A model generated the notes under the pieces. That model searched no databases. It was not told the DNA's origin and saw only the letters and a list, made by a program, of their open reading frames with translations. The translations under genes and the position numbers were made by a program. A stretch of 36,629 bases of DNA from a virus. Each line of letters starts with the position of its first letter. The first letter of the stretch is position 1. The stretch spans positions 1 to 36,629 of IMG/VR virus record IMGVR_UViG_3300017748_003686; one strand, 5' to 3'. Of this stretch, positions 1 through 36,629 are shown in pieces.

Positions 1-2049
1 CAATGGATTATAATTAAATGCTGTCGAATCAGTACATCCATATATGTAAGGTATACATGAACCATCGTCATCCGTTGCATTAGGATTATAATTTATTGAA
101 AGTGGATTCATACAGCCTGGTATCTCTAATGAATCACAAATACCATCTCCATCTGTATCTTCTAAACAAACATAATTACAATCATAATACTGAGCAGGAT
201 ACATACAGCCTCCGTTATCAACATTTGCTATTGAATCATAGTTACAAGCAGTTACATCTGTACATCCTAAATAAATACAACTTCCGTCATCTGTGTTAGC
301 ATTTGCGTTATAGTTCCATGCATTTGGATCCATACACCCATTTACTACAGCAACGCAACTTCCGTCATCTATTGTTGCAGTTGAATCATAATTAAATGCT
401 AATGGATTAGTACATCCATATATGATAGGAATACATGTACCATTATCAACATTAGCGTCTGGATTATAATTTAATGATGTTGAGTCCATACAACCGTATA
501 TCTTAGGAGTACATACATACCCACAAAATGGTATTGCAGTATAAACATCTGCTACAGTATTAAACTTTTTGAGCTTATTGCCATTGGCCCATGGGAAATT
601 TCCTTCATGTATTAAAATACCATAATCATTTTCTATCTTAACTGAGTTTTGTATTGTTTGAATATCTATTTGTTGAGAATTTTGTTGACCGTCGCCTATC
701 TCAAAATAATACATTTCAATTTCGTCTTGTAGTCCTGAATTATCTTCTACTGTGAAATGCAAATAAAATGTATCTACATATGTTCCAGGTTCCAATCTAA
801 AGTCCCATAAAGAATCTCCTTGTTTAATTCCAACAAAACTTTCTCCCCAACCATCTCCTCCGTCATCCTCTAATATAATTCTATATTCACACGTTTCAAT
901 ATTATCCCATGCAGTATGATTAGAATTATAATTGATTGCTGCAGTATCCATACAACCATAAACATGAAGATTTTGACAACTGCCATCATCATTAGTAGCT
1001 AATGAATCATATTCTTGATATGCTGGGTCTGTACAACCGTCTATAGAAGGTCCGCCACAATATTGTTCTCTTTGACTCCAATAATTTTGATCGCTAGTAG
1101 TTATATAACCAAAATCTGCATCTGCTTCAGACATATAAAATATAGTATCTGGACAAGACATATTTTCAACCAAACAAAATCCACTATTAGTTGGTGGTTG
1201 AGAACCTCTTATACCATCACCATATGAATCTTGTAATACAAATTGTAATAAATGATTTGGTCCTGCAGGAGCACAAAAGCGTGTTACAATTGTTTGTCCT
1301 TGTTGTTGCCAGTTATAAGTATATCTAGGAGCATAAAAAACTGTATCTGTTAAATTTTGATTTGGATTTGTATGTTGCAAATACCAACTAGTTTCAGTAG
1401 GCCAATTATCTAATTTAATGGTAACTTTTATTTCTATAGAATCAAATCCACAGTTAAGATCTGCTATACATGTTCCATCGTCTGTGTTAGCCCATGGGTT
1501 ATAATTGTTAGAATTAGGATTTGTACATCCGAATACTTTTAAAGTTTGACAACTACCATCATCCCAATCTGCATTTGGATCATATTCTACATAATCATCA
1601 TCCATACAGCCAGGATTATAAAAGCATTCTGTTATGCTCCATGGAGATCCTGAAAAGACAGGACCGTTAAGCATTCCACCTATAGTCCATTCATTGCCAT
1701 CTGCTTGGCCAGGAGAATTAGCAACATATACTAAAGCTACTCCAGCATTACAATTGCTATGAAATGCTACAGCATCTATCCAATATTCTTGTCCAGCAAA
1801 TGTAATTTTAGTACCAACTGCAAATTCACTACTGTAATTATTATAAAATGTTTCATTGATTCCTACATAATTTTGGAACCAAACAAAATTACATGATGAT
1901 GCTTCAACTAATCCTTCTAATGGTTGGTCTGCATTTGGATCATAATTAGCTGCAGCCGGATCTGTGCAACCAAATGTTAAGTTTTGAGCATTACTATTAT
2001 ATATAATAAGGCTAAATAATGTAATTAATAGATATTTAAATATTTTCAT
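1..2049 (-). CDS. Secreted multi-repeat Cys-rich protein, 3' end outside window
   Basis: The frame is open from an ATG at 2049 to the left edge, 683 codons without a stop, so the C-terminus lies outside the window. Residues 1-22 form a signal peptide (short basic start, hydrophobic core, ending NSNAQ). The rest holds ten full copies and one cut copy of a roughly 21-residue unit of the form GC[TM][DN]Pxxx-NYNPxA-xxDDGSC, each with two cysteines and an acidic loop. Between them lie two beta-sandwich-like stretches with DSYGDGI and DGGDGWG signatures and one DTDGDGICD calcium-loop-like segment. Such units are common in surface and secreted proteins of marine Bacteroidota. The start overlaps the holin-like gene by 14 bases, so it probably belongs to the lysis/late unit. 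The role is unknown: adhesin, tail-associated receptor binding, or an exported protein acting on the host surface. The Bacteroidota origin is inference. Confidence 0.8.
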   Translation of the reverse strand, partial: MKIFKYLLITLFSLIIYNSNAQNLTFGCTDPAAANYDPNADQPLEGLVEASSCNFVWFQNYVGINETFYNNYSSEFAVGTKITFAGQEYWIDAVAFHSNCNAGVALVYVANSPGQADGNEWTIGGMLNGPVFSGSPWSITECFYNPGCMDDDYVEYDPNADWDDGSCQTLKVFGCTNPNSNNYNPWANTDDGTCIADLNCGFDSIEIKVTIKLDNWPTETSWYLQHTNPNQNLTDTVFYAPRYTYNWQQQGQTIVTRFCAPAGPNHLLQFVLQDSYGDGIRGSQPPTNSGFCLVENMSCPDTIFYMSEADADFGYITTSDQNYWSQREQYCGGPSIDGCTDPAYQEYDSLATNDDGSCQNLHVYGCMDTAAINYNSNHTAWDNIETCEYRIILEDDGGDGWGESFVGIKQGDSLWDFRLEPGTYVDTFYLHFTVEDNSGLQDEIEMYYFEIGDGQQNSQQIDIQTIQNSVKIENDYGILIHEGNFPWANGNKLKKFNTVADVYTAIPFCGYVCTPKIYGCMDSTSLNYNPDANVDNGTCIPIIYGCTNPLAFNYDSTATIDDGSCVAVVNGCMDPNAWNYNANANTDDGSCIYLGCTDVTACNYDSIANVDNGGCMYPAQYYDCNYVCLEDTDGDGICDSLEIPGCMNPLSINYNPNATDDDGSCIPYIYGCTDSTAFNYNPL

Positions 2050-2326
2050 GTTCGTCATCCATGTTATCTGTTTTACCAAATATTTTACCTGCTTCAGCTA
2101 TACCAAAGCTACCTAAGGTAATCCATAAAAACGAATTGTAAATAAATTCATTTACATGTAATGGTTGTCCCATGTATCCAGTAACTATATCTGCAATTGC
2201 AAATATTACCATTACTGCAAATGCAGCAAATCCTACTACATTTTTTTCATTAATATCATTATCGTCTTTAAACATATCTCTAAAGGCCATAATCTTCTTT
2301 CTCAATTTTAAGAGTAACTTATTCAT
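2036..2326 (-). CDS. Small two-helix membrane protein, holin-like
   Basis: 96 residues. The N-terminus is basic (KLRKK). Two hydrophobic helices follow, at about residues 31-49 and 61-80, and the tail is acidic (DDEHEN). A longer frame exists, but the ATG at 2326 fits better because AGAAG lies about 7 bases upstream and the protein then begins MNKLLLKL. It sits directly after the endolysin, as holins often do, and has the 'FA.ADIVTGY.G.PL' layout seen in holin-like proteins of marine T4-like phages. The likely role is forming membrane lesions that release the endolysin. Small size and lack of conserved catalytic motifs mean another membrane role cannot be excluded. Confidence 0.55.
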   Translation of the reverse strand: MNKLLLKLRKKIMAFRDMFKDDNDINEKNVVGFAAFAVMVIFAIADIVTGYMGQPLHVNEFIYNSFLWITLGSFGIAEAGKIFGKTDNMDDEHENI

Positions 2327-2343
2327 AATACAACTTCTTTTTT

Positions 2344-3258
2344 TTATATATTTTTTAACATTTCTACTAGTTCTGGTTGAGGGAAACAATCAAATTTATC
2401 TTTTCTTACATTTGTATGTGTCCATAAACCAAACTGTCTTGCATAATATGCGTCTTCATTAAATTCAAATGCGTCTTTTGGGTGAACTCCTGATTTTAAT
2501 AATTTAGGTAGTCCATTTTCTAGATCCATTTTAGGATAAATATCTTTTAAATGTAGAATAAGTAGTCTTAAACTTTCTATTTGTTTGTCGGAGTAAGCGT
2601 GCCAATATTGATGTCCTCTAAATTTATATCCTAGATCACAAACATATTCTGGTTTTACTTCGGTATTAACATATGTATAATACTTACCATCTTTCTTTTT
2701 TAAATAACCAAAATTATTTAATTCTACGCCTCCTGAAAATTTAGATATAGCAAATTTACCTACTTTACCTAAATGCCATCCTAAATAGTTATTTGGAAAA
2801 CATTCTACTACTACACCATCATGTTTAGTATTACCTTTTACATTGGTGCCACCTATACAATATTGTGTAGCTACTCTACCTCTTGTATCTCGGTTCCAAC
2901 CTCTAATAGTTTTATAAGGATTATCCCAACCAGCAGTATGATGTAAAAAGAATCCTAATGGTTCTATTTTTCCATAATCTCTTACATATTCGTCTTTGTC
3001 TAGATATTCTCTATCTATAACCAATCCATCTTTTGTGGTATATTCTGTTTCTTCAGCTGCTGAATCTTGATCAGTATCGATACCTATAGCTTCCCAAGTT
3101 GAAGGTCCAACTATGCCATCTGGATTTAATCCGTGTTTTGATTGAAATTTCATTACAGCTAATTTAGTTCCGCCACCAAATATGCCGTCTGCAGATAATT
3201 CAAGTGCTTCTTGTAATTTTTTAACTTCTGGACCTCTAGATCCTTGTTTTAATAACAT
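2344..3258 (-). CDS. Endolysin: peptidoglycan-binding domain plus amidase_2 domain
   Basis: 304 residues. Residues 1-60 are a PG_binding_1 domain (KKLQEAL, then ADGIFGGGT and PDGIVGPSTWEA). Residues about 95-250 resemble N-acetylmuramoyl-L-alanine amidase type 2, with the zinc-site signature FFLHHTAGW (H106, H107), GWHLG at 160-164 and a later GVHPKD. The C-terminal segment THTNVRKDKFDCFPQPEL is a conserved tail in related phage amidases. The enzyme would cut the amide bond between muramic acid and the stem peptide at lysis. There is no signal peptide, consistent with holin-dependent release. A TTG start 12 codons upstream is possible, but the ATG at 3258 has AAAAGG six to ten bases before it. 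The next gene downstream is the holin-like protein. Confidence 0.88.
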   Translation of the reverse strand: MLLKQGSRGPEVKKLQEALELSADGIFGGGTKLAVMKFQSKHGLNPDGIVGPSTWEAIGIDTDQDSAAEETEYTTKDGLVIDREYLDKDEYVRDYGKIEPLGFFLHHTAGWDNPYKTIRGWNRDTRGRVATQYCIGGTNVKGNTKHDGVVVECFPNNYLGWHLGKVGKFAISKFSGGVELNNFGYLKKKDGKYYTYVNTEVKPEYVCDLGYKFRGHQYWHAYSDKQIESLRLLILHLKDIYPKMDLENGLPKLLKSGVHPKDAFEFNEDAYYARQFGLWTHTNVRKDKFDCFPQPELVEMLKNI

Positions 3259-3297
3259 ATTTACCTTTTTTAAATAAATATGTTGAAAGAACAATAA

Positions 3298-4350
3298 CTA
3301 TATAGAAATTAAATCTTTTGAGTAATCTTTAATTTGGTTAATTGTTACTTTGATATTTCCTAGCTCAAATGTTCCAATATCTCCACTATCTGCTATGATA
3401 TCATTTAAATTAGATATATATTGAAAATCTTGTTGAGTAAATGTAGTTCCATCGATTTCAACTATAATATCTTCTCCGTCATTAAACCAGTCTTTAACTT
3501 GATCTAAATTAATATTTGTATTTCGTATAATTAATTTTTTCTTATAGACCGGAGATAATATCGGATGTCCATTTTCATCATTTCGTATCCAACTTCCCCA
3601 TTTCTTTAAATAATGTTTTCTAGCTTTCTGTTCAAATATTTGAAATTGATCGTCATTCTTTCCTATATCTCCGCCAGCTTTATCATTCCATCGATGTCCT
3701 CTGCAGGTTAAATGATATACTAATGCGTCTCTAGATTGTATTAATTCATATCCATTTAGAATCCATCTCTGAAATATATCAGAGTCTTCATATGGAAAAG
3801 GAGCAAAGCCATGATCATGTCCTCCTATTGCTAGATAGTCTTCTTTGTATAATAACCATGGAGCAAACATTCCTTTTGTTGCAACGTCTTTTGACTCAAT
3901 CATTTTATCTTTTGCAAATTCATAAAAATCATCTATTTTCAATGAATCGAAGTCTTGTCCAAAATCTGCTATTATTTTTTCTTTACCTGCAGGATGTAAT
4001 GGAGGCTCAACTCTTGTAGCACAAACAACAGTACCAGGCTGTAAATATTTTAATAAATTTTCAATATAATTTGGAGCAATATACATATCAGCATGTAATA
4101 TTCCTACTATATCATTTGATGCAGATTCTATTCCTTTATCATATAATATTGTATGACCAATCCTTTTTTCTTCTCTCCAAAATTTTAAATTATCATCATT
4201 TAAAGACTCTAACCATTCAATAGTTCCATCGTCTGAACCATCATCAATTAAAATTAATTCTATATCCTTATAATGTTTTCGAACACTTTCATATGCATTC
4301 TTTAAGTGTCTTAAATTATTATATCCTGGTATAACTAAACTTATTTTCAT
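3298..4350 (-). CDS. Family 2 (GT-A) glycosyltransferase
   Basis: 350 residues with an N-terminal GT2 fold: ISLVIPGYNN at 3-12, DDGSDDGT at 37-44 and a metal-site-like HADMY at about 87-91 in place of a strict DxD. GGHDHGFAPFPYEDSDIFQRW is the acceptor-side ED region typical of the family. The last 80 residues are extra and rich in Asp and Ile, with no domain I recognise. It would transfer a sugar from a nucleotide sugar in the cytoplasm; donor and acceptor cannot be read from the sequence. It lies one base after the methyltransferase stop and is the last sugar-island gene before the lysis genes. Confidence 0.82.
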   Translation of the reverse strand: MKISLVIPGYNNLRHLKNAYESVRKHYKDIELILIDDGSDDGTIEWLESLNDDNLKFWREEKRIGHTILYDKGIESASNDIVGILHADMYIAPNYIENLLKYLQPGTVVCATRVEPPLHPAGKEKIIADFGQDFDSLKIDDFYEFAKDKMIESKDVATKGMFAPWLLYKEDYLAIGGHDHGFAPFPYEDSDIFQRWILNGYELIQSRDALVYHLTCRGHRWNDKAGGDIGKNDDQFQIFEQKARKHYLKKWGSWIRNDENGHPILSPVYKKKLIIRNTNINLDQVKDWFNDGEDIIVEIDGTTFTQQDFQYISNLNDIIADSGDIGTFELGNIKVTINQIKDYSKDLISI

Positions 4351-4351
4351 G

Positions 4352-5038
4352 TTATATCTTTCTTTGTATTGTAAATGCCCATATTACGTTTGGCGAAGCT
4401 ATATTATAATAAGAATAATATTTTGGATCGTTTATTGAAGAATCCATTTCTTCCCATTTGTTAAAATCTTCTGATAGGTAAAATTTTTCATCTGATATAT
4501 AATATCCATTAGTAGTTAGTTCTGATTTTATTATGTTTTGACGTCTCCAATCATATGATCTAAGAAAAGGCTCACCAGAATCTTCATAATTCATATATGG
4601 TCCAGCTGGTAATGTTATTATTAATTTTGAGTCTTTATCTTTTAATAATTTACAAGCTGTATTAATACCTAATAAATCATGATTCCATTTGCATGTGTCA
4701 TCTTTTGCTAAACCATTAGCCATTCTATCTCCAGCAAACCAAAAACCAAAATGTTCAAATACTGAAATTGATATTATATAGTCATATTTAATACTTTGTC
4801 TTATTTCTATAAAATCTGATTTTATATGTTTCCAATTGGTATTTTCTTGGATCCAACAACCAGGAGGCGATTCTAGAATATCTGTAGTAGTTACGTTTTT
4901 AAACTCTAAATCATGTACCGCTTCACTTATTCCTTCAAACCCACCTAATCGTTCGCCTATTAATAAAACAGTTTTTTTATTATCAATTAACTGATTTTTA
5001 AAATATGGAACTTCTACTATTTTACTACCTTTTAACAT
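4352..5038 (-). CDS. Class I SAM-dependent methyltransferase-like protein
   Basis: 228 residues. A Rossmann methyltransferase pattern is visible: VLLIGERLGGFEGI at about 24-37 (motif I), an acidic strand end at TTTDILES (motif II region), YDYIISISVFEHFGFW (motif IV and following) and LIITLPAGPY (motif VI region). Motif I is not the standard ExGxGxG, so the group is divergent. Located among glycosyltransferases with 1-2 base gaps on both sides, it may methylate a sugar or modify the glycan made by this island. A methyltransferase acting on DNA bases is less likely because no DPPY/NPPY-type motif is seen. Confidence 0.6.
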   Translation of the reverse strand: MLKGSKIVEVPYFKNQLIDNKKTVLLIGERLGGFEGISEAVHDLEFKNVTTTDILESPPGCWIQENTNWKHIKSDFIEIRQSIKYDYIISISVFEHFGFWFAGDRMANGLAKDDTCKWNHDLLGINTACKLLKDKDSKLIITLPAGPYMNYEDSGEPFLRSYDWRRQNIIKSELTTNGYYISDEKFYLSEDFNKWEEMDSSINDPKYYSYYNIASPNVIWAFTIQRKI

Positions 5039-5040
5039 AT

Positions 5041-5886
5041 CTATTGTAATCCTTTTATCATCCCATAATCATCAAATGCCGGCAATGATTTCCATTTGCC
5101 AATCCATTTATGTCTATTTTCATATTCAGCTTGTTGTTGTCTTAATGAACTTTTTCCATTATTTTCTTCTAATCGATGACTTCCACGTGCACCAAAATGC
5201 CATACAAGACTTTTACTTGTTAAAACAAATTCAAATCCTTTTTGTAACATACGTAAAAACAAATCCATATCATCCCAACTTGATGGAGCAAATAATGGAT
5301 CATTTCCTCCTATTTCATCCCAATCACATTTTCTAATTAATCCAGAAACTCCTTCACCTTTTGGTATTTCAAATGTATTAGATTTAGTAAATTCAATAGC
5401 CCATCCATCAAATAATCTACTATCAAAATCATCATGATATGCTCCAAATGCTTCTATAGGAACTATAACAGTTCCAGGCCTAGATGCTGGATTATTAAAC
5501 ATATTAGGCTCTACTCGATGTGAATTAACCCACATTTTTTTTGTTGGATATGAATCAAAGACATCCATTAAGGACTTATCCCAATCTTTTGTCACATAAA
5601 AATCAGAATGTAAAAACATTATAAATTCTGTTTTAACTAGATTTGCACAAAAGTTCATTCCGCCACCAATACCTAGCGGTATATCATTTTTATCAATATA
5701 ATATTCTAAGTCATATTTGCTACTATTTTCTTTTAACCATTCATCTGTTCCGTCTGTGCAATTTTCTGCGTGAATTATAAATGGTGCATCATTATAATAA
5801 CTATTTTTTCTTACTGAGTCTATAGCTATTTTAAGATATTCTAAGTTATTATATGTACTAATGCAAAATGTTATATGTTTCTCCAT
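5041..5886 (-). CDS. Family 2 (GT-A) glycosyltransferase
   Basis: 281 residues from the ATG at 5886 (MEKHITFCISTYNN), which places the first beta strand at the N-terminus as expected for GT2. A longer frame would run 39 codons back into the preceding gene and adds no domain. HAENCTDGTDEWL marks the nucleotide-binding part, FLHSDFYVTKDW the metal-site region with an HSD in place of DxD, and GGNDPLFAPSSWDDMDLFLRM the acceptor-side ED region. It overlaps the previous glycosyltransferase gene by 29 bases. It resembles the gene at 3298-4350 in layout, and the two may be ancient paralogues. The acceptor is unknown. Confidence 0.8.
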   Translation of the reverse strand: MEKHITFCISTYNNLEYLKIAIDSVRKNSYYNDAPFIIHAENCTDGTDEWLKENSSKYDLEYYIDKNDIPLGIGGGMNFCANLVKTEFIMFLHSDFYVTKDWDKSLMDVFDSYPTKKMWVNSHRVEPNMFNNPASRPGTVIVPIEAFGAYHDDFDSRLFDGWAIEFTKSNTFEIPKGEGVSGLIRKCDWDEIGGNDPLFAPSSWDDMDLFLRMLQKGFEFVLTSKSLVWHFGARGSHRLEENNGKSSLRQQQAEYENRHKWIGKWKSLPAFDDYGMIKGLQ

Positions 5887-6586
5887 ATGTTCGTAAGTCT
5901 TTATAAAGTTTAAAGTATTTTGAATTAGAAAAGTATTGATACATTCCTGCTTCTGCTTTTTTACAAAATTCACTAACGCCAATATCAATTTTATTTTGTT
6001 CAAATGTTTGTGAATTTAAATGACAAATAGTATGATTATCTGATACAATAGTATTTAAGTTGTTTTCTTCTGTTATACAACCTGTATAAAAATCTAATCC
6101 CCATCCGTATATTAATTCCATTGGATATGATTTAATTTTTTCTAATACATCTCTATGTATTAAAGGACATTGAAAGTCAATCCATTTTACTTTTCTTAAA
6201 CCACTTCCCCAATTCCACATTTGTTTCCAATGACATTGACTCATAGATGCATTTACTACAGACGGAGAATATACAGCTGCATTAGATTCTTTTGCTTCTT
6301 TTAACGAAGTAGTTAAAAAAGAAGGTCCATGAAATATTAAATCATTATTTAAAAAATATAAATAATCATGATCTGTTGATAAAAAATAATCTAAAACAAT
6401 ATTAAATCCTCCGCCAAAAAACGTATTTTCGGGTAATTTATGGGTTGTAGACTTTGCTAATGATTCTTTTGATCCGTTGTCGACGACCATTAGTTCGCAC
6501 TCAGAAAATAATGGATCTTTTTTTAATTGATTAACAAGATTATCTGTTAAATCTGGTAAATTATGATTAAGTGTTGCTATTAACAT
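5858..6586 (-). CDS. Family 2 glycosyltransferase
   Basis: 242 residues. The GT2 start ATLNHNLPDLTDNLVNQL is followed by LMVVDNGSKES (about 34-44), a glycine-rich GGGFNIVLDYF helix start as in rhamnosyltransferase-type GT2 proteins, and FLNNDLIF (about 78-85) as the metal site. WGLDFYTG is the likely acceptor-side segment. It is shorter than most GT2 proteins and appears to lack the C-terminal extension. AAAGG lies about 7 bases before the ATG. It belongs to the sugar island and overlaps the next transferase. Confidence 0.75.
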   Translation of the reverse strand: MLIATLNHNLPDLTDNLVNQLKKDPLFSECELMVVDNGSKESLAKSTTHKLPENTFFGGGFNIVLDYFLSTDHDYLYFLNNDLIFHGPSFLTTSLKEAKESNAAVYSPSVVNASMSQCHWKQMWNWGSGLRKVKWIDFQCPLIHRDVLEKIKSYPMELIYGWGLDFYTGCITEENNLNTIVSDNHTICHLNSQTFEQNKIDIGVSEFCKKAEAGMYQYFSNSKYFKLYKDLRTYGETYNILH

Positions 6587-6625
6587 TAAAAACCTTTCAT
6601 ATTACTTTCTTTTGGAATTCATATT

Positions 6626-7414
6626 TTAATATTTTTTAGGAGCATTCCAATTGGATTGTAAAATAATTCCAAAATAATTTTCCTTTAATTGATTTACTGT
6701 TATATTTTGTTGTTTATCTTGTATATACTGTCCTTCATAATGATATACTTTAAATAATGGTTCTAATGGATATATAGGAAAATTCATTGATAATAATGAT
6801 TCTCCATACCAACAAAATTCAGACGCACAATATTTAATAAGATCATCAAATGTTATATTATTAGGTTCTATATAAGTAGTATCTAAATTTTTCCAAACCT
6901 TCTTTGACCATATAACTGGAGAAGGTCCGAAGTCATAATGTACTCCTTTTCGATTAAAAATATCCATTACAGTTTGTCGATCTTTTATAAATCCGTCTTT
7001 TGGATTAAAATTTAAATTATTTATTGACCACTCGAATAAAGATTTTTGTTGATGACAAACTGTATATGGAATGTCATTAGTAAAAATAAAATCACTTTCT
7101 TTAAAATCTTTAATAAATAAAGAATCTGAATCTAGACATAAATAATTTTTACATTCATTTAGTCTCCAAAAATTAGACTTAATTACTTGTTGTGATAAAT
7201 ATCCAGGCAATATACTTTGATATATAGACTCATCTTCAATCAAGTTTACATATGATGTATCAATTTTATTCTTAAATATATTAATATCACTTGAAGGAAC
7301 ACTTACATATGTTGGTATATTATCAATATTATGTTTTTTTATTGATTCTATTAACAAATGAAGTCGATCTACATCATTTACAAACGATTTACAATATAAT
7401 ACTATATTATTCAA
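6626..7414 (-). CDS. Putative glycosyltransferase, DUF6492-like
   Basis: 262 residues starting from TTG at 7414; there is no ATG near the N-terminus and the protein opens directly with the strand NNIVLYCKSF, so TTG is the best start. YLCLDSDSLFIKDF at about 92-105 contains a DSD metal-binding motif typical of GT-A enzymes. WSKKVW and EFCWYGESLL match the general layout of the DUF6492 group, which is found in capsule and LPS clusters. The start overlaps the preceding gene by 8 bases. Family assignment is from memory of motif layout and is tentative; a nucleotide-sugar-dependent transferase is the most likely role. Confidence 0.6.
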   Translation of the reverse strand: MNNIVLYCKSFVNDVDRLHLLIESIKKHNIDNIPTYVSVPSSDINIFKNKIDTSYVNLIEDESIYQSILPGYLSQQVIKSNFWRLNECKNYLCLDSDSLFIKDFKESDFIFTNDIPYTVCHQQKSLFEWSINNLNFNPKDGFIKDRQTVMDIFNRKGVHYDFGPSPVIWSKKVWKNLDTTYIEPNNITFDDLIKYCASEFCWYGESLLSMNFPIYPLEPLFKVYHYEGQYIQDKQQNITVNQLKENYFGIILQSNWNAPKKY

Positions 7415-8120
7415 TACCTAGTTCTTTTAATTCTAATTCCGAAAGATCATTAATATGTCTTAGTCTCGCTCCGTAATTATTAGCCCATTTAACACTTTGT
7501 TCCCAACATGGACCATATACATGAGGAGCTTCTGGTGCTGAACCATTTCCGTTAAATGCTGGTGTTGTCAACCCTCGTTCAGATTCCCATTTTCTAGCAC
7601 GCTCAGAAAAATATGGATGATAACCTTTTCCTGGGTCTGCTCCAGCAATTATTATGTCTCTAATATTTTCATATTTTAATAACCACATAGTAGCTGTTTG
7701 AGTAGTAGTATGAGGCCATTCAGGTAGTGTAGCTACATCGTCTGCAATCTGTAATCCAGTTCTTTTCTGTTCTTCTGGTCTAGAATTATCTCCTGGGTGT
7801 AATTCGTATACTTGAAAATTTATATGATCAAATCTACCAGGAAAAAATTCTGCTAATCTATGAAAATGAAAATCTCCATTATTATTATTAAATCTAGGAT
7901 TCTGTAAAGTATGAACATATGAAGGACAAATTATAGTTTTAATTTCTTTAAAGTCATCATCAGACATTAATTCCATTGGTTCTAAGTCATTATGAAATGA
8001 CCATTTTGGACAAGAGTGCATCCATGACGCGTTATTAATAGTAGCTACATCATATTTATCTGATTGTTTTAAAAATCTAGCACTTGGTCCTTTAGCTAAT
8101 ATTATTGCAGGTTTTTTCAT
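7407..8120 (-). CDS. GPS-motif protein, distantly like DUF115/GT42 transferases
   Basis: 237 residues. The N-terminal AIILAKGPSARFL followed by a strand VATINNASW and an aspartate pair WSFHNDLE resembles the CMP-sialic acid binding half of GT42 and DUF115 (Maf-like) proteins, which open with a G-N/K-GPS loop. DIIIAGADPGKGYHP forms a second Rossmann-like loop. No other domain is seen. It is coupled to the SIS gene by an ATGA overlap. If the relation is right, it could use the CMP-activated sugar made by the cytidylyltransferase of this island. That link is inference; an unrelated nucleotide-binding protein is the alternative. Confidence 0.4.
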   Translation of the reverse strand: MKKPAIILAKGPSARFLKQSDKYDVATINNASWMHSCPKWSFHNDLEPMELMSDDDFKEIKTIICPSYVHTLQNPRFNNNNGDFHFHRLAEFFPGRFDHINFQVYELHPGDNSRPEEQKRTGLQIADDVATLPEWPHTTTQTATMWLLKYENIRDIIIAGADPGKGYHPYFSERARKWESERGLTTPAFNGNGSAPEAPHVYGPCWEQSVKWANNYGARLRHINDLSELELKELGIE

Positions 8121-8725
8121 AAGCCTATTCTCAATGCTTCAACAGAGCCGTCTTTTCTAATAATTTCATCATTAATACTAGGACATTCTGCGCCACATGC
8201 ATGAATCAAATCATAAAATAATATTAATGTTAATACTTCTACAGTATGAAAATATTTACAATCCAAATTAACTTCATTAGCTTTTGGTGGCTTAACTCTA
8301 CTTGGTTGTCCTGATATTAATGCTGATTTATATCCATGTTTTTCAGCCCAATGTAAACACGTAATTACATTTTTCGAGCCTCCAGAACATGAAAGTCCTA
8401 AAATCATAGCATTTTTACTCATTTTGCCAGTTTTTCTTTGTAAATCTAACCAAGATATAAATAAATTATTCCATCCATAGTCATTGGCTACGCTAGTAAT
8501 TAAACATTGGCTATCCATACTGGATATATTTTTTTTGATTCCTGCTTTAGCAAATAGTCTAGTACAATCATCAGCCGCATGATTTCCTACAGCCCATAAA
8601 CCGCCATTTGCTACTATATAGATATCACTACTATTTTTAAAATCTTTTTGAAATTTTTTCCATTCTTCTGATTCTAATGTTTTATCATATTTTTCTTCTA
8701 TATTTTCAAAATCTATATTTCTCAT
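8117..8725 (-). CDS. SIS-domain phosphosugar isomerase, GmhA-like
   Basis: 202 residues. IYIVANGGLWAVGNHAADDCTRLF matches the phosphosugar loop of GmhA/DiaA proteins, LITSVANDYGWNNLF matches their 'TAI.NDYG..VF' strand, and ILGLSCSGGSKNVI is the SIS SGxSxNV loop. The C-terminal helix FHTVEVLTLILFYDLIH takes the place of the catalytic Glu/His helix of sedoheptulose-7-phosphate isomerase. It would interconvert a ketose and an aldose phosphate, possibly supplying a heptose or feeding the neighbouring cyclase. It is the first gene after a promoter-like element at 8747-8775 and has AGGA about 7 bases before its ATG. Confidence 0.72.
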   Translation of the reverse strand: MRNIDFENIEEKYDKTLESEEWKKFQKDFKNSSDIYIVANGGLWAVGNHAADDCTRLFAKAGIKKNISSMDSQCLITSVANDYGWNNLFISWLDLQRKTGKMSKNAMILGLSCSGGSKNVITCLHWAEKHGYKSALISGQPSRVKPPKANEVNLDCKYFHTVEVLTLILFYDLIHACGAECPSINDEIIRKDGSVEALRIGL

Positions 8726-8746
8726 ATATGTCCTATCTTTATTTAG

Positions 8747-8775
8747 ATTATAATAATTTTTTATGATATATCAAA
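8747..8775 (-). promoter_or_regulatory. Promoter-like element TTTGAT-17-TATAAT
   Basis: On the minus strand TTTGAT (8775-8770), 17 bases, TATAAT (8752-8747), about 20 bases before the SIS gene start. One base differs from the recurrent TTGGAT box. The upstream hexamer lies inside the end of the cyclase gene. Confidence 0.6.
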
Positions 8776-9768
8776 CCATTCTATAATATATTCTTTTATA
8801 TCACTATATTCAACTTCTTCTAAAAACATATCTCCTGGTCCTTTTGTTAATACACAATTTAATTTATTACTAATATTTTTTTTGTCTTTTTTTAGAGCAA
8901 TAATTAATTGTTCTATGTTAATATCAGATAATTCAATATCATGATATATACTATTCAACGTTGTTTGTATTCTCTTAAATAATTCATATGTTATATATCT
9001 TTTTTTATATGAAATAAAATTAGCTATATCCATTCCAATTGATACTGCAATTCCATGTGCAATTTTATTATTTGTAACTGATTCAATTGCATGTCCAAAA
9101 GTGTGGCCGTAATTTAATATTAATCGTTCTTTTTTATCAAATTCATCTATTTCTACATATGTTCGTTTAATATCTAAACATCTTGTAGTTAACTTTTTTA
9201 AGTCATGCTGATTTTTTAAAAAGAAATTATAATCAGCGTTACTAGATACTAAAAAGAAATGTAACATTTCTCCTAATCCAGATTTAATATCTGTTTCTGA
9301 TAAGGTATCTAAAAAATTATTACACACAATAATTTTAGAAGGAGGATAAAAATTTCCCAGCTGGTTTTTATATGTATTAAAATTAATTGATGTTTTGCCT
9401 CCAATACAACTATCTCCTTGTGCTAACAATGTAGTAGGATAGAATACCCAATTAACTCCTCGAAATAATATTGAAGAAATAAATCCTACGACATCTTGGG
9501 TAATTCCTCCGCCAACAGCTATTAACTTATTTTTTTTATTAAATCTTCCAATAATTGAATTTAATATTGTAGATATATTATTAAAATCCTTTGTTTGTTC
9601 TGTTACATTATATAATTGTATACATTCATATTTATCTAATTCAAATTTATATACCATAGTATCACATATAATAATATCTCCTTCATTATATATTCGATCG
9701 ATTGATTCAATAAAATTATTACTAAAGTCTACCGTATAAGTTCCTGTTGATGAATTAATTTTAATCAT
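8761..9768 (-). CDS. Dehydroquinate-synthase-family sugar phosphate cyclase
   Basis: 335 residues, close to AroB length. NAD-binding GGGITQDVVGF at 87-96, PTTLLAQGDSCIGGKTSIN at 111-129, KNQLGNFYPP at 134-143 and NYGHTFGHAIES at 219-230 are all family hallmarks, keeping the metal ligands E167 and H222/H226. In AroB the motif GxxEvxK supplies a catalytic lysine; here it reads GLGEMLH, so that lysine is His170. This suggests a substrate other than DAHP, as in cyclases that make valiolone- or scyllo-inosose-type cyclitols. It overlaps the aminotransferase gene by 8 bases, so the product may be a keto-cyclitol that is then aminated. A true AroB role is possible but unlikely in this context. Confidence 0.8.
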   Translation of the reverse strand: MIKINSSTGTYTVDFSNNFIESIDRIYNEGDIIICDTMVYKFELDKYECIQLYNVTEQTKDFNNISTILNSIIGRFNKKNKLIAVGGGITQDVVGFISSILFRGVNWVFYPTTLLAQGDSCIGGKTSINFNTYKNQLGNFYPPSKIIVCNNFLDTLSETDIKSGLGEMLHFFLVSSNADYNFFLKNQHDLKKLTTRCLDIKRTYVEIDEFDKKERLILNYGHTFGHAIESVTNNKIAHGIAVSIGMDIANFISYKKRYITYELFKRIQTTLNSIYHDIELSDINIEQLIIALKKDKKNISNKLNCVLTKGPGDMFLEEVEYSDIKEYIIEWFDIS

Positions 9769-10891
9769 TATATTTCTTTATAAAATTATTAAGTTGTTCT
9801 ACTATATATGTACGTTCACTATTTGTAATTCCGTTATACATAGGTAAACATAGATTAGTATCAATTGCGATTTGTGCAGATTTAAATTTATCATTATGAT
9901 TTAATGAGTTTATTTTAGTATTTATATTTTGATTACTACACATATAACTGTATATAGATGGTGGTAATTCAATATTAGCATCTTTTAGATAATTATATAA
10001 TTTTTGTTTTAAATTTTTATTTACAAAAATAACATACTTATAATATGAATTCTTGCAAGAAGTATTTAATTTTTTAAAATTCTTATTAAATTGAATATTT
10101 TGATCATAATATTTAGCCAATTCACGTCTTTCAGAAATAATTCTATCTGCTTTATTAATATGTAATAATGCAATTGCTGCTGTTATTTCTGACATTTTAT
10201 AATTATTTCCTATTTCAAATACTTCCCAATTATTAATATTTCTATCTAATCCTATTGATCGCATTCTTCTTAATCTAGAAGCCCATTTGGAATTATTTGT
10301 ATTTATAAATCCTCCTTCACCGGAAGTAAGTACTTTAGAATGATGAAATGAAAATGTAGATATATCGCCAATTGAGCCAGCTTTATTATTGTTAATAATA
10401 GATCCATGTGCGCATGCTGCATCTTCAATTAAAATAATATTATGATCAGAACAATATTTTTTTATCTCAAAAATTTCGTCTGTAATATAACCTCCTACAT
10501 GTACTAATATTATAACTTTAGTATCAAGTGTTATTTTTTCTTTTATACTTTTTAAACTTAATGATAATGTATTTTGATCAATGTCAGCATATATTATTTT
10601 TCCACCTGCATTATGTACTGATAATGGAGTTGCAAAAAATGTATATGTTGGAACAATAACTGATTTATTTGTTACATCTAGGACACGCAATGCTAATTCT
10701 AATGCTGTTGTACAACTATTAACTGCAATTGCTTCTTTAGTTCCTACATAATTAGCCCATTTAGATTCTACAAGATTTATATACTTTCCTCCGTCAGTAA
10801 GATAACCTGATTTTAATATATCAGTGATTTGATTATTTACAAATTTAATATCTTCTGTAGAATATGGTAATATATATTTTTTAATTTTCAT
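9761..10891 (-). CDS. DegT/DnrJ/EryC1/StrS family PLP aminotransferase
   Basis: 376 residues, the usual length. VNSCTTALELAL at 58-69 is the cofactor phosphate loop, LIEDAACAHGS at about 154-164 holds the PLP-pyridine aspartate D157, and FSFHHSKVLTSGEGGF at 180-195 holds the Schiff-base lysine K186. These enzymes move an amino group to keto-sugars or keto-cyclitols, usually from glutamate or glutamine, in the cytoplasm. Placed between a cytidylyltransferase and a cyclase with overlapping ends, it most likely aminates the product of this same pathway. A PLP-type dehydratase, as in some family members, is excluded by the presence of the lysine. Confidence 0.88.
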   Translation of the reverse strand: MKIKKYILPYSTEDIKFVNNQITDILKSGYLTDGGKYINLVESKWANYVGTKEAIAVNSCTTALELALRVLDVTNKSVIVPTYTFFATPLSVHNAGGKIIYADIDQNTLSLSLKSIKEKITLDTKVIILVHVGGYITDEIFEIKKYCSDHNIILIEDAACAHGSIINNNKAGSIGDISTFSFHHSKVLTSGEGGFINTNNSKWASRLRRMRSIGLDRNINNWEVFEIGNNYKMSEITAAIALLHINKADRIISERRELAKYYDQNIQFNKNFKKLNTSCKNSYYKYVIFVNKNLKQKLYNYLKDANIELPPSIYSYMCSNQNINTKINSLNHNDKFKSAQIAIDTNLCLPMYNGITNSERTYIVEQLNNFIKKYND

Positions 10892-11534
10892 TAATTATTA
10901 CTTCTGCTAATTTAAAGTCAATTAAATTATCTATATCTAAACATTCAGCTGGATCTACGTTATATGTAATATGATTTTTTGTTACACGACTTTTTTCTTG
11001 TTTAAATGAACGTACATTAAATATATAAAATCCAGCTTCACAATATATTGGTTCTTCAAATTGAGTGCCTTTTAATACTAACGGATTATGTGAAACAGGC
11101 TGATTATTATACCAAAATCTATTTTCAATAGGATATAATGATAATACTGAAGAGTGATTTGTATCTAACATTAATTGTATAGCACTTTCAATAGTATTAG
11201 ATTTTAAAAATGGTTGTGTCACAAATATTTGAACAAATATATCAGAATCATTAACTTTAATATTATCTATTTCAAAATTAATTAAGTCATGACCAGATAT
11301 ATTATTTTTATTTAAATCTATTGGTCTTTTTAATGTATTAAATTTATATTTTTTTGCAATTTTTAAAATTGTTTCATCTGATGAATCAATCCATATTTCG
11401 TCTATATTTGTTACAGTTTGTATTGTAGTAAATATATAATCATATAATGGTTTATTACCTAAGATTTTAGTATTTTTACCAGGTAATCTTTGATTATTTG
11501 TTTTTATAGGAATAACTGCTATTACTTTTGTCAT
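10881..11534 (-). CDS. Cytidylyltransferase, CMP-acylneuraminate synthetase-like
   Basis: 217 residues. The N-terminal IAVIPIKTNNQRLPGKNTKILGNKPL is the nucleotide-binding signature of NeuA/KdsB-type enzymes with the second glycine run altered. IWIDSSDETI and FVQIFVTQPFLKSNTIESAI follow in the family order. CEAGFYIFNV and the Asp of NVDPAECLDIDN match the C-terminal metal and dimer region. It would make a CMP-activated sugar acid or related sugar from CTP. The start overlaps the WaaE-like gene by 4 bases (ATGA). Together with the aminotransferase and cyclase it forms the donor-making core of the island; the actual sugar is unknown. Confidence 0.78.
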   Translation of the reverse strand: MTKVIAVIPIKTNNQRLPGKNTKILGNKPLYDYIFTTIQTVTNIDEIWIDSSDETILKIAKKYKFNTLKRPIDLNKNNISGHDLINFEIDNIKVNDSDIFVQIFVTQPFLKSNTIESAIQLMLDTNHSSVLSLYPIENRFWYNNQPVSHNPLVLKGTQFEEPIYCEAGFYIFNVRSFKQEKSRVTKNHITYNVDPAECLDIDNLIDFKLAEVIINEN

Positions 11535-12163
11535 AACGTTTCATAATATTCATTTTGTCGTTTTTGTCGTTCTATAGTTTTAGGATGATGAAATGCAAAT
11601 TCTTCTTTTGCTGGAAGATGTGAGTATTTTTTCATTCCTTCTATTCGCTCATGCACTTTACCTTTCCATTCTATCATAGGAGATCTTTTATATATTCTGC
11701 CTTGATAATCTGGCCAATTGACCCATCCCTCTTCATTTACTTGCCATCTCCATTTATTGATATGATCTTGTGTCAATCCTTCAACTGTGTTTATTCTTGG
11801 AACATATATCAATTCTGTTTCTGGATTTAAATTTATAATTTGTTTGATATTTTGTATTAGTATTGATGATGGAAGTTCGTCGGCATCTATATTAAAAATC
11901 CAATCACAATCGTCAAACAAATGATATCCTAAGTTTTTAAATGATGAAAAGTCATTGTCTAAGTTACTATATATTACTCGGAAAGATTCATTATCAGGAA
12001 CTAAAAATTGATTACATAATGAATCAACTTCTTCCGTTACGTTACTTTCATCTAATAAAACACCAATACAGTCATTTTTTTCTATATTAGTTCGTAACAA
12101 TATTAATAGTTTTTTTAACTCTTCATATTCATTACATGCTGTTATAAAGTATCCTATTTTCAT
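11531..12163 (-). CDS. Family 2 glycosyltransferase, WaaE-like
   Basis: 210 residues. IGYFITACNEYEELKKLL, LLDESN and WIFNIDADELPS (about 84-95) give the GT2 fold and metal site. The later KGKVHERI and FHHPK segments are shared with WaaE/KdtX-type transferases that act on LPS cores. It is linked by ATGA overlaps to the GT4 gene before it and to the cytidylyltransferase gene after it. The acceptor is not readable from the sequence. Confidence 0.8.
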   Translation of the reverse strand: MKIGYFITACNEYEELKKLLILLRTNIEKNDCIGVLLDESNVTEEVDSLCNQFLVPDNESFRVIYSNLDNDFSSFKNLGYHLFDDCDWIFNIDADELPSSILIQNIKQIINLNPETELIYVPRINTVEGLTQDHINKWRWQVNEEGWVNWPDYQGRIYKRSPMIEWKGKVHERIEGMKKYSHLPAKEEFAFHHPKTIERQKRQNEYYETL

Positions 12164-13449
12164 GCTTTTTGTAATTTAGGTAATTTTAACTTAGGCAAAT
12201 CAACAGTTTTAAGATTTGGTTTATTAAGCTGCGGCAATTTTAATTGTTGCATACTTGGACCTTCTACTACTCTACTTTCAATTAAATCTATTAATTTTGT
12301 ATAACTAGGAGCAATTGCATCTTTTACAAAGTTTTTCAAAACAAATTTCTTTTGTTCTCTAGCTCCAGGAATAAATTTATTGTAATGTTTATGTACTTCT
12401 TTTAATGCTTTTTTTGAATATGCATAATCAGGAGTAAACCATTTAGATCCTTCTATAATCCATTGATTTCTAGCTGATGGATGCACTTCTGTTAATCCTC
12501 CTGCTAATGCCACTATATGCTCCTTTTTTAAGAAATCTGATTGACCTGAATAATGTGGTGCTATAATAGGTTTTCCTGTAGATGCAAATTCTAGTAAAGG
12601 CCTTCCAAATCCTTCACCTTTAGTGTATGAAACCATTGCCTTAACTTTGGAATGATTATATAATGAATTCATTTCATTGTCAGACAAATCTCCATGTAGT
12701 AAATATATATTTGGAAGTTTAGCAGTTTTAGGAAATAAATCTCTAATTTCATTGATATATTTTTCCATTTTAGTTCTGTCTGTAACAGAATATGTAGCCG
12801 AACTAGTTTTTAATATTAAACCCGGTGCTTTGTCTTTGTTTTTAAATGTTTCTATAAAATTATGAATCAATCCACTAATATTTTTTCTATCTTCTCCTAA
12901 TGATCCTTGTAACCAATGACCAACAAACAAATAACAAAATTGTTCATGTATTACAGATAAATCTATAGATTCTTGTTTATTATCTTTGCTATACACATCC
13001 TTATTGAAATATTCTGATATAACATGTATTTCGGGTGTTATTGCAATATTATGTTTCTCTGCAGTTTTTGTTAGTACTGATTTAGTAAAATTAGATGGAA
13101 CTACAATTACTTGCATTCTATTAATAGCTTCAATCCATTCTTTAGAACATATATCTCCTTCCGTAACTGCAGTTATACCAATATTAAATTTACCAACAGG
13201 TTGAAATTCATTTGGAATTGTTATTTGTACCCATATATCTGGTTGCTCTTGTAAAGGTAATGGAACTACTCTAGTTCTCATATGATCAGTCAATGGAAAT
13301 GTTAATGGAGTACTTCCCCATGGCATTGATAGTAACTTTATATCCCAATCATTACCACGTTGTTCTATTATGTTGTCTATTACTTCTCTTGCGTGATGCC
13401 CATAACCTGATTGAGTTGCTAATGGACTTGATATTACACATTTTCTCAT
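12160..13449 (-). CDS. Family 4 (GT-B) glycosyltransferase with LPxL repeat tail
   Basis: 429 residues. The N-terminal half starts SSPLATQSGYGHHAREV, a GT4-like glycine loop; the C-terminal half has YLLHGDLSDNEMNSLYNHSKVKAMVSYTKGEGFGRPLLEFASTGKPII, with the E-x7-E type donor site. The final 25 or so residues are an added basic tail of LPxL units ending LPKLKLPKLQKA. The same LPKLQK motif opens the GT4 protein encoded just upstream, and the DNA behind it is an exact 18-base repeat. The start overlaps that gene by 4 bases. It probably acts on the same acceptor as its neighbour; the tail may dock the two proteins, which is inference. Confidence 0.83.
   Translation of the reverse strand: MRKCVISSPLATQSGYGHHAREVIDNIIEQRGNDWDIKLLSMPWGSTPLTFPLTDHMRTRVVPLPLQEQPDIWVQITIPNEFQPVGKFNIGITAVTEGDICSKEWIEAINRMQVIVVPSNFTKSVLTKTAEKHNIAITPEIHVISEYFNKDVYSKDNKQESIDLSVIHEQFCYLFVGHWLQGSLGEDRKNISGLIHNFIETFKNKDKAPGLILKTSSATYSVTDRTKMEKYINEIRDLFPKTAKLPNIYLLHGDLSDNEMNSLYNHSKVKAMVSYTKGEGFGRPLLEFASTGKPIIAPHYSGQSDFLKKEHIVALAGGLTEVHPSARNQWIIEGSKWFTPDYAYSKKALKEVHKHYNKFIPGAREQKKFVLKNFVKDAIAPSYTKLIDLIESRVVEGPSMQQLKLPQLNKPNLKTVDLPKLKLPKLQKA
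12166..12183. repeat. 18-base direct repeat, copy 1 (3' end of GT4 gene)
   Basis: tttttgtaatttaggtaa on the plus strand, encoding LPKLQK on the minus strand. It is identical to 14913-14930. The two copies flank both GT4 genes, 2.7 kb apart. Confidence 0.85.
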
Positions 13450-14936
13450 ACTATTCCCATTTCTTTATATTGTTTATTTGTTATCTTTCTTAAAGTATAT
13501 CTTGGTCTATCTGGCTTTGGATATTTAAATAAAAAATCTATCATTTCTATCATTTTATCGCCCATTTGTTTTGATGTTAATCCAGATGTTAAACAAAAAT
13601 CTCTTCCTTCTTCGCCACATTCTTCTCTTTGATCCTTTGGCATATTCCACCAATATAACAATGCTTCGCCCACTTCTTCGAATTGTGCACGATCATCAAA
13701 TATATATGGAGTTACTGGTGATCCTTGGCAAGATCTGTTTGATGGAAATACTGGTTTAACCCATTTTCCGTGAGTCTTAAACGTTCCTTTATGGTTTGAA
13801 GAAAATTTACCATCAAATTGAATCCAATTTCCATCTTTATCTTCAAATCTACACTGATCTTGCAATCCACCAGTTACATTGTTAACAATTGGAGTACATG
13901 ACAATAATGCTTCTGTACAACTTAGTCCCCATCCTTCATTTGATGCTATGTTAACTACAACATCAGATATGTTATACATCGCATTTAGTTCTTGTATTGA
14001 TAATTTTTTCTCTGAAAATATAACTTTACATTCTGGAGCTACATTTTTCCAAACCGCTCTAATATCAGTACCATTTGCATCTGATGCTTGAGTGTGCATT
14101 AACAATGCTACTCTATCTTTTTTGTCTTTTGGCAACATGTTTCTAAAATGCTGAAATGCTAATACTACGTCTCCTGGTTGCTTTCTTCTTATATTTCTAT
14201 TATTCCAAAATACCACAAAATCAACATCATTTTTAATTTTGATATCAGTATGAAATCTTTGATATAATTCATCTGTTTCCAATATTGGTTTATATACATT
14301 ATGATTTAATCCATGGGGAACATATCCAGTAACTACTTCATCCCAACCTAACTCTGGATCTACTTTGCTATCTTCTGAATCATAATCATATACCCCATAA
14401 TCGTTCTGTAACAACACTTCTCGATGTATATTATCAGATTGTTTAGAAATTCCCATTATTAGGTCACAGCTCGCATAAAAGGGTGAATTCCACATTGGAT
14501 ATGGAAGATCGTCCCAAATTGAATAATATATAATTGGAATTTTAAATGTTGTTTTTATTTCATGCTCTATTGCATACAGCCATTCCCAATATCTAGGATC
14601 TGTAAAATGAAATATAGCATCTGGCTTTTCTTGATGCAGAACAGCAAATAATAAATTTCTATCTCCATATCCATTAGACGGAATAATTTTTACAACTGCA
14701 TCCTCTATTCCTGATTCTTTTGCTACATCTTTAGATACATCAAACATCTTTCCAGCATCTGGATGATTCATCGCTGCACCTATTTGTACCCAATCATATT
14801 GACGTACTGTATTTAAAACTATTTCTTTTGATATTGTTCCTATACCTGATGGTAATCTCAAATCATCAGCTAATAGCAATATTTTTTTCTTTTTTTGTTT
14901 GTTTGGATCTATTTTTTGTAATTTAGGTAACTCCAT
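13446..14936 (-). CDS. Family 4 (GT-B) glycosyltransferase
   Basis: 496 residues. After a short tail MELPKLQKIDPNKQKKKK comes a GT-B N-terminal domain (ILLLADDLRLPSGIGTISKEIV) and a C-terminal donor domain with SEKKLSIQELNAMYNISDVVVNIASNEGWGLSCTEALLSCTPIV, which carries the family's E-x7-E site. AAGGAAG sits 5 bases before the ATG. It is the first gene after a promoter-like element at 14948-14976, and its end overlaps the next GT4 gene by 4 bases. The two GT4 enzymes are only distantly alike. Donor and acceptor are unknown. Confidence 0.83.
   Translation of the reverse strand: MELPKLQKIDPNKQKKKKILLLADDLRLPSGIGTISKEIVLNTVRQYDWVQIGAAMNHPDAGKMFDVSKDVAKESGIEDAVVKIIPSNGYGDRNLLFAVLHQEKPDAIFHFTDPRYWEWLYAIEHEIKTTFKIPIIYYSIWDDLPYPMWNSPFYASCDLIMGISKQSDNIHREVLLQNDYGVYDYDSEDSKVDPELGWDEVVTGYVPHGLNHNVYKPILETDELYQRFHTDIKIKNDVDFVVFWNNRNIRRKQPGDVVLAFQHFRNMLPKDKKDRVALLMHTQASDANGTDIRAVWKNVAPECKVIFSEKKLSIQELNAMYNISDVVVNIASNEGWGLSCTEALLSCTPIVNNVTGGLQDQCRFEDKDGNWIQFDGKFSSNHKGTFKTHGKWVKPVFPSNRSCQGSPVTPYIFDDRAQFEEVGEALLYWWNMPKDQREECGEEGRDFCLTSGLTSKQMGDKMIEMIDFLFKYPKPDRPRYTLRKITNKQYKEMGIV
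14913..14930. repeat. 18-base direct repeat, copy 2 (5' end of GT4 gene)
   Basis: Identical to 12166-12183 and encoding the same LPKLQK peptide, here at the N-terminus of the upstream GT4 protein. Confidence 0.85.
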
Positions 14937-14947
14937 TTACTTCCTTA

Positions 14948-14976
14948 TTTATAACTTATTTAATATAAATATCAAC
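14948..14976 (-). promoter_or_regulatory. Promoter-like element GTTGAT-17-TATAAA
   Basis: Minus strand GTTGAT (14976-14971), 17 bases, TATAAA (14953-14948), 12 bases before the GT4 start. Two mismatches in the upstream box and one in the downstream box make it weaker than the other copies, but the spacing is exact. It would drive the sugar island. Confidence 0.42.
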
Positions 14977-15376
14977 CTAGTACAACAACTGGTTTATTTA
15001 ATTTTTTAACTTTACTATATGCTGTTTGTAACTGCGGATTCATATTATTTTCATTGTTTAATATCATTAAATAATCACAATTTTCTGCTAACAATCTCAT
15101 TCTATGAAGCAGTTGCGAAAAATGATATTTTTTTCCATAATATGATTCTGGTAACGCTGAATATAAATTATATCCTGTATATGATGCATTATATTCTTCA
15201 TATTTTATTCCAAACTCTAATGCAAATTTACGAACCATATAATTTGCTCCTTCACTACCACCGGCTCCAATTAATATTAAATCTTGTTTAAATTTATTTT
15301 TTAAATCATTTAAAACTTGTTGTACTTTTCTTTTATTTTGCCAATCTTTATTTCCAATAACGGCAACTTTAGTCAT
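14972..15376 (-). CDS. SLOG/DUF2493-like nucleotide-binding protein
   Basis: 134 residues. VAVIGNKDWQNKRKVQQVL at the N-terminus, LILIGAGGSEGANYMVRKFALEFGI in the middle and NCDYLMILNN followed by KLNKPVVVLG at the end match the Rossmann-like YspA/DUF2493 branch of the SLOG superfamily, where the glycine loop binds a nucleotide or sugar nucleotide. Its biochemical role in phages is not known. It lies between the replication genes and the sugar island and overlaps the previous gene by 8 bases. Confidence 0.65.
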   Translation of the reverse strand: MTKVAVIGNKDWQNKRKVQQVLNDLKNKFKQDLILIGAGGSEGANYMVRKFALEFGIKYEEYNASYTGYNLYSALPESYYGKKYHFSQLLHRMRLLAENCDYLMILNNENNMNPQLQTAYSKVKKLNKPVVVLG

Positions 15377-15614
15377 TTAATAATTCTTTTGTAGATTGAT
15401 TTCCTGACCCGATATGAGATAACATCATTTTTAATGCTTCTAATTTATCTTGTGCATCTGCAAATTGAGCTACAATATTATCCATTTCTTCTGTGTGTTG
15501 TGGATGTTCTCCAATACCAACAGAATTATTTAAATATATATTCAATCTAGCTACTGCATCTGCTTTGTCTGCACGATATTTTGAATATAATGCGTCTAAT
15601 AATAATCCATCCAT
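15369..15614 (-). CDS. Conserved small phage protein (81 aa)
   Basis: 81 residues, mostly helical, of the form MDGLLLDALYSKYRAD...ARLNIYLNNSVGIGEHPQHTEEMD. The central NNSVGIGEHP block is one I recognise from small proteins in other marine T4-like phages; no function is known for them. AAGGA lies about 8 bases before the ATG. It is the first gene after the promoter-like element at 15635-15663. Confidence 0.65.
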   Translation of the reverse strand: MDGLLLDALYSKYRADKADAVARLNIYLNNSVGIGEHPQHTEEMDNIVAQFADAQDKLEALKMMLSHIGSGNQSTKELLND

Positions 15615-15634
15615 ATATGTTCCTTTTTTTATTT

Positions 15635-15663
15635 ATTATATTAAAATTTATTCACGAATCCTA
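15635..15663 (-). promoter_or_regulatory. Promoter-like element TAGGAT-17-TATAAT
   Basis: Minus strand TAGGAT (15663-15658), 17 bases, TATAAT (15640-15635), about 20 bases before the 81-aa gene. One mismatch to the recurrent upstream box, which lies inside the end of the nuclease gene. Confidence 0.6.
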
Positions 15664-16601
15664 TTTTCTTTAGGACAATTTTCATAATCCATTTTAAATG
15701 GACACCATTTGCAATGTTTTGCACCTTTACCAGCAATGGCTAAATAATTTTTTTCTTTTTGCTTATTTCCATCTTTGTCAAAACAATATTCAATAAATGT
15801 ATCAATACTTCGTTGTATTTTTTTTCTTGTAACTGAACCAGAAGCTGGATTTAGTAGTTGTATCCTTTTTTGTGGAAACATTGATTCTTCTAATAGTTTT
15901 CGTTTAACTATGAAGAATTCAATATCAATATTATCAATTGGTATTCCAAATTGATCTGAAAAATATTTTTTATATGCAACTAGTTGAGCAGCTTTTAATT
16001 TGTCTGCTTTTTGATATTTATTCCAGCCCATTCTACTAGTTTTAATATCTAGAATCTTTATTTTATTTTGAACGGTATCTCTAACTACTATATCTATAAA
16101 TCCGTACCAGTATACATTTTTATTGCTAGGAGAAGCAGGGACTCCTAATTCTACTTCTATTCCAACAAGCTCTTGATTCTTTGTTGAAAAATATTGAGCT
16201 CTTCTTTTTGTAAACCATTCTAGTATTTGTACACCATCTTCTAAATGTTCTGCTAACTCAGTTGGAGTAGAAAAATGTTCGCCATTATTTGCCTTGACGC
16301 CTTTTTGATATTCCATCTTTAAACATGTTAATAACATATCACGAAGATCAATATTATTAGCTGCTTTAACAGAGTCAGTATACATCACAGTTAAATATTC
16401 TTGCAATGTTTCATGAAATGCTGTTCCAAAACATGTTGCTATACTATGAGTAAATGGAGCTAATTTGTCAATATAAGAAAGCTTCCATTGTCTAGGACAC
16501 TTTTCAAACATAGACCATTGTGAATAAGATATCTTTGCGGGAACTTTAGATACATCATTTAATGATAGTTTGTATACTGGATTTATGTAACCACTTTTCA
16601 T
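15648..16601 (-). CDS. PD-(D/E)XK nuclease with Cas4/AddB-type Fe-S cysteines
   Basis: 317 residues. YSQWSMFEKCPRQWKLSYID (C35) and FGTAFHETLQEYL (H63) open the RecB-type nuclease domain; YGFIDIVVRD and KILDIKTSRMGWNKYQ supply the catalytic D...D-x-K; AAQLVAYKKYF is the QxxxY motif. The end HCKWCPFKMDYENC gives C297, C300 and C309, which with C35 would hold a 4Fe-4S cluster as in Cas4 and AddB. It would cut or resect DNA ends, in recombination-dependent replication or host DNA breakdown. No Cas gene is nearby. It lies one base after the YubB-like gene. Confidence 0.83.
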   Translation of the reverse strand: MKSGYINPVYKLSLNDVSKVPAKISYSQWSMFEKCPRQWKLSYIDKLAPFTHSIATCFGTAFHETLQEYLTVMYTDSVKAANNIDLRDMLLTCLKMEYQKGVKANNGEHFSTPTELAEHLEDGVQILEWFTKRRAQYFSTKNQELVGIEVELGVPASPSNKNVYWYGFIDIVVRDTVQNKIKILDIKTSRMGWNKYQKADKLKAAQLVAYKKYFSDQFGIPIDNIDIEFFIVKRKLLEESMFPQKRIQLLNPASGSVTRKKIQRSIDTFIEYCFDKDGNKQKEKNYLAIAGKGAKHCKWCPFKMDYENCPKENRIRE

Positions 16602-16602
16602 A

Positions 16603-17187
16603 TTATGGGTATACTATAAGATCTTGTTTACATTCTAATATAAGATCGTCTTTTATTTCAGAAATTTTATCATAAAACTTATCAACAGCTTCATCATATG
16701 CATATTCATCTTCATTATCTTCGAAATCATCTTCATCCGGATATTCTGGCAAATTGTCATCTTCCATTATAAATTCAGATCCGTTTTGATTAGCATATCC
16801 TCCTGAAACATGTAAATATGCCTCATCTTCACTTCTAGCTTCCATTTCAAATTCTCCTCGCTTTATAAACCAATCTGCAATTTCATGAAATAATTCTTCT
16901 GGTGGATACCATGCTGAATCAAATGTCAAATCAATTATATCATCATCTATTTGCCAATCGTGTACAAAACACCATTTAGCGCCTACGTTTTCAGTCATCC
17001 AATCTCTAGTTAAATTGTCTTTTGGATAATCTTTATATAATAGTCCATATAAATTGTCAGCTAATAAATCACTTTTTTTCTGCCAATCTGCTTCTTCTAC
17101 TTCTGGTGTAAATAATTTATCTGTAAAATTTTTTATAAGTTCTTTTGAAGCTTCTATACTCACAACTGTATATACGTTATTTGCCAT
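16603..17187 (-). CDS. YubB/DUF1281-like ferredoxin-fold protein
   Basis: 194 residues, acidic. The segment ENVGAKWCFVHDWQ...LTFDSAWYPPEELFHEIADWF resembles the YubB ferredoxin-like domain (DUF1281) of plasmid and phage proteins, where a conserved W and a 'TAW.PP' turn are typical. An acidic stretch, DEDDFEDNEDEYAYDE, follows near the C-terminus. No catalytic motif is seen and the role is unknown. It follows the promoter-like element at 17202-17230 and precedes the nuclease gene directly, so the two may be co-expressed. Confidence 0.55.
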   Translation of the reverse strand: MANNVYTVVSIEASKELIKNFTDKLFTPEVEEADWQKKSDLLADNLYGLLYKDYPKDNLTRDWMTENVGAKWCFVHDWQIDDDIIDLTFDSAWYPPEELFHEIADWFIKRGEFEMEARSEDEAYLHVSGGYANQNGSEFIMEDDNLPEYPDEDDFEDNEDEYAYDEAVDKFYDKISEIKDDLILECKQDLIVYP

Positions 17188-17201
17188 AATTTTTTTATTA
17201 T

Positions 17202-17230
17202 ATTATAAGAAATTATTCGGATTGATCCAA
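17202..17230 (-). promoter_or_regulatory. Promoter-like element TTGGAT-17-TATAAT
   Basis: Minus strand TTGGAT (17230-17225), 17 bases, TATAAT (17207-17202), both boxes matching the consensus exactly. The upstream box lies within the coding end of the DUF3310-like gene; the start of the YubB-like gene is 14 bases downstream. Confidence 0.68.
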
Positions 17231-17440
17231 ATGTTCTGTGAGATATATATCTATTAGATCTTTTGTCTTTTTTAGATCTTCTTCGAATTGACCTTTTTTT
17301 CTACATCTAACAATTCTTTTAACAACATCAAATTCATATGAATTTAAATCCCATTCTTCACAAAATTTATATAAACTAGATTTACCAACATAATGATATT
17401 GTGTATTTACTGATTCTGTGTTATCTGATTCAAATTTCAT
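17213..17440 (-). CDS. Small DUF3310-like protein
   Basis: 75 residues from the ATG at 17440, which overlaps the gp62 stop (ATGA) and has GGAAAG just before it; a longer frame would run inside gp62. HYVGKSSLYKFCEEWDLNSYEFDVVKRIVRCRKKGQFEEDLKKTKDLI follows the DUF3310 pattern 'HY....l..f.....F...K.i.R...KG...eDL.K', a small helical phage domain. The function of the family is not settled. It is the last gene of the clamp and clamp-loader unit. Confidence 0.5.
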   Translation of the reverse strand: MKFESDNTESVNTQYHYVGKSSLYKFCEEWDLNSYEFDVVKRIVRCRKKGQFEEDLKKTKDLIDIYLTEHLDQSE

Positions 17441-17880
17441 TTCTTTCCTTTCAGCATTGTTTTTATTTCTTTTTCTGTATATCCATATAATGATAACAAA
17501 GAGCTGCAACTATCTTTTGGCATTAACTCGACATATTCAATGGCCTCTGATTTACTTATCAGATAGTGGTCTGCAATTTGTGAAACTAACTGTTTGTCAT
17601 ACTTATCTTCCTTTTTTCCTTTTATGTACTTAGCAAAGGTTCTCTGGGCAGGTAGAAGGCCGTGATAGAGACGATAAGTATCCTTATGGGATAGTAACCC
17701 TATTGTGTATTTCTGTAACTGATTGATTATTTCAATTAGTTCCATTCTCATTGATAACCATCTATTAACTAAATAAGGAGAAAACTTTTTATGGTCAATA
17801 TCTGTATATTCAGACCAAGCTTTTTTCTTATGAGTCATTCCATCAATAAAATCGAAAATAGTTGCAGGTTTCTTTGTCAT
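17437..17880 (-). CDS. 62: Clamp loader small subunit, gp62-like
   Basis: 147 residues. The N-terminal IFDFIDGMTHKKK...YSPYLVNRWLSM pattern (here FSPYLVNRWLSM), a middle AQRTFAKYIKGKK and the C-terminal AIEYVELM...LLSLYGYTEKEIKTML match the gp62 proteins of marine T4-like phages, which are shorter than T4 gp62 (187 aa). It would join gp44 to load the sliding clamp at primer ends. gp44 lies two small genes upstream, as in related genomes. No ATPase motif is present, as expected. Confidence 0.72.
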   Translation of the reverse strand: MTKKPATIFDFIDGMTHKKKAWSEYTDIDHKKFSPYLVNRWLSMRMELIEIINQLQKYTIGLLSHKDTYRLYHGLLPAQRTFAKYIKGKKEDKYDKQLVSQIADHYLISKSEAIEYVELMPKDSCSSLLSLYGYTEKEIKTMLKGKK

Positions 17881-18089
17881 AATTTATATTTTTGTTTATA
17901 CTTTTCTATATAATGTTCTCCTATAGCTAATTCCAAGAAAATTGAATTTTCTGGCACTCCAGGAAGTTTCTTTTCGTTGACATAATCAACATTCTTATTT
18001 TTGTAAACTTTCATTTTAGTTTTAGCATTTGATCTATTTGAAGTTTTGAATACTAAAACTACTGGTTCTTTTGGATATGGAGCTCCCAT
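17877..18089 (-). CDS. Unknown small protein (70 aa)
   Basis: 70 residues, basic (11 or more Lys/Arg), beginning GAPYPKEPVVLVFKTSNRSNAK and ending EHYIEKYKQKYKL. I do not recognise a family. It overlaps gp62 by 4 bases (ATGA) and the zinc-ribbon gene by one (TAATG), so it is clearly translated with the clamp loader. T4 has the RegA translational repressor in this neighbourhood, but no RegA motif is visible here. Confidence 0.65.
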   Translation of the reverse strand: MGAPYPKEPVVLVFKTSNRSNAKTKMKVYKNKNVDYVNEKKLPGVPENSIFLELAIGEHYIEKYKQKYKL

Positions 18090-18310
18090 TACTTACTAGG
18101 TGTTACTGGTCTAAACTCGTCTGGAACATGTCCGCAATCATCACATCTGAATACTGGGATTGGAACTACTGTGTCTTTGTCTGCACCAGTTACGAATCTA
18201 GATACTTTGTTAATACTCATTACTTGTCTAAAATACATTCCGCCACATTCTGTACAAATCATTGGTTTTAGATCTGCAGGATTGATATTTGGTTGATTTG
18301 GATTCATCAT
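18089..18310 (-). CDS. Small zinc-ribbon protein
   Basis: 73 residues. Two Cys pairs, C19-x2-C22 and C56-x2-C59, form a zinc ribbon with a strand pair between them (GGMYFRQVMSIN and VPIPVFRCDDCGHVPDEFRP). Similar small ribbon proteins occur next to clamp-loader genes in marine T4-like phages; a function is not known. It starts inside the gp44 stop (ATGA). It might bind RNA, DNA or the clamp-loader complex, which is inference. Confidence 0.7.
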   Translation of the reverse strand: MMNPNQPNINPADLKPMICTECGGMYFRQVMSINKVSRFVTGADKDTVVPIPVFRCDDCGHVPDEFRPVTPSK

Positions 18311-19233
18311 AATTCATTCATTAATTTAACAAACATTGCCATTATATTAATTTCTTTATCAACTACATGCGAGTCAGTATATTGTGATTCTGCAATTATC
18401 AATATACATGAAGCTATTGAGCCGGTTGCAAATTCATCTAAATTTTCATAAAGATAAGTATAAAGAGGTGTAAAGTCTTTTACTTTTGAATCAGCAATAA
18501 TTTGTCTTATACTTTTAAAAGTTTCTTTTTTATCTTTTGGATCTTTTAATAGTTCAAGTAATTTAGTCATATAATTAGCTTGTACAACACTATTTTTATC
18601 CAATGTTAATTTACCTTTCACAACATGACTTTGTGCTCCATTAATAGCTCTACGAATATCTGGATATGAAGAATTAATAATAGCTGCAACATCTTTAATG
18701 TCATATTCAACTTGTTTTTCTTCTAATACCGTTACTAATCGTTGAGCTACATCTTTTTTTGAAGGAGGTGTTATGCCAAACGTTTGACATCTTGATTGTA
18801 TTGGATCTATAATTTTTTCAACATAGTTACATGTTAATATAAATCTAGTAGTCTTGCTATATGTTTCCATTAAGTTTCTTAACGCAGCTTGTGCATTAGG
18901 AGTTAAATAGTCAGCTTCATCTAGTATAACAATTTTCCATCTTTTAAATCCTACTGTAGATGCATATCTTTTTATTTTATCTCTTACTGCGTCTACTGAG
19001 TTTTCGTCAGATGCATTTATATACATTAAATCTGCATCTACATTATTTGCTATAATCTTTGCTAATGTAGTCTTACCAGTTCCTGCTTGACCATAAAATA
19101 GCAAATGTGGAACATCTCCATTTTCAATGAATATTTTAACTTTGTCAATGATATGCTCATTTCCAATATATCCATCTAATGTGTCGGGTCTAAATGCTTC
19201 TACCCAAAGTGTATTTTCTGTTACTCCAAACAT
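18307..19233 (-). CDS. 44: Clamp loader ATPase, gp44 / RFC small-subunit-like
   Basis: 308 residues, near T4 gp44 (319). AAA+ motifs in order: LWVEAFRPDTLDGYIGN at 9-25, Walker A GQAGTGKTT at 48-56, Walker B VILDEADYL at 102-110, sensor 1 FILTCN at 131-136 and the SRC arginine-finger motif at 147-149. It forms a tetramer which, with gp62, opens the clamp and places it on primer-template DNA. It lies three bases after the dUTPase gene and upstream of gp62. Confidence 0.93.
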   Translation of the reverse strand: MFGVTENTLWVEAFRPDTLDGYIGNEHIIDKVKIFIENGDVPHLLFYGQAGTGKTTLAKIIANNVDADLMYINASDENSVDAVRDKIKRYASTVGFKRWKIVILDEADYLTPNAQAALRNLMETYSKTTRFILTCNYVEKIIDPIQSRCQTFGITPPSKKDVAQRLVTVLEEKQVEYDIKDVAAIINSSYPDIRRAINGAQSHVVKGKLTLDKNSVVQANYMTKLLELLKDPKDKKETFKSIRQIIADSKVKDFTPLYTYLYENLDEFATGSIASCILIIAESQYTDSHVVDKEINIMAMFVKLMNEL

Positions 19234-19236
19234 AAT

Positions 19237-19665
19237 TTATTGTTTTCCCGTTGAACCAAATCCTCCAGAACCTCTCGTAGTGTCAGCTAATGCTAATACT
19301 GGATTCCATTTTATTTGTTCAACTTTATTTAATACTAATTGTCCTATTCGTTCACCTTTTTCTATTTCAACTTTAGCTAATCCATGATTAATTAAAATTA
19401 CTCCAATTTCTCCTCGATAATCTGCATCAATAGTTCCAGGACTATTTAAAACCGTTATTTGTTTTTTATATGCTAATCCACTTCTTGGCCTCACTTGTAT
19501 TTCATAACCTACTGGTATTTCTACATATAATCCAGTTTTAATTAAAGTACTCAATCCAGGTCCTATTATTGCTCCATGAGTTGATCTAACATCACATCCA
19601 GCACTACCTATAGTTTCATAACTAGGAAGATCATTATCTGATTTATTTATTACTCGTACTTCCAT
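19237..19665 (-). CDS. dut: dUTPase, trimeric type
   Basis: 142 residues. All five motifs are present: SAGCDVRS (about 21-28), PRSGLAYK, the NSPGTIDADYRGEIGVILIN block with the catalytic Asp and base-binding Tyr, KGERIGQLVL, and the C-terminal arm RGSGGFGSTGKQ. It converts dUTP to dUMP, keeping uracil out of phage DNA and supplying dTMP synthesis. It is one base after the sliding clamp gene, so it is expressed with replication genes. Confidence 0.95.
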   Translation of the reverse strand: MEVRVINKSDNDLPSYETIGSAGCDVRSTHGAIIGPGLSTLIKTGLYVEIPVGYEIQVRPRSGLAYKKQITVLNSPGTIDADYRGEIGVILINHGLAKVEIEKGERIGQLVLNKVEQIKWNPVLALADTTRGSGGFGSTGKQ

Positions 19666-19666
19666 A

Positions 19667-20374
19667 TTAATTTTGTAATTGAACTAACCAATAATTTGAA
19701 TCAAAGTCTGTACCTGTAAAATCTACTCTAGCTAATCCATTAGATGATATATGCATAGTACCTTTATCACCTTTATTTGCAGTTAATACTTCTTTTAGTT
19801 TATCTGCAGAAAAGCATATTGGTTCCATTGCATCCGATCCGCCATCCATTTCAAATGTAACATTATCAGAATTAATTGTTGTATAATTAATAATAAATTT
19901 AATTTTACCATTTTGTACTTGAACTGCAAAATTCTTTGCATCAGGCAATGCATTCTTTGCTTTTATAAATTTATTAACAAATAATTCGTCAATATCAAAT
20001 GTAACATTATACTCTGGCTCTGCATTAATTGCTGGAACAGCTGGTATAACAGAAGTATCAGCTAACATAAATGTCATTGTTGTGCTGCCTTCTTTAATTT
20101 TCATTGCATAATTTTTGCCTTGTGCGTCTTGAACATCGATATCGATATTTTCTCCAACAGCCGATAACATCTTTGTTAATGCACCTGTATGATTGATACC
20201 TAATTCTCCTGACATAAATGGATCTGTTTTCCATTTAACTTTACCTACTACGGTTTGATCTACATCTATTAATTCACAATTAACAGATTGTCCATTTGCT
20301 TTAACAGTTACTGCTTCACAGTTGCCTGCTAAATAGTATCTATTAATAAATGATTGTAACTTACTTTTTTCCAT
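19667..20374 (-). CDS. 45: DNA polymerase sliding clamp, gp45-like
   Basis: 235 residues, close to T4 gp45 (228). The sequence is low in fixed motifs, as is usual for clamps, but the two-domain beta/alpha pattern, the C-terminal strand GLARVDFTGTDFDSNYWLVQLQ and the position beside gp44 and gp62 support the call. It encircles DNA and tethers the polymerase, whose C-terminal NKFFSFG looks like a clamp-binding peptide. AAAAGG lies about 6 bases before the ATG. Confidence 0.82.
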   Translation of the reverse strand: MEKSKLQSFINRYYLAGNCEAVTVKANGQSVNCELIDVDQTVVGKVKWKTDPFMSGELGINHTGALTKMLSAVGENIDIDVQDAQGKNYAMKIKEGSTTMTFMLADTSVIPAVPAINAEPEYNVTFDIDELFVNKFIKAKNALPDAKNFAVQVQNGKIKFIINYTTINSDNVTFEMDGGSDAMEPICFSADKLKEVLTANKGDKGTMHISSNGLARVDFTGTDFDSNYWLVQLQN

Positions 20375-20385
20375 TGTTCTACCTT

Positions 20386-21636
20386 TTAAAATTTAAAAAA
20401 TTTATTGAATTGATTTGCATCAGTAGTTGATATACTATCACCACCAAACTTTTTATATGTTTTCTTATATGTTGCATAAACTTTCATTGCACTGTCTGGA
20501 TCATCAAACATATCGTGTAATGATAATATGACGTCATATAAGTCTTTTGGAATTGCTGTTTCTAACAACTCAACATGATTATTTACTAGTTTGCTAACAT
20601 CTTTTGCTATATCAACATATAGATGCGTATTATGTATAACCATTCTAGGCATACCCTCTTGGCTATATCTATCTAAGCCTTTATCTGTTTTACCACCTAA
20701 ATAATCATATGTAAAATCTTTACATGCAGGACAATCTAAACTACATGGAACGTGTCTTGAAGTATCAATTCCAACTGTTTTATTAGCTCTATTTGCATGA
20801 GATTTTCTTCTATATTCATTGTTCTTTGGAAAATATAATTCTGTAAATGTTTGAGTCTTATAATTTCCAGAATGAAGATATGTTCCAAATACCGGATATT
20901 GTCCTGGTGAGCTAGAATCCGTTGAAAATAATACTCTATTATTAGTTAATTTATTAATTAGTTTTTGCAATGTTGCTAATATAAAAAAATCTGATATTTT
21001 TGATATACCTAATAAATGTATATATTTAACATGTTCTTTTTCAAATTCTCTTTCTTGTAACATTAATGCTATAACATACATAAAGTCGACTAATTTTTTA
21101 GGACCTCCAATACACCACCCGTTAAATGCAAAGTCTTTAAATTTATGATACCATTCTGCATATTCTTCTGTATATGTTCCTTGTATAACATTTAAAAAAT
21201 CTGTCTTGCCTGTTTGTTTAGATTCAAACCATTTAAAATTATCAAAACTAATATCCATTGATTCTGCGAATCTATTTTCATATTTAGCTCTGGGAGGAAT
21301 ATCTAAATTTGCAGCTACATCTGAATTATGTTCTAACCACTCAAATATTCTTTCACGAATAGTGCTATCCCATTTTAAAGCTCCGGTTGCTATTTGGAAT
21401 CCTCCTGAATCTCCAAATACTAATACCTCATCGTCTAGTCCCAGTTGATCACGAAAATCCATCTTTTTAAAATGATGTCCTGCAGTTATAAGAAAGTATG
21501 GATGTCTCCATTCTTCAGGATACTCTTTAGAAAAGAATCTACAAGTAGTTCCATCTTGAAATTTCATATTCTTCTTGAAAGCAGATACCATACTACCAGC
21601 AGATAATGATGGGTAATATATAAAGTTCTTATCCAT
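20386..21636 (-). CDS. TGT/DpdA-like 7-deazaguanine transglycosylase
   Basis: 416 residues, longer than bacterial Tgt. GDSGGFQIATG at 75-85 holds the general Asp (D76) of the TGT fold; DFLNVIQGT and FNGWCIGGPKK match the substrate-binding VQGG and IGGL loops; LFSTDSSSPG holds D240 at the nucleophile position. CSLDCPAC (C298, C302, C305) and H335 form the TGT zinc site. The enzyme swaps a guanine for a 7-deazaguanine base. Phage FolE, QueD and QueE in this window point to preQ0 or a relative as the base and to DNA as the target (DpdA type); a tRNA target remains possible. It is coupled by a one-base TAATG overlap to the 59-aa gene before it. Confidence 0.75.
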   Translation of the reverse strand: MDKNFIYYPSLSAGSMVSAFKKNMKFQDGTTCRFFSKEYPEEWRHPYFLITAGHHFKKMDFRDQLGLDDEVLVFGDSGGFQIATGALKWDSTIRERIFEWLEHNSDVAANLDIPPRAKYENRFAESMDISFDNFKWFESKQTGKTDFLNVIQGTYTEEYAEWYHKFKDFAFNGWCIGGPKKLVDFMYVIALMLQEREFEKEHVKYIHLLGISKISDFFILATLQKLINKLTNNRVLFSTDSSSPGQYPVFGTYLHSGNYKTQTFTELYFPKNNEYRRKSHANRANKTVGIDTSRHVPCSLDCPACKDFTYDYLGGKTDKGLDRYSQEGMPRMVIHNTHLYVDIAKDVSKLVNNHVELLETAIPKDLYDVILSLHDMFDDPDSAMKVYATYKKTYKKFGGDSISTTDANQFNKFFKF

Positions 21637-21815
21637 TAATCAATTACTTCCCATGATGAATCTCCCAATTGATCAAATTTTGAGAATATAAATGTTACTA
21701 TTTCTGCAGTTTGCTTATCTAAGTGTCCTTTTTCATCTAGTTGTTTTGCTAGAGTTTGAAAAGGAGTCTCTATGGTCATTCTTATTTCTTCTAACCCTTG
21801 TCTATTTATTTTCAT
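21636..21815 (-). CDS. Unknown small protein (59 aa) in the transglycosylase unit
   Basis: 59 residues, starting MKINRQGLEEIRMTIETPF and ending GDSSWEVID; helical, acidic, no cysteine. It begins inside the end of the GT4 gene (ATGA overlap) and ends one base into the transglycosylase start (TAATG), filling the only gap between them. The perfect fit on both sides shows it is a real gene. No family is recognised; a small partner or subunit of the transglycosylase is a guess. Confidence 0.75.
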   Translation of the reverse strand: MKINRQGLEEIRMTIETPFQTLAKQLDEKGHLDKQTAEIVTFIFSKFDQLGDSSWEVID

Positions 21816-22990
21816 TTTTCTTCCTCTTTTTTATTTAATAAACTTTTACAATATTCAGCTTCGTGCCAAATATTAATTTCTTGATTAATTCCATTTGCTA
21901 CAATATATCCTTCCATTTGTCTGCCTAAATCAGATATATCTACTATTTCATTATGTCTATTAGGAAACAACATAATATCACTGAATGTATTCAATGCAGA
22001 TCGTACATCAAATGGTTTATACATTCTTTCTTCGTCTATAAATTCTGGAAATGATCTAAATTTAGGATATACAATATCTGCTCCAAATGCAGTAGCTTCA
22101 ATAACAGTCCATGATACATAATCTTGTAATGCAGAATTGAATTGTATACTACATGTAGCTAATTCTGTATAATATTCTTCTTTTGTTAATCCTTCTAATA
22201 ATATAAATCTAGGTTCTTCTTTTGCTAATGATCTTAATTTATCAATAACGCCTGGTAACATTGATCTAAACTCTTTACCTGATGTAGTTACGTGCCATTC
22301 CCAATCTGTATGTTGTTGTAAAAATTCTTTTGCTACTTCCATCATAAAAAATGGATTTTTTTCTTTATCTAATCTACTAGAATAAACAACAAATGGTTTT
22401 CTTTGTGCTCCTGGATCATAGCTTGGTAATTTATCTAATGTCTTTTGCTTATGAATTGGCAATGAAACAACATGTATTGGTGCTTCAAATCCAGCTGCTC
22501 TTAATTGTTCTTTATGAATACTAGATCCTACAAATATACCAGACATTCTTTTATCTAAACCCAATTCAAAACCTCTCATCCATGTTCTCATTGGATATGT
22601 AAAATCATATTCATCTACACTTTGAGCATGGAGCATTGCATATATTTCTAATTTAATACCATATAAATCTGCAGCATATAAAATAGATCCAATACCAGGA
22701 TGCCAATAGTCTTGTAAAAATATAACATCTCCATCTCTAACTTCATCACGATTCATCATATCTAAAAAGTTGCTACATTGACTCATAGCAAATTTACCTC
22801 TACCTACTGCGTCTAATACAGCTCCAATTTTAATTTGTTGATCTGGATCAAAATCTCCTTCTACATCAATAAATTCTAATTTACCAGAATCAACATAAGG
22901 TTGAAATGTTGCTGGCATCCATTCTTTTGATAATTGATATGTATATCTAGCCTTTAACGGCTCTAATCCAAAATAAAATACTTTCTTCAT
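21812..22990 (-). CDS. GT4-like (GT-B) glycosyltransferase next to the transglycosylase
   Basis: 392 residues. The N-terminal half (VFYFGLEPLKARYTYQL, GDVIFLQDYWHPGI, AMLHAQSVDEYDF) and the C-terminal half (FVVYSSRLDKEKNPFFMMEVAKEF, FILLEGLTKEEYYTELATCSIQFNSALQDYVSWTVIEATAFGADIVYP) form a GT-B fold with the GT4 donor site around VIEATAFGA. It is unlike the GT4 pair of the sugar island. Its gene ends in an ATGA overlap with the 59-aa gene, which in turn overlaps the transglycosylase, so a role in modifying the inserted deazaguanine or phage DNA is plausible inference. The donor is unknown. Confidence 0.78.
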   Translation of the reverse strand: MKKVFYFGLEPLKARYTYQLSKEWMPATFQPYVDSGKLEFIDVEGDFDPDQQIKIGAVLDAVGRGKFAMSQCSNFLDMMNRDEVRDGDVIFLQDYWHPGIGSILYAADLYGIKLEIYAMLHAQSVDEYDFTYPMRTWMRGFELGLDKRMSGIFVGSSIHKEQLRAAGFEAPIHVVSLPIHKQKTLDKLPSYDPGAQRKPFVVYSSRLDKEKNPFFMMEVAKEFLQQHTDWEWHVTTSGKEFRSMLPGVIDKLRSLAKEEPRFILLEGLTKEEYYTELATCSIQFNSALQDYVSWTVIEATAFGADIVYPKFRSFPEFIDEERMYKPFDVRSALNTFSDIMLFPNRHNEIVDISDLGRQMEGYIVANGINQEINIWHEAEYCKSLLNKKEEEK

Positions 22991-22991
22991 G

Positions 22992-23339
22992 TTAATAACC
23001 TAATTCTACTATTGCTCCATTCTCCCAATCTTCCCAAACTTCTACTTTATATAAATTACTATTTTGCTCCATAATCCAGGCACCAATATCTTCACAACTC
23101 ATTCTACCAAATTCTAATATATTACCACCAAAATTAGTTCTTAATTGTTTTTTTAATTTTCTTTGCATTAAAATAAATTCTTCATCTCTATCTGTATGTG
23201 TTACTTTTGCATAACATCGAAATCCAAACATATGTCGATGTCTGTCAGACAAAAATCCAACTTCTGGAAATATTTCTTTAGCTTCTGGCCAACAATGAAA
23301 TCCTTCCATACTAAATGATACTACTACTGAATACTTCAT
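22992..23339 (-). CDS. Divergent QueD/PTPS-fold (T-fold) protein
   Basis: 115 residues, close to QueD length. VVVSFSMEGFHCW (H15) and LSDRHRHMFGFRCYAKV (H34, H36) reproduce the three zinc histidines of 6-pyruvoyl-tetrahydropterin synthase-like proteins, and MSCEDIGAWIMEQ...VEVWEDWENGA matches the family's 'PT.E..A..i......v.v.Et' block with E103. The catalytic cysteine normally found ahead of the HGH motif is not clear. A regular QueD is encoded at 30252-30716, so this is a second, divergent T-fold gene. Its position in the transglycosylase unit, overlapping the gene before it by 4 bases, suggests it works on a deazaguanine or pterin-like substrate there. Confidence 0.6.
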   Translation of the reverse strand: MKYSVVVSFSMEGFHCWPEAKEIFPEVGFLSDRHRHMFGFRCYAKVTHTDRDEEFILMQRKLKKQLRTNFGGNILEFGRMSCEDIGAWIMEQNSNLYKVEVWEDWENGAIVELGY

Positions 23340-23788
23340 ATTTCTTCGTCAAATTTATAGTTATCTGGTTGTATTTCCATCATATTACATTTTGTTACTT
23401 GATGAACTCTATACCAACCTGCATCGATTGATAATGTATCGGTATCTTTAAGCATTTCTAAATATGGATCTGAAATCCTATATATAATATGACATCTATT
23501 AAATAAATCTGGTTTAATTGTGTCTAACGTGTCTTTAGTAGCTTCTATAGTTACAGCACAATTTGATTCATCTAATATACGCCTTATACTTTCTAGATAT
23601 TTTTCGTCTTTCATAGACTTTTTCATGAATTCAATTGTAAAATAATAATGAGGATATTCATTAAAATTTTCTACTTCTAAACCATAAGTTTTTTTAATAT
23701 TATGATTTAAATCTCTTACAAAGAAAGTCATAAGATCTGAATAACGACCTTCAACTTCTCTACCTTTCCATTGATGCTTACCGTACAT
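23336..23788 (-). CDS. Unknown protein (150 aa), first gene of the transglycosylase unit
   Basis: 150 residues; MYGKHQWKGREVEGRYSDL at the start, a central HYYFTIEFMKKSMKDEKYLESIRRIL and a beta-rich end with YRISDPYLEMLKD. No known motif and no membrane segment. The alternating strand-helix pattern and modest size fit a small alpha/beta protein. It follows the promoter-like element at 23800-23828 and overlaps the T-fold gene by 4 bases. No function can be given. Confidence 0.7.
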   Translation of the reverse strand: MYGKHQWKGREVEGRYSDLMTFFVRDLNHNIKKTYGLEVENFNEYPHYYFTIEFMKKSMKDEKYLESIRRILDESNCAVTIEATKDTLDTIKPDLFNRCHIIYRISDPYLEMLKDTDTLSIDAGWYRVHQVTKCNMMEIQPDNYKFDEEI

Positions 23789-23799
23789 ATTTTTTATTT

Positions 23800-23828
23800 A
23801 TTATAATTAATTTTATTGAATTATCCAA
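23800..23828 (-). promoter_or_regulatory. Promoter-like element TTGGAT-17-TATAAT
   Basis: Minus strand TTGGAT (23828-23823), 17 bases, TATAAT (23805-23800). The upstream box overlaps the last codons and stop of the polymerase gene. It would start the transcript for the unknown, T-fold, GT4, 59-aa and transglycosylase genes and the clamp genes after them. Confidence 0.68.
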
Positions 23829-26352
23829 ATGAAAAGAATTTATTCATGTTGTTATTTTCAGGAAGTTTATCCCAATTCATTGATGCATAAAAATCATCTA
23901 ACTTACCACGAATCTCTCTATCAAATATCTTATTTCTATCAATATATTCTTCCACAAATTCTGTTAACTGTTTAGGATCTTCATAACCTCTTAAAGCAAT
24001 AGTATCAAATCCCATGGAGTTACTTTTAAGATATGCCCATTTAATCTTATCTCCATTTTGTATTTCTGCAAAGTTTTTTGCATGTTTATTTATACCTAAA
24101 TGTTTAAGCATATCATTGTAATTAATTGCAGATTTAACATGAACTGGTGTTCCTGATTGATATCCAGACAATGTTTTTCTTCCTTTTGTATACTTTGTAA
24201 TATTCTTAACGCCTGTATTTTTCATTACATCTAATATTGGAGAATCTTGTATTTTATTTTTAAAATCCATTATAAGATCAGTAGTATCATTTTTTGAACG
24301 TTGTTTTAATATATACCACAATGTTTCTTTCATTATAGTTTTAAACTCAGTAGGAAATGAAGATCTAACAACATCTAAACCTTTTATATCCATTTTATCT
24401 GTAGGTTTGCCTTCTTTAAAAATTACCCATTGAGCATATCTCTTTTTTGCTATCCATAAACCAGATTTTGCAACATATTCTTGTTTTATTTGCCATCTGT
24501 GATCGGAAGTATTATGAAAGTGAATTGCATATTGATCATACATTTTATTTACATAACTTTGTATTTCAGATGCTATCTCATTAGTTTTTTCAATCATAAA
24601 TTTCTCATCAGACTCATCAAAATTTGGATATCGTTTTTCTATAAGCGGTAAACTAGAAACAAATGTTGAATCAGTATCCGTATAGAATGAAAATTCTGCT
24701 TTATTTCCATTTGCATTAATAAAATAATCTTTGCCAATTTCTTTTTTATAATATCCATTGATAACTTTTGCAGAAAATTTAATAACGCTTTGACCTGTTG
24801 CTGTGATAGCACCTGCATTGTCTAAATCATGAAATCTAAATGTCTTTAATCCTAATACTCCATAAAATGAATTCAATAATACTTTTTGCGTAAGTTGCAT
24901 TGCATCATAAAATTTATATTTTTCACTACCTACTTCATGATTATCACGTTCATTTTTAAATTCAACTCGTTCATCAAACCATTTTTCTAATATCTTTGGA
25001 AGAAATCCTTTTTGTTTAGTTGAATATACAGCTCCATTTGAAGCAACGGTTGAATTTGTTTCTATTAACCAGTTTTTAAAGTCTTTAACTTCTATATTAG
25101 AGTTTCCATCTGATATTGTTACTGATATTGGATCTTTCTTTAGCAAAAGTTCTTGATTCCAATTTTTTGCTACTCCTACTTTAGTTTCTGGAGATATATT
25201 AAGACTCATAATTATTGATGGATATAAAGATGTTAAATCTAGATCATATATCCATTTATATAATCCTGGAATTGGAGGCATAACATATGCACCAGCTAAT
25301 TTGTCTTGTTGTTCATCTTCTATAAATCTAAATTGTTTATTTGGAGCAACTAATCCGTTTCTTTTTAAATCTACAATAGCAGCACCATCTAGATATTTAG
25401 ATGCATAATAAACATCTTCATATGGTACATGACCTTTATGGCATATAGTTCTTGCTAAATTAATTAGTTGTAATTTTTCATCTAACTCAAATACAAGATC
25501 AACATCCGTCATGTTATATTCTATAAACTTGTTGATATCTGTAACAAATAGATCATCTAAATCTCCATCATACTCAATTTTACCTTTTCCTAATTCAGTC
25601 TTACCTACTGTATCTAATCTATAATTAGGAAGTTCTGTATATGTAAAGTTTTTATATAATTTAATATAATCTAAACTTGACACTCCGTAAATTTTATAAC
25701 GTTCACGATGTTTATTCCATTCTACAATTCCAGCTGGCGATAATTTATTTGCAGACTTTGGACCTAATACTTTTTTAATTCTATTAATAAGATATGGAAT
25801 ATCATATCCATCTGTATTCCATCCAGATATAACAGTAGGCTGTATTTCTGAAAAATAATTAATAAATTTGATTAATAAATTAGCTTCATTATCAAATACT
25901 TCAACTGTATAATTATCTCCATATATAATATCGTCTTGTAGTCTATTTTGTTTATCTAATACTAATACTCTTCTATCTTTGCCAACTTTATCATAATATG
26001 CAATTGAAGTTATTTCAGTTCTAACATCTTCTGGAGTTGAGTACCCATCTACATCTTTTGCTGTTTCAATATCAAAAAAGAAATCACTATGTCCTATAGA
26101 AACTAAATCAGATTCATAATATAAGTCTATTAATGTTCTAACTTCTTCATTTAAGTCCGATTCATATGCATCTGAATTGTCTTTATGATTACCGGGTGTT
26201 TTTGATAATTTAGTTCCATTTAATGCAATATATTCTCCTGATGGATCTGGAAGATACCCGTATGGTTTAAACTCATATGTTTGATGACCTAATTTGTCAT
26301 CCCATACATGCATTGTGTTAGTTCTTTTATGGTATGCTATATTTTGATACAT
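23821..26352 (-). CDS. 43: Family B DNA polymerase, gp43-like
   Basis: 843 residues (T4 gp43 has 898). The 3'-5' exonuclease is intact: DIE at 94-96, SGWNTDGYDIPYL at 176-188 and YNMTD at 279-283. Polymerase motifs follow: A DLTSLYPSI at 372-380, B KVLLNSFYGVLG at 490-501 and C YTDTDS at 557-562, then KKRYAQWV. The C-terminal MNKFFSFG resembles the clamp-binding peptide of T4 gp43. It is the replicative polymerase. The start abuts the 75-aa membrane gene (TAA then ATG, no gap). No intein or split is present. Confidence 0.97.
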   Translation of the reverse strand: MYQNIAYHKRTNTMHVWDDKLGHQTYEFKPYGYLPDPSGEYIALNGTKLSKTPGNHKDNSDAYESDLNEEVRTLIDLYYESDLVSIGHSDFFFDIETAKDVDGYSTPEDVRTEITSIAYYDKVGKDRRVLVLDKQNRLQDDIIYGDNYTVEVFDNEANLLIKFINYFSEIQPTVISGWNTDGYDIPYLINRIKKVLGPKSANKLSPAGIVEWNKHRERYKIYGVSSLDYIKLYKNFTYTELPNYRLDTVGKTELGKGKIEYDGDLDDLFVTDINKFIEYNMTDVDLVFELDEKLQLINLARTICHKGHVPYEDVYYASKYLDGAAIVDLKRNGLVAPNKQFRFIEDEQQDKLAGAYVMPPIPGLYKWIYDLDLTSLYPSIIMSLNISPETKVGVAKNWNQELLLKKDPISVTISDGNSNIEVKDFKNWLIETNSTVASNGAVYSTKQKGFLPKILEKWFDERVEFKNERDNHEVGSEKYKFYDAMQLTQKVLLNSFYGVLGLKTFRFHDLDNAGAITATGQSVIKFSAKVINGYYKKEIGKDYFINANGNKAEFSFYTDTDSTFVSSLPLIEKRYPNFDESDEKFMIEKTNEIASEIQSYVNKMYDQYAIHFHNTSDHRWQIKQEYVAKSGLWIAKKRYAQWVIFKEGKPTDKMDIKGLDVVRSSFPTEFKTIMKETLWYILKQRSKNDTTDLIMDFKNKIQDSPILDVMKNTGVKNITKYTKGRKTLSGYQSGTPVHVKSAINYNDMLKHLGINKHAKNFAEIQNGDKIKWAYLKSNSMGFDTIALRGYEDPKQLTEFVEEYIDRNKIFDREIRGKLDDFYASMNWDKLPENNNMNKFFSFG

Positions 26353-26580
26353 TTATTGTTTTTCTGCTTTTTTTATATTATACATTCCGTATATATTAAT
26401 TGATATAATAACAAAACTTAATACTAAGTGACTAAAGTTATCAATAAAGAAATCATATACTATCCATCCGGTATCTCCTATAATCCATGCAATCATTGCA
26501 TATATAGTTAATTGGCGAGCATTCATTATATAACCTAACAATACTAATGCAGTACTAATCCATCCTAATAATTCAATCAT
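26353..26580 (-). CDS. Small three-helix membrane protein
   Basis: 75 residues with three hydrophobic helices at about 5-22, 27-45 and 50-68, and a charged end KKAEKQ. The layout GWISTALVLLGYIMNARQ...WIIGDTGWIVYDF is like half-size PQ-loop/SemiSWEET or YgjV-type membrane proteins, which carry small solutes as dimers, but it is too short and divergent for a firm assignment. It lies between the UV endonuclease and polymerase genes with gaps of 0-2 bases, an odd site for a transporter. Confidence 0.6.
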   Translation of the reverse strand: MIELLGWISTALVLLGYIMNARQLTIYAMIAWIIGDTGWIVYDFFIDNFSHLVLSFVIISINIYGMYNIKKAEKQ

Positions 26581-26582
26581 AA

Positions 26583-27617
26583 TTATAATATAAGTAATTC
26601 TTTTTGTTTTTCCAATACTGGAAGAATAGCTAACTCTTTTGCCTTAGCTTCTACTACTATATCTAAATTATCAACATCATATGTATTAGGAGTATCTAAA
26701 ATATAGTCAGCATGAGCTTGCTCTTTTATCTTTGAGAATTCTTTTTTGAACTTAGCAAATGTCGGCCATGTATCAATTTCTTCCCAACTAATACCATGTT
26801 TACTACATACTTCATTTAGGAACGATTTTTTCTCATTTCGTCTAGATTCAGAATAATGAGTGCATTGAGTAATACCATGTTTCTCCCACGTTTCACGAGC
26901 CATAAAGAATGCCTCACGTTCAGATAAATCGCCTGTACAGAAGGTGTGATGCCAATAGTCAAATGTAATAGGAATATCAATTTCACGGTGTATAAGCTCG
27001 TATAGATGCCTTACACTGTACATAGATGCCTTGTCGTCATTCTCTAGAACTAATCTAGATTTACAAGCATCAGAAAGTCGTTGCCATGACTTGATCCATC
27101 GCTTAGCAGTAGCTTCACGATCACCATATGCACCAGCTACATGTATATTGATCTTATTTTCAAATGATGGTGTATATCCCATTAGATCAAACATCTGCGA
27201 ATGACGTTCTAATCCAATAATACTTTTTTCTACCACATCTTGTCTAGGCGAACCTAAGACGTGAAATGGTCCAGGATGGGTAGTGAGACGATGACCATGC
27301 TCTCTAGCATATTCTCCACATTCAAATAATTTTTGTGAAATTTTGTCATAGTCAGGGAGATCATGTAATTCATAATGATCATGCCATGGGAAGAGTTCTG
27401 ATCCAACTCTGAATAATGTGATTCCATGTTCTTCATTCCATTTAAGATAAGTTAATAAATCAGTTGCATTATCTAATGCTTTATCACTGATAAGTTGTAA
27501 ATTGTGTGGATACCAACTAGCTTTTCTAGCTGTCCTACTAGTAGTAACTCTACCACCGAGTTTTTTAGGTCTATTAGTTAATGTCGCATTGACACAGGCA
27601 TAACCGTATCTAATCAT
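26583..27617 (-). CDS. uvdE: UV damage endonuclease, UvdE family
   Basis: 344 residues. The TIM-barrel UVDE pattern runs through the whole protein: RYGYACVN at the start, FRVGSELFPWHDHYEL, HRLTTHPGPFHVL, INIHVAGAYGDREATAKRW, LVLENDDKASMY, ITFDYWHHTFC and THYSESR, which supply the His, Glu and Asp metal ligands. It nicks DNA 5' of UV photoproducts, starting repair without a glycosylase. It is rarer in phages than the T4 DenV glycosylase and suits a sunlit marine setting. It follows the promoter-like element at 27629-27657. Confidence 0.93.
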   Translation of the reverse strand: MIRYGYACVNATLTNRPKKLGGRVTTSRTARKASWYPHNLQLISDKALDNATDLLTYLKWNEEHGITLFRVGSELFPWHDHYELHDLPDYDKISQKLFECGEYAREHGHRLTTHPGPFHVLGSPRQDVVEKSIIGLERHSQMFDLMGYTPSFENKINIHVAGAYGDREATAKRWIKSWQRLSDACKSRLVLENDDKASMYSVRHLYELIHREIDIPITFDYWHHTFCTGDLSEREAFFMARETWEKHGITQCTHYSESRRNEKKSFLNEVCSKHGISWEEIDTWPTFAKFKKEFSKIKEQAHADYILDTPNTYDVDNLDIVVEAKAKELAILPVLEKQKELLIL

Positions 27618-27628
27618 ATTTTTATTTT

Positions 27629-27657
27629 ATAATAAGAAATAATTATCAATTATCCAA
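27629..27657 (-). promoter_or_regulatory. Promoter-like element TTGGAT-17-TATTAT
   Basis: Minus strand TTGGAT (27657-27652), 17 bases, TATTAT (27634-27629), 11 bases before the UV endonuclease start. The whole gap, about 42 bases, is aligned closely with that at 31679-31721. Confidence 0.65.
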
Positions 27658-27659
27658 AT

Positions 27660-28322
27660 TTATGAATATGATTGCAATAGTCTTAATACTTCATTTAGTG
27701 CTGAATGACGATGATTATCTTTTAAAGTAACAGCATGTACAAATTTTGAATCTTTTACTTTAGGAACATCATGTATAGCCGAGTCGTTGCCAAATTTTAA
27801 ATCAATTTGTTGTGGATCGCCTGTTAATATCATAGTTGAATTTTTACCTAATCTACCTAATACCATTCCTAGTTGTTGTTTAGTTAGATTCTGAAATTCA
27901 TCTATAATTACGCATGCATCTTCAAACGTTCGTCCTCTGAAATGTGATAATGATACTAATTCAATATTTTCATCATTTTCCATTTTTTCTAGTATACCTG
28001 GCTTATTATATACCTTTCTCATATTAGAACGAATAGGTACTAACCATGGTTCCATTTTTTCATTTAAAGACCCTGGTAAATATCCATTATCTTCATTTGA
28101 TACAGTAGGTCTAGTTATAATAATTTGGTTGACATTTCTTTTAAAAAACATATCTAATGCTACTTGTACTGCTAATAATGTCTTACCACTACCTGCTTTA
28201 CCTATTATGAAATTGTAAGGATGATTTAATATTTCAGCTTTAGCTAGTTTTTGTTCTTCTGATAATGTGATATTAAATCGTATATTACCTTTTGGAGGAT
28301 TTTTATCTTTATTATCTGGCAT
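27660..28322 (-). CDS. phoH: PhoH-like ATPase
   Basis: 220 residues. Walker A GKAGSGKTLLA at 41-51, IIITRPTVSNEDNGYLPGSLNEKMEPWLVPI (the PhoH signature), Walker B CVIIDEFQNLT with DE and a Q, and MILTGDPQQIDL in motif III. PhoH-like proteins are RNA/DNA helicase-type ATPases common in marine phages; the role in infection is uncertain. The N-terminus is short, without the PIN domain of PhoH2. It is the last gene of the FolE-to-PhoH unit. Confidence 0.92.
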   Translation of the reverse strand: MPDNKDKNPPKGNIRFNITLSEEQKLAKAEILNHPYNFIIGKAGSGKTLLAVQVALDMFFKRNVNQIIITRPTVSNEDNGYLPGSLNEKMEPWLVPIRSNMRKVYNKPGILEKMENDENIELVSLSHFRGRTFEDACVIIDEFQNLTKQQLGMVLGRLGKNSTMILTGDPQQIDLKFGNDSAIHDVPKVKDSKFVHAVTLKDNHRHSALNEVLRLLQSYS

Positions 28323-28325
28323 ATT

Positions 28326-28964
28326 TTATATACTTTTTATTTTAATCTTTATGTCATGCGGCGCAGTTTCATTTCCTCCAAAATATGGCCATAACGTATA
28401 TTTACGACCAGTCCATGAAGAACAATTTCTCTGCATTGTATCACAAATTCCATCTATACATATTATATAATTTTCGTTTGCAAATGACATTTCAATGTTT
28501 ATAACTTCATTAATATTAATTGTACTTATTGGATGAAATAAAAAATTTCCGTCTAGACGATTATAGGATAATAATTCTAATCCATTATTATATCTCCAAC
28601 CGATTCGATGAGATGTTGTTGAATGATGATCTCCACAATCTGAAAATCCTAGTAATTTATTTACATCTAATTGATTTAATGGATTGGAAGTTTGATAGAT
28701 TGCAGTACTATCAAAAATTACTTCCCAGTTCCATGAATTTTTTCTATTATCATTACCCCATAACTTATCAATTTTGCCATCTGAGTAATGGCTTCCTTTG
28801 CTAATAGTGTATGTTTTAAATCCATTTTCGTCTATTTTTTTACATGACGTAAACAAAAAATATAAAGACATTATTAGGATGTAATAAATAAATGCTACAG
28901 CAATTGCTTGCCCTTTTGGCATTTTAGACTTTATAACATTTTTATCTTTTTTTATTTTTAACAT
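28326..28964 (-). CDS. Lipoprotein-like protein with lectin-like domain
   Basis: 212 residues. A basic N-terminus is followed by one hydrophobic helix (about 20-38) ending LFTSC-KK, which looks like a lipoprotein signal with C41 as the lipid site; 'SCKK' after the helix is common in Bacteroidota lipoproteins. The rest is beta-rich, with NEVINIEMSFANENYIICIDG and LWPYFGGNETAPHDI resembling a concanavalin-like lectin fold. No catalytic residues are evident. It would face the periplasm or outer surface, perhaps in superinfection exclusion or masking. It sits oddly between groES and phoH. The assignment is by pattern only. Confidence 0.5.
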   Translation of the reverse strand: MLKIKKDKNVIKSKMPKGQAIAVAFIYYILIMSLYFLFTSCKKIDENGFKTYTISKGSHYSDGKIDKLWGNDNRKNSWNWEVIFDSTAIYQTSNPLNQLDVNKLLGFSDCGDHHSTTSHRIGWRYNNGLELLSYNRLDGNFLFHPISTININEVINIEMSFANENYIICIDGICDTMQRNCSSWTGRKYTLWPYFGGNETAPHDIKIKIKSI

Positions 28965-28965
28965 A

Positions 28966-29262
28966 TTAGTTTGAAACCATGGATATTTCCATTTCTCTTA
29001 CTAATATATATTCCGTACCATCAAGTTTCACTTTCTTTTGAGCACCAGTATTATTTTTATGTATTAAAACAGTGTCTCCAGGAGAAACTGACATAGGTAT
29101 TCTAGCACCAGTTTGAGTAAATAATCCATTACCAACAGATATTACATTTGCGTAAATAAACTCTCCCTCAACACCATCAACTAGTATAATACCACCTTTT
29201 GTTTTTTCTGCTTTTTCTTGTTCTTGTAATAAAACTTGATCTCCAATTGGTTTCATTTTCAT
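28966..29262 (-). CDS. GroES-like co-chaperonin (gp31 role)
   Basis: 98 residues, GroES length. MKPIGDQVLLQEQEKAEKTKGGIILVDG matches the GroES start and mobile loop ('KTKGGI.L'), and GDTVLIHKNNTGAQKKVKLDGTEYILVREMEI matches the beta-barrel end with 'Y.L.E..I'. It would cap the host GroEL to fold phage proteins, as T4 gp31 does for the capsid protein. AAAAGGA lies about 5 bases before the ATG. It is three bases after the 45-aa gene. Confidence 0.88.
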   Translation of the reverse strand: MKMKPIGDQVLLQEQEKAEKTKGGIILVDGVEGEFIYANVISVGNGLFTQTGARIPMSVSPGDTVLIHKNNTGAQKKVKLDGTEYILVREMEISMVSN

Positions 29263-29264
29263 AA

Positions 29265-29402
29265 CTATCCTTTTATGTTTTCTAAGATTTCTCTTAATTT
29301 ATAAATTAACAATTCTACTTCATCCGGATCCATTGTTATTGCACAACAGGTATGGACATTTTCTTCTATTTCTTGTAATATTTCTAGAGCTTCGTCTATC
29401 AT
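29265..29402 (-). CDS. Unknown very small protein (45 aa)
   Basis: 45 residues, MIDEALEILQEIEENVHTCC then a DPDEVELLIYKLREILENIKG helix; acidic with a CC pair in the middle. It starts inside the queE stop (ATGA overlap) and ends just before groES, filling the gap. The helix-turn-helix hairpin look and tight fit support a real gene; no family is recognised. Confidence 0.6.
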   Translation of the reverse strand: MIDEALEILQEIEENVHTCCAITMDPDEVELLIYKLREILENIKG

Positions 29403-30262
29403 ACTCCTCGTTCAGTATCATATGCTATTATATGATCTCTCCCGGTCATATTATATCCTTTTTCTGCTACCATTTCAAATACTAATGGATACATTTTGAC
29501 TAGTTGTTCTCTAGTATCTCCAGCTGGCATAACAAATGTCTTTTCTTTTGGAATATCCATTTCAACTCTAAATGCCTCAATTTCTTCTAGATTTTCATCA
29601 GTACCATTCCATACTGGCTTAAAATGATAATCTTTATGATAATCTATTGTTTTTCTAATAGCATCCTTATTTAGTCTAAGTCTATTATGTACTTTAACCA
29701 TTCGTTCGTCGGCGATAGCCCCATTAGGTGTAACAGCACCAAGTACAGGCACACTATTAGAAAATTTAGGACTAAGACTAATAAGATCCAAAGGATAGTC
29801 TGTTTCAAGAAAGTGAGAACCTTCTGTTTCAATTGTAACCAAAATGTTTCTTTCATTTGCAAAATGTGTTATTTCATTTACTAAAGCAGGATGCATTGTA
29901 GGTGAGCCGCCTGTTAACATCATTTCCTTTACTTGCGGATTTTCATCATACATTTTAATAATATCATTAAAAGTAAATGTACCTTTTTCTGGGTGTATAC
30001 TTGTATACCAAGAATCACACCAACCGCCTTCTCCAAAATAACATCTATGGGTGCAACCGGTAGTTCTAACTGCAATGGTAGGTCTACCAAATCTAGATCC
30101 TTCTGATTGTACACACCTATAAACTTCTAAAACAGGAAGTACTTTATTATAATCTTCAATTCTTTTTAATTTGTTTACTAGTTTACGATCAGAAGATCCA
30201 ATTTCACGCTGATAAACTGTTTTGCCTCCATTGGGAGATTCATATATTAAATCATTCTCCAT
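29399..30262 (-). CDS. queE: 7-carboxy-7-deazaguanine synthase (QueE), radical SAM
   Basis: 287 residues from the ATG at 30262; an in-frame ATG seven codons upstream (30283) is the alternative, and both lie within the end of queD. CVQSEGSRFGRPTIAVRTTGC opens the QueE fold. The SAM cluster cysteines read CTHRC-YFGEGGW-C, giving CX3C with an extra five residues before the third Cys instead of CX3CX2C. MLTGGSPTMHP is the radical SAM GGE-like loop, and TIETEGS follows. It turns 6-carboxy-tetrahydropterin into CDG, the third step towards preQ0. It overlaps queD and is followed by the 45-aa gene. Confidence 0.9.
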   Translation of the reverse strand: MENDLIYESPNGGKTVYQREIGSSDRKLVNKLKRIEDYNKVLPVLEVYRCVQSEGSRFGRPTIAVRTTGCTHRCYFGEGGWCDSWYTSIHPEKGTFTFNDIIKMYDENPQVKEMMLTGGSPTMHPALVNEITHFANERNILVTIETEGSHFLETDYPLDLISLSPKFSNSVPVLGAVTPNGAIADERMVKVHNRLRLNKDAIRKTIDYHKDYHFKPVWNGTDENLEEIEAFRVEMDIPKEKTFVMPAGDTREQLVKMYPLVFEMVAEKGYNMTGRDHIIAYDTERGV

Positions 30263-30716
30263 AATATGCTGCATTTTTACCATGTTCCATAAACTTAACT
30301 TTAGTAACTCTTACTCTTCCTTCTGTTTCTTGATGTACAAAATTATTTAATTTACTGTAAATATATTCTGCAAATTTCTCTGCTCCAGTTGCTGGTATGA
30401 TTCTTAATTGAATTACACCTTCATAGTCTAATTGTCTAAATTGTGGAAGTTGCGGATCATCCTCTGCCAAGATTACTGTGTGATCAAACATATAATCCAT
30501 CCACTGTTTTGGAGCCATGTGATCTATCTTAGTAGATGCTCTTTTCATTCCTCCAAAATCCCATACCCAATTTCTATGATCTAGTTCTCCTTCAAAATAC
30601 ACTTTAAAAGATATACCATACCCATGTAAAAACCTACAGTGTGTTTCTTCAGCTTTCCATTGACGAAACACTGTACTAAATCCGTCAAACACTTTACTTG
30701 ATTGAAATTTACCCAT
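30252..30716 (-). CDS. queD: 6-carboxy-tetrahydropterin synthase (QueD)
   Basis: 154 residues. ETHCRFLHGYGISFKVYFEG carries the Cys and the HGY/H zinc-site pattern of QueD, WVWDFGGMK the D-F-G block, FDHTVILAEDDP the DH.vil..dDP signature and ATGAEKFAEYIYSKL...KVKFMEHGKNAAYY the C-terminal 'T.E..A..i' and E-H block. It makes 6-carboxy-5,6,7,8-tetrahydropterin from dihydroneopterin triphosphate. It overlaps folE by 8 bases and queE by 11, forming one translated set. Confidence 0.92.
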   Translation of the reverse strand: MGKFQSSKVFDGFSTVFRQWKAEETHCRFLHGYGISFKVYFEGELDHRNWVWDFGGMKRASTKIDHMAPKQWMDYMFDHTVILAEDDPQLPQFRQLDYEGVIQLRIIPATGAEKFAEYIYSKLNNFVHQETEGRVRVTKVKFMEHGKNAAYYGE

Positions 30717-31377
30717 GATTATAACCTTTTACAAATTCATAAAATTCAGCTCTTGTTGAAGTATCATCCTTAAATGCTCCAGTAAGCTTACTTGTTTTCA
30801 TTGATGCTCCACCATGTTTAACTCCTCTACATGAAACACAATTATGAGTAGCATCTATCATTACTGCTACTCCATTATTATCATTAATAATAGTATTAAT
30901 TGAATTATGAATTGCAACTGTTAATTGTTCTTGTATTGCACCTCTTCTACCAAAATGTTCTACTAATCTATTCAATTTTGATAATCCAATAACTTTACTG
31001 TCTTTACCTGGAATATAAGCTACATGAACTTTACCCATGATAGTTTGATGATGATGTGAACACATTGAAGTTAATGGAATACCACCTTCAAATACCATAC
31101 CGTCATATCCATCTGATGGAAATGCTGTAATATTAGGAGCTCCGTTGTATCTTCCAGCCCATAAGTCATTTACATATGCTTTTGCTACTCTCCTAGGAGT
31201 ATCATTTGAATTAGGATCATTTCTCCAATCACATTTTAAAGCATCTAAAAATTCTCCAAAATGTCTAGCTGCTCGTTCTATCATTATTTCTTTTGCTTCA
31301 GGACTTAACGGATTTTCTGAAGCGACCCCATTTGCAAATCCTTTTTTTACTAACTCAATACTTTTTTTAGTCGTCAT
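30709..31377 (-). CDS. folE: GTP cyclohydrolase I (FolE)
   Basis: 222 residues, full length. TSMCSHHHQTIMGKVHVAYIPGK contains the zinc Cys106 and His109; THNCVSCRGVKHGGA contains the third zinc ligand C180 and the C-terminal substrate loop; GLSKLNRLVEHFGRRGAIQEQLT is the FolE signature. It opens GTP to dihydroneopterin triphosphate, the start of the 7-deazaguanine and folate pathways. With queD and queE beside it, the 7-deazaguanine route is the likely use. It starts 11 bases inside the end of the preceding unknown gene. Confidence 0.96.
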   Translation of the reverse strand: MTTKKSIELVKKGFANGVASENPLSPEAKEIMIERAARHFGEFLDALKCDWRNDPNSNDTPRRVAKAYVNDLWAGRYNGAPNITAFPSDGYDGMVFEGGIPLTSMCSHHHQTIMGKVHVAYIPGKDSKVIGLSKLNRLVEHFGRRGAIQEQLTVAIHNSINTIINDNNGVAVMIDATHNCVSCRGVKHGGASMKTSKLTGAFKDDTSTRAEFYEFVKGYNHG

Positions 31378-31678
31378 ATTTATGTTTTAAATCTTTTAAT
31401 AAGTTTGAAATTGATTTAACTGTTTCTAAATTAACTGTTAACCATTTTTTATATCGTTTTTGTTGTAATATTAACTCACTACATTTTTCATATTCTTCTA
31501 GTTGTTCTCCAACTGAAATTAAATATGATAAAAATTCATTGATGGTTTTGTTATATTCTTTCATAACCGCATCATTTAATACATGAAGATCAATTCCATC
31601 TTTTTTTGAAAGTATTTTTACACATCGAAAAAACATGCTCCTATCTACATCGGATGGGTCTAAAAAATTAAAACTCAT
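31367..31678 (-). CDS. Unknown small protein (103 aa) ahead of folE
   Basis: 103 residues, almost all helical, with heptad-like stretches (FLSYLISVGEQLEEYEKCSELI and LETVKSISNLLKDLKHKYDD). No known family. It is the first gene after the promoter-like element at 31692-31720 and overlaps folE by 11 bases, so it is expressed with the 7-deazaguanine genes. A helical adaptor or structural role is possible; nothing firmer can be said. Confidence 0.65.
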   Translation of the reverse strand: MSFNFLDPSDVDRSMFFRCVKILSKKDGIDLHVLNDAVMKEYNKTINEFLSYLISVGEQLEEYEKCSELILQQKRYKKWLTVNLETVKSISNLLKDLKHKYDD

Positions 31679-31691
31679 TACTTTTTATTTT

Positions 31692-31720
31692 AATATAATA
31701 AATTAATTGATATTATCCAA
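31692..31720 (-). promoter_or_regulatory. Promoter-like element TTGGAT-17-TATATT
   Basis: Minus strand TTGGAT (31720-31715), 17 bases, TATATT (31697-31692), 13 bases before the 103-aa gene. It would drive folE, queD, queE, groES and phoH. Confidence 0.65.
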
Positions 31721-31721
31721 A

Positions 31722-31880
31722 TTAATATGGGCAATGATAACATCCATTTGTACAACAATAACCACGCTTTAAATGATATTTTTTTGTCATTATCATCATA
31801 CCACCTTCCCAATAGAAATCTCGTTCAGAATCAATTTGTTCTTCTAATTCTAATTTTGATATCCAATCGTCTGCTCTCAT
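31722..31880 (-). CDS. Small Cys-rich DUF5522-like protein
   Basis: 52 residues from the ATG at 31880, which shares one base with the nrdJ stop (TAATG). An ATG at 31895 with GGAG just before it is a close alternative. The end TKKYHLKRGYCCTNGCYHCPY matches a small bacterial protein family (DUF5522) with four Cys in the CC...C..CPY pattern, probably metal binding; its function is unknown. The pairing with the ribonucleotide reductase is unexplained and may mean metal or redox help. Confidence 0.6.
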   Translation of the reverse strand: MRADDWISKLELEEQIDSERDFYWEGGMMIMTKKYHLKRGYCCTNGCYHCPY

Positions 31881-33739
31881 TATTGTATTTCGCATGCTCC
31901 ACCTGCACAAGCTAATTCTCCAGCTAAATCTGTTTCATCTTCAGTTTCAACTATTTTAGTTAAATCAACGTCTTTCAATGTTTCCATTAATTCGTTATAT
32001 TTGTCTTCTGTTATATCTTCGAATGGTGCTTGAGTATAAGTTCCGCCATCATAAGGAAGTACTGATAAACCATTGTAATGTTTTCTATTATCCCACATCC
32101 AATCTCCAGCTGTTTCCCATTCTTCTGCTTTTAAACTCACAGTTGCTGAAACATTGTGTGTATTAGAACCGTTTCTATGTCCTGGAACTACCCATTCCAT
32201 TGCAATTTTTTTAATTCTTTCCAACAATTGAAATGGAGACTCTGTTCTCAATATAGCTCCATCTGGTGCTTTTTGTGGTATACTAATCACAGCTGTGTCA
32301 TGCGGTCTAAAATATTCATCTTCAATTAATTCTGGATGATGTACACTTAAATGTTTATACATTGATTCATTTTTACCAACTCTAACTCTTCTAATATAAT
32401 AATCATTGTGCCATGCATGAATACCAGATGAAGTTCCTAATGCTAGAGATGTTGTGCCAGCTGGTTTAACTGTCGTGCATCTAGCTGCAGGATTTATACC
32501 AATTAGTTTGGCGACTCTTACGTTTTCTCGTTTTACTAGTTGAGCGGCTTTCTTCAAGTCGTAACCTAGAACGGTGCCAGAACCGATTCCCGTCATAGAT
32601 ACTCCTATTAGAGCATCTTTTTCTGTTGTTTCTCTCCATATGTCCCTTAAATAATGGAAGTCAGTGTAACCTGCTTGTAATGTTCCTATAAACGAAGCAG
32701 CTTTTACTCGTTTATTTAAATCATCCTGCGATTCGATATCTGAAGCATTTACTTCACATAAATTGCAGAATTGAAAAGGTCTTAATGCTATTTCACAACA
32801 AGGATTAGTTCCCCAATCTTTGTCATTATTTAAATATATACCAGGCTCTCCTGCTCCTGATAACTCAACTCGTTTCCATAAGTCCATAAAAAATTCTTTA
32901 GTTACTTTATGTCTCATTAATACAGCTGAATTATTCGCTCTACCTCTTTGCGGAGCTTCTTCCCACCAATGTCCTGCTTTACATCCTATCATGGCATCAT
33001 CGTCTGCAGAAAACAAACTAATTAAAGCGGCTCTTCTAATGCCTCCAGCTAAAACTGCGTCTGCTATATGACAAACTATGTCATGAGTTTCTAATGTTGA
33101 TAGTTTATCACCATCTTCTTTTGACTCTAATATGCCTGTTATTTTAAGAATGCATTCTTTTAATGGTTGTGGTCCCGGTGCTTTACCACCAGATGTAACT
33201 AATTGAGCTCCTTTAGCTCTAATATCAGAATAATCAAATTCTATTCTTGAACTTTTACCATTTAAATATGACTTCATTAACACTTTTATTGCGTCAGCCC
33301 AACCTTCGATACTATCGCCAATTAAAAATCTTCTTTTTCTTTTTGGATATGGTTTATTTACTGGAGGTAAATTTGTTACATGATGTCGTTGAACTGAATA
33401 TCCTACTCCAGTTCCGCCTAATAATAAAAACATTGTTTCGCTAAATGCATCAATATGATCTATAGGTAGGTAAGCACAATTATAAACTCTATTAGGAGAT
33501 ATTTCAATTGGTTTACCACCGAACTGTAATGATCTCATTGAAGGAAGTATTTTTTTGTCATATACTAATTTATAAACATCTTCAATTTCATCTGTTAAAG
33601 CAGGATATCTTTTAATATGCATATTTTTATTACGTGTAACTAACTCTTCCCAAGTTTCTCTTCTGTTTAATTCTGGTATAAATTTTGCATACTTCATGTA
33701 TACTGTTATATCTGATAAAATTTTATTTGATATGTTCAT
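31880..33739 (-). CDS. nrdJ: Class II (adenosylcobalamin) ribonucleoside-triphosphate reductase
   Basis: 619 residues, shorter than the Lactobacillus enzyme (739). Active-site cysteines are in place: C88 (NRVYNCAYL), C313 (TNPCCEI, the thiyl radical position) and C324 (CNLCEV), with 11 residues between the last two as in RTPR. GGTGVGYSVQ, KPAGTTSLALGTSSGIHAWH and the redox tail CAGGAC (C611, C616) are typical of monomeric class II enzymes. It makes deoxynucleotides without oxygen or an NrdB partner but needs B12, which the host must supply. A strong AGGAG lies 5 bases before the ATG. A terminator for the previous unit lies just upstream. Confidence 0.93.
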   Translation of the reverse strand: MNISNKILSDITVYMKYAKFIPELNRRETWEELVTRNKNMHIKRYPALTDEIEDVYKLVYDKKILPSMRSLQFGGKPIEISPNRVYNCAYLPIDHIDAFSETMFLLLGGTGVGYSVQRHHVTNLPPVNKPYPKRKRRFLIGDSIEGWADAIKVLMKSYLNGKSSRIEFDYSDIRAKGAQLVTSGGKAPGPQPLKECILKITGILESKEDGDKLSTLETHDIVCHIADAVLAGGIRRAALISLFSADDDAMIGCKAGHWWEEAPQRGRANNSAVLMRHKVTKEFFMDLWKRVELSGAGEPGIYLNNDKDWGTNPCCEIALRPFQFCNLCEVNASDIESQDDLNKRVKAASFIGTLQAGYTDFHYLRDIWRETTEKDALIGVSMTGIGSGTVLGYDLKKAAQLVKRENVRVAKLIGINPAARCTTVKPAGTTSLALGTSSGIHAWHNDYYIRRVRVGKNESMYKHLSVHHPELIEDEYFRPHDTAVISIPQKAPDGAILRTESPFQLLERIKKIAMEWVVPGHRNGSNTHNVSATVSLKAEEWETAGDWMWDNRKHYNGLSVLPYDGGTYTQAPFEDITEDKYNELMETLKDVDLTKIVETEDETDLAGELACAGGACEIQ

Positions 33740-33768
33740 GTGACTCCTACTTTTTTTTTATTTTAGAC

Positions 33769-33794
33769 AAAAATAGACCCCTTATAGAGGTCTA
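33769..33794 (-). terminator. Rho-independent terminator after the helicase gene
   Basis: On the minus strand a 9-pair stem (one G-U pair) with an AUA loop spans 33794-33774, followed by TTTTT at 33773-33769. It ends the uvsX-exonuclease-gp41 transcript before nrdJ. Confidence 0.8.
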
Positions 33795-33799
33795 AGATT

Positions 33800-33828
33800 A
33801 ATTTAATATAAATATAAATACTATCCTA
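33800..33828 (-). promoter_or_regulatory. Weak promoter-like element TAGGAT-17-TAAATT
   Basis: Minus strand TAGGAT (33828-33823), 17 bases, TAAATT (33805-33800). The -10 box has two mismatches. It lies just before the hairpin at 33774-33794, so a transcript from here would start with that hairpin. Confidence 0.3.
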
Positions 33829-35176
33829 AACTTCCGCCTAAATCTTTAAATTTCTGTGCTAAATTTTTCTTTACCAATGTTTCTCCTGTTTTCATTGTTT
33901 GTGTAGTCTGCCTTCCTTGAGATGTTTGTGGTTCAAAGAAATCAAACTGGCCGTTATTTGTGTTAATTTTACTTGGTAATGTAATACCGTCTGGACCAAA
34001 TCTATTTTTAATAACATGTCCTCTACCAGTTCCGGATAATTTATCTTCAACTTTTCTTGATAGTGACATTAAAAAATCTGCAACCATTACTTTACCATAT
34101 GACGATGCAATTTTGTCTGCTTCAATAACATCATCTTCTAATGCAGATCTACCTGCTTGAGATGCTGTCCAAACCGGAACATTGTATTCTCCGGCCATTC
34201 CTCTCATTTCTTCATATAATTCTTCTAAAGCTTCGTGCTTATCTTTTTTAGTATTTACTTTTAATAAGTCACCATAATCAATTACAACTAAATCTGGTTT
34301 ATTTCCTAACATAATTGTTTTTTCAATATGTGCTTTTATTCCCATAACACCGGTGGACTTTGTTGGATAATATTTTATAATTAATTCTCCAGAAAGTGTT
34401 TCTAATTTTTCTTCTATATCAGATGTATAATTTTTTAAATTTTGAGCAGCAATACCAGTTACTACTGAATCATATCGTTGACCTACATAATTATCATTTA
34501 ATTCTAATGTATAATGTATAACCGTTTTGCCTTTTTTAACTGCATTTGCGCCTATATTTATAAGCATCCATGATTTTCCAATACCAGCTGGAGCCATTAC
34601 TACTCCTAATTCTCCTGCAGCCAATCCTCCATCCATTAAATCGTCAATTACATCCCAACCTGTACTTATAGTATCTCTAGCTGACTCTGTATATCTTGCT
34701 ACTACATCTTTTTTATATTCATGTCCAATATCAGTATCAGCTCCAGCTTTCATTGCTCCATCAATTTTGCTTTTTATTTCATCGTAATTACCCATTTTAA
34801 GTAAATTAACAGAATCCATAATTGCACGCTTTATTTCTTGATTCTTGCAAAACTTAAGTATTTCATCTTTTACAAAAGTCAGGTCATCTGACTCCATAAA
34901 TCTAAATACTTCTTTTAATTGTTCTAATATTGCTGTTTTTAGAACATCATTGTCTATTTCTGTAACTTTTACTTTTAATACGTCTTTTGAAGGAGGAGTT
35001 TTATATTCACGAAAATGATCTAATACTACTTCTAATAACCAACTATTTGCATCTGATTCAAAATAATCTGCTTGTATAATATCAGCAATTTGTTGTAGAA
35101 ACGTTCTATCCACAAACATAGCTGCCAAAACTTTAACTTGAAATGTCCATCCATACTCACTTAACTTATCTGTCAT
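33821..35176 (-). CDS. 41: Replicative DNA helicase, gp41 / DnaB-like
   Basis: 451 residues. Residues 1-150 form a helical N-terminal domain; then STGWDVIDDLMDGGLAAGELGVVMAPAGIGKSW carries Walker A (195-202), VIHYTLELNDNYVGQR is motif H1a, PDLVVIDYGDLL (D300) is Walker B and VPVWTASQAGRSAL is motif H3. It unwinds DNA 5'-3' ahead of the polymerase as a hexamer. The end is rich in Gln and Lys with LAQKFKDLGGSLG. It follows the promoter-like element at 35182-35210 and ends before a terminator. Confidence 0.92.
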   Translation of the reverse strand: MTDKLSEYGWTFQVKVLAAMFVDRTFLQQIADIIQADYFESDANSWLLEVVLDHFREYKTPPSKDVLKVKVTEIDNDVLKTAILEQLKEVFRFMESDDLTFVKDEILKFCKNQEIKRAIMDSVNLLKMGNYDEIKSKIDGAMKAGADTDIGHEYKKDVVARYTESARDTISTGWDVIDDLMDGGLAAGELGVVMAPAGIGKSWMLINIGANAVKKGKTVIHYTLELNDNYVGQRYDSVVTGIAAQNLKNYTSDIEEKLETLSGELIIKYYPTKSTGVMGIKAHIEKTIMLGNKPDLVVIDYGDLLKVNTKKDKHEALEELYEEMRGMAGEYNVPVWTASQAGRSALEDDVIEADKIASSYGKVMVADFLMSLSRKVEDKLSGTGRGHVIKNRFGPDGITLPSKINTNNGQFDFFEPQTSQGRQTTQTMKTGETLVKKNLAQKFKDLGGSLG

Positions 35177-35181
35177 ATATT

Positions 35182-35210
35182 ATTATATAGAAAATAATTA
35201 TTAAATCCAA
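35182..35210 (-). promoter_or_regulatory. Promoter-like element TTGGAT-17-TATAAT
   Basis: Minus strand TTGGAT (35210-35205), 17 bases, TATAAT (35187-35182), only 5 bases before the helicase ATG, so the transcript would have no usual leader. Both boxes match the consensus exactly. Confidence 0.65.
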
Positions 35211-36260
35211 TTATTTTGTTTTTTGTGCAAAAGCACTCAATGATAACCATGTATTGTTTAACCAATCTGGCATATTTTTCATAACTGACCACATTTTATC
35301 CTCCATAAATAATTTTCTAAATTCTATTTTATTTAATTCTGGTATTTGTGATTCCATTATTCTTCTAATATTGCTTTTTGTTTGAGCTGGAATATCTAAT
35401 AGTTTTAGATTCATTAGCCTCCAGTTGTCAGATATTATGTTTTTATTATCTATTATTTTATTATATGTTTTTGATTCTGCTACACTATTATAACATGTTT
35501 CCCACAGGTCATCTAATTCATATTCTTGTTCTTTATCTAAGTCAGGAACATGTTTTAATAATGTTTTTGGACCAATACCTTTTACTCCTGGTATATTATC
35601 TGATTTATCACCAGTAAATGATCTATATATAACATAATTTTTGGGATGTACCCCAAATTCATTTAATATACGTTCTGTATCATACATTTTCTTTTTAATC
35701 GGAGACCATATTTCAATTTGATCATTAACTAATTGATAAAAATCACGATCTGTTGATACAATTGTAATTTTTTTACTTTTTGCTTCATACATTTGAGTAA
35801 TATATGCAATAGTATCATCTGCTTCAATTCCATCCATAGATAAAAACGTAACTGGTAATGCATCTAAATATGATACTAGTCTACTAAATTGATGTCTCAT
35901 AGCTTCTTGCTCATGTTCGATACTAGGCATATGATGATCATGTCTTCGTAATCTTGTTTTATTAGCTCGATTACCTTTATAATCTTTATAAATCTTTTTT
36001 CTTCGCTTAGATCCACCAACTCCATCAAATACAATAATGCATCTAGAAGGTTTGAAATCCCTAACACATTTTCCAATGCTATATAGAAATCCAGTAATAC
36101 CTCCTATATGTTCACCATCTTCATTAGTTGAAGGAGTTGCTGAAAATGATCTAATGAAAGTATTGAGTCCGTCAAAGATCATAATATGATCGTCAGGACT
36201 CTGATTTATACTTTCTTTTTCTTTTTGAAGTTGTTTAAATAATTCTTGATACTTATTCAT
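35211..36260 (-). CDS. rnh: RNase H-like 5'-3' exonuclease (T4 rnh family)
   Basis: 349 residues (T4 RNase H has 305). The FEN-type fold is complete: MIFDGLNTFIRSF with the first Asp, CIIVFDGVGGSKRRKKIYKDYKGNR, SMDGIEADDTIAYI, IVSTDRDFYQLV and the H3TH segment GDKSDNIPGVKGIGPKTLL, giving the acidic metal ligands. It removes RNA primers from Okazaki fragments. It starts one base inside the UvsX stop (TAATG), and no promoter is seen before it. Confidence 0.92.
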   Translation of the reverse strand: MNKYQELFKQLQKEKESINQSPDDHIMIFDGLNTFIRSFSATPSTNEDGEHIGGITGFLYSIGKCVRDFKPSRCIIVFDGVGGSKRRKKIYKDYKGNRANKTRLRRHDHHMPSIEHEQEAMRHQFSRLVSYLDALPVTFLSMDGIEADDTIAYITQMYEAKSKKITIVSTDRDFYQLVNDQIEIWSPIKKKMYDTERILNEFGVHPKNYVIYRSFTGDKSDNIPGVKGIGPKTLLKHVPDLDKEQEYELDDLWETCYNSVAESKTYNKIIDNKNIISDNWRLMNLKLLDIPAQTKSNIRRIMESQIPELNKIEFRKLFMEDKMWSVMKNMPDWLNNTWLSLSAFAQKTK

Positions 36261-36629
36261 TATGCTTCTTCGTTTACAACTTCTTCGTCTACCACAACAT
36301 CATCAATACCGCCATCGATACCAGCACGATATTTAAAAATATATGCTTCACAAATTCTATTATACAATCTATCTTTCATTTCGGAATTTTGTATTACTTT
36401 TTCAATAAAATCTTTACTTTGAAATTTAACAGTATCTAGAACTTCTCCAGTATCTGGATCGACGTCGTCTAATGAATACCAAGCTCCTGATTGTGAAACT
36501 AATTTAAAATTCTTCATGATATTTAACCAACCACCATAGTTGTCAATTCCACTATCATAATATATTTCATAATCAATTTTTCTATTAGGAGGACCCATTC
36601 TATTTTTCACAACATGTACATTGGTTTTA
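36260..36629 (-). CDS. uvsX: UvsX/RecA-like recombinase, C-terminal part, 5' end outside window
   Basis: The frame is open from the right edge; the part seen codes for about 122 residues, so the ATPase core lies outside. VVKNRMGPPNRKIDYEIYYDSGIDNYGGWLNIMK, then VSQSGAWYSLDD with VDPDTGEVLDTVKFQSKDFIEKV, match the C-terminal part of RecA/UvsX ('KNK..PP.R...F.I.Y..GI' and 'K.GAWY'). The end is acidic (DDVVVDEEVVNEEA), as in RecA tails that control partner binding. It would form filaments on single-stranded DNA for recombination-dependent replication. A GTG at 36610 is not a real start. Confidence 0.82.
   Translation of the reverse strand, partial: KTNVHVVKNRMGPPNRKIDYEIYYDSGIDNYGGWLNIMKNFKLVSQSGAWYSLDDVDPDTGEVLDTVKFQSKDFIEKVIQNSEMKDRLYNRICEAYIFKYRAGIDGGIDDVVVDEEVVNEEA

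Follow-up and report, generated by a model that had tools for sequence, protein, structure and literature searches.

Among the closest described systems are the DpdA systems of phages 9g (dG+) and CAjan (dPreQ0), in which FolE, QueD, QueE, and a TGT-fold enzyme are encoded by the phage, as they are in the DNA analyzed here (PMC6884629). That DNA, hereafter the window, is a viral stretch of 36,629 nucleotides. In contrast to 9g and CAjan, no QueC, Gat-QueC, QueF, or ArcS was seen in its pathway, which has an additional glycosyltransferase (GT) and T-fold protein. The catalytic Asp positions of 9g DpdA align with the window transglycosylase (TGT), which belongs to a different subgroup than 9g DpdA (phrog_887) and matches phrog_10773 weakly (E 0.001). 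The terms "glycosyl" and "sugar" are absent from the text of Hutinet 2019 (PMC6884629), and a search of one literature collection for a glycosylated deazaguanine DNA base found no paper.

The DpdA2 proteins of Vibrio phage nt-1/KVP40 and of Stenotrophomonas phages are of the same type as the TGTs of phages X1, ACP17, and BUCT (30 to 37% identical to the ACP17 query). Unlike the window, nt-1 and Ps15 pair DpdA2 with QueC and have neither the added T-fold protein nor the GT. In 2023, Cui reportedly described a dDG/dCDG pathway in Cellulophaga phage phiST that includes a predicted CDG decarboxylase named DpdL. Phage phiST resembles the window in having FolE, QueD, QueE, a homolog of the added T-fold protein, and a small TGT-like protein and in lacking QueC, but it has no GT of this family. 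The T4 alpha- and beta-glucosyltransferases are likewise phage enzymes that decorate a modified DNA base, as is proposed for the window, but they belong to other GT families, act on hmC, and have shown no sequence relation to the window enzyme. QTMAN and QTGAL glycosylate queuosine in tRNA, and QTMAN is GT4-like; in this case, too, a sugar is added to a 7-deazaguanine-type nucleoside, as is proposed for the window. However, these enzymes act on the cyclopentenediol of Q, whereas the window has no Q-specific genes, and no QTMAN-specific Pfam domain was reported in its GT. Because QueC is absent, neither preQ1 nor a cyclopentenediol handle is expected, so the likeness to sugar-bearing queuosine drawn in the initial annotation is a loose one.

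The five-gene run and the CDG synthesis genes

Re-checking of the ORF coordinates reproduced the layout in the initial annotation, with five ORFs (g1 to g5) on the minus strand (Table 1), joined by overlaps of 4 bases (g1/g2), 4 bases (g3/g4), and 1 base (g4/g5) and by a 1-base gap (g2/g3). The core of the run is a QueD-like T-fold protein (g2), a GT4 (g3), and a transglycosylase (g5). Its tightness is weak evidence by itself and was rejected as a stand-alone argument, because genes are closely spaced throughout the window, where the FolE, QueD, and QueE genes overlap one another too. Since the sliding clamp gene starts 11 bases past g5, the run is also unbounded at its 3' end. The promoter element claimed ahead of the run fared unevenly. 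A comparable AT-rich element also precedes g1 in relatives, but within the window, matches with up to one mismatch are not above chance (11 observed versus 14.1 expected), and the element was likewise dropped as stand-alone evidence.

Table 1. Coordinates of the genes and the promoter-like element in the window
Feature	Coordinates	Strand	Basis
g1, 150 aa, unknown fold and function, first in run	23336-23788	-	lineage conservation
g2, QueD-related T-fold protein, 115 aa, candidate DpdL-type CDG-processing enzyme	22992-23339	-	phrog_17812, QueD profile
g3, GT4-family GT-B glycosyltransferase, type I of deazaguanine-associated GT family, 392 aa	21812-22990	-	PF13692/PF00534, model
g4, 59 aa, unknown, accessory	21636-21815	-	closest relatives only
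g5, DpdA-like guanine/deazaguanine transglycosylase, TGT fold, 416 aa	20386-21636	-	PF01702, conserved residues, DpdA2-type profile match
AT-rich promoter-like element TATAATAAATA	23795..23805	-	upstream of g1; like element in relatives
QueE, CDG synthase, radical SAM, third step	29399..30283	-	PF04055 E 1e-6
QueD, 6-carboxytetrahydropterin synthase, second step	30252..30716	-	HC-x3-HGY motif, phiST orthologue
FolE, GTP cyclohydrolase I, first step of CDG synthesis	30709..31377	-	PF01227 E 3e-46

The FolE, QueD, and QueE genes lie 6 to 8 kb upstream in the same orientation, both in the window and in relatives, so that the transglycosylase is accompanied by genes for 7-deazaguanine synthesis, as expected of a DpdA. 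Within the QueD motif, H26, C27, and H31 are invariant in the aligned QueDs, and the phiST orthologue is annotated as QueD-like. In QueE, C77, C81, and C89 are invariant, and the phiST orthologue, annotated as QueE-like, is 62% identical. The absence of QueC implies that the pathway stops at 7-carboxy-7-deazaguanine (CDG).

The transglycosylase g5 matched the TGT domain PF01702 with an E value of 2e-5 (24.2 bits), just below the Pfam cutoff of 26.3 bits, which is a point against the explanation favored below. Because this model misses even phage 9g DpdA, it was not used to infer the absence of a phage DpdA. The protein retains D76-SGG, Q152-G153, H207-x-LG, and D240; D76 (GDSGG) and D240 are conserved in all aligned members and align to 9g DpdA and nt-1 DpdA2. 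Judged from the alignment, g5 has both residues by which DpdA is recognized, the general-acid Asp (DSGG) and the nucleophilic Asp. When the g5 profile was compared with an alignment of DpdA2-type proteins, the two matched (hhalign Prob 96.9, E 1.9e-10), and nt-1 was not found by tblastn with the g5 protein as the query. A PDB sequence search gave no direct match. This enzyme would insert the deazaguanine in DNA.

In g3, a Pfam scan found PF13692 (GT4 C-domain, E 2e-4) and PF00534 only, and a PDB sequence search gave no direct match. The predicted structure (pLDDT 83) aligned over about 300 residues with BshA (Z 21.6, rmsd 4.0, 311 aligned), PimA (Z 21.0, rmsd 4.0, 309 aligned), SenB, and other GT4 enzymes (Z 19 to 21.6), and the model confirmed the predicted GT-B fold. 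R206, E210, K211, and E298 of the donor site are invariant. The donor motif is a complete E-x7-E in type II GTs and X1 and D-x7-E in type I, and the family signature E-x4-RYT / HA-x-S-x-D-x2-D is common to phages and a bacterial island. The protein is acidic (pI 5.2), which is not expected of a DNA binder and counts against the explanation that we favor below. As claimed at the outset, g3 is unlike the two other GT4s, which lie in a separate sugar island of the window (BLASTP E 4.9 at best). The GT of Xanthomonas phage PhiXhv-15 was considered as a family member and rejected; it is clustered with other sugar genes, without g2 and without the E-x4-RYT motif.

For g2, no significant Pfam match was obtained, and the protein matched phrog_17812 (unknown function). 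Comparison with the QueD profile gave an hhalign Prob of 82 to 85% (E ~1e-5) versus <1% for unrelated profiles, and the best PDB match was PH0634 (2dj6, E 0.066). The His triad H15/H34/H36, C82-E83, and E103-D104 are invariant, while the catalytic Cys of QueD (C-x3-H segment) is absent in all aligned g2 proteins. The protein is 39% identical to phiST CGPG_00067, with the invariant residues common to both. This homolog is presumably the protein named DpdL.

The remaining genes are restricted in distribution. The first gene, g1, is kept upstream of the GT and TGT across this marine phage lineage, to which it is confined; it was not detected in cultured phages. Its AlphaFold model (pLDDT 84) had no confident match in the PDB (best Z 5.4). 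A degenerate QueE, suggested by a weak match (6nhl, Z 5.3), was rejected on profile comparison (Prob 0.4%). The small gene g4 is present only in the closest relatives. Most loci lack it and have the GT directly adjoining the TGT or overlapping it (-20 to +14 bases).

Association of the core genes across phages and bacteria

Phages of Pseudomonas, Xanthomonas, Acidovorax, Synechococcus, and Sinorhizobium have the core together with FolE, QueD, and QueE. In BUCT-ZZ01, X1, ACP17, and PA5oct, the GT homologs are located within FolE/QueD/QueE/TGT clusters; in Phosso, the homolog is beside g2, FolE, and QueE, and the TGT is encoded at a separate genomic site. When the X1 GT was used as the search query, it matched only phages with such clusters. 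A scan with the TGT profile found at least 575 relatives, mostly from environmental viromes. In a sampling based on the TGT only (clusters at 70% identity, flanks of at least 3 kb), a type I or II GT was present in 16 of 20 clusters, g2 in 13, and neither in 3. Most of the records compared in this work are fragments from metagenomes, and related phages do not count as independent samples, which tempers the case for the explanation favored below.

The slot between g2 and the TGT holds a type I GT in most loci and a type II GT in L117, L125, L138, and L148. Type II GTs are 36 to 42% identical to those of PA5oct, Phosso, and ACP17. One GT type is thus swapped for another that also stands beside DpdA elsewhere. 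In GT-less loci, the TGT is adjoined by other tailoring enzymes, either a methyltransferase or the pair of QueC and an aminotransferase V. The closest bacterial relatives of the GT are from Shimia and Sulfitobacter, in which it is joined to a TGT in islands; the next gene upstream in the Shimia island is YhhQ/Vut_1-like.

QueC was absent from the records with g2 and the GT and present in g2-lacking controls (Fisher p 4e-4). Because g2 takes the place of QueC and occurs in phiST without the GT, it more plausibly belongs to the main CDG pathway than to a further branch. Its apparent loss in group B was weighed as counter-evidence and overturned, as a 127-kb record carries g2 about 35 kb from the run, still in the genome.

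The expectation that all five genes travel together was thus borne out in part: the GT4, T-fold protein, and transglycosylase do so across unrelated phages and bacteria, whereas g4 and g1 are lineage restricted. The core genes were looked for apart in relatives, and they were found associated across unrelated phages. These results strongly support a functional link between the three core genes.

A proposed pathway and competing explanations

We consider it reasonably probable that the run is the insertion and tailoring end of a 7-deazaguanine DNA modification, comprising the whole g2/g5/g3 pathway. FolE, QueD, and QueE (29399-31377) would convert GTP to CDG, and g2, a QueD derivative in the place of QueC, would process it, most likely by decarboxylation to 7-deazaguanine. 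Guanine in phage DNA would be exchanged by g5 for the deazaguanine base, and g3 would move a sugar from a nucleotide sugar to the deazaguanine, in DNA or just before insertion, with g4 as a putative accessory. As the pairing of the GT with deazaguanine insertion recurs in unrelated phages and a few bacteria, the product is probably a sugar-coated DNA base, and a glycosylated deazaguanine in DNA is our best inference. The phiST-type phages, with g2 and a TGT but no GT, suggest that the sugar is optional.

If g2 decarboxylates CDG, C7 would bear no ordinary hydroxyl or amine handle, implying unusual attachment chemistry, which counts against the proposed pathway. A less probable, more far-reaching reading starts from the absence of QueC and QueF and from the probable product of g2, either CDG or unsubstituted 7-deazaguanine. 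On this reading, the GT would join the sugar to the C7 carboxylate as a glycosyl ester or to the nucleophilic C7 carbon as a C-glycoside. We know of no DNA base described with either linkage.

Alternatively, the DNA may carry unglycosylated dDG or dCDG, with the GT a passenger that does something unrelated, for instance glycosylating the cell surface or the virion. The phiST-like phages with g2 and a small TGT-like protein but no GT, the separate sugar island, and the acidity of the GT are consistent with this explanation. We regard it as unlikely, however, because the GT is repeatedly joined directly to the TGT or to g2, both in bacteria and in several groups of phages, is exchanged for another deazaguanine-associated GT type, and is unrelated to the sugar-island GT4s. 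It is quite improbable that g3 glycosylates a pterin made by FolE and a PTPS-like g2, in the manner of the cyanobacterial tetrahydrobiopterin glucosyltransferase (BGluT). The window does encode FolE and two T-fold proteins, and the g3 model matched the BGluT structures (5ze7, 9v0l) at Z ~19, but BGluT ranks level with, not above, many unrelated GT4s. Moreover, QueE is present, the GT is joined to the transglycosylase even in bacterial islands without a nearby FolE, and other tailoring enzymes replace it beside the TGT in some loci.

A host or phage tRNA target, on which the GT would make a Q-like glycosylated base, is very improbable. It has a precedent in the glycosylated queuosine of vertebrate tRNA, and a queuosine-precursor-transporter-like gene occurs in a bacterial island. 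Against it, the TGT appears from profile comparison to belong with the DpdA2-type proteins of phages, its neighbors include genes for DNA polymerase, the clamp, and the clamp loader, no tRNA gene was found in a search of the whole window, and no Q-specific step after CDG was seen. Least probable is a sugar on hydroxymethyl-C or -U with deazaguanine as a separate second modification, which has the precedent of glucosylated hmC in T4 but is disfavored because most GT-bearing records lack a thymidylate-synthase-family gene (absent from L019, L043, BUCT, X1, and ACP17; present in PA5oct and the L125 record). A Tet/JBP search gave no match, but its control was equally silent, and the search was set aside as uninformative.

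Implications of the proposed glycosylated deazaguanine

To our knowledge, the known deazaguanine bases of DNA carry small groups only (cyano, amidino, aminomethyl and derivatives, carboxyl, or hydrogen). The linked family is large and includes the cultured phages Paride, PA5oct, ACP17, X1, and BUCT-ZZ01. If g2, g5, and g3 do yield a glycosylated deazaguanine, this base would combine deazaguanine exchange with decoration by sugars, the two major strategies of phages. Such a bulky sugar-bearing base should block host nucleases, and restriction enzymes and CRISPR nucleases would then face a bulky guanine modification.

Layout and products of the five-gene run

The window is the 36,629-base record of a virus. 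For five tightly chained minus-strand genes, g1 to g5, the initial annotation suggested a further modified base, for example a glycosylated 7-deazaguanine, and all of their strands, lengths and junctions were reproduced: from g1 to g5, these are a 4-base overlap, a 1-base gap, a 4-base overlap, and a 1-base overlap. The tight spacing is general in this genome, as the sliding-clamp gene starts 11 bases past g5 and the FolE, QueD, and QueE genes overlap one another. The element TATAATAAATA lies upstream of g1 and recurs in relatives; similar matches within the window showed no enrichment.

The g5 protein matched the transglycosylase (TGT) family PF01702 with an E value of 2e-5, under the curated cut-off. 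It retains motifs typical of TGTs, D76 (DSGG) and D240 among them, and its profile matched DpdA2-type TGTs (Prob 96.9). g3 matched the GT4 models of Pfam and is modeled as a GT-B, GT4-type glycosyltransferase (GT), with a pLDDT of 83, structural matches to BshA (Z 21.6) and PimA (Z 21.0), and invariant donor-site residues (R206, E210, K211, and E298). g1, g2, and g4 showed no significant Pfam family match. The g1 model was confident yet had no structural match (best Z 5.4), and g4 had no match. g2, a member of phrog_17812, matched QueD in profile-profile comparisons (Prob 82-85%, E about 1e-5), compared with <1% for unrelated profiles from the same genomes, and is by sequence a distant QueD. 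Its His triad (H15/H34/H36) is kept, and H48, C82-E83, and E103-D104 are invariant; the QueD catalytic Cys is missing, so the chemistry of this T-fold protein would differ from that of QueD. Elsewhere in the window are genes for FolE (PF01227, E 3e-46), QueD, and QueE (radical SAM, E 1e-6), which together constitute the route from GTP to 7-carboxy-7-deazaguanine (CDG).

Association of the GT with TGT and g2

When viral contigs were scanned with g3 and g2, 139 loci were recovered, the majority ordered g1-g2-g3-(g4)-g5-clamp, with FolE-QueD-QueE upstream where the contig was long enough. Of the five genes, g4 does not travel with the rest beyond close relatives; in loci that lack it, the GT lies against the TGT or overlaps it (-20 to +14 bases). 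To avoid selection on the GT, we also sampled with the TGT only, clustering at 70% identity and requiring flanks of 3 kb or more on each side. Among the matches listed, a GT of type I (that of g3) or type II was in the stretch in 16 of 20 TGT clusters, g2 in 13, and neither in 3; clustering at 90% gave a GT in 26/30. Group B phages initially appeared to lack g2, but in the one large record of the group, G014, it was found elsewhere (E 4e-33).

Among cultured phages, BUCT-ZZ01, X1, ACP17, PA5oct and its relatives, and Phosso carry a GT homolog inside the deazaguanine cluster. GT and TGT overlap by 1 base in PA5oct; in Phosso, GT and g2 overlap by 4 bases and the TGT is located elsewhere in the genome. 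In BUCT-ZZ01, two GT4s flank a TGT-g2 pair, and the second perhaps adds a second sugar. In several loci (L117, L125, L138, L148, and others), the conserved g2 and TGT flank a GT that shares only 23-25% identity with g3 and 36-42% with the PA5oct, Phosso, and ACP17 GTs, so one deazaguanine-associated GT type has taken the position of another. The signature of this GT family, E-x4-RYT, HA-x-S-x-D-x2-D, R-x3-EK-x-P, occurs with few exceptions in the GTs of type I, type II, X1, and the bacteria; its first part is absent from the GT of Xanthomonas phage PhiXhv-15, which lies outside any deazaguanine cluster. Where a TGT locus lacks a type I/II GT, other tailoring enzymes adjoin the TGT, possibly giving a methylated deazaguanine (L280) or a further variant (L286 and L283).

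A scan of GTDB species genomes gave only six cellular loci. Four of these, apparently viral or MAG-borne, have g1 or g2 close by. The other two, in Shimia ponticola and Sulfitobacter sp. M05, pair a type II GT directly with a TGT-like protein of 508 aa, which over 208 residues is 25% identical to g5 (E 2e-15). The gene preceding the Shimia pair matched PF02592, to which the queuosine-precursor transporter YhhQ belongs, just under the cut-off (E 3e-5); by eye, a similar gene is present in Sulfitobacter. The pair recurs in another genome of the same order (L307) and is rare, with a full match in 2/391 sampled genomes. The loci with this pair are a possible bacterial deazaguanine glycosylation island.

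Coordinates of features in the window and in related loci (L-numbers)
Location	Source	Feature
8761-11534	window	sugar island: 3-dehydroquinate-synthase-like enzyme, DegT aminotransferase, cytidylyltransferase; suggests an unusual cyclitol or amino sugar
26583-27617	window	UvdE-type UV endonuclease-like protein between PhoH-like and PolB genes (by eye)
L002:5010-6353	Synechococcus phage BUCT-ZZ01	second, dissimilar GT4 directly upstream of DpdA
L005:8801-9580	GT-less phage	259-303-aa gene after g2
L152:8308-9219	GT-less phage	as L005
L150:8695-9552	GT-less phage	as L005
L154:8396-9220	GT-less phage	as L005
L155:8417-9289	GT-less phage	as L005
L151:7452-8333	Chryseobacterium phage MA9V-3	g2 fused to C-terminus of unknown domain
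L153:7221-8372	Vibrio phage Bakedbeans	as L151
L304:7498-12324	Shimia ponticola	GT-TGT pair; unknown 585-592-aa gene downstream, YhhQ-family-like transporter upstream, integrase-like genes nearby
L303:6086-10990	Sulfitobacter M05	GT-TGT pair; unknown 585-592-aa gene downstream
L280:4182-6589		TGT overlapping SAM methyltransferase (PF13489, E 4e-13), then phosphoribosyltransferase
L286:4366-7215		same-family DpdA-like TGT joined to QueC and class-V aminotransferase in place of a GT
L283:818-3779		same-family DpdA-like TGT joined to QueC and aminotransferase-like protein (by eye) in place of a GT

Absence of QueC and the probable role of g2

QueC was absent from nine viral records of the g1-g5 family, BUCT-ZZ01, and phiST. 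Across 18 phage records, 11 of 12 with g2 had no above-cut-off QueC and all six without g2 had it (Fisher p 4e-4, indicative given the non-random sampling and the relatedness of some records); X1 had one sub-threshold QueC-like match. This pattern indicates that g2 takes the place of QueC after CDG. Within the same set, PhiXhv-15 aside, the GT occurred only alongside g2 (5/12 g2 records). Cellulophaga phage phiST, reportedly described by Cui in 2023 as having dDG-type DNA, carries g2 and a small TGT-like protein but no GT. The proteins encoded after g2 in GT-less phages are putative small DpdA-like proteins: the Roos copy matched queuine TGT (phrog_887, E 2e-18), and that of phiST aligned at the TGT motifs. 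L062 and L125 have a hypoxanthine-guanine phosphoribosyltransferase-like gene close to the cluster (by eye), and phosphoribosyltransferases adjoin the TGT in L277 and L280, which would fit salvage of guanine freed by exchange.

Proposed pathway

The most likely reading of these gene sets is that CDG would be synthesized first and processed by g2, probably to 7-deazaguanine, after which the TGT would insert the processed base into DNA and the GT would add a sugar. The GT is acidic (pI 5.2), so it may instead act ahead of insertion, with the free base or nucleotide as its substrate. A pterin as the GT acceptor is less likely, although a structural comparison provides a precedent in BGluT; also less likely are tRNA as the target of the modification and hydroxymethylpyrimidine as the acceptor.

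A 2021 jumbo-phage survey noted the deazaguanine system of PA5oct, and its passages on that system link no GT to it (PMC7824862). Our literature search turned up no account of DNA that contains a glycosylated deazaguanine; an earlier description may exist. The weak point of glycosylation after CDG synthesis, g2 processing, and insertion is the attachment chemistry. Because bare 7-deazaguanine has no ordinary handle, the sugar would be placed on the CDG carboxylate, C7 itself, or N2, and this attachment point is where the largest novelty would lie.
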